IMG/VR virus record: IMGVR_UViG_3300038309_000202
Span: 1-29,739 of that record
Length of the DNA: 29,739 nt
Reading direction: 5' to 3' (one strand)
From: a virus
In this document: positions 1-29,739 of the stretch, piece by piece
How the letters are laid out: every line of letters begins with the position of its first letter
How positions within the stretch are numbered: the stretch's first letter is position 1
Translations under genes and position numbers: made by a program
The notes under the pieces: model-generated
What the model saw: only the letters and a program-made list of their open reading frames with translations
The model's database searches: none
What the model was told of the DNA's origin: nothing

Positions 1-58
1 GGGGGTGAACCGGCTTTTTGATCGGGGAGGTCGGTTTAATAATTATTATTGGTGGCCT

Positions 59-814
59 ATGAATGAAATAAGCTCGTTTATTAAATCCTTTAATGTCCTC
101 ATGGATCAACCCGGGGCGCCGTCTCAATCGGATCTGGCCAGAATGGTTGGCTGCTCTCCCGGGCACATTCAAAACATAAAAAAAGCTCGGGTGTTCGGAA
201 GTGAGCAGTTGCGCAGAAAAATTGCCGCCGCCCTGGGCACGACATATGAGGAAATGATCGGCGCCGACTTGTCTCTTCCATTGTCCAAGATGCCGGTTAT
301 TCGGTTTCCGTTTGCGGAGATTGCCGGTTTCCCTGACGGCCTCAAACCGTCTCAGCCGGGTGATTTGGTAATGATCCCCATTACTACCATCAGCGCTCTT
401 TTTGCTGGGCGTTTTAGGGATGTGAAAAACGATTTCTGCGGATATTTTGCCTGTACCGATGTGTCCGGAGAGCATCTGGTGGCCGTCCGGATGCCGGACG
501 ATTCCCTGGAGCCCCGGGCAAAAAAAGGCGCCATTCTGGTTGTTGACTGGGGCAATGGATTCTCTGACCGGGTTGATGACGGTGAGTTTTATGTCTGCGG
601 GGCACCCTGCCTTACGCCGGTGCGACAACTGTTTAATAATAATTCCGGTGGCGTGATCGCCGCCTCGCTGGACGGGGGTAAGACCCCGCCCCAGGTTCTG
701 GCTGGAGCCGATCTAGCCTCTATCAAAGGTAAAGTGGTGGCGATATACAATGAGGATAAACCCGGCCTCGACAATGCATCTTTTAAAGATGTGGACGAAA
801 AAGAAAACGGGTGA
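59..814 (+). CDS. CI/S24-type phage repressor, possibly non-cleavable
   Basis: Likely the lysogeny repressor that silences lytic promoters. Residues about 20-50 form a helix-turn-helix (SQSDLARMVGCSPGHIQNIKK, XRE-like). The C-terminal half resembles the LexA/CI/UmuD S24 peptidase fold. An Ala-Gly pair in EIAGFPDG near residue 89 sits where family members cut themselves, and MPDDSLEP supplies the nucleophile-position Ser at about residue 149. The downstream strand that should carry the catalytic Lys reads TPVRQLF, so an Arg (about residue 189) appears to replace it. The reading frame is open from a GTG at position 5, but the ATG at 59 places the first helix at the usual distance from the N terminus and is preferred. 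The start is not certain because the window begins only 58 bases upstream. It is the only regulator of this type here and it points away from the leftward operon. Confidence 0.82.
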   Translation: MNEISSFIKSFNVLMDQPGAPSQSDLARMVGCSPGHIQNIKKARVFGSEQLRRKIAAALGTTYEEMIGADLSLPLSKMPVIRFPFAEIAGFPDGLKPSQPGDLVMIPITTISALFAGRFRDVKNDFCGYFACTDVSGEHLVAVRMPDDSLEPRAKKGAILVVDWGNGFSDRVDDGEFYVCGAPCLTPVRQLFNNNSGGVIAASLDGGKTPPQVLAGADLASIKGKVVAIYNEDKPGLDNASFKDVDEKENG

Positions 815-901
815 CTTTTATTTTAAAAAAATAGCAATAGAAATCTCTTATAATTGGTTTTTGTTTTATTTCTTTTTATTTCTTTTAATCCAGGGGGCGT
901 G

Positions 902-1072
902 ATGAAGGTTTTACAGGGGGTTTTTGCCGCTTATGGGTTGTCGGTGATGATGGCTGCCGTTTGGTTCGAATATTTATTTGCCCGGGAGCATGGTTTCTGG
1001 TCGTGGCTGACGGCCGGGGCCGTTGTTCCGGTGCTGAAAGCTGTTGTGTGGCCAGTGTTTATGGTGTGGTGA
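902..1072 (+). CDS. Small two-helix membrane protein
   Basis: A 56-residue hydrophobic protein with two probable membrane segments, roughly residues 5-25 and 33-55, separated by a short charged loop (REHGF). The ATG at 902 follows a purine-rich ribosome site (CAGGGGGCGTG). The frame stays open further upstream, but the earlier starts have no such site. It lies 87 bases after the repressor gene and is followed within 10 bases by a terminator. A TATAAT at 849-854 has no convincing -35 box, so it may be transcribed with the repressor. Small membrane proteins next to phage repressors can act in superinfection exclusion or immunity. That role is inference from position only. Confidence 0.55.
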   Translation: MKVLQGVFAAYGLSVMMAAVWFEYLFAREHGFWSWLTAGAVVPVLKAVVWPVFMVW

Positions 1073-1080
1073 TGGTGTCA

Positions 1081-1128
1081 CCACAAAAAAACCCGGCGGC
1101 CTGGTCAGGTCGTCGGGTTTTTTTGTGG
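1081..1128. terminator. Bidirectional rho-independent terminator
   Basis: A hairpin pairs ACCCGGCGGCCT with AGGTCGTCGGGT (G.U pairs allowed) around a GGTC loop. It is flanked by seven A on the left and seven T on the right, and the outer CCAC/GTGG also pairs. It therefore terminates in both directions. It sits exactly between the rightward small membrane gene (ends 1072) and the leftward early operon (last gene ends 1138). Confidence 0.9.
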
Positions 1129-1137
1129 TCGGCCTCA

Positions 1138-1386
1138 TCATGCGCCGCCGCCGGCGGGCTTCTTTTTTTCCAGGCGGGCGGCCTCCTTTTCAACGGCTTC
1201 CAGGGTGATGGCGTGGATTGATTTGATCTTGCCGTCGATCTCCAGCATTTTTAAGCGCTTCCAAAGCGGTAACGGAAATCGGATCGTCATGTTTTTGGTG
1301 TTGCTTTCTTTTGGTGTTTTGGCGTTCATGGCCTTTTTTCCCTTCCATTTTGAGAATTTTTTTAGGGCTATTTTTTGACCGTTCAT
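1138..1386 (-). CDS. Ribbon-helix-helix-like DNA-binding protein
   Basis: An 82-residue basic protein and the last gene of the leftward operon. After a Lys-rich leader, residues about 33-72 look like a CopG/Arc ribbon-helix-helix unit: a beta strand (NMTIRFP), a first helix (LPLWKRLKMLEI), a turn and a second helix (SIHAITLEAVEKEAARLEKK). The start is set by a strong site, AGGAGG, six bases before the ATG at 1386. An internal Met at residue 20 has no such site. Proteins of this fold bind operators as dimers, so it may regulate the operon. There is no toxin partner beside it. The family call rests on the helix pattern and size. Confidence 0.55.
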   Translation of the reverse strand: MNGQKIALKKFSKWKGKKAMNAKTPKESNTKNMTIRFPLPLWKRLKMLEIDGKIKSIHAITLEAVEKEAARLEKKKPAGGGA

Positions 1387-1395
1387 GGTGCCCTC

Positions 1396-1632
1396 CTATT
1401 CGTCGATTTTGTCCAGGTCGATGGCGGCCCGCTCGATGGAAGTGACGCCCCCATACACATAAGCGTCAACCGTCGTCCCGTCCCCCTGATCTATTGCTGT
1501 GATTTTGTCCAAATCACATCCGTCGATGTCGTAATCAATAATAAGTATCTTTTGCCCTATCAGGGCCTCGTCATTGGTTACGACGCTTTGGACAATGCCT
1601 CCCTCAACAATAACTGCGATTTTTTGTGTCAT
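1396..1632 (-). CDS. Small acidic phage protein, unknown function
   Basis: A 78-residue acidic protein. It starts with a beta-rich IAVIVEGGIVQSV segment, then an NDEALIG turn, ILIIDYDIDG and a D/E-rich tail. I remember similar very short acidic proteins that open with a VEGGxxQxV motif from prophage early regions, but know no function. The ATG at 1632 has GGAGGT eight bases upstream. It lies 9 bases before the ribbon-helix-helix gene, so the two are probably co-translated. No catalytic or metal motif is visible. Confidence 0.7.
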   Translation of the reverse strand: MTQKIAVIVEGGIVQSVVTNDEALIGQKILIIDYDIDGCDLDKITAIDQGDGTTVDAYVYGGVTSIERAAIDLDKIDE

Positions 1633-1681
1633 AATACCATACCTCCATGGTGTTGTATAGCCCGGCCGGGCCGGATAATTG

Positions 1682-1942
1682 TTAAGTGGTTTCGGGCTGC
1701 CTGGGCATCTCCACTCCGCATCGATCGGCCACGTCCCTGGCTACGGCCCAGGCCCGGCATGACTGCCGGGCATACCAGAATTTGTTTCGGCGATGCCACC
1801 TAAAACCGTTTTCTTTTAAAATGGCCAGCATGCCGGAGTAGGGTTTTTTTGCAAAGGCAATCTCGATGCCGTTTTTTTCGTCATTCGTCCGGATTGTGAC
1901 GGCCGGGCTCTTGACTTGCGTCTGTTTCGTTGATACGGTCAT
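1682..1942 (-). CDS. Small protein with NGFRW..NKFWYA module
   Basis: An 86-residue protein. Its centre, NGIEIAFAKKP..GMLAILKENGFRWHRRNKFWYARQ (about residues 24-60), matches a small module I recognise from phage and plasmid proteins (consensus KGIEL.F..KP...V...LK..GFRWS..NK.WYA). That module often occurs alone or at the end of larger antirestriction or DNA-processing proteins. It is aromatic and basic, which suits nucleic-acid binding, but no activity is established that I can name. The ATG at 1942 is preceded by AAAGGAG and, further up, by a GGACACCA leader element at 1968-1975. Confidence 0.7.
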   Translation of the reverse strand: MTVSTKQTQVKSPAVTIRTNDEKNGIEIAFAKKPYSGMLAILKENGFRWHRRNKFWYARQSCRAWAVARDVADRCGVEMPRQPETT

Positions 1943-1978
1943 GGTTACTCCTTTTCTTTGGTGTTAATGGTGTCCGAA

Positions 1979-2131
1979 TTAAGGGAGACGCCGGCGCCTG
2001 GCCTTCACACTGGGCGCCGGTTTCTTTTCCCGGGCCCATAAGGCGGCAACACGCTTGCGGCGGGCCCGACTGTTACATTCCCGGTTTTTTAGCCTTTGGA
2101 AAAAGGCTTTTTCCTGTTCAAGTTTGGTCAA
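1979..2131 (-). CDS. Very basic 50-residue protein, TTG start
   Basis: A 50-residue protein with about 17 Arg/Lys, including RARRKR and a C-terminal KARRRRLP, likely to bind nucleic acid. The frame also has an ATG at 2146, but that codon itself overlaps the AGGAGG that would serve this gene. The spacing (AGGAGG, AAACCA, TTG) favours TTG at 2131. This makes the start overlap the end of the upstream gene (stop 2118-2120) by 14 bases, a translational coupling arrangement. I do not recognise a family. Confidence 0.5.
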   Translation of the reverse strand: MTKLEQEKAFFQRLKNRECNSRARRKRVAALWAREKKPAPSVKARRRRLP

Positions 2132-2312
2132 TGGTTTCCTCCTCATAATGCATGCGTGCGGTTTGAAGGTGCTGATCAAAGTCGATGCAGTAGGTCTGGC
2201 AGTAGTGCATCAAGTCGGTCAGCAGGTCGGTTACGTTCGTCCCCCGGTTGTCGTCATAGGCATAAAACGCCTGCCGTGCCCGTTCTACCCGTTGTTCGTT
2301 GTTTTCATTCAT
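2118..2312 (-). CDS. Small conserved phage protein, unknown function
   Basis: A 64-residue, mostly helical acidic protein (ERARQAFYAYDDN..TNVTDLLTDLMHYCQTYCIDFDQHLQTARMHY). The TNVxDLLTDLMHYC..xxIDF pattern is one I recall from many small phage and plasmid proteins of unknown function, and its length is typical of them. The ATG at 2312 has AAAGGAGA at a normal distance. It overlaps the next gene by 14 bases. No enzymatic signature is visible. Confidence 0.75.
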   Translation of the reverse strand: MNENNEQRVERARQAFYAYDDNRGTNVTDLLTDLMHYCQTYCIDFDQHLQTARMHYEEETIDQT

Positions 2313-2387
2313 GTGTCTGTCTCCTTTGCTTGGGTTGATGTTTTAAACCTGCCTCGTCAGTGCCCGGGGGTTGATCCGGGTCAGACC

Positions 2388-2407
2388 GGGCGGCCGGATC
2401 GGCGGCC
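2388..2407. repeat. GC-rich 20-base repeat, copy 1
   Basis: GGGCGGCCGGATCGGCGGCC occurs here and identically at 6714-6733. Together with flanking CC/CGG it can fold into a hairpin. It lies in the 107-base gap between two leftward genes, just beyond the end of the 90-residue gene. It has no U tract, so it is not a classic terminator. Confidence 0.6.
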
Positions 2408-2419
2408 CGGTTTCGGCTT

Positions 2420-2692
2420 TTAGTGATGGGTTACCCTGGAGCGGGGTATAAATCCGTCCTGGAGTTTTCCGGTTTCCTGGTCAAGAAATCGGTCAATGCC
2501 TAAAAAATCATGGATGAATTCAAACGTCGGCAGGTTTAAAAAGGCGTCAAAATCCAGCGGGCACCCGTTGCTATGACAGGCATTAAGATTTTTAAGAACC
2601 CTTATCCTGTCCAGGTTAAAGCCCAGTTCTTCGGCCCGTTCGCATATCCGGGCGGCCTTGTCCACTTCTTCAATCGTTGCGTCCCATCTCAT
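2420..2692 (-). CDS. Conserved phage protein, DUF6874-like
   Basis: A 90-residue helical protein. The pattern MRW..T.EE...A..I..RA..L, then L..L.ACH.NGCPLD...L...FEF.HD..GI.R.LD.ETG.L, matches a family of small phage proteins that I recall as DUF6874. Its function is unknown. The paired Cys and His in NACHSNGC are conserved in my memory of the family and might hold a metal. The ATG at 2692 has AAAGGAGG eight bases upstream, and that site overlaps the stop region of the preceding small gene. Confidence 0.7.
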   Translation of the reverse strand: MRWDATIEEVDKAARICERAEELGFNLDRIRVLKNLNACHSNGCPLDFDAFLNLPTFEFIHDFLGIDRFLDQETGKLQDGFIPRSRVTHH

Positions 2693-2707
2693 GGCGTCGG
2701 CCTCCTT

Positions 2708-2878
2708 TCATCCTATCTGTTTTAAGGTCTTGCAAAACGTTGCTTCCGGGCAATCCAGGCATGCCAGGCAACCATGCGTTGCCATGACTTCATCAGTCGG
2801 CGTTGACCTGATGGCGGAGCAGTCGGCGTTTTTTTTGATTTTATTGATTCGCCTTAATTCTTCTTGGTAACTGTTCAT
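2708..2878 (-). CDS. Cys-rich 56-residue protein
   Basis: This short reading frame runs from ATG at 2876-2878 to TGA at 2708-2710. It is Lys-rich at the N terminus (EELRRINKIKKN) and Cys-rich at the C terminus: one early Cys, then CLACLDC and a further FC. The CxxCxxC cluster suggests a small zinc or other metal site. The start is preceded by AAAGGA and a GGACACCA element, with one copy of the GC-rich hairpin (2896-2915) just upstream. The stop is followed immediately by AAGGAGG serving the next gene, which supports real translation. The function is unknown. Confidence 0.6.
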   Translation of the reverse strand: MNSYQEELRRINKIKKNADCSAIRSTPTDEVMATHGCLACLDCPEATFCKTLKQIG

Positions 2879-2895
2879 GGTGTCCGATCCTTTCC

Positions 2896-2915
2896 GGGCC
2901 CGGTCTCCCGGGCCC
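2896..2915. repeat. Intergenic hairpin repeat, copy A
   Basis: GGGCCCGGTCTCCCGGGCCC is a perfect 8-base stem with a TCTC loop. Copies B and C are identical over these 20 bases. Copies A and C also share flanks TTTCC on the left and TGGTGGTTG on the right, 34 bases in all. It lies in the gap between two leftward genes, just upstream of a ribosome site, with no U tract. Confidence 0.85.
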
Positions 2916-2931
2916 TGGTGGTTGCTATAAG

Positions 2932-3015
2932 TTACATTGTCATGCCAATTATGATCATGGTGATACCGGCAAAGAAGAAAATAACAGCTATGGTCTTTCT
3001 GATAATATCGGGCAT
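2932..3015 (-). CDS. 27-residue single-pass membrane peptide
   Basis: A very short frame, ATG at 3013-3015 and TAA at 2932-2934. After a charged start (MPDIIRK) it is one continuous hydrophobic helix (TIAVIFFFAGITMIIIGM), as in phage membrane micropeptides. Its ribosome site AAAAGGAG lies inside the last codons of the upstream methyltransferase-like gene (stop 3020-3022), four bases away from its start, so the two are coupled. The function is unknown, and it may not be expressed. Confidence 0.5.
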   Translation of the reverse strand: MPDIIRKTIAVIFFFAGITMIIIGMTM

Positions 3016-3019
3016 GTGC

Positions 3020-4711
3020 CTATTCTCCTTTTCTGTTTTCCAGCAGCTTGACGTTGCTTGCGGTTATCTGACGGTTACACCCAAAGGCCTCGGTGATATC
3101 CTCGATTTCCTTTTCAGGGATATTCAGTTCCTGGGCGGCCTGGTGGGCATCTTTCAACCAGCCCTTGAGGCGGCCGAATTCGACATTGAGGCGCCGGATA
3201 AACTTCTGATTAAATTTTATGTGCAGGTTGCCATTCATAAAGGCCTTGACCCACATCAGGTTTTTGCCGTCGATATCAAAAAATTCTTTATTCTTATTGC
3301 TTTCCCATTCGCCGACGCTGAGACTGCTAAAATGAGGCCAGGTCTTAAAATTCAGGTTGTTGGCAATGGTTAACAGGTCGTTTATGAAGTCGTGGGCGGA
3401 TTGGTGCAGCTTATTCGGGTAATCATAGGTTCTATACTTATGCTCTTCTGTCTGAATGGCGCTCCAACGGTGAAGAACAATTCTTAATTCAAGGCCATAA
3501 TGGGTGCTGGTAGTCTTTTCTCTCCCGTATCTCCATCGATCATAAACAAAAGTCTTTTGGTTGGATTTATACATAAACACATTGGCGTCGCTGATCATCT
3601 CCTGGACGGTTTCAATCAGCTGCTGGTCATAGTATTTATTGGCGTTTTTAATCACCCATATCAGCACGGCATAAATGTTGGATTCGGTAAAATCCACGTT
3701 GGTTTGTGCTGTGAGCTTGTCCAGCATCTTTTTACGGCTGCCGGTTGTGAGTCGGTCTGTGATGTCGTCCAGGTTGTTAAATAGCTCTTTCCAGTACCTG
3801 TATTTAAGGCCTGTTATCCGCTTTTCTAGGGCCTTCTGGACGGTGCCCTTTGTCACCCCCAACTCGTTTAATACGTCAGCATCCAGGGCGGCGATTTTCT
3901 TGAAATTGTCGTACAGGTGACGCATTTCATGGTTATAGAGCTGCACCAGCATCGGGACTTTGCCCCGGCCGCCAATTATAGCTTTTTCCAGCTTGGCCCG
4001 GAGTGTTGACCCTGTGTTACTGGCCCGGGGTTTGTCGTTTGCTTCCTGAAACTTGAACTCTTCATCAAACCAGACATAAAAGGGGTTAATCGGCTCACTG
4101 TGATAGTGGTTGTTTTTAAATCTTCTTGACCTGGTCAAGTCGATATAAACCACGTCGACCTCGGCCCGGGCGGCCCGCTCGGCTTTTGTGAAGTTAAAGC
4201 CGCCGATCGACTTTGAGGCCGCCTCACGTTTTTTTATGGCGGCCTGAATTCCCGGGGAGTCTTTCCACCTGGTGGGCATAACCAAAAAGACTTTTTCGGT
4301 GTTTGCTTCCAGGATGATCTTGCGAGCCCATGCTTCGAATTCTGAATAAGGCGGGTTACAAAAAACAGCATCAACTTTTTTATCGATCAATGTTGACTGA
4401 AAAAAATCTGTGCCAATTATATAAATGTCGGCGGGCATGGCCTGAATGAGGGGCGTGGCTTTTTCGATGGCGTATTTATCACCGTCCGTTAATTCGGTTA
4501 AAACCCGGCCATCTCCGGCGCCAACATCTAACACGCTATCATTATTCCCTATTCGGCTTTTTATTACGTCGATAATTTCCGGCGTGGTCGGGTACCATTC
4601 AAAATCCTGGTTTTCTTGTTTTAGGGTTTCAACCATTTCTGTGGTGGTTGGTTTTTTGTCCGGGCCCTGGTTCCCATACTCCAGGGCTTCGGCTAATTCC
4701 AGCTGTCTCAT
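3020..4711 (-). CDS. Adenine-type DNA methyltransferase with DUF4942-like C-terminal region
   Basis: A 563-residue protein. The N-terminal third is a class I SAM-dependent methyltransferase: a FxWYPTTPEI lead-in (about residue 37), the SAM-binding motif VLDVGAGDGRV (60-70) and the catalytic motif CNPPYSEF (118-125). An NPPY motif is typical of N6-adenine or N4-cytosine amino-methylating enzymes. The remaining 350 residues are not a standard target-recognition domain. The end, with FMNGNLHIKF and RLNVEFGRLKGWL, resembles DUF4942, which I recall fused to phage methyltransferases. It probably protects phage DNA from host restriction, matching the antirestriction gene of the same operon. No restriction endonuclease accompanies it. 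The ATG at 4711 has GGAGA upstream and a GGACACCA/ACACCA leader. Confidence 0.8.
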   Translation of the reverse strand: MRQLELAEALEYGNQGPDKKPTTTEMVETLKQENQDFEWYPTTPEIIDVIKSRIGNNDSVLDVGAGDGRVLTELTDGDKYAIEKATPLIQAMPADIYIIGTDFFQSTLIDKKVDAVFCNPPYSEFEAWARKIILEANTEKVFLVMPTRWKDSPGIQAAIKKREAASKSIGGFNFTKAERAARAEVDVVYIDLTRSRRFKNNHYHSEPINPFYVWFDEEFKFQEANDKPRASNTGSTLRAKLEKAIIGGRGKVPMLVQLYNHEMRHLYDNFKKIAALDADVLNELGVTKGTVQKALEKRITGLKYRYWKELFNNLDDITDRLTTGSRKKMLDKLTAQTNVDFTESNIYAVLIWVIKNANKYYDQQLIETVQEMISDANVFMYKSNQKTFVYDRWRYGREKTTSTHYGLELRIVLHRWSAIQTEEHKYRTYDYPNKLHQSAHDFINDLLTIANNLNFKTWPHFSSLSVGEWESNKNKEFFDIDGKNLMWVKAFMNGNLHIKFNQKFIRRLNVEFGRLKGWLKDAHQAAQELNIPEKEIEDITEAFGCNRQITASNVKLLENRKGE

Positions 4712-4757
4712 AGGTTTATCTCCTTTTTTTAATGTTGGTGTTTTGGTGTCCTGTTTT

Positions 4758-4777
4758 GGGCCCGGTCTCCCGGGCCC
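4758..4777. repeat. Intergenic hairpin repeat, copy B
   Basis: Identical 20-base perfect hairpin (GGGCCCGG, TCTC, CCGGGCCC) in the gap between the methyltransferase-like gene and the next gene upstream. Its flanks differ from copies A and C. TGGTGTCC octamers lie on both sides (4744-4751 and 4790-4797). Confidence 0.85.
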
Positions 4778-4801
4778 TGTTGGTGTTTGTGGTGTCCTTT
4801 G

Positions 4802-5101
4802 TTATTGCGTGGTGATTCTAACGGCGACGTGATCCAGGTCTTCCAGGTCGTCAATGTGCTTGACCTCACCGGGCGGCCGGTTATAGTCCAGCCGGGTTTT
4901 TATGATTTTCCCGGATTTTGACTCCCTGAAACTGTCCGGGCAAACGTTCTCCGGGCGATTAACTTCGATGTGTGCCCAGTATTCATTATTGGATGTTCTG
5001 ACAACTGCGATCGATCCGCCGGGAAACTTTATAATGTGCTCGGCCGGTTCGGGATGGTTGCGGTCGCCTTTTAATAAAATTACTTTTGCGGTTGCTGCCA
5101 T
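4802..5101 (-). CDS. Hypothetical early protein, 99 residues
   Basis: The protein begins MAATAKVILLKGDRNHPEPAEH and has a beta-rich middle (HIIKFPGGSIAVVRTSNNEYWAHIEV) and an acidic end. The frame is open to 5308, but the upstream part has no ribosome site and an unnatural composition. GGAGG nine bases before the ATG at 5101 fixes the start. That site overlaps the final codons of the 29-residue gene upstream. A strand pattern with conserved-looking FPGG and YWAHIEVN suggests a small beta fold, but I recognise no family. Confidence 0.7.
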   Translation of the reverse strand: MAATAKVILLKGDRNHPEPAEHIIKFPGGSIAVVRTSNNEYWAHIEVNRPENVCPDSFRESKSGKIIKTRLDYNRPPGEVKHIDDLEDLDHVAVRITTQ

Positions 5102-5105
5102 GGTT

Positions 5106-5195
5106 TTAATCCTCCAGGTAAAAGCCGTTTTTATTGAAATAATCTTTTGAAAAACCGTTGTATATTTGGCGGATGCTTTCGAGCATTTCAGCCAT
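5106..5195 (-). CDS. 29-residue peptide
   Basis: A short frame from ATG 5193-5195 to TAA 5106-5108. It encodes a helical charged peptide (MAEMLESIRQIYNGF) that ends GFYLED. It begins a few bases after hairpin copy C, with only a modest GGAAAGA site. Its last codons contain the GGAGG of the next gene, so it may act as a leader that couples translation. Expression is uncertain. Confidence 0.4.
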   Translation of the reverse strand: MAEMLESIRQIYNGFSKDYFNKNGFYLED

Positions 5196-5202
5196 TCTTT
5201 CC

Positions 5203-5222
5203 GGGCCCGGTCTCCCGGGCCC
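5203..5222. repeat. Intergenic hairpin repeat, copy C
   Basis: Third identical copy of the 8-base-stem hairpin. It lies in the 39-base gap between the genes at 5106-5195 and 5235-5471. Its flanks match copy A (TTTCC before, TGGTGGTTG after). Confidence 0.85.
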
Positions 5223-5234
5223 TGGTGGTTGGTG

Positions 5235-5471
5235 TTAAACTGCGTTGGCGGCGGCCCGGTCTTTAGCGTCCTGGACGATATACCCCAGGGCCCGCATGAC
5301 ATATTCAAGGCGCATATCCATACCGCAATACTTTGAAACCGTGGTCATGGCGTCAAAAAGCGTCGTCTGTTCTTCGGCCGTTAGTTTCCCCAGCCACCTG
5401 TCAAGGTCTCCCATCGTTTTTAATGTGTTGTACTGGGCTTTTATTTTTTTGATTCTGCTTTTCTCGGGCAT
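5235..5471 (-). CDS. Small helical protein, unknown function
   Basis: A 78-residue, largely helical protein. It has a basic N terminus (EKSRIKKIKAQYNTLK), a central LDRWLGKLTAEEQTTLFDAMTTVSKYCGMDMRLEYVMRALGYI and an Ala-rich end. It is tightly placed after the antirestriction gene. The ATG at 5471 has a strong AAAGGGGGG site. There is no recognised domain. The two-helix shape would suit a small binding or inhibitor protein, but that is only an impression. Confidence 0.65.
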   Translation of the reverse strand: MPEKSRIKKIKAQYNTLKTMGDLDRWLGKLTAEEQTTLFDAMTTVSKYCGMDMRLEYVMRALGYIVQDAKDRAAANAV

Positions 5472-5523
5472 GGTTCCCCCCTTTCTGCCCGGCCGGATCT
5501 GCCCGGCCGGGCGGGTTGATTGT

Positions 5524-6378
5524 TTAAGCGGCGTGTGCGGCTTTGATTTCTTCTGATTCAGCGGTTTTAATGATCAGATCGACACAAGAGCAAATACGGT
5601 CAATCAGCTGCATGATTTTTCTGATTGTTTTCTGTGTGTCGCCTCCGGCGTAGTGCTTTACATAATCCCAGGCGCCGCCGAGATCGGCTTCATGGTGGTA
5701 TCCCATCAGGGACAGGAGAACAGCGCCGCCGACTTCGGCAACAATTTCATTATCTGGTTGCTGGCCGGGTTTTTTGGTAATCGTGCCGTTTTTGTCGTCT
5801 GCTGCGTGGGTGAGTTCGTGGCACCAGGTAGCAAGGTTTTCAACGCCCAGGGCGATCGTGCCGCCGTGTGAATAATAACCAAGGGCGCCGCCTCCCTTGC
5901 CGTTGTAGCTGGTCACGTTCAGGCCCCATGCCTTAGCGACGTTAAAAAGGGGGATTGATTCAAGGCGCTTTTCCTCATTGGTATCAATGCCGCCTGCCTG
6001 CTCCCATTTTTCGGGGTCGAAAACTTCCGTGCTTTCAATCGCAAAAACAGGAATTGATTTAAAACCATAAAGAAAGGTTTTTTCTTCCCCGGTCTCGGCG
6101 TCTTTACGTTTGGCGATGCAGGGCCCGAGGATATGAAAAGCCCGGGCGCCTTTCTTAACCTTCCGGCCTGCATTTTGCCACTGTCTAAAACCTCGTGCGT
6201 CTGCCGTGCCTGCTATGGCCATCATAAAACGATTTGACCAGCTCCAGGCGGTAGAGGGTATGTTGTCACTGCGATTGACAAAAATAGGCTTTAAGGCCTC
6301 CGGCAGGTTGCCTGCCCGAAAAGTATCAATCATCATCTGACAAACATCTTCACTTTTTCCGTAAAACTTAATGCTCAT
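5524..6378 (-). CDS. ArdC-like antirestriction protein with zincin domain
   Basis: The first gene of the leftward operon, 284 residues. The N-terminal half (about 45-110) has the ArdC/LtrC-type single-strand DNA-binding signature: WSWSNRFMMA, DARGFRQWQNAGRKVKKGARAFHI. The C-terminal half is a metallopeptidase-like domain with WCHELTHAAD (HExxH at 187-191) and a downstream NEIVAEVGGAVLL segment that could supply the third zinc ligand. Proteins of this type on conjugative plasmids and phages protect incoming DNA from restriction enzymes. The length and domain order match the family. First position after the promoter fits early expression on entry. A leader with three ACACCAT units precedes AAAAGGAG and the ATG. 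Confidence 0.85.
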   Translation of the reverse strand: MSIKFYGKSEDVCQMMIDTFRAGNLPEALKPIFVNRSDNIPSTAWSWSNRFMMAIAGTADARGFRQWQNAGRKVKKGARAFHILGPCIAKRKDAETGEEKTFLYGFKSIPVFAIESTEVFDPEKWEQAGGIDTNEEKRLESIPLFNVAKAWGLNVTSYNGKGGGALGYYSHGGTIALGVENLATWCHELTHAADDKNGTITKKPGQQPDNEIVAEVGGAVLLSLMGYHHEADLGGAWDYVKHYAGGDTQKTIRKIMQLIDRICSCVDLIIKTAESEEIKAAHAA

Positions 6379-6394
6379 AGTCTTTTCTCCTTTT

Positions 6395-6463
6395 CATGGT
6401 GTTATGGTGTTATGGTGTCATAAGTAATTAAATAATACTATAGTGTCATGGTGTCAAGGTGTT
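6395..6463 (-). promoter_or_regulatory. Leftward early promoter inside TGGTGTCA octamer repeats
   Basis: Read leftward, a perfect -35 TTGACA (6452-6457) is followed 17 bases later by a weak -10, TATTTA (6429-6434). On the + strand, octamers related to TATGGTGTCA occur at 6395, 6403, 6411, 6439, 6447 and about 6456. Three are head to tail at exact 8-base spacing on one side of the -10, and three overlap or surround the -35. The promoter for the ArdC operon is therefore covered by a direct-repeat array, a likely operator. Confidence 0.65.
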
Positions 6464-6818
6464 TTTTTGCGAAAAAATAAAAAAAATCCCGGAACCCTAT
6501 TTTTTTTAAATAATTTTCCTAAAAAACCGGGAAAATCCCGATACTCACAAAAGAAAACCCTGGTAACCGGGCTGCACGTTTTGACCGGTTTTGACCGGGA
6601 AACGACCAGACCGGGCATAATGGGCATCTATTTGAACAAACGCAGGCGGGCGGGCGGCTTTTTTTGCGCAAAAAGTGACCGGGCCGGGCTGGATATGCGC
6701 ACACCAGGCACCAGGGCGGCCGGATCGGCGGCCGGGTCATGACCTGGCCGGGTGTCTGGATGTAAAAGAAAAGAATTGACATGTTTTCTTTTGATTCCGC
6801 AGGTAGAAAAAACGATCG
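6464..6818. other. Noncoding control segment
   Basis: I see no supportable gene here. The left part is A/T-rich with A and T tracts and CCCGG/CCGGG pairs. In the middle, TTTTGACCGG occurs twice in tandem (about 6579-6598). The right part is GC-rich and contains repeat copy 2 (6714-6733). A TTGACA at 6776-6781 lacks a matching -10. A perfect decamer palindrome, AACGATCGTT, lies at 6811-6820. It separates the leftward and rightward promoters. Confidence 0.55.
6714..6733. repeat. GC-rich 20-base repeat, copy 2
   Basis: Identical to 2388-2407 over 20 bases. Here it stands in the noncoding control region rather than between two early genes. Confidence 0.6.
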
Positions 6819-6845
6819 TTTATTATTGTTGTTTTCGATAATAAA
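6819..6845. promoter_or_regulatory. 27-base dyad upstream of recombinase promoter
   Basis: TTTATTAT (6819-6826) and ATAATAAA (6838-6845) are perfect inverted repeats around an 11-base spacer. The dyad centre is about 53 bases from that of the second dyad at 6874-6897. It could be an operator or a recombinase site. It is A/T-rich, so chance is possible. Confidence 0.4.
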
Positions 6846-6851
6846 AAAGGG

Positions 6852-6880
6852 TTGACTTTTGATAACTGAAAAACTATATT
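6852..6880 (+). promoter_or_regulatory. Rightward promoter of serine recombinase
   Basis: TTGACT (6852-6857), a 17-base spacer, and TATATT (6875-6880) make a near-consensus sigma-70 promoter. The expected start near 6887 gives a leader of about 75 bases before the recombinase ATG. Confidence 0.75.
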
Positions 6881-6897
6881 TTAAAGAAAAAATATAG
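6874..6897. promoter_or_regulatory. Dyad overlapping the -10 box
   Basis: CTATATTTT (6874-6882) and AAAATATAG (6889-6897) are a perfect 9-base inverted repeat around AAAGAA. The left arm contains the -10 box and the right arm covers the likely transcription start. A protein bound here would block the promoter, which is the usual operator position for autoregulated recombinases and phage repressors. Confidence 0.5.
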
Positions 6898-6963
6898 GTT
6901 TTTATTTTACTTTCTTTTGATTTCTTTTGAAAACGGACACCAAAACAGCGCAGGGGGGTGAGT

Positions 6964-7563
6964 ATGTCAAAAACAATTTCTTATCTGAGGGTATCCACGG
7001 CGGATCAAAATCTTGACAAGTTCCGGGCGGACGTTCTCCAGTTCGCCAGTGAAAGAGGTTTTGGCCGGGTGGAATTCATCACGGAAAAGATTTCCGGAAA
7101 GGTGCCATGGCGGGCCCGTAAGATCGGGGCGGCCGTCGATGGCCTGGGGCCGGATGATCAGTTGATCGTTCCTGAGTTGTCCCGTCTCGGCCGGTCTACC
7201 ATTGAGATTTTAGAGATCATGCAGGAAGTCAGGGCCCGAGGCGCTTCCCTTTATGCGGTCAAAGGATCATGGCAGTTTGATGATTCAATCCAAAGTAAGG
7301 TTTTTGCTATGTTTTTCGCCATGATGGCGGAAATAGAGCGGGATCTTATTTCATTAAGAACCCGGGAAGCACTGGCCGCAAAGCAGGCGGCCGGGGTGAA
7401 GTTGGGCCGCCCGCCTGGCCCAGGGAAAAGCAAGCTGGACGATCACGCCGAAAATATCAAGGCCTGGCGGGAGACACAAACCCCGAAAAGCTGGATTGCT
7501 AAACAGCTGGGCACATCAACCCAAAACCTTTCAAACTGGATGAAAAAAAATGGCGTTAAATAA
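6964..7563 (+). CDS. Small serine recombinase (resolvase/invertase family)
   Basis: A 199-residue site-specific recombinase that cuts and rejoins DNA through a Ser-DNA link. The catalytic Ser is in SYLRVSTADQN near residue 10. Further family landmarks are SRLGRST near residue 76, the AMMAEIERDLISLRTREALAAKQAAGVKLGRPPG hinge helix and linker (about 121-155), and a C-terminal helix-turn-helix (SWIAKQLGTSTQNLSNWMKK). This is the length of Tn3-type resolvases and Hin/Gin invertases, not of the 450-residue-plus serine integrases used for prophage integration. The ATG at 6964 sits five bases after AGGGGGG, and the in-frame GTG at 6958 overlaps that site. Likely roles are dimer resolution of circular phage DNA, or inversion of a segment not seen here. 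Confidence 0.9.
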   Translation: MSKTISYLRVSTADQNLDKFRADVLQFASERGFGRVEFITEKISGKVPWRARKIGAAVDGLGPDDQLIVPELSRLGRSTIEILEIMQEVRARGASLYAVKGSWQFDDSIQSKVFAMFFAMMAEIERDLISLRTREALAAKQAAGVKLGRPPGPGKSKLDDHAENIKAWRETQTPKSWIAKQLGTSTQNLSNWMKKNGVK

Positions 7564-7572
7564 TGACCATGA

Positions 7573-7614
7573 CCGGGCCCGCAGGTGTCAAGGCCAGCAG
7601 GCACCGGGGCCCGG
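7573..7614. other. Hairpin after recombinase gene
   Basis: CCGGGCCC (7573-7580) pairs with GGGCCCGG (7607-7614), with GGTG/CACC nested inside. It begins 10 bases after the recombinase stop, has no U tract and shares its GGGCCCGG core with the three early-operon hairpins. Just downstream is a CCGGGAGACCCGGG stretch, close to the same hairpin read from the other strand. Confidence 0.5.
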
Positions 7615-7760
7615 ATCGCCGGGAACCCGGAACCGGGAGACCCGGGCATACCCCCCTATAATAATAGCCTGTATGGGATTTTTTAAAAAAACTGGGTTTT
7701 TAAGGTGGTTACAAACTTTTAAAAGAAGCGTTGGGATAAATCCGATGGGGCTGCGGGGAG

Positions 7761-8074
7761 CAAGACAGTTTTTATCTACTGTCTTGCCCTGTCTTGTCCT
7801 GCTGTCTTGCTCTTTAATAATAAATAAATAAATAAATTAAATATATTATATATATATATATATAGAAACAAGACAACAAGACAGTGTTTTCTTAAATGAT
7901 ATATAGAAAATGTAAATTCGTTTAGAAAATTTTACAAAGACCATGATGATATTCTTTAAAAGTGTTTCTTTCTTTGATTTTTGTGTCTTGTTGTCTTGTT
8001 TTAGTGTTTTATTTAATAATATCAATAATTTAATGCAAGACAAGGGGGCGGCTTGCCGGCGTCTTGCTGTCTTG
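7761..8074. promoter_or_regulatory. Iteron-like origin candidate (CTGTCTTG array around an A/T tract)
   Basis: The octamer CTGTCTTG (first base variable) occurs as CAAGACAG at 7761. It is direct at 7779, 7789 and 7802. Tandem reversed copies lie at 7869 and 7877, and tandem direct copies at 7983 and 7991. Another reversed copy is at 8036, and direct copies stand at about 8060 (partial) and 8067. Between the clusters, 7813-7864 is wholly A/T, with TAAA repeats and a long TA run. Direct-repeat arrays beside an easily melted tract are the hallmark of iteron origins of plasmids and phages. The whole noncoding gap (7564-8089) has no supportable gene. A weak promoter (TTGTCT 7991, TAATAA 8014) may serve the next gene. 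Confidence 0.65.
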
Positions 8075-8089
8075 TTGGGGAGGTATTAA

Positions 8090-9595
8090 ATGGCATCTAT
8101 ACAACAAATTCTTAATAAATACAGAGGGGTATCCACACACCCCGCTGCGTCTTGTCCGCCCGCACAAGCGCCTCCTGTTAAACCGGCTTCTACCGCCCAC
8201 AGGCCGGCGGAAAGGGTCGACCTGTCCGGCCGGAAAATCCATATCGATATTGATGCTCGGGCCTGGATAGACTTGTCCGCCATTCCCGAAGCCGCGGCTA
8301 AAGAGATGCAGTCCGCTTTTACGGTGCCGAACCCTGATTACAAAAAAGCGAAAAGGTACGGCAATAGATTAACGCCTCCGGATCCTTTTCTGCACGCCTT
8401 TGAAATTTCTGACGACAATCGCCTTGCTTTCCCCAGGGCCAGCCTGCGGTGGCTGATAGATTATCTCCAGAGTCATGGCGCTGCCGTAGAGCTGAACGAT
8501 ATGACGGTTTCGGCCCGGCTGGATGAAGAGATTAACCTTAACGATACGCAGTCATGGCCGTCTTCCGCTTCTGTGTTGTTTGAAAAACGTTTTGGTATAT
8601 ATGTTGGGGATGGGGATGGTCGTCGTCGGTTTGCTGCTCATATTATTTCTCAGAGGGGTGAGCGAACATTGGTGGTTGTAAAGCGTAAGCCGCAGTTATA
8701 TCAGTTTAGGGATGCTCTGTGTCGTTATACGTCGTTACAACAGGATCAAATTGGGCTCGTGGGGGATGGTAAGATGATTATCGATAAGCCGGTTATTATC
8801 GCCATCGATCGAAGTTTGTGGAAGTGTATATCAAATCTGCCGCCGATTGGACAGGTGATTATTGCCCGGGCCGACCAGGTGAATATGAAGATTTTTTATC
8901 GCGTCGCCTGGGGATTGCCTGCAAGGTATTTGCTTGGCCTGGCCGCCATGGACCATCGCAGTGATGGCCTCACCCGCATGATGGTTGCTTTTTGTGGACC
9001 GGTCCGGTACCGGCATCAGCAGCCGGCGGTTCTTCCGGAGTTTATGCCGCGTGTTGATGTTTTAAAAACAACCGGTGATTATACCGGTAATAATGAATAC
9101 GACCCGGCCGTCACGCAGTTATTGGAAGATGATGAACGCACCCGTCGTATTGCCGGAGATATATTAAGCCTGGCAGCATCCGGAAATCAGGTTGTTGTTG
9201 TCTCGTCCCGCGTCGATCACCTGGAAAAAATCAGGGGCCTTTTAAGTGATCAGTATAAGGAGGCCCGGGTTGTCTTTGGTAGAACCACAAAGACTCAGTT
9301 GGATGATATTCTTGCAGCATTTAATAATAAAAATATTCAGATTTTATTAACTACAACAAAAACCGTCGGGGCTTTAAAGATAGACACCAGGGCGCAGCTG
9401 GTGGCTGTTGTGGCTGCGCCATTCAAGTATCGTGATACAGCAACCAGTATTGTCCATCTTTTGCGGAGCGGTGGTCCTGGCCGGGATCCGGACAGGCTGA
9501 TCGAATATTCTGACAATAGCCGGTTTTTTACGGCTGCCCTCGGGTACCGGTTAAATACATACAAACAGCTTGGATTAAAAGTGATTTCGGGTTAA
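8090..9595 (+). CDS. Helicase-fold protein with degenerate SF2 ATPase motifs
   Basis: A 501-residue protein. The N terminus is Pro/Ala-rich and resembles the lead domain of phage SF2 helicases (NPDYKKAKRYGN, then FPRASLRWLIDYL, about 80-125). A helicase outline follows: LNDTQ (Q-motif-like, about 150), GIYVGDGDGRRR at 169-180 where GxGxGKT is expected, ERTLVVVKRKPQL, IGLVGDGK, VIIARADQV at 256-264 where the DEAH box should be, and ARYLLGLAAMDHRSDGL where helicases have LTATPxRxDGL. The C-terminal lobe (about 345-480) keeps its strand pattern (QVVVVSSRVDHL, IQILLTTT, VAVVAAPF) but has SIVHLLRSGG in place of QxxGRxxR. The Walker Lys, DEAH acids and arginine finger all appear lost, so ATP hydrolysis is unlikely. 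The ATG at 8090 follows GGGGAGGT. It sits directly beside the CTGTCTTG array. Confidence 0.7.
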   Translation: MASIQQILNKYRGVSTHPAASCPPAQAPPVKPASTAHRPAERVDLSGRKIHIDIDARAWIDLSAIPEAAAKEMQSAFTVPNPDYKKAKRYGNRLTPPDPFLHAFEISDDNRLAFPRASLRWLIDYLQSHGAAVELNDMTVSARLDEEINLNDTQSWPSSASVLFEKRFGIYVGDGDGRRRFAAHIISQRGERTLVVVKRKPQLYQFRDALCRYTSLQQDQIGLVGDGKMIIDKPVIIAIDRSLWKCISNLPPIGQVIIARADQVNMKIFYRVAWGLPARYLLGLAAMDHRSDGLTRMMVAFCGPVRYRHQQPAVLPEFMPRVDVLKTTGDYTGNNEYDPAVTQLLEDDERTRRIAGDILSLAASGNQVVVVSSRVDHLEKIRGLLSDQYKEARVVFGRTTKTQLDDILAAFNNKNIQILLTTTKTVGALKIDTRAQLVAVVAAPFKYRDTATSIVHLLRSGGPGRDPDRLIEYSDNSRFFTAALGYRLNTYKQLGLKVISG

Positions 9596-9755
9596 TCCCC
9601 AAAACCCTGTCAAGTTTTTTTTGATCCTATTTGTTCGTATATTTACGTTTTTTCCCGTCAATACACGTCACCCCATTTTTACCCTAAAACCCGTGTTATA
9701 TTTTCAGACAATAAATTGATCATATTTGTTTATTTTCTGAGGATAAACATGCGGC

Positions 9756-10397
9756 GTGCCTAAATCATGTATCATAGAACGTGAGGGACATTCCGATACG
9801 GTTCAGCAACTCATGACCGAAGGGATAAATACGCGCGCAGAAATGACGGCCGTGCTTCGTGATAAGTACGGCCTTTCTGTTTCTGAGGCCACTGTGGGCC
9901 GGTTTATGGCCAGGGTTCGTTCAGCCGCCGGCGAAGAGGCTTATCATACCATCACTAAGCATGTTAATGAGGTCCTGCCTGGCGATCTGGAGGCCTTGGA
10001 AGAGATTGAAAAAACATGCCTGGAGTGGTCGCGTGAGGCCGGGATCGATACAAAAGAGCGGATCGCCGAGGCTGTTGGTAATATTCAGCGGGAGATTGCT
10101 GAGTTTACATCGATACTCGTTAATTCAAATGATCCGGAAAAAGTCGCCAAACAAATTCTTAAAAAGTGCCTGGGGTATATCCTGGCAGACGATCGTCGGC
10201 AGGAACAGCGCCTGTCGGCCATGCGCAACGTTCAAAAAATCATCGAACTAAAACTCAACAAAGCCGGCCTACTGGATGACGATCAGAACGGCCGGATTAT
10301 TCTTGTTAAAAACCAACATCAGGATGACAGTCCGCCAGACAATAATGGTGATGGCGGCCGCGTTCTTCATTTAATCGGAGACAATACAAATGGGTGA
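9756..10397 (+). CDS. Terminase small subunit-like protein
   Basis: A 213-residue, mostly helical protein just before and overlapping the large terminase gene, the usual place of the small subunit that recognises phage DNA. The N-terminal part (IIEREGHSDTVQQLMTEGINTRAEMTAVLRDKYGLSVSEATVGRFMARVR) looks like a winged or helix-turn-helix domain of the DUF3486/Mu gp27 type. A long coiled helical region (ALEEIEKTCLEW to ILKKCLGYI) and an acidic tail follow. The only start in frame near the boundary is GTG 9756, far (12 bases) from the GAGGA site. A better placed ATG at 9749 is in another frame and stops after four codons. See the findings. Confidence 0.65.
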   Translation: MPKSCIIEREGHSDTVQQLMTEGINTRAEMTAVLRDKYGLSVSEATVGRFMARVRSAAGEEAYHTITKHVNEVLPGDLEALEEIEKTCLEWSREAGIDTKERIAEAVGNIQREIAEFTSILVNSNDPEKVAKQILKKCLGYILADDRRQEQRLSAMRNVQKIIELKLNKAGLLDDDQNGRIILVKNQHQDDSPPDNNGDGGRVLHLIGDNTNG

Positions 10398-11862
10398 GGC
10401 GGCCGTAAAAACAACAACTATTCGAAAGAATGATTTTGTTTTCAAGTTTTCTCCCACCCAGGAAAAGTTTGTTTATTCCGACGCGGAAGTCGTTATTTTT
10501 AAAGGCCCCATGGGAGAGGGTAAAACCTTTGCCGGGGTCGGCGCCCTGATCGCCCATGCCAAGCGATGCGGCTGTGATATCCGGGGCGCCTTAGTCCGCG
10601 ATACCCATCAAAATATTAAAATCTCAACCGTACCATCTATTAAAGAGATTCTTGGTAATCGCGTTACATTTCATGACGACTACAAAAAAATGATCATCCA
10701 TTCGTCTCCAAAAGTGGAGATGGACCTGTTTGGTATTGATGATCCAGCCAGCTTATCAAAACTCCAGGGACCGGAATATGCCATTATCTGGCTGGAGGAG
10801 CCGGCGCCTATTATTGAAAAAGCCAACGCGGGTTTGCCGCGTGGTGTGTTTGATATGTCGATCGCCCGGGCGGCCCGGCAGTCAAAAACGAAAATGCGGG
10901 TGCAGGTTACCCAAAACCCGGCCGACGAGGACCATTGGACCGAAGAGGTGGCCAACGGCCCGAAGATCCTTGCAACCGACCCTGACACGGGTGAACAGAT
11001 CCGGCTGGATGTGTTTAATATTCCGTATGGTGAAAATAAAGAGTTAAACGCCAAGGCCAGGGTGGCTAACCGGGCGGCTTTTGCTAATGATAAAGGCAAA
11101 TTTCAACGGTACGTCCAGGGTGTTGCCGCAAGCGTCTGCCAGGGCAAGCCGGTTATCGGCAATTATAATCAGACCATACATTACTGTCAGCACGAGCTTG
11201 AAGTGGTGCCCGGCGCCCTGGGTGTGCGCGGTTGGGATGGGTGGCATCACCCGGCCTGTATTGTCGGCCAAATGATACCTCCCGGCCGGCTGATCATCCA
11301 TGATGTCTTATGGGATATCGGTGTCGGTGTTAAAGAGCTGATCGAGTTAAAGCTCCTGCCGCTTTTGGAGACGCCAAAATATAAAGACAAGATTATTCAG
11401 TGGCGCGATATCGGCGACCCATCAATGACGACGCCGAACCAGAATTCTATCGATGAATCCACATCCAGGACACTTGAGGACCTGCTTAAACCGGCTTCTT
11501 TTGAGCCGGGCCCGACACACTGGAAATATCGCATCGATCCTGCTGTTTCTGCTTTTCGCAACCTTGCCACAGACGGCAATCCCTTAATCCAGATTTCCGC
11601 ATCCGCCTATTACCTTCACCGGACGCTGAACGGTGGCTGGTATTGGAAAACAGACAACAATAATCGAATCATCGGGACAAAGCCGATCGGTAAAGACGGC
11701 ATGCCGCACGTCGGCGACGCGCTTCTATATATTTTGGCGCTGCTTTTTCCATCAAGCGGGAGGGGTAAGTCGGAAAATAAAAGAAAAAACATTGGCATGA
11801 AAGAACAGATGGCCCGGGCTATGAGTTACTCTATGACCCGCCGACCGCCTGCGAGGGCTTAA
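10390..11862 (+). CDS. terL: Terminase large subunit
   Basis: A 490-residue DNA-packaging motor. The ATPase half has Walker A GPMGEGKT (39-46) and Walker B AIIWLEEP (131-138) with the catalytic Glu, followed by the coupling-type segment QVTQNP (about 172-177). The nuclease half shows the acidic residues of an RNase H-like fold: RGWDGWHH (Asp 283), QWRDIGDPS (Asp 340/343) and HVGDALLYIL (Asp 443). It cuts concatemeric DNA and pumps it into the prohead through the portal. The ATG at 10390 overlaps the small-subunit stop by 8 bases. The order small subunit, large subunit, portal is standard. Confidence 0.95.
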   Translation: MGEAAVKTTTIRKNDFVFKFSPTQEKFVYSDAEVVIFKGPMGEGKTFAGVGALIAHAKRCGCDIRGALVRDTHQNIKISTVPSIKEILGNRVTFHDDYKKMIIHSSPKVEMDLFGIDDPASLSKLQGPEYAIIWLEEPAPIIEKANAGLPRGVFDMSIARAARQSKTKMRVQVTQNPADEDHWTEEVANGPKILATDPDTGEQIRLDVFNIPYGENKELNAKARVANRAAFANDKGKFQRYVQGVAASVCQGKPVIGNYNQTIHYCQHELEVVPGALGVRGWDGWHHPACIVGQMIPPGRLIIHDVLWDIGVGVKELIELKLLPLLETPKYKDKIIQWRDIGDPSMTTPNQNSIDESTSRTLEDLLKPASFEPGPTHWKYRIDPAVSAFRNLATDGNPLIQISASAYYLHRTLNGGWYWKTDNNNRIIGTKPIGKDGMPHVGDALLYILALLFPSSGRGKSENKRKNIGMKEQMARAMSYSMTRRPPARA

Positions 11863-11864
11863 TT

Positions 11865-12122
11865 ATGGGGCAATTTGATAACTTTATCGCGTTACAACAG
11901 GGCGGGTGCAATCAGGATGCCCCCACTCAGGAAATTTTTAAATGTAAAGACTGCGGTGCCGAGACGATGCCGGCGGCAGGTTGGAATGGTGAGCCGGCTG
12001 TCGGCCATTGCCACAAAGACTGCCCCAGCCATAACAAGGATTGGCTGCCTGGCCGAAGAAACCAGGCCTATCGTGATGGCATAGATCGGATCTGGCCGAA
12101 CGCGCCTGGCGCTGGATTGTAG
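11865..12122 (+). CDS. Small zinc-ribbon protein
   Basis: An 85-residue protein with a CKDCG pair (Cys 27 and 30) and a second pair-like group GHCHKDC (Cys 49, His 50, Cys 53), a likely zinc knuckle. It ends with a basic and aromatic stretch (PGRRNQAYRDGIDRIW). It starts two bases after the terminase stop and reads on with the packaging genes. I do not know its role. An HNH nuclease is unlikely, as no HNH core is present. Confidence 0.65.
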   Translation: MGQFDNFIALQQGGCNQDAPTQEIFKCKDCGAETMPAAGWNGEPAVGHCHKDCPSHNKDWLPGRRNQAYRDGIDRIWPNAPGAGL

Positions 12123-12134
12123 AAAGGAATCGTT

Positions 12135-12425
12135 ATGGTCGACCCTGTTGGCGTTGGAATTTCTATCCTGGGGCTGATTCAGGTCGCATCGATGTTTCAG
12201 AGCGGCAGAAACAATAAGCAGATAGTGGATAAGGTTGATTCTTTATCAAATAAGGTCGACGCCAAAGTGTCTGATAGCAGGTGCGGTGAGCGACGAAAGG
12301 CGTGCAGCAGAGAAAACCAACAGGCATGTGAAGCGCTTAAAAAAACGTCTGATATTCTTGAAAAGAAGATGGACCATCATTGCCACAACGGCGGCGGAGC
12401 CGTCAAATACGGCCCCATAACATAA
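12135..12425 (+). CDS. Small membrane-anchored coiled-coil protein
   Basis: A 96-residue protein. Residues 4-21 (PVGVGISILGLIQVASMF) are hydrophobic enough to span a membrane. A charged helix with heptad-like spacing follows (NNKQIVDKVDSLSNKVDAKV, then CEALKKTSDILEKKM). It contains four or five Cys and an HHCH cluster near the end. AAAGGAAT precedes the ATG. It lies between terminase and portal, and its function is unknown. A spanin- or holin-like role cannot be excluded, but no lipobox is seen. Confidence 0.6.
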   Translation: MVDPVGVGISILGLIQVASMFQSGRNNKQIVDKVDSLSNKVDAKVSDSRCGERRKACSRENQQACEALKKTSDILEKKMDHHCHNGGGAVKYGPIT

Positions 12426-12432
12426 GAGGACT

Positions 12433-14280
12433 ATGATGCCAGGACCGGCAACGCAAAATATAGTGTTTGACCAGTTTAAAGACAATTATTTGTCGGCCAA
12501 AAGAGGTGCGCCTCCGCAGTTTGATGACCAGGAAAAATCCGAGCGCGAGGACGCGGCCCAGGCGTATGCCAGGGAAAACGAAAAACATTTTGTTGATTAT
12601 TGCCGTGACTGCATCGATACCAGCACATCCGCAAACAAGGATATTCTGCGAACCCAGGAAGATTGTTTCCGGGTGTTTTTGGAAAAAGAACCTATTTCAT
12701 ACCAGTTCAAGGAAGAGTGGCAGTCCAGGGTTGTTATCCCGAAACCATATGCGGCCGTCATGTATGGCGCGGCTGCTGTAAAAAAAGCATTTTCGCCCGA
12801 TTTTCTGACCATTGAGAAAGAGAACAATAAACTATCCGAGAAGTTCTGGCAGGAAGTTTTAGCCACCCAGCTGGACAGCCGGCACGCGAATTTTCCGGTG
12901 CGGTTTGTTGATGCCTCGATCATGGCGCTGGCGACCGGCCCGTCCATGGAGATGATTCCGCGATTTACATCCGGTATCGGGCTGACGATTGATCTTGTTG
13001 AGCCGTGGAAGATCCGTCGGGATCCGGATGCTCCGCCGCGCGATCCCCAGGGAGGCCTCTACTGGATTCACCAGGAGTGGCTTGATTATCACGTCTTAAA
13101 ACGGATGGAGAAGGTCGGTAAGTATTTTGATGTTGACCGGATTAAGGGCGATGAAAAAGAAAACCCCAACAATCCCATGATGACCAAAGATGCGATCGCT
13201 AAACGGAAAAATCAGACCTGGCGCCGGTCCTCATTTCGGCACATGTCGCTGGCATCCGAGCTTTACGGAACGATTCTGTCTCCAAAAGCAGAGGAGTTGC
13301 TTCCGTCCGGAACATACACTGTCGCCGGCGGTCGGTTGATCGAGGTACCCAAAAGCACACCGTATGGTTGGCTCCGCTGGCCGGGCGTGTCTTTTTCTGC
13401 CATGCCGGACCTCTTACGGTTTGGTGGCCGTGGTCTGGTCGAGGGGATTATTACGTTGTGGGAGTCCATGTGCAATATTATGTGTCTGCATGAGGACGGT
13501 TTAAAGTACATCATCAATCCGCCGACAGAGGTTTGTGTCAATAACCTGGTCGACGAGGAAGACGTTGATCACTGGCCGGGCAAGATATACCAGACCCGGG
13601 ACACTGTTTCCGGTCACCAGGTCATCCGGCCGATGGATCGTCACGATGCGACCAGTTCTGTGCTGGCCAACCTTCAATATCACGATCAGCTATTCCAGCG
13701 CGGCTCCATGGTAACCGATTCTGTTCAGGGCCTGCCCGGGTACCGGGCCGAAGTAACGGCCCACGAGGCTGCCCAAAATCTTGACCAGGCCATGGGCGTG
13801 TTCGGCCTTATGGGCGGCAACCTGGAGGACGGCGCCGTCCAGGTGTTAAACGCCATTGTGGACGTGATTTCTTCTTTTGCCACGGTTGCAGATTTATTCC
13901 CTGATTTGTCAGAAGAAACCCAGCAAAAGGTCATGGCCGCCGGCGGCCGGATGCCTAAACTAAACGGTCGTTTTTCAATATCAGGCATGCAGGAGCTGCT
14001 GCGCCAGGCCGATACCCTTAGATACCTGACAACGATCGTTATACCAATGGCCGAAAAACCGACCTGGGCACCATTTATCAACCGGTATGAAACATTAAAA
14101 GCGTTCGAGTCCCGGACAAACTTGAAAGACGAAAATATTATCGTCGACGAAGCGACAGCCAGGCAGATTATGGGATCGCAACCGAACGGAAACCCTGAAC
14201 TCCCGGGCGGGCAAGCCGGCCCGGGAGGCCCGACGCCCCTGCATGAGCAGGATAAGCGCGGACCGAAAGTGGAGGCATAA
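12433..14280 (+). CDS. Portal protein
   Basis: A 615-residue protein of podovirus-type portal length, placed after terminase and before scaffold and capsid. It forms the ring at one capsid vertex through which DNA is packed. Supporting features are the long mixed core with an early helical region (KEEWQSRVVIPKPYAAVMYGAAAVKKAF), a beta-rich wing (EPWKIRRDPDAP, GGLYWIHQEWL) and a crown-like helical region after LPGYRAEVTAHEAAQNLDQAMG. It ends in a Gly/Pro-rich tail. The frame begins with two Met codons after AAGAGGA. The stop overlaps the next gene by one base (TAATG). The call rests on length, position and overall pattern. Confidence 0.85.
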   Translation: MMPGPATQNIVFDQFKDNYLSAKRGAPPQFDDQEKSEREDAAQAYARENEKHFVDYCRDCIDTSTSANKDILRTQEDCFRVFLEKEPISYQFKEEWQSRVVIPKPYAAVMYGAAAVKKAFSPDFLTIEKENNKLSEKFWQEVLATQLDSRHANFPVRFVDASIMALATGPSMEMIPRFTSGIGLTIDLVEPWKIRRDPDAPPRDPQGGLYWIHQEWLDYHVLKRMEKVGKYFDVDRIKGDEKENPNNPMMTKDAIAKRKNQTWRRSSFRHMSLASELYGTILSPKAEELLPSGTYTVAGGRLIEVPKSTPYGWLRWPGVSFSAMPDLLRFGGRGLVEGIITLWESMCNIMCLHEDGLKYIINPPTEVCVNNLVDEEDVDHWPGKIYQTRDTVSGHQVIRPMDRHDATSSVLANLQYHDQLFQRGSMVTDSVQGLPGYRAEVTAHEAAQNLDQAMGVFGLMGGNLEDGAVQVLNAIVDVISSFATVADLFPDLSEETQQKVMAAGGRMPKLNGRFSISGMQELLRQADTLRYLTTIVIPMAEKPTWAPFINRYETLKAFESRTNLKDENIIVDEATARQIMGSQPNGNPELPGGQAGPGGPTPLHEQDKRGPKVEA

Positions 14281-14600
14281 TGTCAGGACCACAGGTTGAT
14301 CCGGTTTCCGGCCAGCCGATTATAAATAATCCGGATTCTTCGACACGGAAGCTGCCTGAAAAGGAAAAGAAAATATACACCGACCAGGCAAAATTCGCTG
14401 AGGTTGCGAATTCGGATGCGGCCAAGACGCTTCGGGCCATGGTCCGCCGGTTTTTGTATGAGCGTATCGGTGAAATTTTAAAGAGTGATCCGGAAGCCAT
14501 GGCGTATATGGCTATTTTGGGAGAACTGCAAAGCCGGTCTGATATTGCAGACCGGGCAGTTAATAAGTTGATGAAGGCAAAGGTAAACGTCAATCCATAA
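14280..14600 (+). CDS. Hypothetical helical head-region protein
   Basis: A 106-residue protein with a polar, Pro-rich N terminus (PVSGQPIINNPDSSTRKLPEKEK), then helices (AKFAEVANSDAAKTLRAMVRRFLYERIGEIL, DPEAMAYMAILGEL). It starts on the last base of the portal stop. Position suggests a portal accessory or internal head protein, but I recognise no family. Confidence 0.6.
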   Translation: MSGPQVDPVSGQPIINNPDSSTRKLPEKEKKIYTDQAKFAEVANSDAAKTLRAMVRRFLYERIGEILKSDPEAMAYMAILGELQSRSDIADRAVNKLMKAKVNVNP

Positions 14601-14652
14601 CAATTCCGGCCCCGCATTGCGGACCACGCCGGAGAAACACAGGAGACGAACA

Positions 14653-15753
14653 ATGGGCGATATCGAAAACACACCAGCTGCGACGCCGGACCCGAAGGTC
14701 CCGGCGGCCCCTGTATCAACCCCGTCTACTGATTCGGACATTATGGCCGGAACAGAACAGTTTAAACTGTTTAAGGGCGATTTTGATCCGAGGGCCGGTC
14801 GGCCGACGGACCACTCCGACGAGCCCGGCATGCCACCGGCTGCCCCGCCCGAGAGCGGGATCACCAGTCCGGTTGACACTCCGCCGGCATCGCACGTACC
14901 ACCCGTTACACCGGATCCCGGGGTAACGCCACCGGAGCCCGGCGCCGTCGATCCGCCGCCGAAAAAACTCCGGTTTAAAACCCATGAATTGGCGGAAGAG
15001 GGCTATGTAAACGTTTTTGGTCGGGCTACGCGCGCGGAACAGCGTGCTGCGGAAGCAGAAAAAAGAGCCAAAGCGGCCGAGGAAAAACTGGCCGCGATCG
15101 ATCAGGATAAACGACAGGCGGCCCTTGACGCACAGGCAAGAGAGCAAAAAGATGTTTTTGCCACACAACAATTTGAGGAAGTCAACAGACAGCTTGACGC
15201 GCTGAACCCGGACGACCCGGAATACAGCAAAAAGTCCGCAGAGATATGGGCCAGCGCCCATCGATCCATTGAAGAGTTTAAGCCGACGATCGACGAGTCC
15301 AAACTCCCGAAACCCTTGTCGGGTGTTGTGCCTCCCGCGCCGGAGACAGGCGCCACGACTGCTCCGTCAGAGCCTGATGTAACAGAGGCGCCGCCACCGG
15401 CTGTTGAAGGGGATACTATTACCCATATCCAGACCAGGATAAACGCGATCATTGAGGAACAAAATCCCGGTTTTGACGCCGACGACCCGGCATTCATTAC
15501 GTTTTGCCGGCAGCCGGTCGAAGCAGATGATCAGGGTAATTACCCGCCGTTGGACGATCAGATCCGCCAGGCGGTCGAAAAGACCATGGCATATCACGAT
15601 CAGCAGCGCAAAAGAGCTCTTCAGGATACGCAGCAACCCATACCAAGGTCCGGGCCCGGCCAGGGGCCGGGCGGACAGCAGGCTTCCTCCGAAAAGCACG
15701 CAACATTCAATGACATTGTTGACAAAGCGGCAAGTTCCCGCGTCATCAAGTAG
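14653..15753 (+). CDS. Capsid scaffolding-like protein
   Basis: 366 residues. The first 110 are Pro/Thr/Asp-rich and probably disordered. Residues about 125-200 form a charged coiled coil (RAEQRAAEAEKRAKAAEEKLAAI, KDVFATQQFEEVNRQLDAL). A second helical region and a short GPGQGPGGQQ linker precede a basic helical end (FNDIVDKAASSRVIK), similar to capsid-binding tips of phage scaffolds. It directly precedes the major capsid gene, the classic position. AGGAGA seven bases before the ATG fixes the start. Earlier non-ATG starts in frame are not supported. Confidence 0.75.
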   Translation: MGDIENTPAATPDPKVPAAPVSTPSTDSDIMAGTEQFKLFKGDFDPRAGRPTDHSDEPGMPPAAPPESGITSPVDTPPASHVPPVTPDPGVTPPEPGAVDPPPKKLRFKTHELAEEGYVNVFGRATRAEQRAAEAEKRAKAAEEKLAAIDQDKRQAALDAQAREQKDVFATQQFEEVNRQLDALNPDDPEYSKKSAEIWASAHRSIEEFKPTIDESKLPKPLSGVVPPAPETGATTAPSEPDVTEAPPPAVEGDTITHIQTRINAIIEEQNPGFDADDPAFITFCRQPVEADDQGNYPPLDDQIRQAVEKTMAYHDQQRKRALQDTQQPIPRSGPGQGPGGQQASSEKHATFNDIVDKAASSRVIK

Positions 15754-15788
15754 TGTTATTGGGTGTTCGGCAGGAAGGTATATAAATT

Positions 15789-16754
15789 ATGACACAAGGA
15801 ATGACCACCTGGACGTTTGACGCCTCCGACGGTGTCTATAAAAACCACGACTTATCCATCGGCATTATGGAGCATGCCGCCCTGGAATTTTTGTTTGTGC
15901 CCCATACCACCAAGGTTGATGGTTTTGGTAAGGGCAACGGTGAGTCCGTGACGTTGCCGTACTGGAAACCCCTTGACGAGCCCACCACCCCGGTCCTGGG
16001 CGAAATGGCCAGAATTCCGGTTGAAAAACTGGAAATGGGCACCCGGCAGATCACGGTCGAACAGTGGGGCCGTGGCGTGCAATACACCCATTTGATGAAA
16101 CAGCTGGGTGTGCTGGACCCCAAAACGGGCGCACAGAAAAACCTCAAAGAGCAGATGGCGGCCTGCATGGATACCGGCGCGGCCAATGCCTTTAAAGAGG
16201 CCAAGGTCCGGTTTACCCCGACCAGCCTGTCCGGCGGTACCATTGACACGGATGGCGCGTTTTCATCTTACGCCCTCTACAACCTGACCAAAAGCCATAT
16301 GGGCGTCGTGCGCGATTACATGGCCAATGACCTGCATGTGCCCATGATCGGCGGGGATCATTATGTCGGTATTTTTGCGACCAAGGCCCTTCGCGGCTTA
16401 AAGGACGACAAGTCCCTGGAAGCCTGGCACCAGTACCTGCGTAACGGCGACATGATCTACAAGTCCGAGGTCGGGCAGGTAGAGGGTATCCGTTGCTCCG
16501 AATGTCACCGTGAAAACGCTCTGTCCAACTCTGTCGGTACGGGCAATGTGCTGGGTGAGGGTGTTGTGTTCGGTGAGGACGCGGTGGCCCGCGTCGAGGC
16601 AGAAACCCCTGAACTGCGGGCGGAGCCTAACTTTCAGAGCAATTTCGGTCTGATCAAGGCCTGTGCCTGGTACGGGATCATTAAATTCGCGATTTACTGG
16701 GATACGGCCAACGATCGCGAGGCCCGGGTCGTGTACATCGGCAGTAAAGCGTAA
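15789..16754 (+). CDS. Major capsid protein, N4-gp56 family
   Basis: A 321-residue HK97-fold-type capsid protein. The pattern fits the N4 gp56-like family as I remember it: VDGFGKGNGESVTLPYWKPL, GTRQITVEQWGRGVQYTHL, NLKEQMAACMDTGAANAFK, HVPMIGGDHYVGIFATKALRGLK, then VEGIRCSECHRENAL and FGLIKACAWYGIIKFAIYWDTANDREARVVYI at the end. Length (300-400) and position after the scaffold agree. AGGAAGG precedes the ATG. A GC-rich hairpin follows the stop (16773-16795). Confidence 0.92.
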   Translation: MTQGMTTWTFDASDGVYKNHDLSIGIMEHAALEFLFVPHTTKVDGFGKGNGESVTLPYWKPLDEPTTPVLGEMARIPVEKLEMGTRQITVEQWGRGVQYTHLMKQLGVLDPKTGAQKNLKEQMAACMDTGAANAFKEAKVRFTPTSLSGGTIDTDGAFSSYALYNLTKSHMGVVRDYMANDLHVPMIGGDHYVGIFATKALRGLKDDKSLEAWHQYLRNGDMIYKSEVGQVEGIRCSECHRENALSNSVGTGNVLGEGVVFGEDAVARVEAETPELRAEPNFQSNFGLIKACAWYGIIKFAIYWDTANDREARVVYIGSKA

Positions 16755-16772
16755 ATTATCTTAACCGGTTGA

Positions 16773-16795
16773 GGCGGCCGGTCCTGCCGGCCGCC
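16773..16795 (+). other. Hairpin after major capsid gene
   Basis: GGCGGCCGG and CCGGCCGCC form a perfect 9-base stem around a 5-base loop, 19 bases after the capsid stop and about 23 bases before the next start. No U tract follows, so it more likely affects mRNA stability or partial termination than full termination. Confidence 0.7.
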
Positions 16796-16818
16796 AACAG
16801 CCAACAGGAGGAAGTTAT

Positions 16819-17292
16819 ATGATACCGAACCAAATTATTTACCTGGATCCCTTATATCTGGTTGACGGGCCCGAAAGCGAGGCCCTGGGGATCGATATGG
16901 ACCAGGCCGTGGCCGATATGGCCGTATTTCACGGTGGATCTTGCATCCTGGAGGTTCTGCGCGTTGAAGGCCTGATCACAGAGGATGTGGCCGGTACCGC
17001 TACCCAGGCGCAGTTTAAATTCGACAAGCGCCCGACGGCCGGGTCTGACGTTGATCGCGGTGACGGTGATATCGGTACGCTTGATTGCGAAGATGCCGAC
17101 GCCGGTACCGTGTTGTATGACGATACCTGTGCCGGCACAATGATTCAGCCCGGACAGGAGGTTGTATGCCAGATGACCCAGCGGTCCGAAACGGCGGCAT
17201 CCGGGCATATCCGCCCGCGCATCGTTTGCCGGGTCTGGCCGGAAGAGCCGGGCAATATTTCAACCCTGATCAGCTCTCCGATTTCTTCGTAG
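16819..17292 (+). CDS. Probable minor head or decoration protein
   Basis: A 157-residue acidic beta-rich protein (ILEVLRVEGLITEDVAGTATQAQFKFDKRP, GQEVVCQMTQRSETAASGHIRPRIVCRVWPEE) with no membrane segment. It follows the capsid gene and its hairpin, with its own AGGAGGAAG site 6-7 bases before the ATG. Several Asp-rich loops could bind ions. The position suggests a capsid-associated protein. I know no family match. Confidence 0.6.
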   Translation: MIPNQIIYLDPLYLVDGPESEALGIDMDQAVADMAVFHGGSCILEVLRVEGLITEDVAGTATQAQFKFDKRPTAGSDVDRGDGDIGTLDCEDADAGTVLYDDTCAGTMIQPGQEVVCQMTQRSETAASGHIRPRIVCRVWPEEPGNISTLISSPISS

Positions 17293-17308
17293 GAGCCGGT
17301 CTGTAACC

Positions 17309-17380
17309 TTTATTGTCCGGCCGGTGTTCTTTGAGGGTTAATGTGGTCCTCCCTTCTTCGCCATCCGGCCGGGCAATAAA
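17309..17380 (+). other. Long-stem hairpin between head genes
   Basis: TTTATTGTCCGGCCGG (17309-17324) pairs with CCGGCCGGGCAATAAA (17365-17380), 16 pairs with one G.U, enclosing a 40-base loop that contains a small GAGG/CCTC stem. The right arm ends about 17 bases before the next gene's start and just before its AAGGAG site, so folding could tune translation of the next gene. Confidence 0.65.
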
Positions 17381-17397
17381 CCACAAGGAGAATAGTT

Positions 17398-18210
17398 ATG
17401 GCAGATTTAGCAGCCTCTGATGTCTCTGTCAGTCTGCCCGCGAGAGACAGGCAGATCGCCCGGGGGGATAAGGTTATTTCCCTGGCTGATCTTACGTTTG
17501 GCGACGGCGCGAAGACGTATCCGACCGGCGGTGTTCCTTTGCCGGCGATCGGGAATTTCGGGGTAAAAAAGGCCTTCCAGGCCATGTTTATCCAGCAGCC
17601 GTCCGGAAACGGTTACACCTATCGTTTCGATCAGGCCAATCACAAGATCAAAATCATGGAGATCGGCCAGATTTCCCAGGAGGAAAAGGCGGACGCCGGA
17701 TCCGCATACACGGTGACGCATGACGCAACCCCGGATGGAAACGCGATTTACATGAAGTATGACGATGGCGGCAATCCGTATCTTTGCTGCAACATGGCAA
17801 ACGACGAGGCGGACAAAGCGATCGCATTTGCCGGCGGCCAGAATGTGGTGATCAGCCACGATGCCTCGGCGGGCACCGGCGGCCTCCAGGTCTATTTTGA
17901 CGAGGACGGTGTCGCAGCGGCCCAGCTTTTGGTCAACAACACGCTGACCGGCGGTGATGTTTACCTGCCCACCGATCAACCGGATACCTTTTTAAAGGTG
18001 GTTCACGATGCTTCGGCGGCGACCAATGGTGTGGCAATTACATATGACGACGGCACCGACGAGCGGATCGAGGCGACATTTGCCGGCACGGCCGATGTTG
18101 ATTTGTCCCTGTCGGCCTTTGTGGCTGCCGATGGTGGCGCTTTGACCGAAATTCAGGCCACGGCGACCCCGGCGGAAGTCACGTTGACGGTTTTACTGAT
18201 CGGCGAATAA
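17398..18210 (+). CDS. Capsid decoration-like protein with three internal repeats
   Basis: 270 residues. The N-terminal third (GDKVISLADLTFGDGAKTYPTGGVPLPAIGNFGVKKAFQAMFI) looks like the core of a phage virion protein I have seen beside N4-type capsids. Residues 103-144, 149-190 and 199-238 are three diverged repeats, each with V.HDA, a short Gly turn and a Y.DDG hairpin (YTVTHDATPDGNAIYMKYDDG; VISHDASAGTGGLQVYFDEDG; VVHDASAATNGVAITYDDG). These could be tandem small beta units displayed on the capsid. The ATG at 17398 follows AAGGAG. A hairpin lies on each side of the gene. Confidence 0.65.
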   Translation: MADLAASDVSVSLPARDRQIARGDKVISLADLTFGDGAKTYPTGGVPLPAIGNFGVKKAFQAMFIQQPSGNGYTYRFDQANHKIKIMEIGQISQEEKADAGSAYTVTHDATPDGNAIYMKYDDGGNPYLCCNMANDEADKAIAFAGGQNVVISHDASAGTGGLQVYFDEDGVAAAQLLVNNTLTGGDVYLPTDQPDTFLKVVHDASAATNGVAITYDDGTDERIEATFAGTADVDLSLSAFVAADGGALTEIQATATPAEVTLTVLLIGE

Positions 18211-18225
18211 CGAACGGATGTGTTT

Positions 18226-18252
18226 GACCGGCAGGGGGTGGCCCTGCCGGTC
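18226..18252 (+). other. Hairpin after decoration-like gene
   Basis: GACCGGCAGGG (18226-18236) and CCCTGCCGGTC (18242-18252) form a perfect 11-base stem with a 5-base loop. It starts 16 bases after the stop and lies upstream of GAGGAGG for the next gene. There is no U tract. Confidence 0.7.
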
Positions 18253-18277
18253 GGGCGCTTAACGACGAGGAGGAAAA

Positions 18278-18808
18278 ATGCAGACATTAACCATTAAACA
18301 AGTCATCGAAGGCGTTGAGGAGACGGTCGGCGTAAGGGTTTTACGGGTATTCCCGGATGCCAGCGGCCGGACCATTTACCATCACAGCAACGGCGTTTAC
18401 GGGTATAAGGACGGGACACCGGTGCAGTCGGATAAGGAGTTTGCCATTATCGGCAACAAGGTCCATCGCGATCTGGCGCAGGCCTGGTGGGATGCGATCG
18501 GTAAAGAGATATCCGAAAAGTTTTATGCCGCGAGAGAAGCCGCTGAACGTGAGGCCCTGAGCGATTTTCAGGAAAAACTTGCTTTCGACAATACGGATCT
18601 GGACGCGGTCATGTACCAGCGTCGTCCGGTCGGCGGGAAGAAAAACGATCCCTGGGAGCCCCCGTTTGCATGGATGGAGCACTTCTCCAAACGTCCGGAC
18701 TGGTGGGGCCAGGCCGAAGAGATCAAGATGCGAGGCTGGGAATACAAAATGTCCCGCAACGTTGCCGCCGAAAACGTACAGGGCAACGTCAACCCTAACG
18801 AGGTGTAG
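18278..18808 (+). CDS. Hypothetical structural-region protein
   Basis: 176 residues. The N-terminal half is beta-rich (GVRVLRVFPDASGRTIYHHSNGVYGYKDG). It is followed by a charged helix (ISEKFYAAREAAEREALSDFQEKLAF) and a Trp-rich region (DPWEPPFAWMEHFSKRPDWWGQ). The start has GAGGAGG at normal spacing. It sits between decoration and adaptor genes, so it is probably a head or completion protein. No recognisable domain. Confidence 0.6.
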   Translation: MQTLTIKQVIEGVEETVGVRVLRVFPDASGRTIYHHSNGVYGYKDGTPVQSDKEFAIIGNKVHRDLAQAWWDAIGKEISEKFYAAREAAEREALSDFQEKLAFDNTDLDAVMYQRRPVGGKKNDPWEPPFAWMEHFSKRPDWWGQAEEIKMRGWEYKMSRNVAAENVQGNVNPNEV

Positions 18809-18813
18809 CAATT

Positions 18814-18954
18814 ATGGCCGACGATGATTTGTGGGTCTGCCCGAAGTGTAAAAAATTGCACATGGAAGACAAGCAGATGTGGGAAGAACCCCATCGTTGC
18901 CCTAATTGCGGCGCGTTATTGTACGACAAAACAGACAATGCGGAGGAGCAATAA
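18814..18954 (+). CDS. 46-residue zinc-ribbon protein
   Basis: A short frame (ATG 18814 to TAA 18952-18954) encoding WVCPKCKKLH and HRCPNCGALL, two CPxC knuckles 20-odd residues apart, a complete rubredoxin/zinc-ribbon pattern. It starts five bases after the previous stop. Its final codons carry GGAGGAG for the next gene, whose ATG shares the last base of its stop. That tight coupling supports translation. Role unknown; it may bind nucleic acid or protein. Confidence 0.75.
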   Translation: MADDDLWVCPKCKKLHMEDKQMWEEPHRCPNCGALLYDKTDNAEEQ

Positions 18955-19235
18955 TGGCAAAGATTGAGCCGGTCAGTCTGTCCGAAGAACACCGGGAACC
19001 GTCCCGAGTCATTATTTATTTAAACAAGGAAGAGCAGGCCGTTGAAGGACTGGCTGATATTGGCCTTGGTAAAGAGGTTACCGTAACCATTAAGGGTACC
19101 GTTAAATCACTTGATAATCGGGAATGGATGGATGGCGTTGATATCACCATAACCCCATCGGCGGTACAAATTTCTGCCGACGACAAGGTTATTACGTTGG
19201 ATGACGCCATTGCCGGGGCCCAGAGGACAGTTTAA
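18954..19235 (+). CDS. Small beta-rich protein in head-tail region
   Basis: 93 residues with alternating strands (RVIIYLNKEEQAVEGL, VTVTIKGTVKSLDNREW, DGVDITITPSAVQI) and a short C-terminal helix. The ATG at 18954 is preceded by GGAGGAG and overlaps the upstream stop by one base; its own stop overlaps the next ATG by one base. Upstream in-frame starts lie inside the zinc-ribbon gene and are rejected. No family recognised. Confidence 0.65.
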   Translation: MAKIEPVSLSEEHREPSRVIIYLNKEEQAVEGLADIGLGKEVTVTIKGTVKSLDNREWMDGVDITITPSAVQISADDKVITLDDAIAGAQRTV

Positions 19236-19918
19236 TGTTGCAGCATGTCAACGCCACCCTTGACCAGTTTTTGGCCCTTGTCCGGATGAATTGTCCGGAT
19301 GGCCTGGATCTGGTCAAGAAAAATGTGATTCGCCAGGCGATTCGGGACTTTTTAAAGAGCACCCGGGCCTGGCATGAGGATATTGACGATATCCGGATCA
19401 CGCCGGCCGACGAGGGTGTGCTTGATGTGGCCAACCTGGCCAGACTGATTGCACCGGAAACGATTGTCCTGGATATCCATGATATCCGTCTGTCTGCTGA
19501 CGAAACGCCGCTGACAAAGACCCACCGGGAGATCATGGATAAAAACATATCGGACTGGCGGGCTGAAACCACCGACTCCGAACCGACGCACTTCTGGCTG
19601 ACGGACCAGGGGGAACTGTTCCTCTGGCCGCCGCTGGAATCCGGATCCGACGCCGTACAGGTCGATATCGAGCTGGTTCTGATGCCGACGATGGCCGCGA
19701 CTAAGTTTCCTGATTTTTTGTATAACAAGCACGACGAGGCCATTGTGGCCGCAGTCTGTCAAAAGCTGTGTTCGCAAAAAGGCTCTCCGTGGTACGACCC
19801 AGCCCAGGCCAAGTATTTCCTGGCGGTTTACAAGGATAAGCTGCTCCAGGCGAAAAATGCCCGGGCAAAAAAGATCATTGATTCTTTAAACGCCAGAAAA
19901 CGCAGGAGTTTCAGGTAA
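19235..19918 (+). CDS. Head-tail adaptor-like protein
   Basis: A 227-residue protein in the connector position between capsid and tail genes. It has an N-terminal helix bundle (FLALVRMNCPDGLDLVKKNVIRQAIRDFLKSTRAW), a central beta region with HFWLTDQGELFLWPPL, and long C-terminal helices (HDEAIVAAVCQKLCSQKGSPWYDPAQAKYFLAVYKDKL..AKKI). This arrangement, a helical bundle with a beta insertion and a Trp-Tyr-Asp-Pro turn before the last helix, is what I recall for podovirus adaptor proteins. It overlaps its neighbours by one base at both ends. Confidence 0.65.
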   Translation: MLQHVNATLDQFLALVRMNCPDGLDLVKKNVIRQAIRDFLKSTRAWHEDIDDIRITPADEGVLDVANLARLIAPETIVLDIHDIRLSADETPLTKTHREIMDKNISDWRAETTDSEPTHFWLTDQGELFLWPPLESGSDAVQVDIELVLMPTMAATKFPDFLYNKHDEAIVAAVCQKLCSQKGSPWYDPAQAKYFLAVYKDKLLQAKNARAKKIIDSLNARKRRSFR

Positions 19919-20610
19919 TGAGCGTAACGGTTAACCAGATACTGGCCGATGCCGCCATAATTTTCGAAGATGTCGGCAATGTGTTTTGGGAAAAACCCGA
20001 AGGGCTGACATGGGTGAACGCCGGGCAGAAAGAGATCGTCCGGTTAAAGCCAGACGCCAATATTGTTACTTCCAGTATTAAGATGGCTGCCGGCACCAGG
20101 CAAACGCTGCCCACCGGCGATATCTGCCTGGTAAAAATCAATCGCAATATGGGTACCGATGGCAATACCCCGGGCAAGGTCGTGGTTCTTGTGAACCTAA
20201 AAGAGCTGGACCAGCAGGATCCGGACTGGCATACGGCCGATTCTGCGGCCGCCGTCGACTATTACGCTTATGACGAGCGCGATCCGCTGGTGTTTTGGGT
20301 GTCCCCGCCGTCTGACGGTAACGGATACATCGAAGGGGCGCGAAGCACGACGCCTGACGATGTGGCGTCTGTCGACGACAATATCAATATTGCCGATGTG
20401 TATTCCAGTGTGTTGATGGATTATGTGCTGTTTCGCGGATTTTCGAAAAACTCCGAGTCTCCGGTACACCGGCAGCGGGCCATGGACCATCACACACTTT
20501 TTATGCAGGCCCTGGGCTTGCAAGATCAATCCGAGATGGTTTATACGCCGAACCTTCCCGCCAGTGCCCGGGTCGGGAATATGATGACCACGCCGGTAAG
20601 CGGCGGATAA
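19918..20610 (+). CDS. Phage adaptor protein, DUF6682-like
   Basis: A 230-residue protein that strongly resembles a family I recall as phage adaptor DUF6682. Landmarks are ADAAIIFEDVGNVFWEKPEGLTWVNAGQKEIVRLKPDA, AAGTRQTLPTGD, INRNMGTDGNTPGKVV and YYAYDERDPLVFWVSPP, then a C-terminal helical region (VLMDYVLFRGFSKNSES..RQRAMDHHTLFMQAL). It likely forms a ring below the portal joining head to tail. The ATG shares a base with the preceding stop. Confidence 0.8.
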   Translation: MSVTVNQILADAAIIFEDVGNVFWEKPEGLTWVNAGQKEIVRLKPDANIVTSSIKMAAGTRQTLPTGDICLVKINRNMGTDGNTPGKVVVLVNLKELDQQDPDWHTADSAAAVDYYAYDERDPLVFWVSPPSDGNGYIEGARSTTPDDVASVDDNINIADVYSSVLMDYVLFRGFSKNSESPVHRQRAMDHHTLFMQALGLQDQSEMVYTPNLPASARVGNMMTTPVSGG

Positions 20611-20636
20611 CATAATCATATAGATGGAGGAAAAAA

Positions 20637-20960
20637 ATGGACAAGGTTATTTTGCAGAAATTAAAGGCGGTTATTCTTTTGCGCTCGAAAACAGTAAACG
20701 TTACCGCCCTGGCCGGTGCCGTGATTGTTATTGTTCAGCAGTTTTTCGGTATCGAGTTGTCGGTTGACACTGTCGTGTGGGTGTTCGGCGTTTTATCGGT
20801 TGTTCTGCGTATGATTACCGGTACATCGCTGGAGTCGAAAAACTCAGAATGTGCTGACGGCAACTGTGGCGGTTTTGCCACCGTGGGGCAGGCTATCCTG
20901 GTGCTTGGCTTAATCGTTTTTGTAGTGGCCCTGATCGCTTCGGCCCCTTTGTTATGTTAG
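20637..20960 (+). CDS. Holin-like membrane protein
   Basis: 107 residues with a basic N terminus (LQKLKAVILLRSKT). It has two close membrane segments (about 21-40 and 43-61, the second ending RMITG) and a third at the end (about 84-105), separated by a soluble Cys-containing loop (SECADGNCGG). The NVTALAG..QQFFGIELSVD..VWVFGVLSVVLR pattern resembles small holin-like phage proteins. No endolysin follows in this window, so the lysis role is unproven. GGAGG precedes the ATG. Confidence 0.5.
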   Translation: MDKVILQKLKAVILLRSKTVNVTALAGAVIVIVQQFFGIELSVDTVVWVFGVLSVVLRMITGTSLESKNSECADGNCGGFATVGQAILVLGLIVFVVALIASAPLLC

Positions 20961-21014
20961 CCGTACTTTGGTTTTGTTTTAATCGTTAACCCAAACTATC
21001 AAGGAGCGCGCAGC

Positions 21015-21287
21015 ATGCCGATAAAAAAAGAAGTTCAGCCGATGATGACGGCCACTTTTCGCGTTAAGGAATATTCTCCTGACAAAAACCCGGAGACAGA
21101 CGAGCCCGACCTGGTGATCGAGCGATCCGTGGGGATACCCTTAACCCCCCGGGAGGCCTCTGATCTTCATCATAAACGGGCTTCGATCGAGATTGATAAT
21201 AATAACGGTGTGGCGCGGATAAGAGACCTGTACGGAAACGTGCAGGCCGAAAAACCGTTGATGCGCCGCAGTAAAACGGAGGGTTAA
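21015..21287 (+). CDS. Small hypothetical tail-region protein
   Basis: 90 residues, polar. TATFRVKEYSPDKNPETDEPDLVIERSVGIPLTPREASDLHHKRASIEIDNNNGVARI suggests a short beta structure followed by a basic end (MRRSKTEG). AAGGAG eight bases before the ATG gives a clear start. It lies four bases before the next gene. Function unknown. Confidence 0.65.
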   Translation: MPIKKEVQPMMTATFRVKEYSPDKNPETDEPDLVIERSVGIPLTPREASDLHHKRASIEIDNNNGVARIRDLYGNVQAEKPLMRRSKTEG

Positions 21288-21290
21288 GCG

Positions 21291-21707
21291 ATGAGTTTAG
21301 ACACAGCCGGTGCCTACTGCCTGGCATCGGCCATTATCGGCGATGGCGGCTATGATCTGTTTACAAACGGTAATGCCGCCCTGGGGGTGGGTGACGACGA
21401 CACGGCCTTTGCGGTCGGACAGACCAAATTGCAGGCCGAAGAAAATTCCACCAACGCCTTGCGCAAAGCAATGAACGCGGGATATCCGTTGCGGGATCCG
21501 GACAGCGATGATTCTGATGGAAAAATACGGTTTCAGTCCACGTTTTTGACATCCGAGGGGAATTTTCAGTGGAAGGAATACGGTGTTTTTAACGATGACA
21601 CGGCCTCCGGCGGCCAGATGTTGGCGCGCTGGGTGGAGACGATCGGTACCAAAACATCGGCCGCTCAGTGGGTGTTTGAGCTGGACGTTGTCATTGGCAC
21701 GTCATAG
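21291..21707 (+). CDS. Tail or fibre-associated virion protein
   Basis: 138 residues. The C-terminal two thirds show a pattern I recognise from phage tail and baseplate-fibre proteins: RFQSTFLTSEGNFQWKEYGVFNDDTASGGQMLARWVETIGTKTSAAQWVFELDVVIG (xxTF..xEGNFxWxExGVF...SGG.ML.R......K....W...ll). It starts a run of fibre-type genes. AGGGTTAAGCG lies before the ATG. A tail-fibre connector role is plausible but inferred. Confidence 0.65.
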   Translation: MSLDTAGAYCLASAIIGDGGYDLFTNGNAALGVGDDDTAFAVGQTKLQAEENSTNALRKAMNAGYPLRDPDSDDSDGKIRFQSTFLTSEGNFQWKEYGVFNDDTASGGQMLARWVETIGTKTSAAQWVFELDVVIGTS

Positions 21708-21716
21708 CGGGGTGAA

Positions 21717-22544
21717 ATGACTGTTCCGCAGGACACAGCAGATATTTCCTGGGCCGCGTCTACCAGCGTCAGCTGGGGCGGTACGGTGATATTGTCCCAG
21801 TCGATCGTACCGGCTGTGTCCTGCGGTGACGGCGCGATCGCGGTCAAGCCGGCCGATAAGGCCCTGGTTCCTGCGCTGTCGGCCGCAAAGACGGTTCGGT
21901 TTTCTTTGTCTCAAACCATCGTGCCGGTGCTTACCCGGTCGGCCATTGCCAGTTATTTTATTAAACGGTCCAAGACGATTGTTCCGGCCGTGTCGACTGC
22001 GATACAAAAGGTTTCAGCGTTTGTATCCAAGACGATCGTTCCGGTTGCCTCGGCCGGCCACCAGACAACTGTCAAGCCGTCTGATAAGACACTGACGCCG
22101 ACATTGGCGGTTTCGGATCCGACGATCAGCCTGTCGTTATCAAAGACCCTGGTGCCGGTATTGTCTGTTGGTGCGGTGATTCGTTTTTCTTTGTCGCAAA
22201 CAATCGTGCCGGTGCTGTCGGCATCGCCGCAAATAAAGCTCCAGCGGTCTGAAACCATCACGCCGACGGCGTCTGTGTCTGTTCGACCGTTGCAGGTTTA
22301 TTGCAACAAAACCCTGGTGCCGGTGTTGTCGGCCAGCGCAGGGGTGGATGCGTTTGTCAAGCCGGCGGATAAAACCCTGGCGCCGGTGCTGACCTGCTAC
22401 CGGCCGGCAATCATCGGTGCAACATCGACATTTTTTACGCTCGATTATCCCAAATCTGACATGACGGTCTATTACCCGGAGCAGGACATGGCGGCCTTTT
22501 ACCCGGAGCAGGACATGACGGTACCGTTTAAGGATTTTAATTAG
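21717..22544 (+). CDS. Tandem-repeat fibre protein, eleven 19-residue units
   Basis: 275 residues, almost wholly repetitive. Eleven units span about residues 24-226. Their consensus is F-x-L-S-[QK]-T-[IL]-V-P-[VA]-[LV]-S followed by a variable 6-9 residue turn. The marker Pro falls at 32, 52, 70, 90, 109, 128, 147, 165, 183, 202 and 223, a period of 18-21. Some turns carry K-P-[AS]-D-K. The end has three units of a second repeat (YPxxDMxxx). The strict period with alternating hydrophobic residues suggests a stacked beta-strand rod or solenoid, and position among fibre genes suggests a tail spike shaft. I recognise no family. GGGGTGAA precedes the ATG. Confidence 0.7.
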   Translation: MTVPQDTADISWAASTSVSWGGTVILSQSIVPAVSCGDGAIAVKPADKALVPALSAAKTVRFSLSQTIVPVLTRSAIASYFIKRSKTIVPAVSTAIQKVSAFVSKTIVPVASAGHQTTVKPSDKTLTPTLAVSDPTISLSLSKTLVPVLSVGAVIRFSLSQTIVPVLSASPQIKLQRSETITPTASVSVRPLQVYCNKTLVPVLSASAGVDAFVKPADKTLAPVLTCYRPAIIGATSTFFTLDYPKSDMTVYYPEQDMAAFYPEQDMTVPFKDFN

Positions 22545-22546
22545 CA

Positions 22547-22777
22547 ATGGCTTTTTATCCATTTACGAGTTTAACGGGCGGCGGTGCCGGTGCCCTGGAC
22601 GCCGAAGACGGTGCCGGCCTGGCCGACGAAGACCGGGCGATGGTTATTACGACCACAGCCACTTATTTTTATCGACTGGACGCTTCTTCCGGTGCCTCTG
22701 AAAGCTCCCCGGAGATAATATCTCCGGACTCAAACGCCGGCACAAAGCGCTGGCTTTTGGTGACGATCCTGACATGA
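22547..22777 (+). CDS. Stand-alone fibre N-terminal-like domain
   Basis: A 76-residue protein built of one domain: SLTGGGAGALDAEDGAGLADEDRAMV, then TYFYRLDASSGASESSPEIISPDSNAGTKRWLL. The same domain begins the next gene. I recall TGGxxGALDxIDGxxLxDxD...FFYxLD..SGA.E..P.VI.PD.N.GTKRW from phage tail-fibre proteins. It probably docks or caps fibre subunits. The ATG is three bases after the previous stop, with no strong ribosome site, so it relies on coupling. It overlaps the next gene by 4 bases (ATGA). Confidence 0.75.
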   Translation: MAFYPFTSLTGGGAGALDAEDGAGLADEDRAMVITTTATYFYRLDASSGASESSPEIISPDSNAGTKRWLLVTILT

Positions 22778-23832
22778 GCATCACTTACACAAAAACGGAG
22801 CTGACCGGCGGCGGTGCCGGTGCCCTGGACGGAATTGACGGCAACCTGTTGTCAGACGGGGACTGCGCGATTGTCGTCACGGACGAAAATGTCTTTTTTT
22901 ATACGCTCGTTGCCATCGGGGCGGATCCGGAAGACGGCTGGCGGTATATCGCGCCGGACAATAATGCCGGTACTAAAATGTGGTGCATATCGGTATTGCC
23001 CGTGGCGTGTAAGGGTAATTTTGTTGGCGGGTTTTCCGCGGCGACTTTGAGCGATAATGACGAGTATGATCCTGACACCTGGGTGGGAAAGACCGACCTA
23101 TCGTCCGGCCGCCGTAATTTGTGTGGGACAAATATAGCGTCCATGGCCAATGGTTATGTCTTTGGCGGTATAGGTGCTACCAACGATGTCGATGCATATA
23201 GTCGGGCAGATGCGTGGACCAGCAAGACCGATCTGCCGTCGCCGGGGCGATATGGGGCCGCAGCTGCTGCCATTGAGGACCGGGCGTATGTGTTCGGCGG
23301 CTATGGCAGCGTTAATTTGCGTGATACAGACGAATACAATCCGGGCGAAGACGCCTGGGTAAGCAAGACAGATATGCCGTTATATGGTCGCAAATATCTC
23401 GCGGCCGCGACGATCGATGGTAACGGCTATGTGTTTGGCGGGCAGGATAATTATGGCGCGGCATCTGATACGGATGAATATAGTCCAGACACCTGGGTGT
23501 CGAAAGCCACGATGCCGTCTCCGGCGCGATATTTTCTCGCTGCAGCCGCTATCGGCGACAAGGGTTATGTGTTCGGCGGATATGCCGGAGCGAGTGCTTT
23601 TTATGACACCGATCAGTATGATCCGGATACCTGGCTTGCCAGGACCAATATGCCGTATCCAGCCAGGTATATGCAAGCCGCTGCGGGATTCAACGGGCAT
23701 GGTTATATTGTCGGCGGCAGCAGCCCGAGCCAGCTGGCAGATACCGATCAATATATTTCGGATACCTGGGTGTCGAAGACCAACATGCCGTCACCGCCTC
23801 GATATGGCCACGCGGCAATGGCGATGTGGTAG
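22774..23832 (+). CDS. Kelch-repeat tail protein, six-bladed propeller
   Basis: 352 residues. Residues 8-75 repeat the fibre domain of the preceding gene. The rest is six kelch motifs, each GYVFGG, a short loop, a DTDEY.PDTW strand, SKT.MPSPARY and an AAAAI strand. All six are visible, beginning at NFVGG, YVFGG (four times with changes) and YIVGG. Kelch motifs fold into beta-propellers that bind proteins or sugars. In a virion this suggests receptor binding at the host surface. The ATG overlaps the preceding stop (ATGA). The end is abrupt (AMAMW), leaving the ring apparently closed by the final strand. Confidence 0.85.
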   Translation: MSITYTKTELTGGGAGALDGIDGNLLSDGDCAIVVTDENVFFYTLVAIGADPEDGWRYIAPDNNAGTKMWCISVLPVACKGNFVGGFSAATLSDNDEYDPDTWVGKTDLSSGRRNLCGTNIASMANGYVFGGIGATNDVDAYSRADAWTSKTDLPSPGRYGAAAAAIEDRAYVFGGYGSVNLRDTDEYNPGEDAWVSKTDMPLYGRKYLAAATIDGNGYVFGGQDNYGAASDTDEYSPDTWVSKATMPSPARYFLAAAAIGDKGYVFGGYAGASAFYDTDQYDPDTWLARTNMPYPARYMQAAAGFNGHGYIVGGSSPSQLADTDQYISDTWVSKTNMPSPPRYGHAAMAMW

Positions 23833-23843
23833 GGGGGAATGTT

Positions 23844-24518
23844 TTGGATTTAAAAGCGTTACTCGATGATCATCAAACCGGAATGAGCGATTGGCAGGAT
23901 GACTACCTGGTTACTGCCCGGGCGGGCGGAACGGTTTACGGCCAGTACAAACAGGCATTGCGGGAGTTGTATAAGCGTGTGCGCGGCCTACGGGAGCTGA
24001 CCTGTGACCGGCGAATATTAGAAATAAAGATCAGGGAGGCCGCTGCTGATCGAGATGATTTTGACGAATGTGCGACGCCTTTTTCCCGTGAACGTGCCGC
24101 TGTTGAGCATGATCGAGCGAAAATGCAGCTGGAAGAGGCGGACCGGGCTATTGCAGACACAAAGCGGGAGCTGATTCGTTTCTTCCAGCAGGCCGTATTT
24201 TTGAAAAGCCTGGTCGGTGGACTTGCGCCGGATCGCCGGCGTGAGCTTGAGCGGGAGATGTGGGAGTATCGCATTAAGGAGATGGCGGTAATCGATTATT
24301 TGTCTGCCGGCAGGTTGTCTTCCCGGACGGTCGAGATGTTGCATGCCTGTCCGATTGACATGCGGTTCGCTCTGCTCAAGGCGCTGGCCCCCGAAAACAG
24401 GGCGGCATTGCTTGAATGGTACGAATCCCGGCCTGACGTATTAAGGCCGGAGGACTACGAGCGTCTTCCTGGTCCGACTGATGCCGATATTAAAAAATTG
24501 GGAGTAGGTGATGGGTAA
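23844..24518 (+). CDS. Helical virion-associated protein, TTG start
   Basis: 224 residues, strongly helical and charged. An N-terminal GMSDWQDDYLVTARAGGTVYGQYKQALRELYKRVRGLREL segment looks like a family I have met in deltaproteobacterial prophages. A coiled-coil middle (SRERAAVEHDRAKMQLEEADRAIADTKRELI) and helical end follow. AGGGGGG at 23831-23837 stands six bases before TTG 23844. An upstream GTG at 23826 in the same frame overlaps the kelch gene and lacks a site. The role is unknown; a fibre chaperone or structural spacer is possible. Confidence 0.65.
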   Translation: MDLKALLDDHQTGMSDWQDDYLVTARAGGTVYGQYKQALRELYKRVRGLRELTCDRRILEIKIREAAADRDDFDECATPFSRERAAVEHDRAKMQLEEADRAIADTKRELIRFFQQAVFLKSLVGGLAPDRRRELEREMWEYRIKEMAVIDYLSAGRLSSRTVEMLHACPIDMRFALLKALAPENRAALLEWYESRPDVLRPEDYERLPGPTDADIKKLGVGDG

Positions 24519-24849
24519 TATTCAGCGACTGCCCGACAAGCAGCCGGGTGAAGAGCGGTATATCACGTTTGATTTTACAAACGGGCTAAATGCGTCGAGC
24601 AATCCTGATGCCGGTGAGGACCTGGCGTCTCCTGTGGTGGCCGTCGAGATTATCGACGAGGCAGACGACAGCGATATGTCCGAGACCATGCTTAATTCAT
24701 TCAATAACCGGGTGTCAGGAAAAAAGGCCCATATCTGGATCCAGGGCGGAGAAGATGGTCACGTTTACAAGATTACCTGCCGGGTACAGGCGGCAACCAG
24801 CAACCAGGTCCTGGAGCTGGACGCCCGTCTGCCGGTAAAGGAGGGGTAG
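24511..24849 (+). CDS. Fibre-tail adaptor-like protein
   Basis: 112 residues, beta-rich. ERYITFDFTNGLNASSN..LASPVVAVEI is followed by NRVSGKKAHIWIQGGEDGHVYKITCRVQAATSNQVLELDARLPV. The pattern of strand, then xxxWxxGGxxGxxYxIxxxVxTxxGxxxE, is shared with small phage fibre-tail adaptor proteins. It overlaps the upstream gene by 8 bases. The ATG at 24511 is chosen over a GTG three bases before it. Confidence 0.65.
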   Translation: MGNIQRLPDKQPGEERYITFDFTNGLNASSNPDAGEDLASPVVAVEIIDEADDSDMSETMLNSFNNRVSGKKAHIWIQGGEDGHVYKITCRVQAATSNQVLELDARLPVKEG

Positions 24850-24850
24850 T

Positions 24851-26485
24851 ATGCGGATTGTGGCGCGTGGCTTAAAGGGCGAGATTCCCCTGGTTGATGC
24901 CCGGTTGCTTCCGGCAGGGTACGCCTACTCTGCCGTCAACTGCGATCTGTCTTCCGGGACGGTCCGGCCGCTCCGCGATCCGTACGTGTCTACGCCGACG
25001 GTGTGGACGTTTGCGTCTGATGTCGATGTGGTTGATGTGGTGCCGGCCAATGTGTCCGGTGTAAATCGGTTGCTGGTGTCCAACCTGTCCGGTGGAATTT
25101 GCGGTGACAGCCACCCGGAGGCCCGCCAGGGATCCACCAGGCGGCGGTGGGGTGTGGCCACGCCCGGTACTATTTTATCTGTTTCTGTTACCGGCACGAT
25201 GACCGAGGGTGCCATTGTGGCGGATACGGTGTCGTATCGCTATTCGCTGGTGACATCCTGGGGGGAAGAGTCCGGTTTGTCGGCGGCATCGATGCCGGTT
25301 GATGTGTACGAGGGGCAATATGTTGCCCTGAACAATTTTTCGATCGTATCCACCGGCAACGATATTGAATATGTGCGGGTGTATCGCACGGTTACATCCG
25401 AGTCCGGAGAAACCGAATATCAGAACGTGCCCCTGCGGCCTTCGGCTACCGGATCCGAGTATTTTGATATCCCGGTGACTTATGTCAATGACGCAGCCGA
25501 CCAGATGTTTGATGTCAACGGTGACCAGAGCGCGTTGAACGATAATCTCGGCGACGTGGAGATCACCGATGGGTGGGATCCGCCGGTGGCCGGTGTGGCC
25601 GGCGGTATCGAGTACACCAACGGGGTATATGCTTTATTTAAAGACAAGACGGTTTATCTGTCTGTCTCCGGTTATTATTACGCTTTTCCGGCGTCCGGGA
25701 CGCTGGACTACTCCTGGGAAACGGGATTTACTGTTGTCGGCCTGGGGGTCTATAACCAGCAGCTGGTTGTGTGTACCACCGGTTTTCCTGAGATTATTAC
25801 CGGTACAGACCCGGCCACAACCACCAAAAATCAGCTGGAGTTTCAGCTGCCCTGTTTATCGAAAAAATCCATTGTCTCCACGCCATACGGCGTTTACTAC
25901 GCATCAACCCATGGCCTGGCCTGTGTTACCGGCAGCGATGGCGGCTTGGCCACCAAGGGGCTTTTTACATCCGAGCAATGGCAGGCCTATGGCCCGGCCG
26001 ACATGATCTGTGCCTGGTACCGGGGATGTATTTATATCTTTTTCTCTGGCGGCGATACGGGGATGATGATTCCTTTGGACGGATCCTATGTGGTCCATCT
26101 GGAGCTTGCGGCCGGATCTGCTGTGTCGGCGGTGTTTATCGACCCCGAGGCGGATGCGTTGTATATCAAAACGTCGGCCGGATGGCAGCTGTGGGAGGGC
26201 GCCGAGACCTATATGGATGCCGTTTATGTTTCCGGGCCGTTCCGGCGCTATCCGACTGCGTTTTCCTGCGGACAGGTGGCAGCGTCCGGGCATAGCGATT
26301 TGACGTTTAAGGCCTGGGGGGACGAAACCCTGGTGGCCGATCAGGCTGTTTCATCGGATAGCTTTTTTTCCGTGCCCGGCGGATCCTTGTACCGGGAATG
26401 GCGGATCGGTATCGAGACATCCGGTCCGGAAGTGTTTGCGTTCGGACTGGCACATTCTCCGGAGGAGCTAAATCTGTATGGCTAA
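24851..26485 (+). CDS. Large beta-rich tail hub or stopper protein
   Basis: 544 residues with almost continuous beta strands and few helices. It contains FN3-like strand groups (YRYSLVTSWGEESGLSAASMPV; IEYVRVYRTVTSESGETEYQNVPL) and a WD/propeller-like middle (NGVYALFKDKTVYLSVSGYYYAFP, YNQQLVVCTTGFPEIITG, YGVYYASTHGLACVTGS). These are typical of tail hub or nozzle proteins of short-tailed phages. It starts one base after the previous stop and overlaps the tip gene by 8 bases. A tail tubular B-like role is inferred from size, position and fold. Confidence 0.65.
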   Translation: MRIVARGLKGEIPLVDARLLPAGYAYSAVNCDLSSGTVRPLRDPYVSTPTVWTFASDVDVVDVVPANVSGVNRLLVSNLSGGICGDSHPEARQGSTRRRWGVATPGTILSVSVTGTMTEGAIVADTVSYRYSLVTSWGEESGLSAASMPVDVYEGQYVALNNFSIVSTGNDIEYVRVYRTVTSESGETEYQNVPLRPSATGSEYFDIPVTYVNDAADQMFDVNGDQSALNDNLGDVEITDGWDPPVAGVAGGIEYTNGVYALFKDKTVYLSVSGYYYAFPASGTLDYSWETGFTVVGLGVYNQQLVVCTTGFPEIITGTDPATTTKNQLEFQLPCLSKKSIVSTPYGVYYASTHGLACVTGSDGGLATKGLFTSEQWQAYGPADMICAWYRGCIYIFFSGGDTGMMIPLDGSYVVHLELAAGSAVSAVFIDPEADALYIKTSAGWQLWEGAETYMDAVYVSGPFRRYPTAFSCGQVAASGHSDLTFKAWGDETLVADQAVSSDSFFSVPGGSLYREWRIGIETSGPEVFAFGLAHSPEELNLYG

Positions 26486-27962
26486 CGCAACCAAAAGACC
26501 GAATATCCCCGGCTTAAAGGATCTGGATGAGCCGGTTCGGAAGGTAATGATCCCGGTCAAAGAGCTGCTGGATATCCATGAGGGCCGGATCGGCGCTCCT
26601 GGGGACCGGTTTGTGCGGTTGTCCGAGCTTTCCAGCCTGGATATTGTCGGTCGATCCACGGTCCGGCCGTCCGACGGATCCGCGCCGGATCCGCCGACAA
26701 ACGTGCAGGCCGTTGGGGGCGCGTTTGCCAACCGGATCTCCTGGACAAACGCCACCAATGACGATTTATGGGGCGTCGAGGTTTTTTGTGCGGTCGGCAC
26801 CAATGACTGGACGCTTTCCAGCCTGGTCGGCACAGTGACGATTCCCCAGGAACAGCGTGGCCAGTCTTCCCAGTTTATTCACAACATGGCCGATATCCTG
26901 GGTAATCATTATTATTGGGTCCGGTCGGTGGATTATGCCGGCAACGCTTCCCGGCTGGCGCCGCCGGGCGAGGAAGACGGTCTTTTGGTACCGGGTGAGG
27001 ATACGGTGGGGCAGACCATTGACGAGGTCCTGGCCGCCCTTACGGCGCCCAACGCGCCGGCCTGGATGCCCGGAATTAGCAGTTACGAGGCCGGCGATAT
27101 TGTGGAATACGATACCCGGTTATATCAGTGTTACAACGCGCCGGTGCCGGCCGGGGTTATTCCCAGTTCGACCGAGGGCGGCGATTACTGGCGCCGGACG
27201 GGGATTTTAAGGCAAGGCGATGTGGACGGCAAGCCGACGGTTGGCGTGAACGGTGAGCTGGTGGTTGAAAACACCATCTATGCCCGGGCATTAAAGGTCG
27301 ATGAGATCCAGTCCCAGTTGATCGATACCCAGTTGCTCCAGGTGCGTTATAGCATTTTGGTCGGCGCCAAGCCGCCGGTGGATGCGGACAACACCCAGGA
27401 CGAGCTTGACCTGGGTGCGGCGATTGAGAACGCCAAGGCCAACGGGCACACATTGATTCAGGGCGGTTATATCAACACCGACATAATAATGGTGGACCGG
27501 GCACAGATCAAATATGCAGCGATCGACACCCTGCGGGTTGATGATCATGCGGTGTCAACCATGTCGTCTGCTCATACGTCCGGAGATATTACTGCCGGCA
27601 GTGGATGGTCGACCATCCAGTCGCTGTTTATTTCTCTTGATTATGCCGGCGATGCCGTATTTTTTGCCAGCTGTATGATCGGTGACATAAGGGATAGCGG
27701 TGGCGCGCCGCCGGCCTGTTATCACGCCGGTTGCGCTCTGCGCATTACCGTGGACGGTTATGCGGTGGCTTATACCAGCCGCCCGGCTGATACATCGAAT
27801 TATTTTTATTGTCTGATAACGACGCTTCGTGAGCGAGAAACGATGTTCGGCATGCAGTCATTATCCGCAGGACCCCACACGGTTAATTTGCAAGTTTATA
27901 CAGCCGGTGATTCCAAGGCGATCGGCGATAGCTGGTTGACGTGTTTGTATTTATTAAGGTGA
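26478..27962 (+). CDS. Tail tip/fibre protein with FN3 and sugar-binding-like modules
   Basis: 494 residues in mosaic order. A helical start is followed by an FN3 domain (about 70-170: PPTNVQAVGGAFANRISWTNATNDDLWGVEVF..NHYYWVRSVDYAGNAS). A chitin-binding-like module (about 195-240: YEAGDIVEYDTRLYQCYNAPVPAG..DYWRRTG, like CBM5/12) comes next. Then a repeat-rich stem with coiled-like helices (VVENTIYARALKVDEIQSQLIDTQLLQV, DUF1983-type) and a C-terminal beta head (about 365-494). This is the make-up of host-contact tail tip proteins. The overlap with the hub gene supports joint assembly. Confidence 0.75.
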   Translation: MANATKRPNIPGLKDLDEPVRKVMIPVKELLDIHEGRIGAPGDRFVRLSELSSLDIVGRSTVRPSDGSAPDPPTNVQAVGGAFANRISWTNATNDDLWGVEVFCAVGTNDWTLSSLVGTVTIPQEQRGQSSQFIHNMADILGNHYYWVRSVDYAGNASRLAPPGEEDGLLVPGEDTVGQTIDEVLAALTAPNAPAWMPGISSYEAGDIVEYDTRLYQCYNAPVPAGVIPSSTEGGDYWRRTGILRQGDVDGKPTVGVNGELVVENTIYARALKVDEIQSQLIDTQLLQVRYSILVGAKPPVDADNTQDELDLGAAIENAKANGHTLIQGGYINTDIIMVDRAQIKYAAIDTLRVDDHAVSTMSSAHTSGDITAGSGWSTIQSLFISLDYAGDAVFFASCMIGDIRDSGGAPPACYHAGCALRITVDGYAVAYTSRPADTSNYFYCLITTLRERETMFGMQSLSAGPHTVNLQVYTAGDSKAIGDSWLTCLYLLR

Positions 27963-27965
27963 GAA

Positions 27966-28394
27966 ATGGCATCTAAACCATTCACAATTTTTGACGTTAA
28001 TACGGGTGTTATCAAGCGTACCGTGACGTGCCCGTCGGGCCATGTGCGTCACCAGTGCGGGCCCGGTGAGTTTTTTCGGTCGGGCGCGCTGGATGACGCA
28101 AAGTGCCAGGTTGATCCTTATAATCCGTTTGGGCCACCGATCGAGAAAGAGAATACGGAAGAAAACCGGCGCAAAAAAGATGCGATCGATGAAATTACCA
28201 TTCTCGGCCCGGTGGCGGCCGTGCCGATCGCGGAGCAAATCCGGTTACTGATGGACTATGCCCTGGCAACGGCTGACCGGAGCACCCTTTCCAAAGCCGC
28301 CGCCGCGTTGCTGGATGAGATTGATCTCGTCGTATCAAATCAGGATTTTGCCGTCGACAAAATAAGGCAGATCCGCAAAAACGAGGGGCTATAA
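27966..28394 (+). CDS. Hypothetical virion-associated protein
   Basis: 142 residues. A beta start (FTIFDVNTGVIKRTVTCPSGHVRHQCGPGEFFRSG) carries two Cys and a His that might bind a metal. The C-terminal half is helical (EENRRKKDAIDEITIL, AEQIRLLMDYALATADRSTLSKAAAALLDEI). It starts three bases after the tip gene. It may be a tail fibre assembly protein; no family recognised. Confidence 0.55.
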   Translation: MASKPFTIFDVNTGVIKRTVTCPSGHVRHQCGPGEFFRSGALDDAKCQVDPYNPFGPPIEKENTEENRRKKDAIDEITILGPVAAVPIAEQIRLLMDYALATADRSTLSKAAAALLDEIDLVVSNQDFAVDKIRQIRKNEGL

Positions 28395-28398
28395 CATT

Positions 28399-28887
28399 AT
28401 GTTTACGCGCGATCAGGAATATGCCAAGGCCCTGGAGTGGTGCAAGGGGAACCGGGCGGCAGCCGATTTTTTGATGATGGGCTTTGAGATGACGCAGATC
28501 GCCGATGATTTTGTAGACCGGGACGTGCCCGATCATCAGATCGACAGTGGGCGCATGCTCCGGATGCTGCATCTGTGCATGGTGGATATCCCCAGCAATG
28601 ATTTTTATCGGTTCAACCAGGCCTGGTTTACGCCGATATTGTCCACCAGTTTTTTGATATGGGATGCCACCAACCACTGGGCCGGTCATCCGTCACAGGA
28701 CACCCGCATGTTCGCCTACACCTGGCGTGAAATCTGTGAGCAGATCGTGTTTATGGCAGCCCGGCTGATCGGTGGCCTGGATCATGCCCGGCGCGTTGTC
28801 CGGGATGTGCATGAGTTTTACCACTACTATCATCAGGGCGACGAGAATTTTCATCAATGGGAAAAAAAGGAGGCCAACCATGAGTAG
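28399..28887 (+). CDS. Conserved helical phage protein
   Basis: 162 residues, mainly helical, with many aromatic residues and paired Asp/His. EWCKGNRAAADFLMMGFEMTQIADDFVDRD and FWxxxxxxxW-type helices match a family of small proteins I recall from short-tailed phage tail modules, without a known activity. The DDFVDRD and HEFYHYYH clusters could bind metal. GGGGC precedes the ATG, and its stop overlaps the next gene by 8 bases. Confidence 0.65.
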   Translation: MFTRDQEYAKALEWCKGNRAAADFLMMGFEMTQIADDFVDRDVPDHQIDSGRMLRMLHLCMVDIPSNDFYRFNQAWFTPILSTSFLIWDATNHWAGHPSQDTRMFAYTWREICEQIVFMAARLIGGLDHARRVVRDVHEFYHYYHQGDENFHQWEKKEANHE

Positions 28888-29506
28888 CGGCGGCGGTGGG
28901 GATGCACCGGAAGGCGCCCCGGAAGAATATTACGACATGCTGATACGGACCGGCGATTTCGATACCGACCTTCAGCGAGAGTTGGCGAATTTTTACAAGT
29001 ACGGCTCTTTTAACGGTCAATACAGTCAGGTTGGCGGTTTGAGCGGCGATGCCGTCTTAAACGACTCGTCGCTTTCCGATATTATTGATCGACCATACAG
29101 TCAGGCCAACATGGAGCTGGCCCAGGTGGCGGCCAATACCGAGATGGTCCAGCCGACCCTTGACCTGGCTAAGGCACAGACGGCGCTTAAAACCGAAGCC
29201 ACCGAGGCCGCCCGGCCGTTGCTGGCAACGTATATGGCCGAGGCCGGTAACGTGGATCCGAACGCCTGGATGAATCGCGCGCATGCCGAAACAGCCCAGC
29301 AGTTTGATACAGCCCGCCAGCAGCTTAACCAGCAGATTACTCGCACCGGGGCGGCGCCGGGCTCCGGACGGATGGCAGCGCTGAACGCGGACATGACGAC
29401 CCAGCAGGCCAAGGCCACGGCCGGCGCCAGGAATACGGCCCGCCGGGCGGCCGAGGATGCGCGGTTTACCCGGTTGTCTGATGCCCTTAACGGTGTTGCT
29501 GCATAG
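28880..29506 (+). CDS. Probable internal/ejection protein
   Basis: 208 residues. A Gly-rich start (SSGGGGDAPEGAPEE) is followed by long Ala/Gln/Thr-rich helices (MELAQVAANTEMVQPTLDLAKAQTALKTEATEAARPL, AETAQQFDTARQQLNQQITRTG). The composition and position after the tail genes match small internal virion proteins that are ejected with DNA. AAGGAGG seven bases before the ATG fixes the start. It is followed by a second, similar gene. Confidence 0.6.
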   Translation: MSSGGGGDAPEGAPEEYYDMLIRTGDFDTDLQRELANFYKYGSFNGQYSQVGGLSGDAVLNDSSLSDIIDRPYSQANMELAQVAANTEMVQPTLDLAKAQTALKTEATEAARPLLATYMAEAGNVDPNAWMNRAHAETAQQFDTARQQLNQQITRTGAAPGSGRMAALNADMTTQQAKATAGARNTARRAAEDARFTRLSDALNGVAA

Positions 29507-29521
29507 GCAAGGAGAGAAAAG

Positions 29522-29739
29522 ATGCAATTAGGACAATTATACCAAGTTCAAAGCCCGCTGAATCGCGCCGGCGGAAATGCCGCCAGTGCGATTTCTGCGG
29601 CCATATCCGGCAAAAATCAGGATGCGGCGCTGGAGGCCAACTGGCGCAATGCTAACCCGGGAAAAACCGTGGGCGGCGGCATTATGCAGGGGGTGGGCGG
29701 TGCCACTGCCGCAGCAGGCATGGCCACTGCTTTAGAGGC
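29522..29739 (+). CDS. Ala/Gly-rich internal protein, cut by window end
   Basis: Only the first 72 residues are present and the frame runs off the right edge. The start MQLGQLYQVQSPLNRAGGN and the Ala/Gly-rich run (SAISAAISGKNQDAALEANW, GGGIMQGVGGATAAAGM) suggest a partly hydrophobic virion ejection protein. AAGGAGAG at the usual distance precedes the ATG. Function inferred from position only. Confidence 0.5.
   Translation, partial: MQLGQLYQVQSPLNRAGGNAASAISAAISGKNQDAALEANWRNANPGKTVGGGIMQGVGGATAAAGMATALE

Follow-up and report, generated by a model that had tools for sequence, protein, structure and literature searches.

A catalytically eroded SF2 helicase-like gene adjoins a candidate iteron origin in a clade of phages

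Introduction

A helicase fold stripped of its motor residues, encoded directly beside an array of short DNA repeats, raises the question of what such a protein could be kept for. We address this question for a 501-codon gene in virus record IMGVR_UViG_3300038309_000202, where the whole stretch of 29,739 nucleotides that was analyzed is referred to as the window. An original prediction, made by reading the letters of the window, had proposed that the gene retains the layout of a phage SF2 helicase, that four of its catalytic motifs have been replaced, and that it was selected for a non-catalytic role at the adjacent array, possibly as a new class of replication initiator.

Results

The pseudo-helicase is an SF2 helicase by descent

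The intact frame of 501 codons that the original prediction had placed at 8090-9595 is found at exactly those coordinates, and the gene is organized as follows.

8090-9595, plus strand: pseudo-helicase gene, ATG start, 501 amino acids, XPB/UvsW-type SF2 fold without catalytic motifs
8099-8122, plus strand: N-terminal helix, residues 4-11 (IQQILNKY), from alignment, DSSP and pLDDT
8231-8500, plus strand: N-terminal domain, residues 48-137, with a counterpart in the N-terminal regions of UvsW and XPB (VIA-align)

The proposed helicase layout is confirmed by a Pfam Helicase_C match (27.2 bits versus a cut-off of 23.5), by a PHROG DNA-helicase family (E 2e-16, residues 182-424) and by full-length tblastn matches to plasmid SF2 helicases (best E 3e-31, 26.5% identity), with weaker matches in phages. 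The nearest PDB sequences are those of XPBII, which profile A4 matches with an E value of 4e-18. Homology extends across both RecA-like domains, which identifies the protein as an SF2 helicase by descent. The nearest motif-intact full-length homologues are SF2 proteins of plasmids (pGEOTH02, pDRET01 and longer DEAD/DEAH proteins such as WP_180736943), which are about 24-28% identical to the window protein along its whole length. Unlike the pseudo-helicase, these proteins have intact motifs, and in many of them the helicase part is fused to ~350 N-terminal residues that we take to be primase-like. As a separate observation, pDRET01 (L003) carries eleven ACCGCTC/GAGCGGT words in two opposed blocks at 3842-4184, which fall within the frame that encodes a 488-aa HTH protein, and this gene directly precedes that of a close motif-intact relative helicase; the reading frame of the pDRET01 helicase is itself broken at motif II.

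Structure prediction, one of the checks proposed at the outset, gave an SF2-like model with an XPB/UvsW fold and an N-terminal domain. The AlphaFold2 model reached a pLDDT of 85 and a pTM of 0.72 from a 17-row alignment, and folding from the single sequence gave a pLDDT of 37. The input alignment contained intact helicases, and the model is therefore not independent of the homology described above. The best Foldseek matches were XPB (E 1e-18) and UvsW (E 4e-18), and VIA-align returned Z scores of 20-23 over most of residues 48-501 (1rif, Z 20.9 over 48-308; 6p4f, Z 22.1 over 48-489). No DNA-binding domain additional to the helicase-like fold was found in the window protein. The protein resembles UvsW, XPB and T5 D10-type helicases in its fold, its arrangement of an N-terminal domain and two RecA-like domains, its sequence homology and its PHROG and Pfam matches, but differs from them in lacking the Walker A, DExH, SAT, motif V and motif VI residues and in possessing an additional N-terminal helix and linker. 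This (L)LNKY-like helix is present in most of the phage pseudo-helicases and is missing from the intact pGEOTH02 helicase. Residues 12-45, which follow it, form a variable, fast-changing, disordered linker; regional identity is 63% in the helix and 24% in the linker.

Erosion of the catalytic motifs is shared by the pseudo-helicases of the clade

Motif columns were judged by alignment to 17 motif-intact homologues. Each of the four replacements originally described lies on the correct column, and the former motifs are located as follows.

8606-8629, plus strand: former motif I (Walker A), residues 173-180, GDGDGRRR replacing xxGxGKTx
8864-8878, plus strand: former motif II (DExH), residues 259-263, ARADQ on the DE[CAV]H column
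8939-8953, plus strand: former motif III, residues 284-288, LAAMD replacing L(S/T)ATP
9368-9373, plus strand: former motif V, residues 427-428, GA replacing EG
9446-9469, plus strand: former motif VI, residues 453-460, SIVHLLRS replacing QxxGRxxR

Inspection of the GxGKT column reveals that G, K and T are kept in 17 of 17 intact homologues, and the window protein has neither the Lys nor the Thr. Asp, Glu and His are all gone from motif II, as are the Gln, the Gly and both Arg residues from motif VI. Three losses go beyond those first reported, namely His198Lys in motif Ia, Gln241Arg in motif Ib and the change of Glu427-Gly428 to Gly-Ala in motif V. The window protein thus has no GxGKT Walker A, no DExH/DEAH box, no SAT and no arginine finger. 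The conserved residues P66, N81, P82, D137, G222 and G225, which lie outside the motifs, are kept.

Relatives were reached through the neighborhood. A single-protein scan of viral_contigs returned no relatives of the pseudo-helicase, and neither its alignment A5 nor the terminase found a match when each was scanned against GTDB genomes; the large terminase, used as an anchor, retrieved 34 viral contigs. Including the window, eight distinct phages carry the pseudo-helicase, on separate contigs of a single phage clade.

Carriers besides the window: L018, L019/L020, L021/L022, L025, L034-L038 (= G008), L044/L045 (= G001) and L093 (= G013), the last located through a DNA pattern

Alignment of these homologues, which had been suggested as a means of learning whether the loss is common, indicates that it is common to all seven. 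The Glu and His of motif II, the Walker A Thr and the SAT Thr are gone from 8 of 8 pseudo-helicases; within motif II, the Glu is lost and His262 is replaced by Asp in each of the seven aligned proteins. These seven also keep R290, D292, G303, R350, H377, G397, P444, D475, R487 and Y491. L044 and G008 have GAGKK or GSGKK at the GxGKT column and QAVGR or QAVGK at motif VI, L093 has a GSGKK P-loop and a QAVGM motif VI, and the five members of the window group have no motif remnant. Judged from the alignment, the motif loss is old and shared, and it is graded, running from GAGKK/GSGKK in L044, G008 and L093 to nothing in the window group.

Homologues sharing the loss are 35-51% identical and their frames are open, with open frames in all full-length members at 25-63% identity, and codon position 3 diverges more than positions 1 and 2 in every pseudo-helicase pair. 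A sequencing error as the cause of motif loss was ruled out, as several independent contigs carry the same loss. Because the loss is shared, the frames are open and codon position 3 is the most divergent, the constraint suggests that selection maintains a role in which ATP hydrolysis is dispensable, and it speaks against error or decay. Together with the SF2-like model, these observations support the idea of a non-catalytic role put forward in the original prediction.

The adjacent array has the anatomy of an iteron-type origin

The intergenic region upstream of the pseudo-helicase contains the following elements.

7651-7690, plus strand: conserved non-coding box CCCCCC...TATGGGATTTTTT, 110 bp left of the window array, found in 13 records
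7761-8074, no strand assigned: iteron array, 10 copies of TGTCTTG (8-mer CTGTCTTG, at most one mismatch), orientation order -+++--++-+
7813-7864, no strand assigned: pure A/T run of 52 bp flanked by the left iteron cluster on one side and the first inverted pair on the other, a candidate unwinding element
7866-7883, minus strand: inverted iteron pair with an 8-bp period, an 18-nt arm that is the perfect complement of 7984-8001
7984-8001, plus strand: direct iteron pair with an 8-bp period, matching 7866-7883 over a distance of 100 nt

The window contains 11 copies of TGTCTTG where 2.7 would be expected, a count equaled in 0 of 100 shuffles, and 10 of the 11 copies fall within the 314 bp at 7761-8074 upstream of the pseudo-helicase gene. 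When the intergenic region was searched de novo for 7-mers, the same word emerged with 10 copies, where shuffles gave at most 4 (0 of 200). The array first noticed in the letters is thus real and clustered, but it is not a simple direct repeat, as its copies lie in both orientations. The A/T run is the longest in the window. Clustered short repeats together with an AT-rich element characterize iteron-type origins, and from this anatomy alone we infer that the array is a candidate replication origin. GC skew gave no origin signal across the window, and no RNA families or tRNAs were found in it.

Array layout is conserved while the word changes

The same array layout with differing 7-8-bp words is present in 7 of the 8 pseudo-helicase phages.

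Window: CTGTCTTG
L018: CTGTCCCG
L019: TGTTCACA
L021: CTGTCTCA
L044 and G008: CTGTCACA
L093: TGGATCGG
L025: GGCGTTCCG, less sure, with few copies on a cut contig

Exact 7-mer scans with shuffles support the clustering in each full array and weakly in L025. Steps within the left cluster are 8, 10 and 12 bp in L044, G008 and L093 and 18, 10 and 12-13 bp in L018 and the window; beyond it lie an A/T run and then, in most cases, a pair spaced by 8-9 bp, which ~100-120 bp separate from an inverted pair. Comparison of the window with L018 reveals ten consecutive iterons in the same orientation, with a word that differs at two positions. The two aligned pseudo-helicases that resemble each other most, those of L044 and G008, belong to phages with one word in common. 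Wherever enough sequence upstream of a pseudo-helicase is available, an iteron/AT-tract array of this common layout directly precedes the gene, such that the adjacency originally seen in the window holds, as an association, in the relatives as well.

The association does not extend to every array. The pseudo-helicase is absent next to the arrays of L039, L040, L029 and L032, several of these contigs being short. L039 and L040 have pair-type arrays with switching words and no pseudo-helicase on the contig, and a reader other than the pseudo-helicase must therefore be allowed for. The arrays of the two sister phages L040 (1124-1415) and L039 (about 1980-2270) are distinguished mainly by a single base of the word, which changes from GTCCAG to GTACAG in step at nearly all copies with flanks alike, a clean concerted iteron change with no pseudo-helicase on the contig. 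A different array geometry occurs in L029 (6010-6297) and L032 (5770-6156), phages that also lack the gene, where words GTCCAAAG(TT) are mirror-placed about an A/T run with steps of 65,19 / 19,65 and 84 / 84.

The conserved box to the left of the window array consists of a C-run, ~20 bp and [TG][AG]TGGGATTTTT (CCCCCC...GGGATTTTT). It is present in most clade phages tested, with no match in L029, L024 or L025.

Positions of the box, first set: L018 999, L019 5195, L021 3301, L026 4120, L031 601, L032 6862
Positions of the box, second set: L039 2988, L040 2205, L041 7015, L044 104, L072 7867, G013 9555

Where the pseudo-helicase is absent, the box lies near the small terminase gene, and it is a candidate cos/pac site or promoter. 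In phages with the pseudo-helicase, array and gene lie together on its right, and where the gene is lacking the array is on its left; because array and gene share a side and the array is opposite when the gene is missing, their arrangement suggests a linked cassette.

Neighboring genes and candidate readers of the array

The array and the pseudo-helicase are flanked by the following genes.

6958-7563, plus strand: serine resolvase/invertase gene preceding the array, with conserved counterparts in L018, L019 and L021
9756-10397, plus strand: probable small terminase, an HTH protein whose gene immediately precedes that of the large terminase and overlaps it, present in relatives and named by position
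10390-11862, plus strand: terminase large subunit, the anchor for finding related phages

The small terminase candidate has no significant family match. Its HTH helix SEATVGR[FY] and the resolvase HTH helix GTS.QNLS.W are each nearly constant in four phages with four words, and because these recognition helices stay constant while the word changes, both proteins are judged unlikely readers of the iterons. The G013 small terminase row, translated in the wrong frame, was left out of this comparison. The pseudo-helicase is the least conserved of four neighboring genes, at 39-51% identity versus 52-69%, 63-85% and 67-80%.

Inspection of replication genes among the relatives reveals a CHC2-type primase-helicase just upstream of the array and pseudo-helicase in G001, G008 and G013, the relatives whose pseudo-helicases are least eroded. 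A D5-type primase-helicase is present in L026, L029, L031 and L041, all without the pseudo-helicase; a D5_N primase was accordingly ruled out as its partner. Neither type was found on the window, G009 and G010 contigs, which are partial, and no DnaB-type helicase was found in 11 records. On the terminase tree, replication type is clustered, with 6 changes, fewer than in 200 of 200 shuffles, a result to which near-identical rows contribute.

Several other features were recorded. To the left of the array, a minus-strand block contains a methyltransferase and a DUF4942 protein (3020-4711) and an ArdC-like antirestriction protein (5524-6378). A CI-like repressor gene opens both the window (5-814) and L021 (196-993), so that neither contig includes the genes on its left, which may be early or replication genes. 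G003, G005 and G006, which have no pseudo-helicase, encode giant multidomain proteins in open frames 3,400-4,300 codons long that match Helicase_C.

Discussion

We propose that a dead XPB/UvsW-type SF2 helicase, conserved in one clade of terminase-related phages, now serves the adjacent putative origin as a factor that binds DNA without acting as a motor, a reading to which we assign a probability of roughly 0.45. Against it stand the arrays of sister phages that have no pseudo-helicase on the contig, the lack of a DNA-binding domain besides the helicase-like fold and the absence of a GC-skew signal in the window. Under this proposal, the pseudo-helicase would occupy the array, the putative origin, without acting as a motor, and once bound would help to assemble or recruit the replication apparatus. 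The recruited apparatus would be the phage CHC2-type primase-helicase in some relatives and unknown or host machinery in others, and the conserved N-terminal helix on its flexible linker may serve as a docking peptide. How the protein would contact DNA is a more tentative matter. By analogy with AddB and RecC, whose inactivated helicase domains recognize Chi (PMC4824097), the dead motor groove might itself read the 8-bp iterons, although we hold this to be the less probable case. Marginally more doubtful again is the hypothesis of a new initiator class, in which a dead SF2 groove reads 8-bp iterons and word and protein switch together on a fixed array geometry; that the pseudo-helicase is an initiator at all is likewise offered as a hypothesis. 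No description of a dead helicase at a phage origin was found in the open-licence literature.

The strongest competing explanation, which we nonetheless regard as unlikely, is that the protein is a non-catalytic subunit of the replisome or recombination machinery, either a scaffold or a protein that binds branched DNA and derives from a branch-migration helicase of the UvsW/D10 type. Its position beside the array would then reflect the clustering of replication genes, and another protein, such as the primase-helicase, would read the iterons. Homology and fold do point to UvsW, to XPB and to the phage helicase family of T5 D10, and what SF2 proteins usually bind is a structure, not a sequence (PMC5180179); a CHC2 primase-helicase lies immediately upstream in three relatives, and arrays occur without the pseudo-helicase. 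Against this, the array persists on the window, G009 and G010 contigs with no visible primase, and the pseudo-helicase is the only gene that directly adjoins the array in 8 of 8 phages. A packaging function is improbable by comparison: the array would be a cos/pac site read by the small terminase, with the pseudo-helicase unrelated to it. The array and the conserved GGGATTTTT box both lie upstream of the small terminase gene, and cosB-like sites also pair short repeats with bendable DNA, yet the small terminase recognition helix hardly varies among four phages whose words all differ, and the G001, G008 and G013 arrays lie several kb from the terminase genes while still directly beside the pseudo-helicase.

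Phage pseudoenzymes can act on the host or its defenses, and the left arm of the window carries ArdC-like antirestriction and methyltransferase genes, so that the protein could be a decoy or inhibitor with no role at the array. We consider this slightly less probable still, as a position right after the array (in the window group, between array and terminase) is unlike that of an accessory gene, and the antirestriction genes sit in a separate minus-strand block. That the gene is functionless and in decay is very improbable. Its motifs have been lost progressively along the clade, but such a fate is already contradicted by sequence conservation, given the open frames at 25-63% identity, the retention of constrained positions outside the motifs and the fixation of the His262 to Asp change in 7 of 7 proteins.

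Known systems resemble the proposed origin-binding factor in part. AddB and RecC likewise have a helicase fold stripped of its motifs, in their case co-opted for a short DNA word; they are SF1 proteins within a helicase-nuclease complex, whereas the pseudo-helicase is SF2, has no nuclease, and its reading of a word is only proposed. Iteron replicons with modular initiator/origin pairs, among them lambda O and P4 alpha, resemble the window in having short repeats near an AT-rich element, but their initiators carry known DNA-binding domains, none of which was found in the pseudo-helicase. For PLE RepA, origin and initiator covary and words change between relatives (PMC8263062). In herpes simplex UL9, an SF2 fold acts at a viral origin whose binding boxes are repeated (PMC12543377), although the motifs of UL9 are intact and origin binding resides in a separate C-terminal domain; the pseudo-helicase has neither. 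Besides AddB/RecC, a precedent for the reading of a word is T5 D10, a member of the same superfamily as the pseudo-helicase, which initiates unwinding in a sequence-dependent manner (PMC5180179).

Within one gene of one phage clade, these proteins offer a natural gradation that begins with a near-active P-loop (GSGKK) and ends with every motif gone, a series that shows a route from helicase to non-motor protein. Should the array be read by the pseudo-helicase, the protein would parallel, within SF2, the AddB/RecC domains that read Chi and would provide a simple system consisting of one protein, one 8-bp word and many natural word variants, in which it may be possible to study how the specificity of an origin changes in step at ten sites while its function is retained.
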